A DNA stretch of 64,000 nt, taken from assembly GCA_963969365.1 (NCBI GenBank), contig OZ017749.1:1798001-1862000 (forward strand), read 5' to 3'. A model generated the notes under the pieces. The model saw only the letters and a list, made by a program, of their open reading frames with translations. It ran no database searches and was not told the origin of the DNA. This DNA comes from Asterochloris sp. CNOR1 (Eukaryota; Chlorophyta; Trebouxiophyceae; Trebouxiales; Trebouxiaceae). Position numbers and translations under genes: made by a program. How positions within the stretch are numbered: the stretch's first letter is position 1; every line of letters begins with the position of its first letter. Positions 1-64,000 of the stretch are shown here, in pieces.

Positions 1-3000
1 GCCTGGGTGTGATCATATGCGCAGCATGAGGCAGCTGCTTGACTTCCTAGATGCAGGTCAGTGCTCGTCTGTGGCTGCTCTCACAGAGACAAGCTGCTGT
101 GAACGGCAGCCTGCTGCTGATCTGATTTGACTTGTACAGACATTGTTTGCTTTCAAGAGACCAAGATGGTAAGGCAGGAACTGAGTCCTGATCTGGGCCA
201 AGTTGAGGGCTGGTGAGTCTGCATTTTGTTGCATTGCATGTCAGTAGAGCAGCAGCAACAGCTTATAATCTTGCACTGATGCAATGCAGCACTGTGTGAT
301 TTGTCAAGCCTGGGAATGAGCTGCATCCTGGTGCATTGGCACATCTTTCTCATCTGCCCTCTCTGGCTCTAGATTGGGGCGGCCATGTTAAGACAAGCAC
401 GGACATCCTGCAGAAGATATTTCTTGGCTGCCTGCAGGGACTCGTACTTCTCCTTCTGCAAGACACGGACAGGCTACAGTGGGGTCGCCACTTTCGTGCG
501 CAGTGCTGTCTCTGTCCCAGTTGCCGCAGCTGAGGGCATCACAGGTAGTTGAGTCCAGCGAGCTGTGCTTTGAAGCCAACTTGCATGAATACAGTTGCTG
601 CTGGACTGAGGCATGTCCTCCTGCAGGTATTCTGGACCAAAATATGGGAGGGGTAGCTGCTGGCATGGCAAGCGTCAGGGGCACCATTCCATCAGCAGCA
701 GGGGAGCTCTCAGACAGGTATGCGCACCACTATCCTGCACCAGGGCAGCATCTCTTATCTGGAGGGCTGCAGAAACAAGAACTCTTACGGTGCCCTTTGA
801 AGGACATCTCCGCCTCGTTGCAGGATGCAGCACCCTGTCTGCCCACTACTGCCAACGCTGCTTGTGACCTCGCCTGTCTTTCAGCAAGCTGATCGATGTT
901 CACAATGTCCAAAAGTCCTCTGACACAGCAACGCATCATATGAGACACGACAGGGACCAAAAGCTGTGGCGCCTAGCTGATGCCACAGCTGGCCATTACT
1001 GCCCTGCTTGCCGCACTGCAGGCTGGGTCCCGCTGTGCTGTACTGCAGTGCTGCATCCCGTGGATGCATGTCAATGCTGCAGCCTGGGGTGTGCATGTGA
1101 TGTCAGCCGCAGGGCTGCAGACCACGAGCTGTGGCCCGTTGCTCACTCTATTGCTGGCCAAGAGGGCCCATGCATGCTGCACTGCAGGCTGGGCTGCAGT
1201 ACAATTGCTTCAGCCTGTATCCCCGTGTACTCTGCGCTGCAGTTTCACTGACCACGAGCTGGCCGAGATTGACCAGGAGGGGCGCTGCGTGTGCACCGAC
1301 CATGGTTGCTTTGTGGTATTCAACCTGTACGTCCCAGCGATAACCACAGAGGACAAGGCCGCAGAGCGCTTTGCTTTCAAGCTTCGCCTCCTGGAGGTCA
1401 GCAGCTGCGCAGAATTGCCCTGCCACAGCAGCCGCCCCACTGCATCATGCACAAGGCGGCAGAGCGCCCACTGTCCTCAAGCCGTGCTATTGGGACATGA
1501 TGCATGCTTAGGCTCCAGCACCTGGTGTGATGCATGATTGTCACCTTCCCGGGGGAGGGCTGGACCCCCCTGGCTGGCCTTGCTGACTTGAGCCGCACTC
1601 AAGTGAGCAAACACGGCCAGGTCTCCCGCCAGCTGCGCCTTCCTGCAAGATGCTCTGCTATGTGCTCCAGCAAATCATGGATGCTGAGCCCTTTGTGCTG
1701 ATGTGCACCTCCAGATGTTATGTCTCTGCCAGCAAGGAGCCAGCCTCGCAGGCAGCCATGCATGGACCTTCACATAGAGTGAGGACACTGCTTGCAGCCT
1801 CTGCAGCTGCGCATGCTACCTTTGCTTGCTGGGACGGCTGGCCAGCTGCACATAGTATCCAAAAACACCTGCAATGCCTGCAGGCCCTGCAGATGAGCAT
1901 GTGTGCCTGCCAGGCTGTCACTTCATGTGCCCAGCAGCAGCAGCAGGCCCTGCCACTGCAAGACACTTCTCAGCGGCGCTTTGCACAACCATTAGGATGC
2001 ATCCCTGTTTGCATGCCCTGCAAGCCTGGCTGTTGCCAGTATCATTTAACACTGCCTGCAGGCCCTGCAGCTGCGCATGGAGGCCAGCCAGGCAGCAGGT
2101 AAAGCTGTCTTCCTCATTGGTGACCTCAACATCAGCCCCTTTCCTCTGGACTCCTGCGATCCCGGCGACTCCGCTGCCTTTGTGGAGCGCAGGGACCGCC
2201 AGTGGTTCCACCAGCTGCTCAGTATACATGGCTTTGTCGACATGTTCCGCCACTTTCACCCTACCAGGTGTGCTTGCATGGGGAGCCCAGTCTACCCATG
2301 TCAGGTTCCGCAAGCCATCTTGCCTGTTCTATGGCTGACTTACATTGGCACTCGCATCTGCAAATTTGCCAGTTATGTTGCCGAGCCCTGTGGCTGGGCC
2401 CATGTCACCCTGTGCCAGCCGTTGCAGCTTCCCTTCAACAAGCAGAGTGCCCTGCCCACCAGGGCTGCCTCCTCAGTGCCCTTGAGTAAGCTTCCCTATC
2501 TTGGGGCAGAGGATTTGGCAGGGTGTGGGCCAGCACTCATGCAGCGCCTGCAAGGCAGAGCTCCCAGCTTGGAATCTTGTCTCGTGCCATGACTGCAGGA
2601 GTGAAGCCTACTCGTGCTGGAGCACAGCCAGCAGTGCACGTGTGAACAACTATGGCGCTCGCATTGACTTCATCCTGCTGGGCCCCCCAAAAGCCCACTG
2701 TGCCGCTGATGATGCAAGGGACAAGGCCCAGTCAGGAGGCTGGCCTGCACCTGGGGCACGGGCTGCTGCGGAGCAGTGTACAGCAGGCTCTGGCATGCAT
2801 TCACGGCAGTTGCTGGGCTGTGTCACCGCCTGCGACATCTGGCAGGATGCGCAGGTGCGCTGCAGCTGATGTGCTGAGGTGTGCACCTGCCGGCTGAGCC
2901 GGCACAGGCAGGGACTGGTCGCACTGAGCAGCAAGCTTGGCCCAGCTTCACAGTTTCCTACAGAGCCAATGACGCATCACACCACCAGGTCTAGCTCGTC

Positions 3001-4104
3001 ATACTGGCCTGCCTGCAGGGCTCTGATCATGCCCCTGTCAGGCTGGAGATGGTTCTGCCTCTTCCCCTACCAAGGCCCAGCAACCCACCACCGCTGTCCA
3101 CCCGATTTTTGCTCACAGGTCCGCAACACCGGCGAAGCACTCCGCATGTTATGCTGACAGCACTTGAAATGAATGGCTTCTTACCGGTGACCCTCTTCCT
3201 GGTGCTGGTTGCCTCAAGCATTTGGATGGCACCCTGCAGCAATGCACACTGCACCAAGTAGGGGCATGGCGCTGCTGCAGGCACCCAGGGCAAGCTCACA
3301 GCATGGCTGAAAGTGCCTCAGCTGTCTCCTGCACCAGGAGCATCACAGGCCCTAAGCAGTGCGGAAACTGCCAGTCATCTGGAGAGCCAGCCTGGCACTG
3401 AGAAGCTACCGTTGAGTCAGCAGCTGTTTAGCAAACCTGCCTCTGCTGGCAGCCTGGTCTCTCGTGATGCCAGTGACAGCAGCCTCAAGTCTGCTCGTCA
3501 TAAGCTCATCACATCTGGTAGTACTGCTGGTAGCAAGGGAAAGAGGGCAAAGACCTCTGGACAGCAGAGCCTGACGCGCTTTGTAAAGCAGCCTGCTACT
3601 TGCCCTACACAGTTAGAGCCAGCTGCTGCCTCTCCGTCAGACACTAGGTGTGCTGCTCAGCCCCCATTGCCTCCCCCTGCTGAGCCCTCGTTGGGCAGTA
3701 CTAGTGGGTCTGCTGAGCCCACACCGCGCACATTGCAGCAGAGCAGCCCTCAGCATGATGGCCCAGCCAACAGCACCGCTGTTGCCAAGGCGGCCTGGAG
3801 CCGCATTCAGGAAAGCGCAAAGCCGCCGCTGTGCAGCGGGCACAAAGAGCCCTGTGTGATTCGTGAGGTCAAGAAGAAGGGGCCAAACAAAGGTGTGATG
3901 CTCAGTAGGTGCTCATGCTGCCCCAATGAAGGCACTGAGCCTTCAGTTCAATGAACTGCCATTGCAGGTCGCTTGTTCCATGTGTGCGCCAGGCCTGATG
4001 GTGTTCCGCCCAAAGGACGGTGTGACTTCTTTGCCTGGGTGGGGAGCCGCACTGTCCGCGGGGAACCAGCAGTTGCTCCCACCAAGAAGCAACGTCTGAA
4101 GTGA
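1..4104 (+). CDS. APE2: AP endonuclease 2 (APE2/APEX2-like), 5' end outside window
   Basis: Base-excision-repair nuclease of the exonuclease III family, expected in the nucleus. Exons I can chain in phase: up to 56, 140-168, 373-544, 627-717, 1243-1396, 2062-2267, 2599 to about 2700, one ending 2853, 3018-3118, a large one ending 3892, and 3968-4104. Early exons encode LDFLDA then DIVCFQETKM (metal-binding Glu), followed by GYSGVATF. GDLNISPF (catalytic Asp/Asn) lies in 2062-2267, NNYGARIDFILL in 2599 onward and GSDHAPV (catalytic Asp/His) in 3018-3118. A low-complexity linker carries QQSLTRFV, which fits a PCNA-interacting box. The C terminus is a GRF zinc finger (CSGHKEPC, then VCARPDG and CDFFAW), diagnostic of APE2 rather than APE1. 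The first codons of the catalytic domain lie left of base 1. Exon borders between 2700 and 3300 are uncertain. Confidence 0.93.
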
Positions 4105-5138
4105 ACATTAAGAGCAGCTGCAACCTTTATTCGTCCAGACTTGATGCCATAATCAAGATACCTCTGACTATTCTGCTGCTGATCATCCCTGCTTGGTGAG
4201 CACACCCCAAAAGCACAGATGCTTTACACCAGTGCCTGTCAACACCCACTAGAGGTGTGTGCATGACAACACCAGCTGGCCGGCTCGCAGAAGCTGGCAT
4301 TCTCAACACAAGCCAGGGAATGCTGACAACAGCATCTTCTCCATGTTGTACTCGCTGTGGGAGGCACTGGCTGCTGCTTGCATGCAACATCAGGCACAGC
4401 TGTGGCAGATTGTGATGGTCAGCATATTCAGGCACAGCCATTTCACCCTTGTTAGGTCAGCACCATGTTGCAGCTTGCGCAGCGCTTTCCCACCATGTAT
4501 GCTGCAGCATTTGTGTTGTGCTTGTGCTCTGCACAGCCAAGTTGCTGCGGGCAAAGCAGCGCCATCTGTTGCAGTCAGTGCACATGCTGAGCATCTGCAG
4601 TACTGGTGCAGCTCTGCTGCATTCTGGTTGCCAGAAGCATTCTTGGTGCCAGATGGGTCTGCTGCAGCAGGCTGCGCTAGGGGCCTACAGTGCAAAAGAA
4701 TACAGGAGAGGGGGGGATGCAGTGTGCAGGCCTTATCCCATGAGCTGCATTGACAATGCAGCAGCTAGCTCACCAGATACCCCACACGGCAGGCATGCTG
4801 GTCGATCATGCAGTCACTGCCCTCTGGGCTTCGTGTCACTACTTTTGCAGGGCGCTAGAGGGCCTCTTTGGGCGAGTGGGGCGGCAGGGTAAGGTTCACA
4901 GCATATCAGAGATCAGTGGCTGCCTGTCCTTCATCAGTCTGGCTTCTTAGAGAAAGAGAGACAGTTTCACAGTCCGGGGGCACACTGGCATGCTTTGCTA
5001 CGTCTGTGGTCAAATGGGTTTGACCACCACCAGGAGGAGGAGCAGTGCTGGTGTAAGCATTGGACGATGTTGGACGTGGCTGGGCTGTCGACTGTCTGAG
5101 TGCCTGCTCACTGCTAACGCCGTTCTTTGACGTTCACA
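4105..5138. other. Intergenic region between APE2 and NDC80
   Basis: About 1 kb between two genes in the same direction. It should hold the APE2 3' UTR and the NDC80 promoter and 5' UTR. I see no open frame with family similarity, no clear TATA box and no TGTAA close to the APE2 stop. Several CTGCAG words occur, as everywhere in this window. Confidence 0.5.
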
Positions 5139-8100
5139 ATGAGCCGCAGACAGACTCTGGGGGGCCTCAGCCCTGCTCAACTCAATGCAAGGGCCTCCTA
5201 TGCGCCCACCAGGATGGCCAAGGATGGCAAGGGGGGCAGCACTAAGGCAGGGGCTGGCGTCAGTGGCAGGCTGTCCCTGGCCCCCAGCTCCATGCGGCAA
5301 GGTGATCACTGCAATTATGATAATTAAAGTCTCTTCTTCAGCCACATTGGCAGCTGTTGGCCAGCACAGCCTCATCAAGTCCTCTCCACTGCCTCTGCAG
5401 GCAACGGTGGGCCAGGCAACAGCCGCCTGTCCATGGTCTCTGGCCTGCAGCGCCGCTCCAGCACCTTTGGCAAGAAGCCCACCGGCAGCAAGCAGGACCC
5501 CCGCCCCATCAGCGACAAGGGGTACCAGCAGAACTGCGCCCGCCTCCTGATCCAGTACCTCAGCACGCACAGCTACGAGCACCCTGTCTCACTAAAGACG
5601 CTGGCCAGCCCCATGAGCAAGGATGTCTTCAACATCATGCAGGTGACTCAGCCTGTCCTGCTGTCATGGCACAACCATCTGCCGTGCTGAGACAGCGCTC
5701 CCTGCTGCCTTCCCGATTGCCCTGCTGCCTGCCCTGTATGTCCTGTGCGCACACGCTGTGCTGGCGCTGGCTGCTGGTTGGAGACATCAACAGTGCCTGG
5801 GACAGCTGCCCGGGCAGTCCTGCGCAGGTCCCTCTACTGCCACTGCACTGTCAGACGCTGCTTTGCCTTGCAGTTCCTGCTGCGCCAGGTGGATCCCCAC
5901 ATCAAAGCCTTCGGCAAGATTGAGGATGATGTGCCCACGCTGTTCAAGCAGCTGAAGTACCCCTTTCAGATCAGCAAGTCGGCGCTGTTTGCAGTTGGCA
6001 GCCCCCACACCTGGCCCAGCCTGCTGGCAGCCCTGGGCTGGCTGGTGGAGCTGCTCAACTACTCCGAGAAGGCAGAGCAGGTGGACATTGCCTGCCTCAC
6101 CAGCCCTATGATGTGCCTGAGACAAAGGCTTGCACCCTTAGCGCTCATGAAGCTGGTGCAGCCAATCAGAGCACTCAAAGTGGTCGCTTGAGGTGAGGGG
6201 CCTGGTTGATTGCCATGCATTTCACAGCCAGCAGCAGCCGCACAATCACCAGCCCCTGGGATGTGCCTCGCTGACTTTGTGAGGTGACTCAGATGCAAGC
6301 ATGGGCTGGGACTGGACATCTGGGATTGCTACCCCCTGCTTGCGGCAGCCTGGCAGACAGCGATTCACAGAGCTGAAAGTGTATGTTTGGGAGGCGCCTG
6401 CCATATGGGCCTTTTGGTCTGTACAGAAACAGCAGCCTTGACCAGAGCACCCATGCAACTTTGCTGGGTGTCGCAAAGCTTCATGAGACAGAAGGCACTG
6501 GAGCCCGGAATCCGGCACCCTTGGTGCCAGCGGCAGAGCCTCCGTGCAGCAAAGCCTTTGTGCAGCAAAGCCTCCGTGCAGCAAGTCCTCCGTGGCGACA
6601 GGCAGCACAGCAAGTGGGGAGGCATCAGCAGCCTCACGCTGGGCATCCACACTGCTTGCAGGCCAGGCCTGACGCCTTTGATGACAAGCAGCGCAGCGAG
6701 ACAGACTTCTTTGAGTATGTGGCCAGGTCCTACCGCTTCTTCCTGGCGGGGGAAGACTACCAGTCCCAGGCGGTGGACGACGAGAAGGCGCAGGAGCTGG
6801 AGGAGAGGGCGGGGGAGGTCAAGCTGCGCAACCAGGCCATCCAGCAGGTGGGGGCACAGACCGCTGCCTCTTCAGTCCTGGAATTGGGATGGGTCTGGCA
6901 AGAAGACTGCACTTGTACTGCGTCTGGCATGGGGCAAAGGGGGGCAGGGGAGAGCAGCTTGCGTGGGCAGGCCATGCGAACGGTGTCGCTGCTGCCTGCA
7001 TGGCATGGCAGGGGTGTCTTGTTTGGAAAGGAGTCGGGGCTTTAGCCGGCAATCATGCCTCAACCAGGCTATCAAGCAGGTGGGGTGCTGCGTGCGTTTC
7101 CTGGCATGGGTTCTCCCTGAGAGGTCGAAGGGGCCAAGCTGCGCAATGAGGCCATCCACCAGGTGAGGCCGCGACCTGCAGGGCATGGCAGCTTGTCTCG
7201 CTCACAAAGGGGTGGGGTTGGAGGGTGGAGGTCATGCTGTGCAGTTGGGCCAATCAGCAGGCGCTGGGGCAGGCGTCGTGGCTGTGCATCTTGACGCAAT
7301 GCGTGCTGAAGGAGCATAAAGAAAAAGTTATTGGCTTTTGCCTGCCTGGTCGTGCATGTGGCACAAGAGGCACCTGGGCCACGTCCCTGATGCAAAGGTG
7401 TTGCCTGCTCCAGAGTAACAGCCACCTTGTGAGCTGGATGCCTGTCTCAAGAGCTTTGCCAGGCCAGGATAGAAAACCTAAATGCTTCCCTGCGGGAGAA
7501 TGAAGGCTGCACGTGGAGCTGCATGTCAGGTTGACAGTCTCTGTTTCAGCAACAGCTTCCTGCTGCACTTCACAGTGCTGCCGCAGACTTACGCCGTGCA
7601 GCCTGAGCTGCGCATTTGTCAACTTGCTGGATGCTGGTCTGTGTGCTGCAGGCAGAGCTGGATGCCAGGAGGTGGGTGCCCTATGTGCTGGCAGCTCCAT
7701 GCAGCACGGACTGGCTTCAATGTCTTCAGTTGCACACAAGACACTCACTGCTGTCCTGCAGGAGAATGAGGGGCTGCAGGCAGAGCTGGATGCCATGAGG
7801 CGGGCGCCCTCCGCGGTGGCAGCTGCGCGCAGCAAGAAAGCGGAGCATGCCTCCGACAGGCAGAAGTTTGTGCAGCTCAACGAGAACCTACAGGTGTGAG
7901 CATCGGCTGGGAAGGGGTCCTTGCCCAGGCTGCCTGTACCTCTCCTCCCAGCAATCTGTAGCGTGCTTCTGCACTCTGCCAACAGCTGCAGCAGCAAGAA
8001 ACCTTCCTTCCTGTCCAGGAGGTGCTCTCCTTGTTCAGCCATGGGACTGCTCTGCGGCTGCCAAACCATCTAGAAGCCTTCTCCCTCATGCCTCGGCAGC

Positions 8101-11100
8101 CATCACTCTGTGCTGTGCACCCACAGTAAGGCTGAAGCTCATATGCTTATAAACATGGCCTCTCCCCTGCAGTCGCACAAGGTGACGCTGCAGCGCAAGC
8201 TCCAGGAGCGCCAGGGAGATCTGCAGAGTAAGCAGCAGCTGCTGGCGGCCGTGGAGAAGGTGGGTGCCTGCTCAGCACTCGTAGATGCACACAGCTCAAG
8301 GTCCCTGCATTGTGACCGCACAGCTTGCAGCTTGTGGCCTCAGCACTTGATGACCATTGTAACTTTCTGGCTGTGAGGGTGGAGCCCCAGCATGCGTGCA
8401 TTGCAGCGCTGTCCTCTTGACGCCAGCCAGCTACCACATATAGCTGCGCACATTGGCAGCACATATGACTGGCCTGCCGTCAGGCCCAAGCCTTGACAGC
8501 ACGTGCTGCAGCAGCCAACCCATGTTTGCTCGCCATATTAGGCTGGTGACAGCTGTATCAATGTGTCCTGCTGCAGGACAACAGCGAGATGCGGGTCACT
8601 GTTGGTCAGCAGACAGTCAACAAGGACGATGTGGTGCGCATGAACCAGGAGAAGTGAGTGGGAGAGCACTGTGCACGCATGTGTGTGCATTCACAGGATT
8701 ACTGCGCAGCCCAGCTTGACCGCTTAGTGAGCCAGAGGTTGAGAGGAGGTAGATTGCTCAGCCTCATTTAGTGTAACATCGCTGTCTCTCTCATCCACTG
8801 GAAGTGTGCATGTTGCATTGTTGCATTGTTGGAGTTACTAGACAGGCTGTATGTCTGTGTCACTGGGAGGACTGCACTGGCAACACTTCATGTCAGTAAA
8901 CTCTTGTGCAGGCTGAGCTTGGTTGCATTGACAGCCTTGCACGGTCGGTGTCTGGCTTCCCTAGACGCACTGCACACAGTGTGCCTCCGTCGGACCTCAG
9001 GCGGTGCACACAGCTGTGCCCAGGACTAGTGCCTGCTTGCAGCGGGAGCATGGGACGCCAGCCGCCAGCCCTGACATGCTTGCAGGAACAAAATCAGCAT
9101 TGCAGCATCTGCCAGCCCCTCATCAGCTGCCAGCTTGCTAGATTCTTTTCACAGGGGGGGCTCCATCAAGGCCAGCTTCCAGAGCGAGACCAGCGCAGAG
9201 TAGAGCCTCCCAGATGCAGCCTGTGGAAAAGCCAGGCCTCCCATGTGGTGCTGGCAAACAATGGTGCCCTGCTCGTGCAGGACCAAGCAGACCGAGATTT
9301 TGTCACATGCAAGCAGCCAGCGGGAGGCGTTGGAGGGGCGGGTCTATGAACAGGAGGTGGCACTGGAGCATCGCTTTGATGAGCTGGAGGCTGCTGTGCA
9401 GGTGGGAGGCTGCTATGTTGCAATTTTGGCCAGCAGCCCACTGCATGAGCTTTTGAGGCAAGTGCTGGAGGCTGCTATGCCCTTGGGCCCCAGGTTCACT
9501 GTGCTTGTAGACTTTGTGACCAGGCCGTTGTGCAGGTGGAGATGCTGCTGTGCTTGGCCACCATATATGCCTTGGCCGTGCATTGGTGAAGGAGTGCTGT
9601 GGCCAGGCTGCTGTGGAAGCGAACGGCTGATGTTCTGCATGCTGCCAGCTGTTGACTGCATCATGAGCTCTGCAGGCAAGTGCTGGGGCTGATGTGCAGG
9701 TGGGGGAGGTCACTGCGCTGCATCATGGCAGGTGGAAGGAAGCTGCTGCGCAAGTGCACAGTTGCCTTGTCAACCACGTCAAAAGACACAGTGCAGCTGC
9801 TGCGGGGATAGCTCTGCAGCGGCAATCTCTGGCCACAAGCATTGTCATTGAGCTTGTCAACTCCTTGTGAAGGCTGCCCGAGCCTTGGAAGCCAATGCTG
9901 GGGTTGGAAGCCTGGCTGCACCCTGACTGTCAGGATGTCGTACTTTTGTGCTCCTGCTTTCCATGACATATTGTAATCAGGTTGCTCAATAGCTTTCCAT
10001 GACCTTGCAGGCGTACTACACGTCTGCAGAACGCCTGCAGCTCATTCCCAGCACGGCCAAGCGCACTGCTGGAGTGCAGTACGAGCTTCAGGTCAACAGA
10101 GGGGGCGCCACTGCAACAGAAATTGTCAGCGTGGACTTCAAGGTGGGCGCATGCTCCCTGACAGAACGCCAGATGTTGATGAGTGACGGTGCCTGCCAAG
10201 GGCTGACCAGGCTATCATTTTGCAAGTGTGCAGCCAAATTGCATAGACACCCTGCCAGGCAAGCTGAGGGTTCTCAGACCAGGGCGCCAGACAAGGCTGG
10301 ACTGCTATTCTGCCAGCCTGATCACATCCAGCTGTCTGTATGCCAAGCACAGTCAGTTTACGTTGGCCTTGCCCTTCTGGGCAGCAACAATGCTGACACA
10401 TCTCCAGTGCTCTATCCAGCAAGCGCTGCGCCCTGCCTGCACGCTGCGCATTGTTAAGCGCTAGGTTGGCTGGGGGGCAGCCTGGCCACACAGACGCCAA
10501 GACTGTCGCAGACATGGTCCACCTGACCATGCCTGCCTGCATGGATGCAGGGCACTGTCAAGCCGGCTCTGGGGCGTTTGAGGGACAATCTGGCCACGCG
10601 TGCGAGGGAACTGTCGCAGGAGCTGCTGGCCCTGCAGGAGAAGCGCGATGCTGGTCTTGATGCCCTCACGGAGCGAACTGAGGACAACGCTGCCCTGGAG
10701 ACAATGGTGAGGGCTGCATGGTGCAACCTTGGCTGAAAGCACATGAGCGTGGACTCTTACAGGGTGCAACGCAGCCGAAGATGAGCTGCCAGGCTTACGG
10801 CTGCTGGCTGCACTTCGAATCACACCTCACAATCTGAACACCAGTCTGATGTGGCGTCCTCAAGGTGTCGAGAGGCATCGTAAGGAGGACTCAAGTCCCA
10901 CTGCACGAGCCCGCCTGGAGGGCATGGTGCACAGTGACTGCGCCCAACATCAACCTGTACACCGAGGGCTACCTGTTCGCCCGCCTGACTGACTGGAGCC
11001 CACTCGTTGCAGCCCCTGGGAGTTTGGGTGCTGCAGTTTCATCAAGGAGCCAGCAGTATGGAGATGCCTGCCTGCAGGCGCCCTGTGGAGAGGCCACACT

Positions 11101-12018
11101 GCGCAGCATCCTGGTGACCACTGACCCTAAGCGCCTTTGTGCAAAAGGTTCTTGCCCTTCACTGCCACTGCACCTTGCCAGCAAAGGGCCTGGCCCTGCA
11201 GGTGCACCGCTTGAGGGCCACGCTGCGCAGCAAGAAAGGGCATTGGCTGGTCAGCGTCCCACTGGCACTGGCCCAATGCAAGTGGTGCTTGCCCTCTGAT
11301 ACGACTGCAATCCTTGAGTTCAAGAGGGCTGCTGGCCTGCAGGTGCACCGCCTGGAGGCCACCCTCCGCGGCAACCGCAAGGCGCTTGAGGTTGAGGTGC
11401 ACGCCACGGAGGCCCAGGCTGAGCGCCTGAAGGGGGAGGTGGCCGCCCTGCGCAGCGTCGCATGCGACACCCTGGCAGAGAGCGAGGCGCGCATGCAGGA
11501 GCTGCAAGCGCACTGCGACAGTGCTGTCAGGTGGGGTGCCTTGGCTGCCACCAAGGGCTAGCAGTGTGAGCCAGCCTGCCGCACTCCTGGAGGGTTTAGC
11601 CAGCGGTTTCTCAGTGGAAGACAGGGGCAGAATGTTCATTCAGGCTGGCATAGCCAAGTTGGATGGTTGGTGAGACGCCGATGTAGATGCTCTGTGGCTG
11701 CATCACTGTGTTGGCATCGCACTCCTAGACAGTGTGGCGGCCAGGCGGAGCCTTTGCAAGGTTCAGTAGAGCTTGCCGGAATGCTGTGCTACCTTTGGCA
11801 GTCCAGACTGCTACACACAAGTGCCAGCACCCACTGTCAGTGCTCATGGCATGACTCCATTCCGCTGCAGGTCAAGCGAGGCTGAGATGCAGGAGTTGCA
11901 TGTCAACATGAGCTCAGCCTTAGAGGTCCTGTTTCATCACAAGCTGCACATCCAGCAGGCACTGGACAAGGTCCAGCAGCATGTCGAGGGCATCAAGGCA
12001 GAGCTGATTGCCCTGTGA
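5139..12018 (+). CDS. NDC80: Kinetochore protein NDC80/HEC1
   Basis: Microtubule-binding subunit of the outer-kinetochore NDC80 complex (partners NUF2, SPC24, SPC25). Securely phased exons: 5139-5301, 5401-5642, 5874-6080, 6662-6847, 7762-7893, 8173-8259, 8577-8653; later exons near 9280-9400, 10013-10140, 10550-10710, 11343-11530 and 11871-12018. The ATG at 5139 opens a basic Ser/Thr-rich tail with RRQT and QRRSSTFGKK, the kind of site Aurora B phosphorylates in other species. The calponin-homology domain follows (DPRPISDKGYQQNC, then FKQLKYPFQISKSALF and GSPHTWPSLLAAL). The rest is coiled coil, with a conserved LQLIPST block in the segment starting 10013. The reading frame is broken by many introns, several of which contain partial copies of neighbouring exons, so the coiled-coil exons are the least certain part. 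Confidence 0.93.
6538..6594. repeat. 16-bp tandem repeat in an NDC80 intron
   Basis: Three head-to-tail copies of GCCTCCGTGCAGCAAA (second copy GCCTTTG..., third ends in G), then a partial fourth. It lies in the intron 6081-6661. Each unit contains GTGCAG, which resembles the local 3' splice signal. Confidence 0.8.
7060..7162 (+). repeat. Degenerate copies of the end of NDC80 exon 6662-6847
   Basis: The exon ends ...CTGCGCAACCAGGCCATCCAGCAG followed by GTGGGG. Similar words recur at 7060-7079 (CAACCAGGCTATCAAGCAG, then GTGGGG) and 7133-7162 (CTGCGCAATGAGGCCATCC..., then GTGAGG). Both copies keep a donor-like end. The second is open in frame and could be an alternative exon. Confidence 0.7.
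7643..7680 (+). repeat. Upstream copy of NDC80 exon sequence 7771-7808
   Basis: A stretch reading CTGCAGGCAGAGCTGGATGC is repeated at 7771-7808, inside exon 7762-7893. The upstream copy lies in the preceding intron. Confidence 0.75.
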
Positions 12019-12081
12019 CCTGTGCAAGCAGCAAGCATTCTCTCATCTGTGACTCAGTCGACTGTGTTGCATCATTTCATC

Positions 12082-12119
12082 ATTTGATGCTGCATCAAAT
12101 CAGCAATTTGATCATGTAA
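12082..12119 (+). terminator. NDC80 3' end: hairpin and TGTAA poly(A) signal
   Basis: ATTTGATG-CTG-CATCAAAT (12082-12100) is a perfect 8-bp inverted repeat 64 bases after the NDC80 stop. TGTAA, the usual chlorophyte polyadenylation signal, follows at 12115-12119. The hairpin may be incidental. Confidence 0.5.
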
Positions 12120-12253
12120 GAATAGTTGCTCCAGCTTGCTTGAAGTGCATGAACAGAACAGATGGAGCTCTGATATTGATGCATGGCATCAACAGCGCAT
12201 CAACAGCAGAGTAGATCAAGTTGACAGAAGGCACAAGATAGGTGGGCTGATGC

Positions 12254-13116
12254 TCAGTCTTTCTGCTCTCCTGAACTGGAGGGTGTAGGCTCGGTGCCTC
12301 TTTGTTCTGCAGGAGGCATGGCGTTTGGTGGTGGTACCTTATAGAAGACTGATGTCTGCCCTCTCGGGGCCCTCAAAGGCCCCCCATTGCCAGGGGCTGC
12401 AGTAAATGTGAAGAACTTGCCCCAGCCCTGCCATGGAAAGAATCCACCACACTGCACTCAGGGAATAGTGGCTTAGCTGTCTGTCTTTGCAAGTCGGACA
12501 CAGGGCTGCAGGTTTGCCAGCATGAAGCGTGCATGGAGCATGTGCACTTGCCTCTGGACACTTCCTGAGGTAGCGTCCTCGCTGCACCAGCCCACTGCCC
12601 TCACAAACTTGACACTGCCGCTGGATGAGGATGCGCTTGCCAAATTCGTAAGCGCCAATGATGAAGGGGATCACGCCTGCTCTGAGAGAAAGACAGGTGG
12701 CACAGCCGCAGCAGAGTAAGCAGTCACTATGCAGGGTGGCTGCCATACCACCATGTTGATGCCATCTGGCTTGCCTGCAGCTGCTCCCACCCAGACCTCC
12801 CACCCCACCTGCACAGGTCCCGGGGTGTACCCTGACGGGTTGGCTGCAGCGATGTGAGCCTGCGCAGCATGCACAGGACTTGCACTGCCTGCAAATGCCA
12901 GCATAGGCTTCGTCAGTATGATGCGATCCTCCTAGGGCTACAGATGAAGGGGTTCTCACCATCCAGCAGTGCTGCCAACACTGTCAGCCTGGCACATTGT
13001 GGTGATGTTGCACATTGCCTCCTGTGGCGCACAGCAGCTCTGTGTGCATGCCTTTCTGCATTGCCAGGTTCTGAAGGCATGCATTGCCTTTGCTGATGGA
13101 AATGGAGCCTCTGCAT
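12254..13116 (-). CDS. Plastid-targeted membrane-anchored CxxCxGxG/CPxCGG protein
   Basis: Four exons chain in perfect phase: 13116-12960, 12888-12775, 12676-12552, 12451-12254, giving 197 residues. The N terminus is basic and Arg/His/Ser-rich, suiting a chloroplast transit peptide. Next comes a hydrophobic segment (VGAAAGVIPFIIGAYEFGKR) that could be one membrane helix. A zinc-binding core follows: CQVCEGSGL, then RKCPE joined across an intron to CGGFFPWQGW. This resembles small plant plastid proteins with a DnaJ-type CxxCxGxG half motif; the function is unknown to me. Introns 2 and 3 start with GC (AG|GCAAGC and AG|GCAAGT). The CPxCGG motif restored across the last junction strongly supports that splice. 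The gene is convergent with NDC80 and divergent from the next gene. Confidence 0.82.
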
Positions 13117-13566
13117 GCTTTTTGGGTACTGAGCCTAAGACTGTTTAATGTAAAGGGTTTGGCAACCAGACTCAAACCTGCAGAATCTCGTCGGAAGGCC
13201 TGCGCAGCAGGCAAGACTTGGACATTGAACAGGCACATCGCCTTAGTAGTCAGCCTGCCTTCAGGCCACATTATCAGTGCACGGAACGGCTGTCACGATC
13301 GCGTCCAAGACTCCCTGGAGCAGTACAGAGAGGGTGAGATGTCCCGAAGGAAGCCTGCTGACAGCCAATTGTCTCAGCAGGTGCCTGCAACTCAACACTG
13401 CAATGCTCAAGCACCCCAGGCATAGCTGCATTGTGTTGGGCATTGTTCTGGGCAGCACCTATGCACCATGAGGCGTGCGCTAACCTTTTGTGATTGTGAT
13501 GCAGATCAACTTTTAGGAAAGCCTGACTGACACCAGCAGCAAGGATTTGGGAGCCAGTCAGCAGCC
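13117..13566. promoter_or_regulatory. Divergent intergenic region (450 bp)
   Basis: Separates the start of the minus-strand plastid protein from the plus-strand cytidylyltransferase, so it should hold both promoters. I see no clear TATA box. Confidence 0.45.
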
Positions 13567-17955
<4,389 letters not shown>

Positions 17956-18206
17956 TGCTTCTTTCCCGCACTGCTCGCTCCCAACTCCACATATGTGTTG
18001 AGTTATGGACTTCAGATGTTGAAGCTCTTTCCTCCGCAATTTATGCTGCCTACCAAATTAGCAGGATGTGACACCGCAGCAGGGTGCTATAGTCGAGCTG
18101 AATCTGAAGTTTCATTTGAGAGCAAAACTGAAGATGCAGTCAAAGGGACTATCATTGCACTGGAGGGCCAACATGACATGAAAGGGGGTGGGGAAGGCAA
18201 TGTAGT

Positions 18207-21200
18207 CTATATAACGGGGGCTGCTGCATCAGCAAGGCGCAGTTCACAATCCTGCAGCATGAAGAATGGAAGCCTTGTGAATGGGGCGGTCAACAGCTGT
18301 ACGGCAGCCCTGGGAGATGTGCTCACGCTGCTATAGACTCAGGACATGCTGCAGCTCATGCATGCCAGGTTAGCAGTTGTGCCAGCCTTGGAGAGCATGG
18401 CAAATGTTTCAGCAAGCACCACCATCTTCCTATTGCTTAATGCAAGGACTCCAGGGCACCATCACAGGCAGGCTGGGGGTGAATCAGCAATACCTGCAGC
18501 AATCTCTGTGCCTTGACATTCCCTGGCTGGAGCTGGAGAGCCTCGCCCAGGAGGTCTCCTGCTTCTTGCAGGCTGCCAAGGGCATCTGGATCAGCTTGAT
18601 CCAGGCAGGCTGCGAGGTCCAAAAGAGCAGAGCCACAGATGACGAGTGCAGCGACATTTTTTGGCTCTAGGTCCAGCACCGCGCTGCATTTGCCAATGGC
18701 AGTGTCATACAGCTGTTTGGCCTCCTGCATGCACCATTGTTTGACTGAGACGCCGCAGCGGTACAAGAGGCGCCTCTCAGCAACATTGTCAAGCAACACT
18801 TGGGATACACACGCAGCTGGAGCATCAGAATGCAGGCCTGAGTCAGGTGTCGACATGGTGCAAATTTGCATTAACCTGGGCATTGGCAGTCAGGCTGGCA
18901 CGCATGCAGATGGTTGTGGCCCAGCGGGTCAGCGCACGGATGTTGGAGGTGTCCTGTTGTACAATTTTCTGGTACTTGCGGCCTGCAGCCCAGGCAGTCA
19001 GCATGCATGTAGGTGCGATCATAGCCTGTCTTAGTGCAATCTTAAGCCTCTGGCGTGGCTGAGCCTCCCATGAGGGCAGCAGAGCATCCTCATGTGCTGC
19101 ACACACATGCGCGCTCTCTGTCTCTCTACTCTCTTCCATGCGGCTGTCGGACAAGATGCACGTCCTGATGAGCTCACTACCTGGAGCACTCCGCATTCTG
19201 GTGGAGGCAGCTGTCGAGCCCACCTGCCTCCGGCAGCACCTCAACATGCACACAAGCTACAGGGCAGGGTGCAAGCTGGCAAGGGCCAGTCCTTCAGCAC
19301 ACCTGCTTCCAGCAACGCCGCCAGGGCCTCCTCTCGGAGGCGCTTGCGGCTGGCATTCACTGCCGCCACCTGCTCAGGGGCGGTGGGTTGGGGCCCCTCA
19401 AACAGCTGCTGTAGCAGCTGCTTCTTGACATCCCCATATGCCAGCAGGGCGCTGCCCCAATTCCCCTGCAGTGCAGCAGTTGCTGTAGGTGACAACAAGT
19501 GTGCCACAGCGGTTCGTGCAAGCGACAAGGGGCAAGAGGGCGCCCATGGCAGTGAGTCACACTGAAAACAGGGCGGGACATACAAGTGCTGGAGACTGCA
19601 GAGTAAAAAGCTTTGAGAACAGGCTTGCCAAGTGGACACTGGTGCGGCTGCGCCCTTCGCACATGAGCCTGCAGCCACCCTGTCAATGTCACAGCGTGAA
19701 AGGTTGGCGGGCGGGGTGTCCACCCACCCAGAAAGTGCGCACTGCATCATAATGATGCACACCTGCAGGCTGGTGCTGTCTGGCTCCAGGTCTGCAGCCG
19801 CCTCGTAGTACACCTGCGCGTCCTGCAGCAGGCTGACTGCGTACCCCATGTTGCCGCCCTCCCCCTGAATGCGCTTGGCCTCCCTGCACTCTGCTGGCAG
19901 CGCTCTCAGGGGTTGTGCGTGACAGCACACATGCTCGACACCATTTATGTCGCCAGCGTCAGGTCCTCCCTCCCCTTGGACGAGGTTGTTCTCTCTACAC
20001 CATGTCGGCAAGCCGAGCACACCTCCCAACACAGTTGCATTGTCAACCTATGCTATTATGCTGCACGTGTGCCCAGGTCAGCCCAGGTTTGTGTGACAAG
20101 CTGTGCCTGCGCTGCACTTGCGCCACAGCAGCACGCATGTAAGGTGCAGAGCCAAGCCCTGCGCATTCAAATTGTGTGAACCTGCCTGAAGAGCTCCTTC
20201 CCGGCAGACAGCAGGCTCTCAAAGCTCTCCAGGTCCAGTTCTGGGGCCTCAGCAGCAGACTTTGCTGTTGTGCCCAACGCAGCAGAAGAAGAGCTGGCCC
20301 CAGCCCGGTCCCCATCTCCTTCATGATCAGATGCTTGTTGAGCCTGCGACCCATTGGAGCTGGGGCGTTGTGGAGCCCCTGCCTCCTCTGAGCGGCCGGG
20401 CGACCCAGGTCCAGCGCTGACAGCCTTGCTGGCTGCTGCTAGAGCTTGTCTGCTCTGACAAATTTCGCGTGGTTGTTCAGACTGAGCCCTGATGTCACCG
20501 TGAATTGAGCCTGATTGCGCCCCAGGCCAGCTGTCAGTGGCTGGCCCCGCCTCCAGTAGTGCAGGTGCTTCAGACTGCCACGACTGGCGGTACTCAGCAA
20601 GCCCCTCTGAGGCTGCTGGGTCAGAGTCCTCTCTGCTGGGCAGCCCCGAGCCAGCAAAAGCAGCACCAGATTCCGCCCTGCGTGTGCGGGTCCCGTTGGC
20701 GCTTGTCGCCTGCGGCAGCCTCTCAGACCCTGAGACGTGCTCGTCAGGAACACTCCACTGCACCTGCAGGACGACATGGCAGTCTTGACACATGTGCAGG
20801 CCACAAACTTCATCAAGTATTTAGGAAGCTGTGCTCAGGGCTGGCTCCAGGCTGGGCTGTCGGCTCTGGGGCAGTGGGTGCAACACTCACTGCACAGAGT
20901 CATAGCGATGAATGGGGTGGGCATTGATTTGGCACTACAGTGGAGGGCTGAGGGAAGTACCAAGCAGTGCGCGCAGAGATCACGGCTGCACTGACGGCGG
21001 CCTGGGTATTCTGCTTGAGCATGAATAATGACAGCAGCCCCGCTTCTCGCGCTCCATGCAGCATTGCAGTATAGCAGCCTGCTTGAGCAGCATGGCGGCC
21101 CTGCAGCAACCTGCACTGAAGCGCCCACCTGTGGCCGCCCTGTGACAGCGCTGATGCCAGCAGGCAGGGAGGCATTTCCTGAGGGGCCATCCCCAGCCCC

Positions 21201-24200
21201 TGACAGCTGGCTGCCACTGCTGGAGGAGAGTGGCAGACTGCTGTCAAGCAGAGGGGAGGCTGGGCGCTGCTGGTCCAGCCAGGAGTCAAAGGGCCGCGCT
21301 CCTGGCTGCCCCTCTTGCCGGGCTGGGGCCCTGTTGCCTGATGCTGGGCTGCCACTGCCATTAGCTGTCTCTGGCATGTCCGTCTTATCTGCCAGGACGG
21401 CCTGCGCGCAGAGCATCGGGTGAGGAAATGTGGCCACAAGGGAAGCAGGCTTACAGTGCAAGGGGACTCCTGTTCAGGAGCAACGCTGGAGTGGACAGGG
21501 TTCCACACCAACAGGAAACCTGGAGCGGGCAGGTGGCCCCTGGCAGGAAGCAGATCTGGAGAAACAGGGCATTTCTCAGGCAAGGCCAGGCTGGAGTGCC
21601 AGGGAAAGCTGTCACCAAACCTTCTGGAGTGCTTGAAGAAACCCTGCCGGCCCACAACAGCTTGCCTGCATCCTGTCATAGGCGTCGTGCCTCTGCTGGA
21701 TATCCTGCATCCCTGCACCGAGTGGCTCAGCACTGGGACCGGCCTGCTCTGAGGCCGCTGGCTGCTGGCTGCCACCGCCTGATGCTTCGTCCTGCTGCGG
21801 CCTCAAACTGGCTTTTGTGGGCTGCGAGGCTGCCTCAATGGCCTCTCTGGCAGCCTGACCGAGCTGTGGGGCTGGTTGCCCAGCTGGCAGCTCGGCAATG
21901 GTCTCTGCTATGCGGTCCATGCGCTCCAAGACCTGCCCCTCCAACCTCTGCAGCGACAGGGAGGCACGATTCATGAGGAAGGCTACTCAGCAACACTCTC
22001 TGCCGTGCATTCAAGCACCCACCCCTCCAGCTCTGTAATGGCATAACTCTGCGCAGCTGGTCAGCACAGTCGGTGCAATTGGGAGTGTGCTCCAGGACCC
22101 TGCCTCTCCAGCTCAACAACTTGTTGCAGGCTGAGGAGATGGTGTGCAGCTGCAGACTTGAATCTGCAATCAGATTAGATGTGGAAACATTGTTGGAAGC
22201 TGCACCCTCTGAGTGGCATCAAGCTGGCAAGAGACCAGATCCTGTCAATGGAGGCGCACACTGAACATGGGGGTTTTGGCCTAGGTACAGATGTGAAGCG
22301 AGGTCCTGGCCTCACTCATGTGGGGCTGTGTTCACTCAGGAGGGGACGTCCAAACAGGCAGGCAGCTTCAATGCTACAGTGCTGGAGGCTGAACCAGACG
22401 GCGGCAAGCCTGGCACTATCTGCATGGCAGCGCCCTGAACATCTGCACACAACATGGACGATGAGCCATGCACTGAAATAGCCAAGCACTGATACTGGAA
22501 GGCCCCACCTGGATGGCCGCCTGGGTGATGCTCGCGGCAGCCACTGTAGCTGGGGTGTCTGTATCACTGCCCTGCATCTGGCTGGCAGAGGCCGACTGAA
22601 ATGCCAGCTCCAACCTGTGCTGTGAATCAAGTAGGTCACCCAGGGCTGTCTGCAAGGATGTGCTTGCAGGGAGTCCACCTGCAGGCATAAGCAGATCTGC
22701 GGCAAGTCGCCAGGGCCTGGCTGCCACAACAGGATGGAAATGGGCGTCTGTGCTGATGCACTGACCCTCAGTTTGGTGCAAATTATGTGCGACATGCCAC
22801 CTGTGTGAGCAGCTCACTGCCAAGCCAGAGGGGGACAGCGAGCACATGCCTCGCCAATCTGGGGGGGGGGGCCAAGCAAACGGGTGGGGCCTAAGCAAGT
22901 ACAGCAGAGTCCCACCGCCCTGATGCCCACCTGTGTGGTTTGGCAGGCTCCCAGGCATGGCCAGGGACTCAGCAAGCCTGCCCAGGCGCTGAATGCCTGT
23001 CTCCCATGCTTCCTTTCCTTGCTCACTGTCCAGATCACCTTGAAACTGCTGGATAACGGACCCCAACTCCTCTTGCGCCCTCAGCAGGGCCGCAGAGCCA
23101 CCCAGGGCAGACAGCTGCTGGTCTGACTGCAGGAACTGCTGTAAGGCTTTCAGATTCTCTACCAGGCTGAAATCCACCCTGTCTGCTGCCTGGGTCTGCT
23201 TGAGGATGCCACGCAGCCTATATTTGACATTGCTCAGGGTGGCAGCTGCGTTTGGGCCAGACTGCAGACCGGCCTGCAGTCGCAGGAACAGTATGATGTG
23301 CCTACAGGGTGCTGTGACTTGAAGAGTAGAGCTGTAGGCGCATCTGTTCCCGGCGCACAATTGGCTGCAGCTGAAGAAGCCCTGGCGAGGTCATCAGCAA
23401 AGACAAGCCCTGGGTGCTGGCATCAGGAGGTGCCCAAGGCAACGCATGGCCTCAGATCGTCTGCTCAGTAAGGATGTACGGGGCGGCCATACTGCCTGGC
23501 ATCACCTTCTGAGGTATCTGCAGAGGCTTAACCACCACTGCATCAGGTGGACTGCAGCGACAGGCAACACAGGTCGTGCTTGCCGAGAGGCTAGCAGCCA
23601 AGGAACGGTCCTCACGGCCAGCACATATGCTGAGCCAGACACAGATTCTAGTCACCTGCAGCTCCTCATGCAGCTCCTGAAGAGCCCTGCCCAGGGTATT
23701 CCACTGCTCAGGCGCCACCTTTACGGGCTTGCTGGCCAGCTGCTGCAGCCCCAATGTCTGCAGGAGGCCACAGCCATGTCAGCCCAGCCCTCAGCAGACA
23801 GTGCAAAAACACTCGCTGCAGAACAATTGATACTGCTTTACAGGCAGGCTGCTGGTGGGCATGTGGCTGTGAAAGGACCAGTGTGAAGTGTATGGCCATG
23901 TGTTCCTCCTGCCCACAGGAGCAGACTGGCGTGCTGCTACAGCCCCAGCACAAAGCAGGAGCCACGAGCCAGGTCAGCCTGATCTGTGTGGCCTCTCTGC
24001 AGCGCAACTGGCTGCGCTCTGAGGCTGCTGGTATGTCTACAGGTGGCCTTACAGCGCCTGCCATGCACTGCCTGCCCTCACCTCCTGCGAACTGTCAGCA
24101 GAACTGCACAAAGCAGATACTCCCTCTGAAGCGCCAAAGGCAAGCTGCACCTGCATGCAAGGCCCTCACAGGCATGCCCTACAGCTCAGCGCATGTCATG

Positions 24201-26582
24201 CTGCGCAACCTTACAGAGTGCTCAAGTCCACACACTCTATGACCATGTTATAAAGCTGAGAGCACAACATGCTGCGCAGCCTCACAGACAACCCATCTGC
24301 GCAACCAACATCCTTGAAGCTGTGCTCTGGAGCTCACACCGCCAGTTGTTGCAAAGACACACAAGGGCTGCACCTGTGCATCCACTATCCTTGCAGCCAT
24401 GCCCTGCAGCTCAGCGCGCACAATGCTGCGCAGGTCCTCCTGGGCATCAGCCCCCAGCAGTGCAGGCGGCGCACTGCCGCCCTGCAGCGCTGCCGCCACG
24501 TCTGTGAGCGGCAGAGCGGTGGCCACTGCCTGGGGCAGGCGCATGATGGGCTCAGCCAGGCGCTGCGTCTCCTCACGAAGAGCCGCCTGCAGCAGCAGAG
24601 CCCTACAATAGCAGCCAGTCAGGCACATCATGGGTCAGTCAGCACACTATCTCATGCAACGCTGCCTGAGACGCTGTAGCAGCAGGGTTGCCAGTTGGGT
24701 AGCAGGAACAGCAACAGCAGCAGAGCAGCAGCACATTGAATTTGAGGCAGCCAGTGCAGTGAGAGGCATGAGGACACCAAGGGTTGCAGCTAAGATTACC
24801 AGAGCAGCGTGTTTGCAGTGACGCCACCCCCCAGACCCAAAGCTGTGCTGCCACAGCCTACCAGCCGCAAGCGCTAGCCTGCATGTGTCCACACCACGTG
24901 CAGTGCAGGACAGATGCAGCAGTCTCTGGCTGACCTGCAGGGAGACCTCGGCGTCCCCCAGAGCGGTCTGCATGCCTGCAGCCAGGCGCTTGAGTCCCTC
25001 CCTCTGTGTCATGTCTAAACCGCTGACGGACCCCTCAATGGCGCCCAGTCGCCTGTTCAGCTGGCTGAGGGCTTGCAGCATGGCTTGGTTCCCCTGCAGC
25101 AGGGGGCTGCATGATCCCTTGGATCTTGTGCTCTGCAGAGAGTCGCATGGCATGCAGCCGGCCAGCCACTGCAGCAGATCTGCAGGGAGGTCAACAGGCA
25201 TGCTCAAAAACCTGCAAGGTCAGCGCGGTCAGGCCAACAGGCATGCTCCCAAACTGCAGAATGACCCGCAGCTGGGCACGCTGTCAGCTACTGTGATGCA
25301 TGGTAGTCTCTTTGCAGGTAGGGTCTGCCAAGACCCACCTCAGCCTGCTGCAACTCAGATCTGATGCTGCTCTGTAGCGCGCCTGGCAGCTGCTGAAGCT
25401 GCCGTGCTGCGTCACTGCTCGACCTTATGGCTGCCGCCTCAGCAGCCCTGGCAGCCTGCTCAGCGCCCTTGCCTGCAGGCGCAGCAGCCTCTTCTTGTGG
25501 ACTGCCACGCATCTAGGTGCTGCCGCCTGCCATGCACATCGCAGCTGCATCTGGCGTGTCAGCACTTGCAGCTGGGCACAGCCGGCTTGCATGCAGGACA
25601 TGTTAGCAGGCTGTCTCGTCATGAGGGAGACCAGGTGCCCTGCTGAGGTGGTGATATGGAAATGAGGCTGCACACTCGTGCATTCCTGAAAGTGAGCAGG
25701 GTAGGACTGTGCTGCAGCCTTGCCCCACCTGCGCTGAGCACGGACCCCTCCAGCGCCCCCAGCTTGCCCTCAAGCGATCTGAATTGGCGGGCGGGGAGCT
25801 GCTGCTGTACCAGCAGGCGCTCCTGCAACTCCCTGAGCAGGGCTGCCACTTGGTCCAGCTGAGCCTGCTGCTCCTGCTGGCCCTGGAAGGCTGCCTGCTG
25901 TATCTGCAGCGCTGCGGCCTGGACAGCAGCCTGTGAGCAGGCAGGGAAACTATGTCCTGTTGCAACGTGGGCCTCCTCCAGCACCAGCAAATTGTAGCAG
26001 GCTTCTTGTGCACACCTTCAGGAATCCGCCGCGGTCTGGGGAAGGACAGGTACTGCATGCAGATAGTGCAGTAGCACCTTGGAGTCTGCCACAGCAAGTC
26101 CAATGCATAGGGAAGGGGGTCATAAACGTGTATTGGCAAGGTGCCATGCAGCCTGTGCCCTGCACAAGCCCCTGCCTCACCTCTGCCTGCAGCCTTTGCC
26201 TTTGGCGGCTGGCATACATGGCCACCAATGGCAACACCACCGGCATGCCGGCCAGCATGACTTCCGCAGTGAACACGAAGGCGATGGCAGCGCTGACGGC
26301 ACCCAGCGATGCTCCAATGTCCAGGAGATCCCAAAGCTTCGCCCGCTGGACATTGCGCTGTTGCAGGGCGCTCCCCTGCTGCGGTAGCTGTTGCCAATGG
26401 GAGGCATGCACTACGCAAGCTGTGCTGCGCCAGACCAGCTGAGTGGGCCTCAGGTTGGTTGCTGGCCGGTGAGCCCTGCCTCCCCTCTGTGAGTTCAACT
26501 TGCTGATATGGCAATTGCTTTGTAACAACACTGGCCGTGGCCGTCCTGCAACATAGCCTACGGCATGTCCTGATCTCAGCAT
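18207..26582 (-). CDS. Plastid-targeted membrane/coiled-coil protein with TPR-like C terminus
   Basis: I do not recognise this family. The ATG at 26582 starts a 134-codon open first exon (26582-26181). Its Ser/Arg-rich, acid-poor N terminus looks like a chloroplast transit peptide. Two adjoining hydrophobic helices follow (GAVSAAIAFVFTAEVMLAG, then MPVVLPLVAMYA). Exons further down encode Gln/Ala/Leu-rich coiled coils (25729-25931, about 25325-25490, 24930-25120, 24390-24600, 23650-23760, 23000-23290, 22500-22700). Low-complexity acidic/Ser segments follow (about 21080-21400, 20190-20780). The C terminus has helical TPR-like repeats at about 19750-19900, 18960-19000 and 18495-18750, including AVLDLEPKNVAALV and LQLQPGNVKAQRLLQ. 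A last exon 18251-18207 is a guess from phase and a TAG. The span could be two genes; the shared strand and lack of an internal start favour one. Confidence 0.6.
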
Positions 26583-26805
26583 GGCATTTGGTGAAGCAGA
26601 GCGGCCCGGGTGCAAAAGGCAAGCTAGCAGTCAAACCTAACCTTGACCAGCTTGGCTATTCGAGCTATTCAGGCAGCTCTGAGGTTTCAAGGGAAAGCTG
26701 TAGTGCATGTGACCCTCACACAAAACCGTACAGAGGCGAGCTTCAGCTAGCATTCTTACAGTGCTGATTGAGTTGTTCTCAAAAGGTGCTGGCTGCAGGT
26801 TTGAC
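26583..26805. promoter_or_regulatory. Divergent promoter region
   Basis: Only 223 bases separate the start of the minus-strand plastid protein from the chosen PAP2 start, so the two genes probably share a bidirectional promoter. No TATA box seen. Confidence 0.45.
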
Positions 26806-27736
26806 ATGGCACACACCAGGCATGCCACCCAAAAGCAACTCCAGGACCCTGCACTGGAGCTCAGGCCTGTGCCAGAAGTGCCCAACTGGTCGTTAGTGGC
26901 GCAAGACAGGGCCCTCTCTCAGCACATCTTCCAGACCGTGGGGCAGCACATTCCACGAAGTCTGCTGATGGCACTGGAGCACAGCGGCAATGGCCTGATC
27001 TGGCTCACCCTGAGCCTGGGGGCTCTGCTCCACCCTGCGCTGTCTGATGACCAACGCTGTCTGGCTGTGAATTTTCTGTTGGCCTTTTTTGTGGATCTTG
27101 CAATTGTGGGGACACTGAAAGGGCTGGTGAGCTTGCTTCCATGCATTCATAAGCTGGGCAGGCAAAATTGTGTGTCCAGTCATGCTTGGAACTGCCATTC
27201 AGTGTTTCACAGTTGCATTTGCCTCTGCAGGTCCGCCGCCCACGGCCCATCTACAACAAGAGTGGCGACTTTTTGCTGGTAGTCTCTGTGGATAGGTTTT
27301 CTTTCCCTTCAGGGCACACCTCCAGGCAAGCTGCATGCAGCCTGCCCGGCAGTGTCCTGGTGGAGTATGGATTGAGTTTGCTACTTGAACAGTGTTGTGC
27401 CGTTGCGTCCCACATGCTGGTGCCTTGTGCTGCAGGGCGGCGTATGTAGCAGCATTCGTCTGCATTTGCTGTGCTGGCACAAGCCCACCCCTTTGCTGGA
27501 TGGTTTCCTTTTGGGCAGCCATAGTGGCTGTCTCAAGGGCAGCCCTCGGCCGGCACTATGCTGGCGATGTGCTGGCTGGCCTTCTAGTTGGCATCATAAA
27601 TGTGGGGTTCACCACACGTGGCACATACAGTCCAGCTGGGTTCTGGGTTGATGCTGAGCAACTTGAGCATCTGACAAAGCTTGCAACCACACAAGGCAGA
27701 CAGTGGCTGCAGCAATGTGCAGGATGCTACTGCTAG
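26806..27736 (+). CDS. PAP2-superfamily lipid phosphatase (PLPP6-like)
   Basis: Membrane phosphatase acting on lipid phosphates or prenyl diphosphates; animal PLPP6 removes phosphate from presqualene diphosphate. Exons 26806-27126, 27231-27325, 27436-27736 give 238 residues in phase. All three PAP2 motifs are present: KGLVRRPRP (K-x6-RP), FPSGH, and SRAALGRHYAGD (SR-x5-H-x3-D). Several hydrophobic helices surround them. The ATG at 26806 was preferred; another in-frame ATG at 26761 would add 15 residues. Intron 2 uses a GC donor (CCAG|GCAAGC). Splicing there restores HTSRAAYVAAF, expected after the PSGH motif, while reading through gives a stop. Confidence 0.9.
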
Positions 27737-28239
27737 CCTACTGCACATTGCAGTGACTCACATGAGATCAGCTGATTCGTCTTCTTGTTGAAGGGAAAGG
27801 CAGGCGCCGTTTTTGCAGTTGCTCAGAGTTGTTTACCGGGCTGTGGTCCGGCAAGGCCTTGCCAAGAATCAGGAGGCCAAAGGACGGCCAGCTGGGTTCT
27901 GGACACTCCATCCCCCTAGCGCCTGACTTACGGGCCACGCCTTGACGCTGGTCCGCCGAAGCTCCAACAACAACCAGTTGCCACGACGGGCCACTAGGAC
28001 GCAGGTCAAGCCGCAACTGCCTCAGTGACCAGCCTCGATTAGCACAGGGTCATGACATGGCCTGACCCTGCAGCTGGAGCAGGTTCAGGCCACGCCTTGC
28101 AACTTGCACAGCAGCCAGGCTCACATGAGGCTGCTGCCAGGACCACATGTGGACTTTGCAGACAGGGTTGCCTCCGCCTGTTACAGACCAACGAGCTGGC
28201 CAGCTGCTTGACGCCCCTTCCCTGTGCAGGCGTGCCAGC
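27737..28239. other. Intergenic region upstream of the GT2-GH9 gene
   Basis: About 500 bases without a supported gene. A minus-strand open frame at 27768-28016 has no recognisable motif. It should hold the PAP2 3' end and the promoter of the next gene. Confidence 0.4.
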
Positions 28240-31200
28240 ATGGCGGACAATGATGACCCCGAAACACCGAGTGCAACGCCCACAGCTGAGGGCCTCACAG
28301 CAAAGGAGCGGCAGGCTGCTGAGAAGCACGCCACCAAGGCAGGGCTACAAATACCTGCAGGCACAGGTGAGCCAGTGGTCAGGGTCGTCCAGCCATGCAG
28401 CTGACATTCACAGCAGCAACGCAGAGCAGTTTGCCAGTGCGTCTCTTCCCTGGCACCCTTGCCAGCTCCGCTACAACAACAGCACTGGCAGCTTGAGGTC
28501 AGCAAGCTGCAGCAGCTGCAGCTACCAGCCCGTCACCAGCAGGCTTTGCTTTTGCATGAGCCCACCAGCCAGATGACAGGCTCTCATATGGTTTCCCTGC
28601 AGTTGCATTGTGCTGCTAGCTAGCTGCTGCTTGCCTGCAGCCAGCCTTACGGCATGTGTCTGGCCAGGAGCCAGTTGCTAAAACAACATGCCGTGCATCT
28701 GCACCTGCACCCCTTGCAGGCCATGCGCTTATCTGAAATTTTGCTGCTTACCATTTGCTTAAGCTGTCTGTCAGATGAAGGCATGCTGAATGATATAGAC
28801 GCTGCATTTGCCCTCAATAATCATCAGGAATGCAGCCTGCAACCATTGAGCAACTTCTTGCAGGCGATGCCCCCAAACAGTACATGGCCAAGCCCTTCAA
28901 CACCCCCTTCCAGGATAAGCTGAAGAGGCCGTCTGCATTGTATCCGGAGGAGAAGGACTTCAAGCGTTACCGCAGAGCCACCACGGTGAGCAGCTTGGTG
29001 GCGTCGGTATCCAGCCCCGCAGGACCCGGGGGTGCCCAACATGTGCTACTGCTGCCAGCAGAGCCACCATGGGGGGCCTGTGATGCTGCCCTGCACATGC
29101 TGTTGCTCCTTGCAGAGTTGCCATGGTGAGTAGCTTGGTACAGCAATCTGCCCTGCATAGCCTGTGGCATTGCTCTTCATGTGATCCGGAGCCAGCAGGG
29201 TCAGCACGGTGAGTGGCTGAGCAACGCCAGCCTGCTGCAGATCTGCAGTGTTGCCGAGCACATGCTAAAGCTTCCAGGCGGAACTCTGGGTGCCCATGTT
29301 CCCCATACTTTGTATTTGTGGGTCCTGTCGTGATGCCCTCTGCATGCTGCCGTCTCCAGCAAGGTGGCAGCGAGCAGCAACAAGGCCTCTCAGCGTCCAG
29401 AGCTACGCCAATCTGGCCTGCTTATGGCAGAGGGTGCGACATGATGAGCCACAATGCATGCCCTGCACCTTTGTGCTGTCCTGTGTACTGCTTGATGCAT
29501 GTAGCTATCGCGTGCAAGCTGAGTTGCCCAGGCTGGATCACCTTGCACTGCTCATCAGCAGTGGGCAGCCCGACAATGCGTGTAGCGTACTGCTTGATGG
29601 TGAGTGCCTGCAGTAGATGGCCACCCTGCAAGCCACTCTAGTGCCCACCTGCCTGCAGCCGCCGGATGCCTGTCGATGGCACTGCCCATGCAGCCCAGAG
29701 CAGCACTCAATCAGTTACTATATTCACTTGCAGGTTAACTGGATCGGCATGATCTCATTCATAACCTACATCTGTGCGCTAGGCTTCTACCTATGGGTAC
29801 GTATCACCAAGACCCTGGGGCTGGGGCCCTACATCGCATATGGCTACTTTGTGCTGATTGTGGAGTGCCTGGGAGCCACCACCGTGATCCTATACGGCAC
29901 CAACTTGCTGTGGAACCCTGTCAATGTCATAGACTACGATGATCGAGGCATGCCAAAGGTGTGCTGAAAGATAGCAATCTGCTGCAGATGAAGAGCCGCC
30001 AAACCCTGCTTCGTTTCTCAGCACGAGCCACACATGCCTGTCCTGCCTGTCGTCAACACAGCATTTCTCATGGGATATGACAATTGCAACTGCCTTACAA
30101 TGGTGCTGCAGTTGTCATCACTGCCATGGCTGTCCTCCTCGCCTTTGCGCCACACCCCTGCATTGTCCCAGACACTCATCCCTGCATCAAGCAGCCCACT
30201 GTCACACCGGCCCCTCTGCCGTGTTCTCCTGTGCTGCTGCCTGCCTTTCTCTGCACCTCCCCTCCACACTTCGCAGCCCACTCCAGCAACACCCCCCACC
30301 CTCTTCCCCCTCAATACTTGAGCTGCAGGGTGTCAAGTATTGAGGGGGTTGATGTTGCTCTACTGCAAGCACAGCTTGGTGACCTGCGGCCAGTAGTCCA
30401 TTCCAGCACTGCTGCATCCCTGCAGCCCATCTGTGCTCTCCTTGCGCATCCCTTCCTTACCTCCAAGCCTGCAGATCAATCTGCCCCACCACATGAATGT
30501 TGTGTCCCACCCCTGGTACTCATCCGCCCCCTCAACACTGCCCACCACATCCCTATCAATTAGTCCTGCGCTGGATCCCTGCAGGTCAACCGGCCGTACC
30601 ACATACGCGTCCTGGTGCCCTGCTACAAGGAGTCACTGGACATCCTGCGCAGAACCATCATGGCTGCCTATGACGCCACCATGCCCGATGGCTGCTCCCG
30701 CACCATCTACTTGTGTGATGACGGCAAGGACCCCAAGAAGCGCAAGTGGGTGGACAGCCTGGGGCCCGAGGTGGTTTACGTGTCTGGGCGCAAGCGGCCA
30801 GCAGGTGGGCTTCGTGGTTGGCAGCTTACCATCAAGGACGAGGACAGCGACATATGCTGTTCGTGATCTTGAGCGGCTGTGGGCCTGGCTGTCTAGCCGT
30901 CGCAACATAGTCTGCAGAGCACCTGCTGCGCCCCTGCAAGTGGAGTCCTGTGGCGCCTGCCAGCGAGTTGTTGAGCTGCGCAGAGACGCCTGGGACCCTG
31001 ATCCTGTGGCGCCAGGTAGCACGCTCAAACTGCTTGCTGCAGCAGCGGGCGTTTTCTGCCTGGACTCCAAGGTCTCTGTGCCCATCTCAATACGCAGGGC
31101 TAAAGCTGAATGTGCTGCAGGGGAGATGAATGGAAAGTCTGGCAACATCAACAATGTGTGCGCCCAGATGTACCCCCAGGGCACTAAAGTCCCCGGCACT

Positions 31201-34200
31201 GAGCTGCTCTGCATTTTCGATGCTGACCAGGTCGCCTCCAAGGAGTTTTTCTTGAAGACAGTGCCCCTGTTTGACGGTGGTGAGCCCTGCTGCAGCCCAT
31301 GCTCCTGCTTTTGATCAGGCTGCACCTGCGTTGCAGTCTGCCATTGCTGCCCTTCATCAACTACACGGCTGTCCCCTGCACTTCCACTCAGTCACGCTTC
31401 TATCCTGCGAGTGACAACCACCTAGGCTGTCTTGGAGCTGCCCGGCAGCAATGCTATCTGCCAGTATACTAGCTGCTGCGTTCTGCCAGGTGATGAGAGA
31501 CTGCAAGGTGGTGACCTGTCATGAATGCTCGTTTTGCAGGTGATGATGTGGGCATGGTGCTGTCCCCCCAGTGCTTCCACAACCTGAATCTCCACTCCGA
31601 CATCTTCAACCACTCGAATGTGCACTTCTGGGAGTACATGCAGCCTGGCTATGACGCCCTTGGCTTCATTTCCTGCACAGGTGGCTGTGTCCAGTTGCGC
31701 TGCCATGACTGCCCCATCTGAGCTGCCGAAGCTTTGCTTCAAGGGGCCCTGGAGGGTGCATTTCAGCGGCATACAAGACCGCACGGACTTAAGCTGTAGC
31801 CCCTGGGTTGTGAGCTTAAGTGTTGATAGGCGAACATGCAGCTCAGTACTGCTGGCCCCTTGTTGCAGGAACCAACTTCCTGGTGAGGGCTAACGCCATT
31901 CTGGAGGTGGGCGGCTCGCCCCAGTACACCCTGACAGAGGACTTTGCCCTGGGCATGGAGATGAAGAAGTTTGGGTGGCACTGCAGGTGGGCACCCACTG
32001 CAGACTGTTCTTGCTGCTGGAAAGGTGCTGGTGATGCTGCTGATGAGAGCCATCTTGCACAGAGCCCAGGTTGACTTTGGCTTGGCAATCTCTGCACAGA
32101 GCTCAGGCTGTGGGGTTTACTATGTGTCGGCAAGTGCCTGCCCCTGTTGAGCAAGCCACCTAAGAGTGGCAAATTCCTTGTTCAGCACGTCAGTTCTGTT
32201 GCAAACCAACAAAGCGAATGCAGTCTCTCCCAGCAAGTGGGCACCTCCTTCCAAACCCTGCGAGTTCCAAACTAAACTGCCAGCAGGCCGTGGCGGGACG
32301 CATCTGTCAGGTCATGCTGTGCCTGGCTGCAGGTATGTGCAGGAGTACCTGGCTATTGGAGAGGCGCCTGACCAGATTCGCAATTGCTACCAGCAACGTT
32401 CGCGGTGGTGCAAGGTGGGCACCTACCTGCCACTCCTGTGTTCTGGTCTGCACCTGCCCAATGCTGCACTGCAAGGCAGTGCTTTACCCACCACCTGGCT
32501 GGCGTGTTGTCAATCTGACAAGCAGCGGGCCAGCTGTCCACCGCACCTTGTGGTGGCATGCGCAGCAGTACTTGTTCAAGGCCACTTCTTTGCCGTCTCA
32601 GCAGCCTCCTCTGCCCTTCATGTGCCACTCAGCACCACCAAGCTTTGATACGAGAAATCTCCCTTGCGTGCAGGGTCACTTCCAGATCATGCTGAACAAG
32701 GAGCGCTGCCCTCTCCTCCAGAGGCGTCTGTCCATCCCCATGCGCCTGCTGTACATGTCAGGCGTGTGGTCCTACTTCGTGGGAGCGCTGTCCGTGCCAG
32801 TCTTGTGGGTGGCTGACCAGTCTACTGCCTGAGCTGCTGAATAGCAACAGGCTGCAGCGCAATCTTTTTGCACTTTCTCAGCAATGGCTGCCAGAGGCCT
32901 TCTTCTTGAGCAGCAAGCAGTGACCACAGCTTCTTGGGTCAGCCTGCTGCCTGTGGCCACAGCATGCTGCTTACCCAGGTGGTCAGAAGGCCATGCTGAG
33001 GGCATCACTTGCAGCTGTGCGTCCTGCCTGCAGCATGTTCAGGGCCTGTCTGACAGCATCGGCCAAACGCTCTCTTTTCAGACTGGGCTCATACCATCCA
33101 TTGAGCTGTGCCTTTTGCCTGCAGCGTCATCATCCCCGTCATCACCATCTGGTTTGGCATTTTTCCTATTGTGGTGTCATGGTGGGCAGCCCTGGGGCTG
33201 ACTGTGTACTTTGTGGCCACTGAGATGGTGCTCTACTACGTCCGCAGCTTCAAGCACGTGGAGGCCCTGTGGTTTGCCAACTTGGCCAACCAGATCCTGT
33301 TTTGGACGTATGTCAAGGTGGGCAGCATGCACTGCCATCAAAGGTCTGACTTCTGCAAAGCAGCCCCAATAGCAAATCAGGAACAGAGTTGAGGGAATGT
33401 GTGTTTCCGGGCTGCAGTTGGTCAGTTGTCATTGTAACAGGCAGGGGGGGTCTTGCTTTTGCTGCAGTCACTATCAGCGGAGGATTGGGTTGGATGGGGC
33501 CTGGATCATTGCTCGCAAAGCACGTCTGCACCGACCCTCCTCAGGCAATGTTTGCTCTTGCTGCAGGCTTTCTGGCGTGCCTTCAGCTCCCTGTTTGGTG
33601 GAGGCATCCAGTTCAAGACCACACTCAAGGGTGCCAGTATGCTGATGAACTCCACGCTGCGCGACCTGTGGATGCCTGGACTCATGTTCTTCCTCATGCT
33701 TGCCTCCCTCATCGACGGCCTGGTTCAGCTGTTCAGAAGTGAGTTCAGCAAGTGCTGCCCTTGGCTGCAGCTGCTTACTATGACTGGCATGCTGCATGTC
33801 TGTCCTGCCCCCCCATCATTGCCTGAGCCTTGTGCTGCCCGCTCATCCAATGTTGGCTGGGGCTACTGAAGCGGTTGTCAGCATGCAGCCAGCCCTGTCA
33901 ACATACCACGCTGCCGCATGGCATGACACACCCTCTTGTAGAGCATGCCAGCTGTTCAGCCCCTGCCTGCACTGACGAAGCTCCTGCAGCCAGCAGTGCG
34001 CACCAGTGATGCCAGTGCGCAGCTCTGTCTGCAACACTGACACAGGCTGCCTTGCCAGCTGCTAGCCACGTCATGAGAGGCATAATTACACGCCTAGATC
34101 TCAAGTGCTGACAGTTGCCCAAGGCTCACACACACCTGCCGGCTGTGTCTGTGTGATACCAAGCACAAGCGTGCCTGCAGGTGCCAGCGTCAACTCCCCC

Positions 34201-37200
34201 CTGGCCATCAGTGTGTGCTGGTGCGTGTACAATGGCATTCCCCATTTCCTCATCGTCTACTACGCCTATGTCTCCAAGGGGCCTTCCCTGGCCTGGGTCT
34301 GCCGCATCTGCATGCTCTTGTCCTTTGTGACTGGCGCACTGGCCGTCGGGCTAATGTGGGGCCTCTACCCCAAGCAGTTTGACATGAAGGTGGGTGGTGG
34401 TTGGGGCCTCCTTGGTACTGGAAGGCAGCACAGCTGTGCCTCCGGTGAGAGACATTTTGCTTACGCCCAATTCTGAGCAGCAGACAGCAAGGCCTGCTGT
34501 ACTCTGCTGTGGTGTGCCGATCTGCCACCCGTGTTCTGCGCATTCAAACTCGCACTGCAGCCAGCAAGCTGGCCTGCTGCGCTCATTCTGGGCTCTGTTC
34601 ACTGTGTCACTTTTTGCGTCTGCCTTGTGCGAAGCAAGACTCTGGAGAATTGGCCTGCCCGATGCCCACCCCCCCAGGCCCCCCCCCTCCCTTCAGCACC
34701 TGGTCGTGGCCAGCAAGCATGCTGCTGCAATCTGGTGGGCTTGCTTGCCTTCCCACTGCACACCACATCACCATGTCCCCCTCACTTGGCCGATACTTAC
34801 CCTCCCCTACCTTGTTTGCAGAAAGTCACCCAGTATGCTTTGTACTACATGGACGCTCAGCGTGTGGGAACGCTACCAGCGGACAATGAGGTGTCCTACC
34901 GCAGCAATGCCCTGGTGTTTGAGGAGACTGTTGGACCGGCCAATGGGGACATCAGTGGCGGCTGGCTGGAGGGCGGGGCCCTGGGAAACCTTAAGATGAC
35001 AGTGCCCACTGCCTTCAGCACCAGCCTGCTGGCCTGGGGCCTGATTGCATTTCCACAGGTCAGTCCACTGGGATTGTTGGTTCTTTGCAGCAGGATTCCC
35101 AGCGGGCAGTGCCCACTGTCAGCACTGGCCTCCTGGCCGGGGGCCTCGTTGCGTGCAGCAGATCAGCTTCCTTGAAATGTCGGTCATGTGGCACTTCCTT
35201 CCCTCCCGCAGAAGGGCTTCCAGCTGCTCGACCTGGTTGCCCATGGTGGAGATGTGCAGAGCTGCAGATCAGCTGCTTTGCCTCTCACTGTAGCAGTGTC
35301 TGCAGGTCATAGGCAGCTCAAACAAACACCTGATGCAGGCCACCAACATTCCATGTGCCCCCCCAGCTCGACTCTGGACCCCTGCTTATGCTGTAAACCT
35401 TCTTGCATCAGCAGGCTGCTGCAATTTGCATTTCTGGCAGATCTTTTGCACACCAAACGTGCAGGCAACAGCCTTCACGTCCAGTACAGGCGTCAGTCAT
35501 GCATGTCTCTGCAGCATGGCCTGGCTGTGCTGCAGGGCTACTCACAGGCCAACATGACCACCCGGGCCATGGCATCTGTCCGCTGGGGCTCAGACTATCT
35601 GCTGAAGATGATAGGGCAGGGCGTCAACGGTTCAGAGCTGATCTACCAGGTGCGCAAGCTGCAGGCCTATGGTGTGCTGCAGTGTTGGCCTGCAGCAGTC
35701 TGTCAACATTGAACCACATGGCAGGAGGCAGAAGTGCAGCAGACAGCTTTGAAGGACCAGTACAACACACAGCTGTTGCCAGCGCCATGGCTGCCGTCTT
35801 GCAGCTGTGCAGCAACACCTGGCCCCTGTGCCTTCAGCTGCAGCAGCTTGTACACATGTAGCTGGCAGCAGCTGCAATCCTGCAGCAGGCCTCTTTGACG
35901 TCTCGACCTCTGACCTTCTCGCGCGTAACCTACTCATTCATAGCTAGCTGCCGCCCAGCCCTGCAACAGGCCCTCATGCGCTCTGCCATTCAAGCAGCAA
36001 TACTGCTCTGATCTGCTGGGCCTCTGCAGGTTGGCAACTGGACCACTGACCAGACATACTGGGGCCGCCCGGAGGACATCACTGGTGCCCGCCCTTACTA
36101 CAAAACCATCACAGGTGGGGCATGGGGCACACTTCCCTGGGCTCTAGGTGCTCGTTGCCAATCAGGCTGCTGTGGCTGCTGGTGCTACCCAAGGCCTGAA
36201 GCACAAACTTGTGGCAAGCAGCTGTTGCAGGCTGCATTCAGCAACAAGCCTGACCTATAAAGACATGCATGTAAAGAGCACATGCAATTTGTGCAGAGTC
36301 TCACATTGTGCACTTCTGTGTCGCATCCAGACTGCAGCATGTGGAGGAAGCTGCACACAGCCCAGTCTCCCACATGAAGCTCTGACCACTGGTTTGCTGT
36401 CCCTCCTGCCTGCAGACAATGGCGCTTCTGACTTGGCTGGAGCCATGATCGCTGCCATGGCAGCCTCATCCATCGTCTGGCAGAGCACTGACTACGGCTA
36501 CTCCCAGACCCTGCTGGCTGCAGCCTCTGATCTCTATGCCTATGCCACAGAGGTCAAAGGGCTCTACGCCAGTGCGGTGAGCCTCGCAACTTGCAACCAC
36601 AGTGCCCCTGCATGTGCCAGAAGCGGCCACCAGGGCTGCACTCCGCCTCTGCCTCAGCCCTGCTTTGCTTGCAGCCTGTTTTGGCCAAGCTGTGACCTGC
36701 TGGCTGCCCCCATGCTGGCCCTGCTGACTTGCGACCAGATGCCAGGCCTGACCTCCCCCCTGGGCCTGCCTGCAGGTGACGGTGCCCTACTGCCCCAGCC
36801 CCTACAGCCAGGTCTACCTGGCCTCCCTGGAGACGCTGACCCCCCTGACGCTGTGCACAGCGCAGGAGGCGAACCTGAATGGCAGCGCTGTGGGCCAGTA
36901 CAATGGGACCACCTACTATGACGCCCTGCTGTGGGCTGCCGCCTGGATGTTCAAGGCCACAGGGGACAGTACCTACCTGACAGACTCAGAGGACTTCTAC
37001 GTCCGCCATGTCTACAATGTGAGCAGGCCTGTGGGTGCAGCTGCGGGTGTGCTTGCAGGTGCCACTTGCAGTCTGTGTGTGGAAGCAGGGCTACCTGCAG
37101 GCACAGAACAGTTGGCAGCAGAAGACTGAAACTGGGGACAGCGCACGGGGCTGCCAGCTTGCCAGGTCACAGATGGCTTCCTCGCTGCGTTTTGTGCTTT

Positions 37201-38832
37201 CTGACCGCAGCCGCGCAAGCTCTGCTCCTGCCCTGCTGTAGGAGGGTGGCGGCGCCACACTGACCTATGACTGGTCCAGCTACTACTGGGCTGGCAATGT
37301 GCTGCTGGCAGAGCTGACAGACGGCGGCACCTTCCACCAGCAGAGCCAGCACTTCATGAAGATGTGGGTGTGTGGATCTGGCGGGGTGAGCAGGCTCAAC
37401 TGGCACTGTCAGGGCACCCTCTGGGCAGCCGCTGACCTTGACAACCTAGTGCCATACCAGGCTGCAGCTGCTCTGGCGTGGTGCCAGGCTGGTGCCTGTC
37501 AGTAGCTGCTGTGGATGCCTGCTGCACCTGTGGGGGACGCTCTTGCAGTGCAATGGGAGTCACCGCTGAAGGCAGAGGTGCAGCCAGCCTTGCAGCAGAG
37601 GCATGAGCAATCTCCATGGCACCTGGTTTTGCTCTACAACTGGTGCCAACAAAGTGCAGCTGTCAATGCTCAATGAGATGTCATTCCTGTCCTTGACCCT
37701 GCTGCCACCTTGTGCACAAGGTGGTTTGGACCCTGGCAGTGCAGCTGCCCTCCGCCACAGAGCACAAGCAACCTGCTTGACTCCTTCCAACCCATTTGTT
37801 GCTTCTTCTGCCCCTTGCAAAGCAGCACCTGTCCTTTGCAGTGCACCTGTCTCGCGAAGTCATCAATATCTCCAACGCCCACTACCAGCCTGCCTGCTGC
37901 AGTACATCAAGTTCACACCACTGGGACGCGCCTTCAACAATATTGGCGGCTCTATGACGCTGGGTGCCACCATGAACGCTGCCTTCCTGGCGAGCGTGTA
38001 TGGGCAGTACATCCAGGGAGGCACCAAGGAAAACCAGCAGAAGGGGAAGCGCTACGTCTGCTGGGCGCGTGGCCAGGTAGGTCCTCCTGCTGGCCTGGTG
38101 TGCCTGTTGGGGATGCCTGCTTGGCTGCATGAGGATGCACCAGCACGTTGTCCAGAGAAACTGCTTTCTGGCTGGGAGGCAGGACTCAGCTCAGATCAGG
38201 ACCAGCTGACCGGCTGCTGGAGTCCTGGCCAGACGGTGCCAGCCAGCCCAGCACCACCTGCCTTTTGAAAGTGCTAGCACAGCATGCTGAGGAGCAATGT
38301 GCCCCTCAGGGTCGGGGGAGTGTGTAATGCTGTTATGGGTTGTTGTGAGCAGCGCTCTATTGCAATGCCAGCTGTGAGTCAAGATCTGGCGGGCAGGAGT
38401 GCAGGCTGCACACCCACCACTGTGTGCCTGAGGTGATCACCACATGCCATGCAGAGCCGGTATGTGCTGGGCGATGGCGGGCGCAGCTTTGTAGGCGGAT
38501 TTGGCAAGAAGGCCCCTGTCCAGCTTCAGAACGAGGCCGCATCCTGCCCCAACGCACCGACGGCCTGCAATGCCGTCAACGGCCTGCTGAATCCTCTGGC
38601 TAATCCCCAGGTGCTGTATGGCGCTCTGGTGGAGGGCGGGATCCTGTACGCCCAGGCCACAGACAGCTACACAGACGTCCGCTCAGCAAACAACTCGCGG
38701 ACAATGATTGAGTACAATGCTGGCTTTGCAGGGCTGGCTGCTGGTCTGCAACAGGCTCCTGGCACCTGGGAGCAGTGCCTGCAGGGCTATGGCCAGCTCA
38801 CCAAGGACACCCTGGTATGCGACGTGTCCTAG
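28240..38832 (+). CDS. Fusion of cellulose-synthase-like GT2 glycosyltransferase with GH9-like domain
   Basis: About 1,152 residues from 21 exons in phase: 28240-28366, 28864-28985, 29734-29958, 30585-30804, 31121-31279, 31540-31680, 31869-31986, 32333-32414, 32674-32804, 33125-33317, 33567-33738, 34181-34389, 34822-35058, 35212-35235 (doubtful), 35536-35649, 36030-36114, 36416-36576, 36776-37018, 37242-37385, 37903-38076, 38455-38832. After two membrane helices the GT2 core has every catalytic motif: CDDGKD, FDADQ, TEDF and QQRSRW. GKSGNINN and about six more helices follow. About 13 residues after the last helix a GH9 (endoglucanase) fold starts (AQRVGTLP, then GGW, RWGSDYLL, YWGRPEDI, YDWSSYYWAGN, YVLGD, IEYNAGFAG). 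GT2 should polymerise a beta-glucan at the membrane. GH9 lacks the DAGD aspartates and the catalytic Glu, so it may bind rather than cut. Two genes are the alternative; the GH9 part has no start codon or signal peptide of its own. Confidence 0.85.
30306..30348. repeat. Perfect 16-bp inverted repeat in a GT2-GH9 intron
   Basis: CCCCCTCAATACTTGA (30306-30321) and its exact reverse complement (30333-30348) flank an 11-base loop containing GCTGCAGG. It lies in the intron 29959-30584. Confidence 0.9.
35109..35159 (+). repeat. Degenerate copy of the end of GH9 exon 34822-35058
   Basis: TGCCCACTG...AGCAC.GGCCTCCTGGCCGGGGGCCTCGTTGC mirrors the exon end at 35003-35050 (TGCCCACTGCCTTCAGCACC, then CTGGCCTGGGGCCTGATTGC). 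It sits in the adjoining intron with an internal deletion. Confidence 0.7.
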
Positions 38833-39052
38833 AACCAATGCCGCCGCAGGAGTCCTGACAAACATGTGCCCAGGCATGGACAATTCAAGGGGCTGTCAAT
38901 TCAATGCATCCCAAAGTGAACGACTGCCAATGCAGTAACAACAGAAGGGGTTCGTCTGCAAGCGGCATGTTGAGGATCACATCCCAGGCTTGACATGTCT
39001 TTGCAAGTGATCAACAGCAAGGGGCAATGAAGGGATGAAATGCCACTCTTTG

Positions 39053-39057
39053 TGTAA
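39053..39057 (+). terminator. TGTAA poly(A) signal after the GT2-GH9 gene
   Basis: TGTAA lies 221 bases beyond the stop at 38832, in the convergent gap before the minus-strand gene that ends at 39188. Confidence 0.4.
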
Positions 39058-39187
39058 TGTTCCTCAATGGTGGTAGTGCTGGCCTGGTCCATCCAGAAAG
39101 CGCTCAATGCTGTCAGCTCCCAAAGCTATCATCAAATGCATGAACAGGTTCACTGGTACTGCCTGCCCAGTGATGCTCCCAGTGATG

Positions 39188-42100
39188 CTACGTGTGGGGC
39201 CCTGGCTCAGAAGTCGCCAGCGCTTGGGATTTGCGTCGGCTCAAGATGTTGGCCCGGACCTTGTCCAGCTCAGAGGCCTTGCTGGCCAGAGTGGCATCTG
39301 CCTCCTGCACCTTCTGGGCAACTGGCGACAAGCCACTCCTCAGAGCATCCAGGCTGGGCCTTGCTATCCTGTTCCTGCCAGCCACTGCGTCACCTTGTGG
39401 TCGGGCTCCAGGGCTGGTTGTTTCTGCAGGCCAGTGATTTGAAATCTGATACACATTTACCAGTGAGTGAGACGCACAGCATGCAGCTGGATGAACCCAG
39501 CCTGACGAAACCATATCTGTTGAGAGCATCCAACATCAAGGTGAGCAAGCAACTGAGTCACTCTTTGTGCAGCAGTGCTGCCCCTGTTGCTGCCAGACCA
39601 GGTAGCTGCTGAATGCATGAACATCTGCAACAGGGCTCTGATTGCAGAGGAAACCCACCGCCAAGGCTGCTCCTGAGATGAGCGACGGGTGCAGCGACTC
39701 TGTTGTCTCTGTTGCCAACAGGCTGAGCATGGCGGACCCCATGGTCATCACTGGTGGCGTGTTGGGCTGGGACCTGACCAGGTGAGAGCTGGGCTGCTGG
39801 TAGGCCCCCAACAGGTCTGCCCCTTGATGCTGGGCCGGTGGCAGCTGTTGAAGAGACCTCAGCCTCTGCTGCTCCTGCGAGTTGGTGTGCAAGCCACTTC
39901 AATGCAGAAGCCTTCAGGGCCGGGCATAAAGTATGGCTATGCAAGCCCTGGCAGGGTGCTGCTGGCGGCTGTCATGCTGGGACGTTCTGGTGCACCACCA
40001 ATTCTCAAAGGGTGCAGCAGAGGGCATGTGGGGGACCTCAAAGCTCACGAGGCGCGGCATCGTCAACACCGTTCAACGTGGGGCAGCCCAAGCCTCACAG
40101 GCCACCACTACAGGGTGGGCAGGCAAGCCTCCCTGGACGCAGCGCCTGTCCAGGTTGTGCAGCGATGCAGCCCCCAGCGCTCACAAGGCGCAGCACGGTG
40201 GCAGGTGTTGCAGCCCACAGCCCACCTGTTCCATCACCGCCTGCAGCCTCTGCGCTGGGTGCTGCGCCGCTGTCCCCATGCCTGGCATACCCACGATCAG
40301 TTGCTCCTGCTGCTGAGAGGGCAGTAGTTGCTCCTGCAGGCACAGCGAGCACTAGACTCTGCTGTCACGCCTCCTGGAGGCTTTGTTGACATCCGGCAAT
40401 AGCAACACCCTGAACCCTAGAAGATCTCATGCAGGGAAGCAGCATCCACACAGTCAATCATCCAATGCAGGTGTCCGGCAACCTGTCCAGCCGCAGGCTG
40501 CGTCCTCACTGCAAGGGCTGGCCAGCAGCACTCACGCCCAGAAAGCAGCAGCACATGCACGCAGCGTCGAATGACCAGAACAAAGTTGTGCATGCGCAAT
40601 GAGCGCTGTGAGCTGCGTATTTGTTCGCTGGCAGCCCCAAGGCCTACTTCTATATGGCAGCATGGCACCACCTGGTTCAATGCCATGTGTAGGAATGACA
40701 TGGGGACACAGTCGCATGCGCAGGCTCCACAAGTGGTGGCCAGCACGTCACCTTTACAGCCACCATCCCCAGCAAAAGGTGTGCTAAAGTGCGCACCTGA
40801 GGGCTGTGCGCCAGCTGTGGATTCAGGTGCAGCCCCTCCAGTTCCGCCAGGCTGCGCCCCAGTGCTGGCTGCTGGAAGGGCCTGCTGTGGAGCAGCTGCT
40901 CCTGTGCCAGTGGCGGCACGGCTGGCAGCCCAGGCGGAGAGCGCATCTGCAGGTCCGGCTCCATGGTCAGTCTGGGCAGGGGGCCCTCGTTGTCCATCTG
41001 AGGGGTGGTCGGACCCTGCACCTGCAGGAAGGCTGGAATGATCAATGCAGTGCATGTATGCTACCGCCGTGACTCAAATCATGGGTGTTCTGGCCTAAGT
41101 GCGCTGATTCTGGCCTGACTGAAAGCGTGTGATGCTACCTCTGTGACTTGTCAAGCACAGGGTATTGGGCAGCATGCGCTGCAGAGGCCACAGGACATGC
41201 TGTCGATCTGAGGAGTTGCCGGCCCTGCACCTGCAGCTCAGCACAACACCAATGCCCTTGCTGGATCTGGGATGCACATGAGCATAAGCTGACTCTGAGA
41301 TCCCCTGCTGGCAGCGGCGTCCCCCACCTGCAGGGGTGGCGGGTCCGTCTTTTGACGAGCGCAAACAGGCGGCACACCAATCACCATGATCTGAGGCCCC
41401 TCTCACCCCTGTGGTCTGCAGCGTCTGCGCCTGCAGGGCTGCCTGGTCCCTCTCCGAGAGGCACAGGGATGGCCTGCTGCTGTGCCCGGTGTGCAGATGA
41501 GACCTCTGCCCCGCTGACTTCGAGCCCTGCAGCTTGCGCGCCTGATGGCCCAGATGGGCCGTGTGGCGGGCCAGCTGAGCCAGCTGTGGCGGTGGCGGCT
41601 GCTGCTGCTGCGGGGCCTCCTGCAGGCAGGAGAGTCACACAAAAGGCACGCAGACAGCTAGGTTGTGGTGCCTCAATCGCAATGCAGCCCCTGCTGCTCC
41701 TCCCTGCAGCTGTGCTGCACCAAGGTCACAGCACTGGCCTGCAGCAGGTGCCAGACCTTAATGGGATGACCTGCTTGTCAACCTAGCAAAACGTGCAGCA
41801 CACTTCACAGCGGAAGCTCATGACAGGCACAGCAGCAGGGGTGCTGTTGGCAAGGGTCTGGTCCGGGCACCCTCGCGTACAGTCCACCCTTGCAGTTGCT
41901 GGGGCAGTCTGCCCTGCTTGCAGTCAGAAGGCTTGACACTGCGCAAAGCTGCACACAGCCTCACACAAGCCCCCAGCATGGCAGCCCTGTGCCCGCTTAG
42001 ACCTCCCAGATGATGCACCCCTGTACCAGGTGCGTCAGGGCGGGATGCGTCAAGCCAGATCACATGTGCCCACCTGCCCCTGCCAGGTGGCGCGCCCCTG

Positions 42101-44828
42101 CAGCCCCTGGACGAGCCTGCCTATCTCCCGTGGGTCCAGCCGCGTCTCCTCCTGCGTCCAGCTCATGAAGCTGCTGCCTCCGTCCTGGTCCCCACCTTGC
42201 AGACCCCTGCACAGCCTCCCTTGCGCCGGCCTGCTGGCCAGCTGCTGTGGGTTGCCCCCCCCGAGAGAAACTGCCTCTGCCGGCCTGCCCCACTGCTGAT
42301 GCTGCTGCTGCCACAAGCCTGGAAGGCCCAGAGCCCCTGACTGGATTCCCTGCTCGGCTGCCAGCAGCGGCAGAGCTGGGCTGCGCAGGGATGCCAGCCC
42401 GCAGGACTCCTGGGGGAGCATTGTGCTGGGCTCCGGCGGCAGCAGGTGCTGGGGATGGAGCGAGGGGAACGGGCCCAGGCCGGGCGGCCCCATGCGCCGC
42501 GTTGCCAGCTGCGCCTTGTGCCTGCCCACATTGCGAAAGAGAGTGTCATGCATCTGCGCGACCCAGGTGGGCTGGGCAGGGTGGCCCTGGACGCAGGACA
42601 AGGGGTGGGTGCCTCACCACAGCGCCTGGGGAATGTGTGTGCATGTTGAGGGGTTGTGCATGCAACTCCAGGGGGTTCGGTGCAAATTGAGGCTCACATC
42701 AGAGGCACTGAGGCACACTGCCACGCAGACTATCCTGTGGTGGAGAGGGAGTCTAGATGCAGACACAGGGCTGACAGGAGAGACACTGCCATCAAGCATG
42801 CTTGCAGGAGATGTGCAGATAGCTAGAAGAACTCTTTCGCATAGACGTGCAGACTGAGATCTAGACCAGACAGACCCTTTGGCCGGCACACTGAGGCTGA
42901 ACCCGAGACCAGACTGACGAAGTGTGCGCTGCTTAAGGCATGGGCAGGCTGATGCAGGCTTGCTGCAGGCTGGGCTGCAGGCCTCAGGCAGGCGGATGCA
43001 CAGCCCTTGAGGGTGTTTGCCTTCGGCAGCGGGGCTCCACAGCAGTCGCCGCCTGTTGCAATGCATGCTGTTGGCTGAGAGGGCAGCAAGCTGGTGCTTC
43101 AGCCTCCCTGTCATAGGACAGGCGGTTCTGAGCATGCAGCAGGTCCACCCTGGCGGTCGCGACGTCTGTTGCAGCTTTGGCCACTGCAGTGGTCAGCACA
43201 GCAGCAAAAGCAGGGCCGGGCAGCCAAAATGCATCCAGTCTCACCCTGACAGCTATTGGGGTTGCTGCAGCGACAGCAGCCGCACTAGCATGCGCGGCCT
43301 GCTGGTGTGCGTCGCTGACAAATCCGTCCACCCCCACGGACTCCACCTCAGCTGCCATGGCTGCCGCGGCCCGCTGCCCAGGCGTCAGGTGCACGAAAGC
43401 AGCCCTGCTATCAGGCTGGGAGCCTTCGCTGCCAGGCTGACCCTGCCCAGGAGACTGCCCAGGGGGCGAGGGGCACTCAGCCGCTGCGCTGCTGGGCATT
43501 AGGAAGCGGGGCTCGATGGTCTCCTCCACATTGTGGTCCAGCTCTGCAATCTCTGCCTCACTGGGGATGTCCATGTTGGTGGTCAGCAGAGAGGAGGGGC
43601 CCGCCGGCTGCTGCAACACAGACGCACACATTGTGAGGAGCAAGGTGGCCGCTAGTGGGGGACAGCAGGGGTGATGGGGCTCGCTATTGCAGCACGGTAC
43701 ACAGTCTTGTGTCACTTCAGGGCATGCCTAAGATGTGCATTGCCAGGGGAGGCAGGTGTACAGGGTTCTGTGTAGCCTTATCAAGCCCAGCACACCATGG
43801 AGATGCAGCCACAGCCCAGAAAGCTCTGAGCTGACCAGGGGATACACCTGCATGAGTCCAAGGCAGGCCTGCACATCCCTGCTGGTTCCTGCCAAGAACG
43901 TGTGCCGTATAGGCCTGGTTGGAGAGCAGCGGTCTTTGCAGCACTGGTCAGCTCACCTTGCCAGATCTGTCCCCACGGCTCTGCTTGGTGGATGCAGATG
44001 CAGTCTCCTGTAGCACACCAAGTTGCTGTGGGAACATGTAAGGTGCCACGTGGATGAGGTAGAGACAGGACGCACTGAGCACACAAGCCGCCTTTGACGC
44101 TGAAGGCATCTGCAGCCTTCCACTGAGGCCCAGGAAGGTGTGCAAGCCACGTGCACAGAGCAGCCCTGGGAGGCATCTGGCACAGGGGCGACTGCAGGCG
44201 GCAGACAGCAGACTCATGCAGCTCACATCCATCTGGGACTGTGGGCTGCCGTGTGTCTCCCCCTCCTGGTGGGGAGTGCCCAGCTGCTCCTCGGCATGCG
44301 CGACTGCCTGCAGGACGGCATGCAGGCCGCTGACAAATGACTTCGACAGCGAGCCCCAGCGCAGAGTCACCACAAGCTGCGCATCAGGTCATAAGGCCGC
44401 AAGGGCCATAGGCCACAACCAGACTGAAGGCTCTGCAGGAGTCAACCATCTGCCTGATGATGGCATCATCAGACTTGCCTGAGAGACCTTCAGCTGCGCT
44501 GTGTCCACTGTGGCCTGGACATCACGCTGTATTGCGACAGCCTTGTCTTCCGCCTGCCTGGCCACCGCAGGGTCCTCACTGCTTTCATGCGACTTGAGCT
44601 GCAATTCAATTTGGCGCAAATCCTCCAACTGCTTGTCCACCTCATGCTCAGCATGCGAAATGGCCTGCTTCGACTTCTCTAGAGCCGCTTCCACAATTTC
44701 CTGCACACAGGCAGCCTCAGTTAAAGAGGTCTCACGAACTATGACACACGTGGTGGATGGCTAACCTGTTTCTGGTAGGTCTGCTGGTCATGTTCAGTCT
44801 GCACGGGCTGGCTGCTGCAGCAACCCAT
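39188..44828 (-). CDS. Predicted acylated coiled-coil protein (MGCC N terminus), unknown function
   Basis: No family recognised. The ATG at 44828 gives MGCCSSQPVQTEHDQQ, a classic start for N-myristoylation of Gly2 and palmitoylation of Cys3/Cys4, so a membrane-face location is inferred. Exon 1 is 44828-44766. Exon 2 (44700-44479, 74 codons) is a charged coiled coil (EIVEAALEKSKQAIS, then HEVDKQLEDLRQIELQL). Likely further exons lie near 44260-44373 and 43965-44025. Exon from 43610 encodes NMDIPSEAEIAELDHNVEET followed by Ala-rich helices. Pro/Gln/Gly-rich low-complexity exons follow at about 42060-42560, 41400-41620, 40680-41030 and 40100-40340. The last exon encodes VQEADATLASKASELDKV and ends at a TAG at 39188. 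Intron 2 has a textbook GC donor (CAG|GCAAGT). The middle exons are tentative. Confidence 0.6.
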
Positions 44829-45739
44829 GGCCGTTCACACAAACCTTCATTCTCCAATCAAAGTCAATGCACTTCATAGAGAAGAAAAAATTGAATACCT
44901 GCAGCAGCCAGCAGCTACAACTATAGGGCCTATAGTTGTCAAATGACAGCAGTCTAACAAAGCGCAGACGTCAGTCCAGAGGGCCAGGCAGAGTGCAAAG
45001 CATGGTACAGCTTCCTTTGAGGCGGCCAGTGAGCTTGCTGGCACCTGGCTGCTGTAGCAAAACTCCTTGCACGTGACGTAGACATTGCAGGGCATGTGCA
45101 GGGCAGCTTTGCGGGCGCCCTGGCTTTTGGAGCAGGTGTCAAATTGACACTGTCGTCAATGTTGTGGCTGCCCGGCTTGTTGTGCACGTGTCAGACAGCT
45201 GCAATGCAACTATCATCATATGTGCCACTGCAACGAGGTCTACCTGACTCAAATAGCTAAATCCTAGCAGGCATAGATATTATCCCTGACTGGCGCCAGG
45301 CAACTGCAGAAGGGCAGAACTGTCATCCCGTGCAGAGCCATCGCATTGAGGTGAAGATTGAAGGTACTGGATCGGATGGCATCCCATTCATATAAGTGTT
45401 GAGAGATCAGGCCGCCCAAGCCCGAATAAAAGTGTGAGAACCCCCTGTGCAGGCAATCAGCCGTAGTTCAGCATCGCTAAATGTTCTGCATAGACCTTGA
45501 TGTCACAGTGTGCAGCAGAAAGCAAGCACATGGCAGCACATGTACATCTCAACTCCCATATATAGGTGGCTAGCCCTGTGGAGTCAGATAGCAACGATTG
45601 GATCTCCACGTGCACCCTTGAGCTCATCCAGTCGTTACAGCAAGCTGCGGGCCACTGCAAGCTGAGAGCTCCTTCTGGACCGCAAACAATGCGCAATGCA
45701 GAGCATCTGTGCCTGTGCATCTGTGCCGTGCAGCAGAGC

Positions 45740-46085
45740 TCCTACCTTGCTCTAGAAAGCCTTGCTGCTTTTGCATGCAAGGCCATGCCCTACAGATGCT
45801 TCCAGCTGGGCTATGTGATCCTCCATCGCACGTGACTTTGAATACCTTCAGTGCATTGGTGCTGCCCATCCTCAGCTACGGCTGCAAGGTTTAGTTCTGG
45901 CTTTATGAAGAGAGCAGCATGATTGCCAAAATGCTGGAGGCTGTACAACATCAATTTTTGCTGGGCGTACTCGGCATGGAATGCCCTAGACACCACTTGA
46001 CTGTTGTGGGTGAATCTGGAAGATATGCGCATGCCGTGCGTTGGCATATTGACAAGTTCAGGCAGCGCATCTGCAATGTACGTCG
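45740..46085 (+). mobile_element. Decayed LINE (non-LTR retrotransposon) reverse-transcriptase 3' fragment
   Basis: The translated piece LVLPILSYGCKV, then LEAVQHQFLLGVLGM, matches the C-terminal end of LINE reverse transcriptases, where a LFDALVLPILSYGCEVW-type block is followed by a FLRRLLGV-type block. A TAG directly after the first block and frame breaks show decay. A related copy lies at about 53135-53375. Confidence 0.7.
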
Positions 46086-46709
46086 TATGCAATTGACAAC
46101 CCATTGTTTGACGGCACACCCAGCATGAGGAAGGGGGCGCCACCAGCGCAGAGCACCTCAAATGGCTCGTTTCATGAACCTCAGACAGCACAGTGGCCAT
46201 GTACAAGCAGATGGGCGGCTTCAACTGCAGCCTTCAGGCTTGCAGTCAACAAATCAGAGGCCATAGATCATGCACATATCTCGCCCAGATCTGCTGCAGC
46301 AGCCACAGGCTGAAGTTGAAACGAGCCGCTACACATCACACAGCAGACCTTTGCAACTCAGGAACTGCCATGGAAGTCAAGCAGTACGACTTGCACAGAC
46401 TTTGGGCTTTGCATGTCTTGCTTAAAGGTTGTGTTGCCTTACTACGTGCGAAGCAAGTCGACCGCGCTCTGCATCAACTTGTTGCTTTTGCTTTGCTTAT
46501 TGCGTCCTTGCTTTGCATGATCTGTGCTACCTTCGGTCAGAAGGGCGCAAGAAGAGAGTATAGCAACTTGTTGGGGGAGACCTCTTCGCTGAACTTCCTC
46601 CATTGTTGCTTGCTTACTATGTGCATGCAGCACTGCTTCAGCCTCAGTCAGCGTTGTCTCTGGTTCTTCCAAGTTCCAAGGTGTGACCCCCATGTCCTAT
46701 TCATTTACA

Positions 46710-46734
46710 CCCCCCCCCCCCCCCCCCCCCCCCC
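46710..46734 (+). repeat. Poly-C tract (25 C)
   Basis: An uninterrupted run of C followed by GACTTGGACAT, about 280 bases upstream of the GT90 start. The second copy has the same arrangement. Confidence 0.9.
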
Positions 46735-47017
46735 GACTTGGACATTGCCTCGCTTCTCTATCCTGTGGTGTTGTGCACTTCATTACGTGGTATTCACGGT
46801 GGGATTTGGGGGCCTCGAGCCGCCGATGCAGGTGTCTCACATAGCCCAGATGATCTATAACTTGTCTGTGCTTTCCACCCTCTTCCTTCCACACAAGGAA
46901 GGGCATTTCCTGCTGCGGTACACACAGCAACGTCTCCTACTTCCTTTCTTCTCCACCGGATCTCCATGCACCGGATCTAGACTCTTGACGTCAGAGCAAG
47001 CTCCTAGAGGCCAAGCA

Positions 47018-49545
47018 ATGAAGGCAGATGTAGCCCTAGCTAGCTTGATGCTAGCTGCTACGCCTTCTCTCACGGCAGCAGCAAACGGTGAGGACATTGC
47101 GCTCAGTCCCCAGACATGTTTGGCTCCACTCACCAACGAGCAAGCATGCTGGTGCGCAGGCCAGATGCACTCCAGCATTTTCTTGGAACAGAATTGCTCA
47201 GCATATGGAGACCATCAGCGCTTGGTGAGGCCCCAGGTGTCAGGCTACTTATGCAGCCCATCTTACCCCTTGCAGATGGCTATGATAGGTTTGCATGCAG
47301 CCCACCAAAGGCTCTGACCTCAGCAAATCTGTGGCCCTGTAGGTGGACGAATGGCTGTACCCGTTCCGCCCAGCCATCAGCCCAGCCAGCGTTGTCCAGT
47401 TCCCCCACCCTGAGCACTGGACTCCCACAGATGAGGGGTTTGCACGCCTGCCCTTGCTGTTTAGTATTGACGGCAAACTGCTGGCGCACCCAACCATTGC
47501 TCACTTACCAGCAACCGGAGCCGAGGCAAATCACATGGTGAGCAGAAAAGCAGCATCCTTGACATCATGTTTGCACGGTCTGTATCGTGCCTTTGCCAAT
47601 CTGCCTAGAGGCGGAGTCGAAGAAGACACTGTCAGATGATGTTGCAGCAGCTCTGGAGCATACTTATCACCTCTGTACAGAGTGTGGATAGCTGATAGCA
47701 TCTGCAGGTGTAAAGTTGGCGGCTCTGCACCACACAGGTTTCGTGTGACCCTGCAACAGCCTCAGCTGGACATCGCTGCTGTGAGCACCCTAGCTTAACC
47801 CCCTTGTCATGCTTGAGTTGCAGGTCTCCTCTTGCACCTGGTCTGAGAACCTGCCGGGCATTGCCTTGCCTTTTGCATCTTGCAATAGGGATGTGGCATG
47901 CAACTTGACACTGATGCCCTGCAGGGCATCAATCACCAGGGAAACATAGGACACTTTGCAATTCCTGTCCTGCAACAGGTCATGGCGCACGTCCAGTTCG
48001 ACGACTTTGTGGTTGCAGCTGACCCATGTGAGCCACTCCAGGCACTTGTTGCTGAGCTGCCTGCTCTGTGCTAGAGGGGCCCTGCCATGCTTCGTGCTGC
48101 TGTTCTGCATGCCCAAACCCCTGTGATGTGGCCCTGGTACTGCAGTGGCTGCCAGAGGGTTCCTTTGTGTTGTGTGTTGACCCTGCTGTGGCATGTATAA
48201 TCTCTTTAGAAGCTGCAATCTGGGCCTTGGACACCTTCTCTTTCACAGCTGTTAGCACTATAACAGAGCAAGCTATACGCCTGTGCCTCTGTGCAGATGA
48301 CAAACCTCTTGTGGGGCATCTGCGCCCGCCGTTCCCCTACCTTTCATACTGCAGCCTCAGAGGCAGGGGTGCTGTAATGCCCATGCCTGAAAGTCTGAGG
48401 CCAGCCGCATTTGGGGGCAAGCCCTCCAGGGCCGGTGCCAATGACACCAGAGACCCTAGAGCTGTCTTTCTTGGCAGTGCCACAGGTGCACTGAAGTCAG
48501 ATTTGCCCACCATTTCCAAGTTCCTGTTGGTGGCCTTCAGCCCCACGCAGGCCTTAGGCAGTGGCTGTTACTGGTGCAGGCTGGCAAAACGGCCGACGCC
48601 AAGCGGTGTGCCGGTCAGGCGCAAAGCACCCTCAGGCCCTTTACACTGGCATCACAAGCTGGCATAATGTTCTCACAAGGTCACAGAATGTCGCAGAACT
48701 TGAGTCATTCACAAAGGAGCCCAAGTCCCTCCAGGAGCAAGTGGATGGATTCAGACACATTGTGAGCCAAATGACTTGGTCTGTGGCCAAACATTGGTCG
48801 TGTTGGTGGGTTCACTATATTTGTGGCCTGGTCGTGGTCGAATTGGCTTTGGGGCAATGTGCTGCAGCTGACCAGAGGCAGTTATCACACACTATGCTTC
48901 ATGGGCTATTGGTATCAGGCCAAGCGCAGCATCACTCAGCTGTTGGTCGCAAAACATGTAGTGCTGATGGTCACGCCCGATTGTCATGCCGGCCATCCAG
49001 CATGAGGACCCAAGCCATGCTGACAAGAAGCCTGTGTCACCCTGCCGTTGCAGATTTATGTGGATGGTTACTGCGCGGCCCTGAGGCTGAGGGACCTGCT
49101 CAGTTCAGACTGCACAGTTCTCTACCTGACCAGTCCGGAGGAGTTGTGGTACAGCAACCTAATCATACCTTGGCAACATGTGATTCCAGTAGTGTAAGTA
49201 CAAGTAGCATGCGGTTTTTGGAGATGTAGGCTCCAATAACTCCAAGCTGCAGGCAGCTTCCGTCTCGCGAGCCAGCCTGACAATGCTGATTGCTGCAGAT
49301 ATGAGCCAGGAGTCTTTCCTGAGGGCTCCAATCTGCTCTGGGCGGCCAAGTGGGCCCAAGATCACCCAGCAGAGGCAGCTGATATTGTGAGCAAGGCCAG
49401 AGCTTTTGCTGACTTGCATCTCTCTGAGTTGGGTCAGACATGCTACACCGTGCGCCTGTTCCATGAGTACAGCAAGCTGATGACTGATCGTGGACGCATA
49501 CCTGAGCTGGTGTCATACATGAAAAAAAGTGAAAAGGTGCATTAG
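47018..49545 (+). CDS. GT90-family O-glycosyltransferase, tandem copy 1
   Basis: Seven exons in phase: 47018-47224, 47343-47537, 47925-48027, 48297-48485, 48580-48761, 49054-49193, 49299-49545; 420 residues. The N terminus (ALASLMLAATPSLTAAANG) suits a signal peptide, so the enzyme is probably in the ER/Golgi or secreted. Family landmarks of GT90 (CAP10, Rumi/POGLUT, plant O-glucosyltransferases) are PPFPYLSYC, VFLGSATGGWQNGRR, IIYVDGYCAALRLRDLL, then ELWYSNLIIPWQHVIPV and DHPAEAADIVSKARAFADLH with HEYSKLM near the end. GT90 enzymes typically transfer glucose or xylose to protein or polysaccharide acceptors; the substrate here is unknown. The intron 47538-47924 could hide another exon. Every exon has the same length as in copy 2. 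Confidence 0.85.
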
Positions 49546-52049
49546 AATTGTGATGAAGCTGCATGTCCTCATGTTTGCATCTGCTGTGGCAACCATGCCT
49601 GCAGGGTGCAATGACTGAAATAAAGCTTCGCTTCCACTGTCGCCGAGGCTCTATTATATCAGTCTGAGACTGGCTTAGAGCAGGTGTGAAACAGCACCCG
49701 TTCTGTTGCGGAACTGCAATCCTGAACACTTAAAGCAAGCACAGCACAGTCCTGTCCACTTCTGACAGGGAGGCGCTGCAGCTATCTGCTCCTGGCACAT
49801 GTCAAGTAGAGAGACATTACGAGTCTGGGGGCCACAACAAACAGGCGCCTGGGCAGAAGACCCTAGAAATATGTGCTGCTCATTCTCCACAGCACTGGAT
49901 GACTTGCAAGTGTGGCAGCACTAGTGATAAACAGAGCACACTGTCTTCACACCAAAATGCAGCAAAACAGTGAAGTAGTGGTGTGGAGCAGAAGGTGTGA
50001 TTGTAGTGTACCAACAGTGTGAAACTTAATGTGAAAGAGTTGTCACTTGGCTGGTGTTGTGCGTGGTGATGGCAACACAGTCCACCCTGAAGCCATGGCT
50101 GCTCTGCTGCTGGAGACTGGAGGCAAACTGTGAGTGCAACTGTGAGTGGTGGGAAGCAACCAACTGCCAGGTCACAGGCAGACGCTGAAGCCTGGCCAGG
50201 GTGAGCCAGGCAGGCCACTTCTTCTCTAAGCAGATCTGTTTAGGGGCCTTCTGCTTAAAGCCCCACAAGCTAACCATATCTTGGAGCTGGGCCTATCGAG
50301 ATTTAATCAGTCCCAAGGCTGAGACTGTTGAGGTCTCAACAGTCCCAGGGTCCTCTATGAATCTTCAGAGGCAATCAAACGGCAGTCCAGCCAAGCTCTA
50401 AACATGACCTCCACAGGAACAATGTCCACAGCTGTGGCAGAGACGAGGGTCAAACCCGAGAGATTCCGTTCCCAGTGGAGCCCCACTCTGGGGCTGCCTC
50501 AGGGCAGCCCCAGGCCTTGGCCGCCCAGGAGTGTCAACAAGTGCACTTGTTGGCAAGGGAGGGTTGCAAAAGATGGTGAAAAGAGTGTGAAACTAGCCAC
50601 TGGTGTGAAACACCTGTGAAAAGGGTGTCTTTGTTTTTCACTAGTGGCAAGCCCTGTCCTTCTGTTTGAGCTGGCGCCAGCTTGCCTTGCCTCTTCATGA
50701 AGAGGGTGAGTACACTCTGAGTGGTGGGAGACCCACTTCAGAACTCACGCAACCAACTACTGCCAGGTCACAGACCCTGCAGCAGGCAGGCCAAGTACCT
50801 ACAACAAGGTGCGTAGGCATATTCTTACAGCAACAGCAGGTGTTCAGCGGGGGTGTGGAGGACGGGCACAATGCTGGATGTAGCGCATGGACTGTGCTCT
50901 GTGAAGGCAGAGGGCCTCCTGCCCTGCTGCAGAACTGCGTTCACATGTGCTTTCAAAAGTCTGCCAAGTGCAAAGCCAGGACTATGTCAGAACCCGAGAC
51001 GCCATAATCATGCGTCTGGGGAGCTGGGCAAGGCTGACGTTCTGTGCACACCTGGTGAGGCCCATCTCCAACACTTGTGAAGACTGGCACTCTGCATCAG
51101 CACACCTATTGCCTGCAAACGCCCCCCCCAACCCCCCCCCCCCCCCCCCTCTTCGGCTTCACTTAGTGCAACAGAGCTCAGATTTTCACCCCAGCTATCA
51201 CTGCAGAAATTTAGAAATGCATATGCAGCAGAGCGGTTCACTTAGCATCTGGCTGACAGACAGGCCCATGACAAGTGTACCCTGTGCTCTGCCAGAGGCC
51301 ATGGCAAGGCAGTCTGACTGAAGCATGGTGTGTGCGCACCTATATGCAGCAAACCTGCCGGCTGCAGTAATTTTGAATGCAGACTAGGGTCCTCAGCTTT
51401 CAAACCTTGGTGTCAGGTATATGCTGCTGTATGACAATCACAGCCGGCTGCCAGAACTGTAGGTGCCGCTGATTGCGCGGCTGCTGCATTGTGATCGGCC
51501 TTGCAGCTGAAGGCTCTGAGAGTCTGATATCTGCTTCACATGCGGCCGCTGATGGAGATGCGGCGAGTGCTCTTGGCAGTTTTGCTTTTGGTGCTCTTGC
51601 TGCTTGTGGGGGCTCCATTGGCCAGAGACAGCAGCTCGCCCAGGGAGGTGGCAGTGGTCAGTATGTAGTGGTTCTGATTATCGCCGCTGGCGCTATTGCG
51701 AATAACGTTGCCTTGGGGCACGTGGCAGCAGCCAGTCTGCACCTGCAGCTGGTGACTGCTGCATCTGATGCTGGCCACGTCTTTGCGGAGCCGAAAGCAT
51801 TGATCTTCAGCAGGTATGGCTGCAAGCCATCGTACTGGGACCCCGCATCTGCATGTAGGTGATCTCATTGGCAGCCTGGGGTTCTCTGCTGCTCATGTCG
51901 CTCCCTGCTGGGGCCGGTGACAGCGATGCCATGTGCCTGCATTGCACCACATGGTACACCCGAGCGGTCGTGGCAGAGTGCAAGGCTCAGACACCATCAC
52001 ACATGGCCCATAGCAAGGGCTCCCTCTCAGCAGGGCTCCTCAAATGCTG
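49546..52049. other. Gene-poor spacer between the GT90 copies
   Basis: About 2.5 kb with no supported gene. Open frames on both strands at 51473-51868 show no motif I recognise. It contains a poly-C tract at 51122-51149. Confidence 0.45.
51122..51149 (+). repeat. Poly-C tract interrupted by AA
   Basis: Eight C, AA, then 18 C. It resembles the tracts upstream of both GT90 genes but without similar flanks. Confidence 0.85.
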
Positions 52050-52313
52050 CCTGCATCTGTTTACCTGCTGCTGCCAGTGCACTGCCAAACTCAGCAAGTG
52101 CTATCAGGATGTGCATATGCCGGTGCATGCCAAGGAGCCTGCACAGAGACTGCGCATGCAGGGAGTCAGCCTGCAATGTGGCCCGCATGCCAACCTTGTG
52201 GTCCCAGAATCACACTTTAACCCATAGCTCAGCATAGGCAGCACCAGTGCATCAAACAACTTGCAGATGCGATGTGGACATGTCAAGCTGATCTGTGCAC
52301 AACGCCTGAGCAT
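52050..52313 (-). mobile_element. Decayed LINE reverse-transcriptase 3' fragment, minus strand
   Basis: The minus strand reads RRCAQI...LFDALVLPMLSYGLK and, in a shifted frame, LCRLLGMHRHMHILIALAEFG. These are the two neighbouring blocks at the end of LINE reverse transcriptases. The frame change between them and the lack of the rest of the element mark a dead fragment. Confidence 0.7.
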
Positions 52314-53134
52314 GCGACGTCATAGTTCGCACTGGACAGGTGGTGGCGGTTGTGTTCATGGGCTACTTACCAGCTTGCAGCAGTCCCTAGCGTGAGCGGC
52401 AACTTGTCTGTGTTCCAGTCTCATGCCAGACAACTGTGCCAGACAAGTGTCCCCCATCTTTGTCTGTAGGTTGGGCAATGGCTTGGTGCAGGAGAACCCA
52501 CTTACCTTTGCCAAATAGCTGGAAGCCGCTGCTCATGAGCACTCTTGTCACCATCATGATTGCCTGCCGTAGGGGTCAGGCTAGCAGACGTGCTGAGGTG
52601 CCCTGAAGGTGCCAAGCTGCCGGCAAGGGACCCATTGCTGCCTGGGACGTGCTTGCAGCCAGGGCTGCCCAAAAGGCACCCACAGCTGCCCGGGAGGTGC
52701 CTGCGGCCTGCTAGTCCGCCTGAGGTCCTGCGGCCTGCTGAGCCTCCTTCCCAGCCGCCTGTGAGCAGCATGCACATGCATCCTGCCGCGGCAGCCCCGA
52801 GCCCTGCTGAAAGTGCCGTGTCACTGCTGACTGCAGTCACGTTTCCTTCTGGGTACTTTTGCTGGGCTACTGCCCTGCACATGCAATGTGAGTGGATATC
52901 ATATCATGCCGCACTTCGCTGTTGCGGCAGCATTGGGGGCCAAGCCCAAGCAAGCTACCTGCAAATCTGTGGCTGGCCCTCTGCCCAATGTCTCACTCAT
53001 CTGGGAGCTGCTCATAATCCTCTGCTCTCTTGGTCTTCGTTCTTGCCCCGGGTAGGAGCCACGCCGTCTGAATTGCAAGCAAAACCATGCCTGCCATGCC
53101 CCACAGATGCTTCCAGCTGGGCAATGTGAACCCC
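52314..53134. other. Spacer without supported gene
   Basis: An open frame 52560-53129 is Pro/Ala-rich with no recognised motif. Nothing else stands out. Confidence 0.4.
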
Positions 53135-53375
53135 ATCGCACGTGACCCTGAACCCCGTCCGTGCATTGGTGTTGCCCTCATTCTCCGCTAGGGCTGCAAG
53201 ATCTACTTTTGGCATCATAAAGACAGCATGGTCACCAAAATGCTGGAGGCAGCTGCAGAAGCTCGACATGGAATGCACTTGATGAGCACCACTTGACAGT
53301 CATGGGTGCGCATGTTGTGCATTGGCAAGTTGACAATTTCAGGCAGCGCATCTGCAATGTCATTCGTATTGTAGA
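53135..53375 (+). mobile_element. LINE fragment, second copy on the plus strand
   Basis: Clearly related in DNA to about 45845-46083 (shared words such as CAAAATGCTGGAGGC and AGGCAGCGCATCTGCAATGT) but more decayed, with deletions. It marks the left end of the second segmental duplication copy. Confidence 0.75.
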
Positions 53376-53726
53376 CTACCAAACGATTCTGTTCTGGGCG
53401 AACTTTGACGGCACGCCCAGCATAAGGAAGGCGGCGCCACCAGCACGCAAATCTTTGGCCCAGATCTGCTGCAGCAGCCACAGGCTGAAGTTATAACGAG
53501 CCGCCACACATCACAAGCCAGACATGAGAGGAGTTGCCGCCTCTGCAACTCAGCAACTGCCATGGACATTAAGCAGTATGTCTTGCACAGACTTTGGGAG
53601 ACCTCTTTGCTGACCTTCCCTTATTGTTTGCTAAATATGTGCATGCAGCACTGCTTCAGCCTCAGTCAGTCTTGTCTCTGGTTCTTCCATGTTGTAAGGT
53701 GTGACCCCATGCCCTTTGGTTCTGGA

Positions 53727-53754
53727 CCCCCCCCCCACCCCCCCCCCCCCCCCC
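53727..53754 (+). repeat. Poly-C tract (27 C with one A)
   Basis: Followed by the same GACTTGGACAT as the tract at 46710. The single A lies at 53737. Confidence 0.9.
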
Positions 53755-54049
53755 GACTTGGACATCATCTCTCTCCGTCTTCTCTATCCTGAAGTGTTGT
53801 GCACTCTTCAGTTATGTAGTATTAGAAATCAAATGTGTCACGGTGGGCTTGGGGGCCCTCGAGCGGCTTGATTCAGGTGTCTCACATAGCCCGGATCATC
53901 CAAGGTCAGTGCTTTCCTCTTTCTTGTACAATGTACCTACTTCCTTTCTTCCTCACATGGTCTGAAAGGTCTTCAAGCAGTGCAGGATCTGACTGCATGC
54001 AACCGGATCTAGAATCTTGACGTCAAAGCAAGCTCCTGGAGGCCAGGCA

Positions 54050-56538
54050 ATGCGGGCGGATGTAGCTCTAGCTAGCTTGGTGCTAGCTGCTACGCCGTCT
54101 CTCACGGCGGCAGCAAACGGTAGGGACATTGCGCTCAGTCCCCGGACATATCTGGCGTCACTCACCAACGAGCAAGCATGCTGGTGCGCAGGTCAGGTGC
54201 ACTCCAGCATTTTCTTGGAACAGAATTGCTCAGCATATGGAGACCATCAGCGCTTGGTGAGGCCCCAGGTGTCAGGCTTATGCAGCCCATCTTGCCCCTT
54301 GCAGATGGCTATGATAGGTCTGCATGCAAAAGCCCACCAAACGGTCTGAACCCAGCAAGTTTGTGGCCCTGTAGGTGGATGAATGGCTGTACCCGTTCCA
54401 CCCATCCATCAGCCCAGCCAGCGTTGTCCAGTTCCCCCACCCTGAGCCCTGGACTCCCACAGATGAGGGGTTTGCACGCCTGCCTTTGCTCTTCAGTATT
54501 GGCGGCAAGTTGCTGGCGCACCCAACCATTGCTCACTTACCTGCAACCGGAGCCAAGCCAAACAAAACGGTGGGCAGAACAGCAGCATCCTTGCACTTTC
54601 TGTATTGTACCTTAGCCAATCTGCTCAGAGGCGGAGTCAAAGAAGACACTCTTAGCTGATGTTGCAGCAGCTCTGGCATACTGATCACCTTTGTAGAGGG
54701 CGTTCATAGCTGATAGCATCTGCAGTGTAAGCTTGGCGGCTACCACACAGGTACCATGTAATTCAGCAACAGCCTCAGCAAAATCCAGGACTTTGCTATT
54801 GTGAGCACCCTAGCTCCCCACCTTGTAACGCTTGAGTTGCAGGGCCCCTCTCGCACCAGGTCTGACAATCCGCCTTGCACTGCTTCACCTTTCGCATCCC
54901 GCAACAGGGAGGTGGCATACGGCTTGACACTGATGCACTGCAGGGCATTGTTCACCAGGGGAATATAGGATACTTTGTAATTCCTGTCCTGCAACAGGTC
55001 ATGGAGCACGTCCAGTTCGACGACTTTGTGGTTGCGGCTGAACCATGTGAGCCACTCCAGGCACTTTTTGCTGAGCTGCCTGCTTTGTGCTAGAGGGGCC
55101 CTGCCATGCTTCGTGCTGCTGTTCTGCATGCCCAAACCCCTGTGATGTGGCCCTGGTACTGCAGTGGCTGCCAGAGGGTTCCTTTGTGTTGTGTGTTGAC
55201 CCTGCTGTGGCATGTATGATTTCCTTTGAAGCTGCAACCTGGGCCTTGGACACCTTCTCTTTCACACTAAACCCCACGCCTGTGCCTCTGTGCAGATGAC
55301 AAACCTCTTGTGGGGCATCTGCGCCCGCCGTTCCCCTACCTTTCATACTGCAGCCTCAGAGGCAGGGGTGCTGTAATGCCCATGCCTGAAAGTCTGAGGC
55401 CAGCCGCATTCGGGGGCAAGCCCTCCAGGGCCGGTGCCAATGACACCAGAGACCCTAGAGCTGTCTTTCTTGGCAGTGCCACAGGTGCACTGAAGTCAGA
55501 TTTGCCCACCATTTCCAAGTTCCTGTTGGTGGCCTTCAGCCCCACGCAGGCCTTAGGCAGTGGCTGTTACTGGTGCAGGCTGGCAAAACGGCCGACGCCA
55601 AGCGGTGTGCCGGTCAGGCGCAAAGCACCCTCAGGCCCTTTACACTGGCATCACAAGCTGGCATAATGTTCTCACAAGGTCACAGAATGTCGCAGAACTT
55701 GAGTCATTCACAAAGGAGCCCAAGTCCCTCCAGGAGCAGGTGGATGGATTCAGACACATTGTGAGCCCAATGACTTGGTTTGTGCCCAAACATTGGTCGT
55801 GTTGGTGGGTTGCAAAGCTTTGTGGCTTGGTCATAATCGGATTGGCTCTGGGGCAATGTGCTGCAGCTGGCCAGAGGCAGTTGTCACACATTTCATGGGC
55901 TTTTGGTATCAAGCCAAGCGCAGCATCTCAGCTGTTGGTCGCAAGACATGCTGTGCTGATGGTCAAGCCCGATTGTCATGCCGGCCATCCTGCATGAAGG
56001 CCCAAGCCATGCTGACAAAAAGCCTGTGTCACCCTGCCGTTGCAGATTTATGTGGATGGTTACTGCGCGGCCCTGAGGCTGAGGGACCTGCTCAGTTCAG
56101 ACTGCACAGTTCTCTACCTGACCAGTCCAGAGGAGTTGTGGTACAGCAACCTAATCATACCTTGGCAACACGTGATTCCAGTAGTGTAAGTACAAGTAGC
56201 ATGCTGTTCTGGAGAAGTGGGCCCCATCATTTCACCAAGCTGGAGGCAGCTTCCGCCTCGCGAGCCAGCCTGACGACGCTGATTGCTGCAGATATGAGCC
56301 AGGATTCTTTCCTGAGGGCTCTAACCTGCTCTGGGCAGCCAATTGGGCCCAAGATCACCCAGCAGAGGCAGCTGATATTGTGAGCAAGGCCAGAGCTTTT
56401 GCTGACTTGCATCTCTCTGAGTTGGGTCAGATGTGCTACACCGTGCGCCTGTTCCATGAGTACAGCAAGCTGATGACAGATCGTGAAAGCATACCTGAAC
56501 TGGTGTCATACATGAGAAAACATAACAAGGTGCTATAA
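54050..56538 (+). CDS. GT90-family O-glycosyltransferase, tandem copy 2
   Basis: Exons 54050-54256, 54375-54569, 54944-55046, 55296-55484, 55579-55760, 56046-56185, 56292-56538, again 420 residues and each the same length as in copy 1. The signal-peptide-like start, PPFPYLSYC, FLGSATGGW, IIYVDGY and HEYSKLM blocks are kept. I see no stop or frameshift in the exons. Copies differ most in exon 1 (about 8 of 69 residues) and the C terminus (MRKHNKVL against MKKSEKVH). Exons 4 and 5 are almost identical. Both genes therefore look functional by sequence. Confidence 0.85.
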
Positions 56539-57369
56539 AGTTGCAAAGCTGCATGTCCTCAGGATGACATCTGTTGTGCCCCCAATGCAGTTAGGGTGCA
56601 ATGACTGGAATGTGCCAATAAGCTTTGCTTCCATTCTCGGCATGTGCAGCAGGCTGATGCGACAGCGCAGAGGGCAGCTGGTGAAGCTGCTGCAGCAGGG
56701 AGCTGACCTGTGTCATCTACAGATGTGCAGCCGCCTGCTGAAGGGGCTGCTGCTGCTAGACAAGGCAGCAGGCACAGTGTGCTGCACAAGGTGAAGCTGC
56801 ATTCAATGAGAGCATTGCACCTGGCGGAGCTGAAGCGGAGCTGAAGCAACTGCGCACAGGCGAGCTGCTTTGTGATGACTGGCAGTGCCATGCAGATGCG
56901 ACAGCGTGGACTGGGCAGGTCTGTCATGCTATGCAGTTGACAACCGGGATGGGGCACTGCACATTGATCTATGTACGCTGGGAAGCTGCACGAATTTTGG
57001 CTCCAGATGCTTGGACAGCAAGGATGGTAATGCCGATGTGTGTGCTTTCAGAAATTGTAGACATTTCCGTATAACTTTCCGTAAAACTAAATTTGCGTGC
57101 AGTCCCAGCCACCCACAGCTGCATCTGACCCTCTTGGCAGCAGACCTCCAGGAAGTTGCAGGCACGTCACAACAAAGCCTCTCTTTGGGCAAATTCGCTG
57201 GTAGCCGTCTCTTAGGGCAAGCTCTGAGGGCCAGCCCTGCCCTGGGTTGATCGCACCTTGCATGCTGACGCATCTGCATTGCCTGCAGGACTAGGGATTG
57301 ATCTCTGACCCCCTGTGTAGGCAAGACCAGGTCGCCGCTGTGAACTAGCAGGCACAGTCAGACGCGAAG
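56539..57369. other. Intergenic region
   Basis: About 830 bases with no supported gene. It should hold the GT90 3' end and the promoter of the next gene. Confidence 0.4.
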
Positions 57370-60300
57370 ATGCCTGGAGGTGATGCCGGCTCAGGCGAGA
57401 CATGTGTCACGTTTTGTGTGGCAGAGACACTGTCTGCTGTGGTGTCTGCAATCCAGCAGCATATTGACCCTCAGCTGGTATGCTGCGTGCGGCTCAGGAC
57501 GCAGAGCTCATCTCCCCATTGGACTGCACAGACGAGCAGCACCAGAGCCATCATGCTGCTGCTGTCAAGAGTCGGCCCCAGTCAGCGTGCTGCAACTTCA
57601 GGGCGCACACGCACGGTCCTAACCCCAGTTTGCTGTGTGCAAGTCTGTGGCCATGGGCAGCAGAGTCTGCAGCGCCATAGTTCAGCAGCATGTGCCAACA
57701 CCCCCCTCCAACTGCATTATGCCAAAGCTGAGCAGCAGAGGCAGCTGGCCCAGTTGCTAAGAGAGCCAGCAGTAACCCAGCCAGCGTGCTGCAAGCCTCA
57801 CTGCCCACATGCTCATCACCGCACGTTGCCTATTGTGCAGATGCTGACCAGCAACGGCAGCTGGCCCAGCTGCTAGGGGAGCTGCGGCGTCTGGAGGTAC
57901 AGCAGGACACGCTGAAGAAGGCCGTCATGGAGAACAGACCCATTGTGGTGCACCCACGCATGAAACCTCAGGAGGAAGAGGAAGAAGAGGAGCAGGCAAA
58001 GCCTGCTGGCCCTGCCAAGCCCAAGTACATTGCTTCAGGTGGGTGGAATTGCATGTGTCTCAAGCTAGGGCTCGGTGTGCATGGCGCTTATGGAGAGAGC
58101 TGCAGGTCAGGCGCTGCCAAGCAAGTACAAAATCGCTCTAGACGAAGAGATTGCCAGGCTGGGCTTGGAGTTTCTTCTCGGGTGCTGGGTTGGGGTGACC
58201 CTGCCAGCCCTGCCCAGCCACAGGCTGTGTTGCCCCTGGTGGACGAGCTGGTCTGTCAGTGGTGATGGGACAGGCGGAGCTGCATGGCATCAAACCTTTT
58301 GCAGCTGGATCGTTAGACCTGCCAGTCCTTCAAGCTGACTTTGACCTGCTCCAGGAGGCTTGCTCGAATCCCACATGATAGCACAGCTGCTGTCTCTGCA
58401 TCCTGCTGCAGGTGGTCTGGCTGGCTTCCACGTGGCCACAGACCTGCTGCAGCTGGACTTCAGTCCCCCCCAGGAGGCCCCCGAGGAGTTCCGCGCAATG
58501 ACTTTCAATGCGCCACAGGCTGCCAAGGGCAAGCTGCCCACCCCCGGGGAGCCAGGTGGGGGTCCCTCACCAGCCAGATGCATGTTCAATGCAGCAGGGC
58601 ACAGCCATGGCTGCACTGCCATGCAACCAGGCTGCCTAGGGCAAGCTGCCCACAGTCGGAGAGCCAGGTGGGCTGCAGATTGGGGTGGCGTACCCAACGC
58701 TTTGCAACAACGCTTGCCAGCCAATACAGATAGGGTGAGAAGCCAAGCAGGACTGGCCATCATGTCATGTCTGCCGTGCATCCTCGCTGCTGAGGGCAGC
58801 TTAGGCACCAGCAGAGGGGCGATGCTCTGCCTTTCAACACATCATTCAGCAGTGCAAGCTAGATGCTAGCCAAACAGCAGTGTGCAGGGACAAGATTGCT
58901 TGGCAATCTCCCAAGGTTGCAGCGATCTGTCCACCCCTGCACGTCCCCTGCAGATGGCACCATTGAGCCAATCAGCAGCTCACAAGATGCTGCCAGCCTG
59001 CACGCAGCTTCAACACGCACACAACATCAACAGCCAGGATCTGTTTATCGACCAGCTTAAGGGTTCGTAGGCCTGCAAGTAGCTTGGCCAAATCTAATCT
59101 ACCTCCACAGCCGAGTTGTGTGTGCAGACAGCCACAACACCGTCAAGCCCACCAGTTCAGGCCTGCAGCTCAGGACTTGGCCGCATGCTGCTGGCACTGC
59201 TCTCATGTGTTTGTTGTGCTCTCAGTCCATCCTCTCGTACCCTGCAGGCAGCTATGGCACCATTGACCCCACCAGCCGGGAGCTGCAGATGTACCTGGCC
59301 CAGCTGCAGGAGCAGCAGCGCCAGATGCTAGCCTTCATTGCCGCCAAGCACAAACATAAGCAGGAGGTCCGGGAGGCAGAGGCAGAGGGACTGGCGCCGC
59401 CGCCCATGCCTGACTTCAGGATGGTGGCTGTGGCAGCAAGTGGGTGCCAGGCAGCTGGCTGGCTGTTTGCGCTGCGCTGTTCTGTGCCTAGCGATCGCTG
59501 GCTGCCTGTCCAGAGCTGCGCCGCATCGTGCCTAGCAGCAGCGTGGTTTGGCGCTGCCCACTTTGACATGGCAGCCATGTCTCCATGTCAGTGCTGTTCT
59601 GCAGGTCAGGTGTTGTCGCTCAAATCTGCACGACAGTACAGAGTTCATCTGCATTGTCAATGCAGTCCTACCTCCTTGCTATCAGGCCTGCTCCCACAAT
59701 GATTGACAAGTCTGGCCGTTCATCAGTGTCAATCGCAGCAGCTCCATGCTGTCAGTCTCACACATTGCGCCTCTGTTGCAGGCCAGGAGGGTGCAGCTGA
59801 GACAGCCAGGCAGGCAGAGGCAGCCAAAAAGGTGGCAGACGATAAAACAAAGCAGAAGAAGTCCGCTGCAGCGAATGGGGCCACCCCCAAGGCAGAGAAG
59901 GAGTACCGCGCCCCTGCAGCCTTTGCCCTGGACCCCGAACAGCAGGCAGACATTGCTGCACGCATCCTGGACAAGGAAGGAGAGCACGATGCGGCAGCAC
60001 GGGTCAAGGCAGGCCCTGCAACAGCGACAGCTGCTGCAGCAGTGGAGCGCCTCAAGCCCCAGGCGGCGAAGCTGCAGGAGCCGGCGCCAGTGAGGGAGAT
60101 GGATGAGGGGGAGGCCATGGCTGAGCGCATACGGGCCAAGGCTGAGGCAGCGGGGGAAGGTCAGATCAAGGCTAACATGGGTAAGCCCTGACAGGTGGCC
60201 GAGTAGGGTGCATACATGCTGCCTTGGCCTGAACGGAGTGGGTTAGAAGTTAGAAATAGCTTGACTCAGTAGCGGGGCCAGAAAAGACTGCGGCAGGCCG

Positions 60301-61150
60301 CACTGTGTTGTATGCTGCCTGTGTGCTGTCACCGACAATGCGAAGCCTGCTGGCAGCATGCCAACCGTAGAGAATGCTTTGTTTGTCCCACACAGAAATG
60401 GGGTCCGGAGTGGCACATAAGGCGTTCACATACACTGTGTGAGGCAGGGCCAGGCATCTTGAGCCTGCTTGTTTATATGTGTACTGCATTGCCAGGGCAG
60501 AGGCTGCGGGGAAGGAGATGATCAAGGCCTGCATCATTGAGTGCCCGTGTGGCATAGTACAGGGGTTCCCAGATGAATCACATGGCAGCTAGAGTAGTAT
60601 TTGGGCGGTGGCCATATACCTGTGGATGAGGCCTGCAGGCCTGTGTGCTCCTGCAGCTGGGCCAGCTTGCTGCACAGGGCAGGCAGAGGTTTGTTTGGGC
60701 GCAGCAGGTACCCCGTACCACCTGCAGGAGTCTGTGTGGGACTTGAGTGCGGGATGCCTTGTCCTTCTGTCACGCACTGCATGGTAGCAAGTTCCAGCGT
60801 AACGCGCTGGGAGAGCCTGAAGTGTGCAGGTGCCCTGCGCTAGGCGCAGCGATGCTGGCGCCAAAGTCAAACACAATCCGACAGCATCTTTATAGTTGCA
60901 GCCTTGGGCAGGTTCCTGTCCCAGCTCTCTGCATCCCTCTACAGGCGGCAGCGAGAATAACACTGTCCCAACATGGCGCACTCCAGTGGTCATCCCCATG
61001 AAATTTGGCAAGGGCCTGAGGAATGTGAACACCCCAGATCAGGGGGCAGCAGAGCCAACCAACTTTGGTGGACGAGCAAACAAGCAGGTCAACGATAAGT
61101 CCAGAGGTGGCCTATTTGCCTGCTTTGGGCCATCTACCACCACAGCTTAG
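57370..61150 (+). CDS. Charged coiled-coil protein of unknown function
   Basis: Family not recognised. The ATG at 57370 (MPGGDAGSGETC) opens exon 57370-57477. Later phased exons: one ending 58038 (QQRQLAQLLGELRRLEVQQD, then an EEEEEEE run and KPKYIASG), 58412-58555 (GGLAGFHVATDLLQLDF), 59248-59439 (GTIDPTSRELQMYLAQLQEQ), 59782-60180 (Lys/Ala/Glu-rich, EKEYRAPAAFALDPEQQADI) and 60945-61150 (RTPVVIPMKFGKGLRNVN, ending LFACFGPSTTTA). Helix-rich and highly charged, with no signal peptide or membrane helix, so cytosolic or cytoskeletal is a guess. The join between exon 1 and the coiled-coil exon is unresolved. Three introns hold degenerate copies of adjacent exon sequence. A TGTAA lies at 61218, 68 bases after the stop. 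Confidence 0.65.
57727..57765 (+). repeat. Copy of coiled-coil exon sequence 57842-57880
   Basis: GCTGAGCAGCAGAGGCAGCT mirrors GCTGACCAGCAACGGCAGCT about 115 bases downstream. Both encode [ED]QQRQLAQLL; the upstream copy soon runs into unrelated sequence. Confidence 0.75.
58628..58672 (+). repeat. Ghost copy of the end of exon 58412-58555
   Basis: CAGGCTGCCTAGGGCAAGCT against CAGGCTGCCAAGGGCAAGCT at 58516; both continue to GAGCCAGGTGGG, which includes the donor. The copy has an in-frame TAG. Confidence 0.8.
58950..58985 (+). repeat. Ghost copy of the start of exon 59248-59439
   Basis: CTGCAG-ATGGCACCATTGAGCC resembles CTGCAGGCAGCTATGGCACC with ATTGACCC at 59242. It keeps an acceptor-like CTGCAG. 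Confidence 0.65.
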
Positions 61151-61963
61151 GACACCATCTACCAGATGCTCAGCTAGACTCTTGTGCCTGTCTGTCCGCT
61201 TGTTGCCAGCAGACTCTTGTAATGGACTTGCAGCCTGTGCACCACAATTGATAAGGAGGGCGCATGCTTGTCTGACCAAAGATGCCCTCATGCCTCTGCT
61301 GGGTTGCTATATGCAATGCTGGGGCAGCGTTTCATCAGTGCAACATTTGCCTTGCTTTGTCAGCTATGATCAAGCAGATCGGGGGCTGCAGAGGATCACA
61401 ACTTGCACAAGCACAGCCAGCAGTGCAATAGCAACCATCTCCCTTTCAAAGTGGACTAAGAGCTGGCTGCAACGTGGCTTGCAGCAGATGTCCATGAGAT
61501 CACAGCAGTCCTCTTGCTAGAGCAGGGCCAATGTACCTATGATCACACCTCTTGCTGCGCATGACGTGCACCTACAATCTTGCCATGTCAATGGGCTCAT
61601 CAACTGGATGAGGTTGGGACTTAGCAAAGATCTCACCGAAGATTGTGTCACAGACAACAGCGGGAGACAAACATATGGTGTGGGAGACAGAGAGACCAGA
61701 GCATCAGTTCACTGCAAGCTAGTGTTCACTTCCAAGCCTCTGTTTACATGAGGGGATTTTGGCATGATGGGCTTAGCAGGTCAAGAGATCTCTCGACAAG
61801 AAGAGGCTGAGGCAGCTGAATGGAATGTAAGACAATATATATAGGGTCAGGGGCAGCATGCCGACAGGCACAGAGCATACAGCAGATTTTGTCTCCTGGG
61901 TTGAGACTCCAGGGGGCACATCGGTCATAATCACAACTGCTTGTCCGATCAACGGCCACAGCC
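61151..61963. other. Intergenic region with promoter of the transporter gene
   Basis: About 810 bases. TGTAA at 61218-61222 probably ends the upstream transcript and a TATA-like stretch lies near the right end. No supported gene. Confidence 0.45.
61834..61843 (+). promoter_or_regulatory. TATA-like element
   Basis: AATATATATA, about 120 bases upstream of the transporter ATG, is the clearest AT-rich TATA candidate in the window. Confidence 0.4.
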
Positions 61964-64000
61964 ATGACAGACTTCTTCGATGTCCAGAACAAGCAGCAGC
62001 TGGCATTGAACATCCTGCTGATGGTCTCTTACCTGGGGCTCAATAGCACCCTCAACCTGATGAACAAGTGAGGCACCTCCTGCCCCTGCCCTGTGAGGCC
62101 TGCACGCCACTCAGGCCTCCGATACATCCCCTGCAGGTGGGCTCTGGGCATCTATGGGTTCAGGTTTCCTCTGCTGCTGACCTCATGCCACATGGGGTTT
62201 AGCTTCGTGGCCCTGCTGCCCTTCATGCTGCGGGAGCCCTTCCTCAGCAAGCACAAGGACACCCTGTGCAAGCAGTGGAAGGGTCTGGTGGCCATAGGCC
62301 TGTACATGGTAGGCCCTGCTTTCAACAGGGGCAACAGTGTGGCCAGGCACTGGCCATGGTAGCTTTTGCCCACACATATCGCTCTCTCTGGCTGTCCAGC
62401 CATCCAGCAGCTCATGTGCACATTGCCTGCAGGCCCTCAACATTGCCCTGAACAACCTATCCCTGGTTCTCATCACGCTGTCGCTGAATCAAGTCATCAG
62501 GTGCGGGCTGGGGGTCAGGCAGTAGATCAACTTTGCCTGGCTGCCTGAGTGCTAGCCAGCCAGGCTCCACAGAAGCTGCCACGGGCTTGCCAAGGCCCTA
62601 GTGTCACCAGCACACAGAGCAGCTGACATCATCCCCCTTTGGCTTTCGTGCAGACCCACCGACAGCCCTGTGTCTCCCACAAACTGCTGATGCTGCAGCC
62701 CTTCAATAGGCTGCTGCAGCATGCTGCACTGTGGAAGACCAAGTCCATGCAAGGTGCCGCCCACTGCACCCAGGCTTGCATTGCTGCAGCATGCTGCACT
62801 GTACCATGTGCCACTGATCAGAAGCCCAGTGCCAGGCTTGTTTGGCTGCGAGCAATTTTGCCCCAGCAAACTAAGCCATGGCGTGCCAAGGCACAGCACC
62901 GGGGAGCTCCCAGCCCCTGCAAGCAGGCTTGCATTGCTTACTGTAGCCCCCTTGCCCAGTCCGCAGATCATATGTTCCTGTGTGCGCGCCATCAGGCCTG
63001 AATGCTGCTCCGCCGCAGCTGCTACACCCTGCCTGCATGGCCAGCAAGCAGGCGCTCAAAAGTCTCTACGACCGGACTCACCTGTGTAAATGGCATGGAG
63101 CATCCACCTGGCCCTTCCTGCAGATCGCCATCCTTGTATGTAAAGCTGACGCCTCTGGCCTGGAGCCCGCACTGAAGCGGAGCTACTGCAGCTTGCACGC
63201 CCTGCCTGCAGGTCTGCCTGCCCCAAATGCTGGTGCATCAGCCTGAAAGACAATCAGGGCAGCCTGCTCAGCCCTGCCTGCAGGTCAGCAATCCCCGTGT
63301 GCACGGCCGTCCTGGCAGTGTTCATTGAGAAGACCACCCCAAGTCAGGAGGAGCTGACAGCCCTCGTTGTGTTGACCCTAGGGGTCATGGTCACGGTGTG
63401 GGAGGGGTCGGCCACTGGCAGCATCACAGGAATCATGCTGGCCATTGGAGCCACCGTTTGCAATGCCGCTATGATGTCCACCTCTGGCAAGGTATGAAGT
63501 GCCGTGATTTTGAGGTGCATGGCAATGCTGTGCATGGCTGCGACACAGCCCTGATATCTGTCCATGGCAAGGTATTGAAGTGCTGTGGTGTATAAACCTT
63601 ATGCATTGCAGTGCGGTGCATGATGCCACCCTTCCGCATGCAGCCATGGTGTTACCTCTGGCAGTGCTGTGGATTTAGGTCTCTGGTCGCACCGCAATGC
63701 TGTGCATGCTGGCCACTTTTCTCCACTGCTGCCATGACTGCCACCTCTGGCACAGGCCCACAAAGGTTGCACTGCCGGGTTTGTAATGGGCAGTGTGCAG
63801 CAGCCCGGCATGGGTCCTGGGCTTAAAACGGATTGCTCTGGTGTGCTTTGCCCTGTATCCCCTCACCCACTTCAGCCACCATGGGCAGGGCGTAGAGTTC
63901 CACTGAGGTGGTGCCATTTGCATCCCTGCAGGACCCGCCCCATGCTCTGTCCGCCTTCGGCAAGGCACTAGCATGCACTGCAGTATCCTGGTCTGCGGCG
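61964..64000 (+). CDS. Triose-phosphate/nucleotide-sugar transporter family (TPT/DMT), 3' end outside window
   Basis: Multi-pass carrier of the drug/metabolite transporter superfamily, TPT branch, which exchanges sugar phosphates or nucleotide sugars across plastid or Golgi membranes. Exons 61964-62067, 62137-62308, 62433-62500, 63284-63491 join in phase. Family features: LNSTLNLMNKWALG at the first helix, FPLLLTSCHMGFSF, ALNIALNNLSLVLITLSLNQ, then VIRSAIPVCTAVLAVFI and ATVCNAAMMSTSGKV. No transit peptide precedes the first helix, which starts near residue 13, so an endomembrane location is more likely than plastid (inference). The substrate cannot be told. The C-terminal helices lie beyond base 64000; sequence after 63491 is intron with degenerate exon copies. 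Confidence 0.88.
63521..63756 (+). repeat. Degenerate copies of transporter exon end and donor
   Basis: The exon end and intron start TCTGGCAAGGTATGAAGTGC (63484) recur as CATGGCAAGGTATTGAAGTG near 63564. CTGCCACCTCTGGCACAGG (63738-63756) mirrors the exon words GTCCACCTCTGGCAAGG. Confidence 0.7.

Follow-up and report, generated by a model that had tools for sequence, protein, structure and literature searches.

A GT2 cellulose-synthase-like enzyme joined in one gene model to a GH9-fold domain with replaced catalytic residues in Asterochloris sp. CNOR1

The 64,000-nucleotide stretch of Asterochloris sp. CNOR1 analyzed here (the window) carries, on the forward strand at 28240..38832, a gene for a GT2 synthase continued by a GH9-fold domain, modeled from its reading frame, spliced alignment, and Pfam matches. 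Its 20 exons read in one frame, with the ATG at 28240 and the last base of the stop codon at 38832, and encode 1144 amino acids, in the order two helices, GT2 core, five helices, and full-length GH9 domain. All 19 introns have GT-AG borders. In spliced alignments with paralogous protein models, identical ends were obtained from 3 to 6 of the 6 queries for exons 4 to 19, and from fewer than 3 for exon 3; the paralogue models were originally built with the window protein as guide, so that the queries give support of limited independence. They begin at TM1, and the scope of the alignments therefore starts downstream of exons 1 and 2 (28240-28366 and 28864-28985; together 28240..28985). These two exons, read from the sequence alone, encode a polar, probably cytosolic N-terminal tail and appear to be the least certain part of the model. 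As a gene model, the joining of the GT2 enzyme with the GH9 domain is confirmed, and the two would be transcribed as a single message.

Exon 3 (29734..29958) encodes TM1 and TM2 (residues 87-105 and 117-135, by hydropathy), and exons 4 to 8 (30585..32414) encode the GT2 catalytic core, recognized by Pfam (PF13641, residues 165-398) and by structure and curated-model matches. The motifs of processive GT2 enzymes are all present and in order: DDG (CDDGK, 30714..30728), DAD (FDADQ, 31216..31230), TED (LTEDF, 31931..31945), and QxxRW as QRSRW (within QQRSRW, 32391..32408). According to hydropathy and PDB alignment to BcsA, exons 9 to 11 (32674..33738) encode a helix region at residues 423-482 (TM3-4), an interface stretch, and TM5; they include a gating-loop-like motif, FKTTLKG (33612-33632). 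TM6 and TM7 share exon 12 (34181..34389; spliced alignment and hydropathy), the last of the GT2 part. The joined protein matches PF13641 (E = 1.1e-16), PF13632 (E = 3.9e-14), and PF03552; an exon-by-exon search of the genome with PF03552 found nothing. The best structure matches are BcsA (5ej1 and 4hg6; E about 1e-30). The best curated family match, TIGR03030 CelA (E = 1.1e-45), scores 155.9 bits, far below its cut-off of 699.1, and by this comparison the GT2 part is related to the bacterial CelA equivalog and not a member of it. With bacterial BcsA/CelA the window protein shares the GT2 core with DDG, DAD, TED, and QxxRW and an FxxTxK-like gating-loop motif. BcsA, however, has a C-terminal PilZ domain and a separate GH8 partner, whereas the window protein has no PilZ match in Pfam and holds its GH9 fold within a single polypeptide.

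Exons 13 to 20 (34822..38832) encode the GH9-fold domain (residues 634-1144, by Pfam and further profile matches). The Pfam GH9 match has an E value of 4.8e-81 and spans residues 634-1113 and profile positions 3-443 of 444. Hydropathy also flags two weaker stretches within it (692-710 and 781-799), which are taken as core helices of the fold. In the alignment, WLEGGA (34963..34980) stands at the place of DAGD, with Glu and Ala for the catalytic Asp residues; DQTYW (36048..36062) stands at the place of DHAFW, with Gln for His and the Trp kept; LQNEA (38524..38538) stands at the place of PHHRS, with His, His, and Arg all replaced; and NNSRTM (38689..38706) stands at the place of HNEVA, with Arg for the catalytic acid Glu. 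In the window copy, the catalytic set (two DAGD Asp and the NEV Glu) thus reads E, A, and R.

Eight GH9 loci were found in the genome, and seven of them are fused to GT2, in the order GT2 then GH9, on five contigs (the window copy, C1, C14, C16, C8a, C8b, and C4b). The eighth, C6, for which no GT2 was found, is excluded from every fused count. A termite GH9 query matched the genome at the same eight loci only, and the uninterrupted DAGD pattern gave 0 matches, both counts being lower bounds. All seven fused GH9 domains match PF00759. None of the 7 copies keeps the acid Glu (replaced in the window copy by R, in C1 by L, in C14 by R, in C16 by G, in C8a by R, in C8b by A, and in C4b by T), and none retains both DAGD Asp residues together; the first is kept in C16 and the second in C8b, and Glu stands at the first place in the window copy, C14, and C4b and at both places in C14. 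Other candidate sugar-contact residues are lost as well (Trp of MWGTLR in 7/7, Arg of LRHA in 5/7, and the first His of HHR in 7/7). All 7 copies retain the Asp of DELVW and the GG that precedes DAGD, and an aromatic residue is found at the NWD place in 7/7 and at the HAFW place in 6/7. These replacements suggest that the GH9 domains of the seven fused copies look catalytically dead, and a shifted activity is conceivable where they remain acidic (window, C14, and C4b). "Glucan-recognizing domain", the term of the preliminary description, would fit better than "cellulase", because the usual GH9 catalytic residues are replaced. Between the window copy and C14, identity is 45% in GH9 versus 58% in GT2, and second-codon-position differences are 0.38 versus 0.21; GH9 is the faster-diverging of the two, and constraint on it is therefore moderate. 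Glycosylation sequons in the GH9 part number 37 over the seven copies, against 31.8 expected (p = 0.175), and give no sign of a lumenal position.

In a 9-row GH9 tree, the window copy, C8b, C1, and C14 form one clade (100/99), and a second group (90/89) unites C16 and C8a with the GH9 domains of the termite and of C6. The tree does not show that the fused GH9 domains share one origin. Of the 8 inner branches of an 11-row GT2 tree, 2 are well supported and 4 are open; the window copy has as its partner there (80/95) C6b, a GT2 gene without GH9, and because of this pairing a loss of GH9 at C6b is suggested. Remnants of GH9 by the three unfused GT2 genes (C6b, C12, and C13, the models of C12 and C13 being approximate) were sought, and none was convincing (best E = 0.12). 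No relatives were found in viral contigs, and the prokaryote genomes searched gave two weak loci (23 and 26% identity).

The GT2 and GH9 parts meet at a phase 0 intron of 432 bases (34390..34821, GTGGGT...TTGCAG). The best 19-residue window for the last helix is 603-621 and GH9 starts at 634, leaving a spacer of 12 residues, or fewer if the helix extends to 628, as hydropathy allows. The exons on either side were recovered by 5/6 (34181-34389) and 6/6 (34822-35058) paralogue queries. Read-through of the intron would add 28 residues before a stop at 34474-34476, and the stretch from the preceding stop to the GH9 exon of the window contains no in-frame ATG. In C8b and C1, the modeled exon that starts GH9 also encodes all or part of the last helix, and each such exon was recovered by 3/6 paralogue queries; for this reason the fusion does not rest on a single inferred splice. 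The intron before the GH9 exon measures 339-432 bases in all seven copies, and the median of the 138 modeled introns is 348.5. TGTAA, the polyadenylation signal used by chlorophytes, occurs at 39053, 221 bases past the stop, and four more times inside the gene. It is absent from the seven introns preceding GH9, where about 1.4 would be expected from its density in the window, an absence that chance explains. A scan of the junction intron for bacterial promoters and terminators gave 0 hits, a result that carries no meaning for a eukaryote. The preliminary description had placed a GT2 core with its motifs and helices and a full-length GH9 domain in one chain, with about 13 residues between them and an in-frame stop at 34476 in the intron; the 20-exon model, the domain search of the joined protein (GH9, PF13641, and PF13632), and the measurements above agree with it. 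The contrary scenario that it named, transcripts that end within 34390-34821 while GH9 has a start of its own, appears unsupported, given the missing in-frame ATG and the seven loci. Plant KORRIGAN, like the window protein, is a membrane GH9 near cellulose synthase, but its gene is separate from CesA and it has an N-terminal anchor and active catalytic residues, whereas the window GH9 does not stand alone behind such an anchor and its exon continues the GT2 protein.

The preliminary description was right on one gene model with GT2 and GH9 and not on its further point, that such a fusion is undescribed. Four GT2-GH9 fusions among nine GH9 proteins have been reported from Coccomyxa subellipsoidea C-169 (PMC3446292, 2012). 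The fusion as such is therefore already known, and the window gene is a further case. In both algae a cellulose-synthase-like GT2 and GH9 lie in one predicted protein, in multiple copies; 4/9 GH9 proteins are fused in Coccomyxa, and 7/8 of the GH9 loci found here. That an alga is annotated with the same architecture speaks against two falsely joined genes. The likeness is one of described architecture, and the account of the fusions in PMC3446292 does not mention GH9 catalytic residues. In the literature on GT2-GH9 fusions, no report of GH9 domains looking catalytically dead was found. PMC3446292 compares the Coccomyxa fusions with that of tunicates, whose CesA has seven helices followed by a GH6 domain with a catalytic Asp that is not conserved (PMC7464555, PMC6523144). 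The cellulase activity that PMC3446292 assigns to the tunicate hydrolase domain conflicts with PMC7464555. As these sources describe it, tunicate CesA resembles the window protein in its seven helices, in a hydrolase directly after TM7, and in the unconserved catalytic Asp. It differs in belonging to animals and to family GH6, of which Pfam finds no match in the window protein, and the window copy has all three catalytic residues replaced (the first Asp by Glu).

Our preferred reading, which we hold to be probable, is a glucan synthase in the membrane that ends in an outer GH9 domain, which binds the emerging chain or guides it and does not cut it. The single gene would encode a processive synthase of the BcsA/CelA type that is embedded in the membrane and makes a beta-glycan, probably beta-1,4-glucan, with the GT2 core facing the cytosol between two helices ahead and five behind. 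Because the total number of helices, seven, is odd, the C-terminus would face outward or into the lumen, with the GH9 domain next to the channel exit. There the fold, lacking its usual catalytic residues, may bind or steer the emerging chain, or neighboring chains or subunits. We infer this topology, the substrate, and the binding or steering; the loss of the usual cutting residues itself hints at a GH9 domain that holds the new chain and leaves it uncut.

Other readings were weighed. The product might be another beta-glycan, such as beta-mannan, recognized by the GH9 fold; the sugar is not fixed by the GT2 sequence alone, and the review PMC10762512 describes chlorophyte wall types, some with glucan, mannan, and chitin, but the top curated match is CelA and the top structures are BcsA, and we regard this as rather unlikely. 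Of similarly low probability is a GH9 fold that is purely structural, packing subunits into a synthase array without binding sugar. C8b and C4b, which would then be scaffolds, have lost the GT2 motifs (DDS/KSD/AES and DSH/RDD/AVH) and retain the whole fusion, and C8b is closer to the window copy in GH9 (45% identity) than in GT2 (37%); against it, several cleft aromatics are largely retained. An active hydrolase with rearranged catalytic residues, trimming the new chain as bacterial GH8 and KORRIGAN supposedly do, would accord with the complete fold and with the Asp and Glu residues remaining at the DAGD place in C16, C8b, C14, the window copy, and C4b, but the seven copies have no common substitute for the acid Glu and all lack the first His of HHR, which makes it improbable. 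That adjacent GT2 synthase and GH9 genes were falsely joined over 34390-34821 is very unlikely and was rejected: the junction is intronic with a read-through stop, plants have the parts as separate genes, and in 3/7 copies (C1, C4b, and C14) an in-frame Met precedes the GH9 exon with no stop between them, but seven loci on five contigs agree in their order, with gaps of 339-432 bases, C8b and C1 have the helix in the GH9-starting exon, the window GH9 exon has no preceding in-frame ATG, and, as a weak point, TGTAA is missing from the seven introns.

More tentatively, and with somewhat less than even confidence, we propose that green algae and tunicates independently placed a cellulase fold (GH9 and GH6, respectively) at the same place of a cellulose-synthase-like protein, after TM7 at the chain exit, and that both lost catalysis. 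If this is true, an exit domain that grips glucan and does not cut it arose two times in evolution, and C8b and C4b, in which GT2 and GH9 both look dead, would be accessory subunits in a mixed synthase complex. The gene bears on how a synthase handles its nascent glucan at the exit and on the long-standing puzzle of why cellulose synthesis needs cellulases. A cellulase domain that is fixed to the synthase and looks dead, at seven loci of one genome and with a tunicate parallel, would be a natural separation of "binding" from "cutting".

The window (C4:1798001-1862000) belongs to a genome of 56.4 Mb in 21 contigs, with a G+C content of 58% (206 kb of genome sequence). This composition, a gene style of many short introns, and the parallel published for Coccomyxa suggest a trebouxiophyte green alga as the probable source. 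The window gene consists of 20 in-frame exons separated by GT-AG introns, extends from an ATG at 28240 to a stop codon ending at 38832, and encodes 1144 amino acids. As the preliminary description proposed, GT2 and GH9 are joined in one predicted protein, and a Pfam run on this single joined protein matched both, with GT2 families at residues 165-462 and GH9 at residues 634-1113. Residues 144-581 of the GT2 part match solved structures of bacterial BcsA; for the GH9 part, two stretches aligned to endoglucanase structures, termite ones among them, together span most of the domain. The top-ranked NCBIfam model for the GT2 part is cellulose synthase CelA, but the match falls far below the CelA cut-off. 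Directly upstream, a frame at 27389-27736 (+) resembles a PAP2-family phosphatase (PF01569, E=1.3e-07). Within the window, the longest open reading frame is 46178-47314 (+), 379 codons counted between stops; no Pfam family matches it at E up to 0.001, and it may not be a gene.

Spliced alignment with six paralogous protein models returned the exon before the junction (34181-34389) with five of the six queries and the exon after it (34822-35058) with all six; as the query models were first built with the window protein as guide, this is support and not fully independent proof. The intron preceding the exon in which GH9 starts is 339-432 bases long across seven fused copies, and the median of 138 modelled introns, some of them doubtful, is 348.5 bases. 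The last transmembrane helix lies in exon 12 of the window gene, together with the preceding helix of the GT2 part; in fused copy C8b, exon 1798016-1797791 holds this whole helix at its start and then runs into GH9, and in fused copy C1, exon 207434-207192 begins inside the helix and continues into GH9 (three of six queries for each exon). Exon sharing thus ties the helix to GT2 in the window gene and to GH9 in C8b and C1. An in-frame Met upstream of GH9 is present in three of the seven copies (C1, C4b, and C14), and none was found ahead of the window GH9. A phase-0 intron at residue 634 is common to the window gene, C16, and C8a.

Spliced alignment, combined with exon-by-exon searches for PF00759, PF13632, and matches to the window GT2 protein, identified seven loci on five contigs where GH9 lies downstream of GT2 in the same orientation: the window gene on C4, C4b about 30 kb downstream of it (C4:1867-1876 kb), C1 (C1:203-214 kb), C8a (C8:194-206 kb), C8b (C8:1793-1804 kb), C14 (C14:2300-2310 kb), and C16 (C16:1758-1768 kb). 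For three GT2 genes, C6b (C6:1647-1653 kb), C12 (C12:720-726 kb), and C13 (C13:1468-1473 kb), GH9 was not found, and for one GH9 gene (C6:2561-2567 kb) GT2 was not found; these searches give minimum numbers. C6b is the GT2 gene nearest the window copy (65% identity), and its reading frame ends about 35 residues past the last helix, with no GH9 found downstream, possibly through secondary loss.

The DAGD, NEV, and HHR motifs have catalytic roles in GH9. When residues were read from an alignment with the termite enzyme 1ks8 as reference, the acid Glu was replaced in all seven fused copies (R in the window gene, C14, and C8a, L in C1, G in C16, A in C8b, and T in C4b). The first Asp of DAGD is kept only in C16 (T in C1 and C8a, Q in C8b, and E in the window gene, C14, and C4b), and the second, whose register is less sure owing to small insertions after GG, only in C8b (A in the window gene, I in C1, N in C16, S in C4b, a gap in C8a, and E in C14, which has Glu at both places); no copy keeps both. 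Also lost from all seven are the His of DHAFW, the first His of HHR, and the Trp of MWGTLR, and the Arg of LRHA is lost from five; the second His of HHR is kept in C8a and C4b, and its Arg in C1 and C4b. The GG before DAGD is invariant, the Asp of DELVW is kept throughout, and an aromatic residue is kept at HAFW (6/7), DELVW (5/7), NWD (7/7), and DYNAGF (4/7), places that we take to line the sugar cleft. A Cys-Trp pair (381-382) and a C-terminal Cys (494) are unchanged across the seven GH9 parts; the termite sequence, as aligned, has no counterpart to them or does not extend that far. Judged by these residues, the GH9 domain of the fused copies looks catalytically dead. The unfused GH9 gene, whose C-terminal exons are unsure, reads YYEAGG at the DAGD place and is perhaps also inactive. 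One degenerate pattern searched genome-wide gave 0 matches to an uninterrupted canonical DAGD in GH9, a lower bound.

Differences at second codon positions are 0.38-0.41 in GH9 versus 0.52-0.55 at third positions (five pairs), and 0.20-0.35 versus 0.41-0.57 in GT2, which indicates a real but moderate constraint on the GH9 part. Five of the seven fused copies retain all of DDG, DAD, ED, and QxxRW in the GT2 part. The three unfused GT2 genes, C6b, C12, and C13, carry DAD, TED, and QxxRW; at the first motif, C6b reads DDG, and C12 and C13 read DDS. These motifs are lost in C8b (DDS, KSD, AES, and DHNIR) and C4b (DSH, RDD, AVH, and TKMQE), both of which still match GT2 families in Pfam. Despite the motif losses, the splice models give both loci long reading frames. 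From their sequences these would be doubly dead proteins, in GT2 and GH9 alike, and a possible role is that of accessory subunits.

In the hydropathy profile of the window protein, two helices precede the GT2 core. The core is followed by a stretch of 60 residues, enough to hold two helices, and by three further helices, for a total of seven. Two weaker candidates within GH9 (692-710 and 781-799) are read as core helices of the GH9 fold. Since the number of helices is odd, the C-terminus would lie opposite the cytosolic GT2 core. Glycosylation sequons, 37 observed over the seven copies where 31.8 were expected (p=0.175), do not single out the GH9 part as lumenal.

The expectation that a GT2-GH9 fusion was undescribed did not hold, as the fusion is already known from PMC3446292, which reports four such proteins in Coccomyxa subellipsoidea C-169. 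PMC6523144 and PMC7464555 describe tunicate CesA as having seven helices followed by a GH6 domain in which the catalytic Asp is not conserved; the tunicate hydrolase domain is described with cellulase activity in PMC3446292. No statement on inactivity of algal GH9 domains was found in the open-licence literature searched. The best-supported reading is that of a cellulose-synthase-like membrane enzyme bearing an outer, non-cutting GH9-fold domain, which would putatively bind or guide the new chain.
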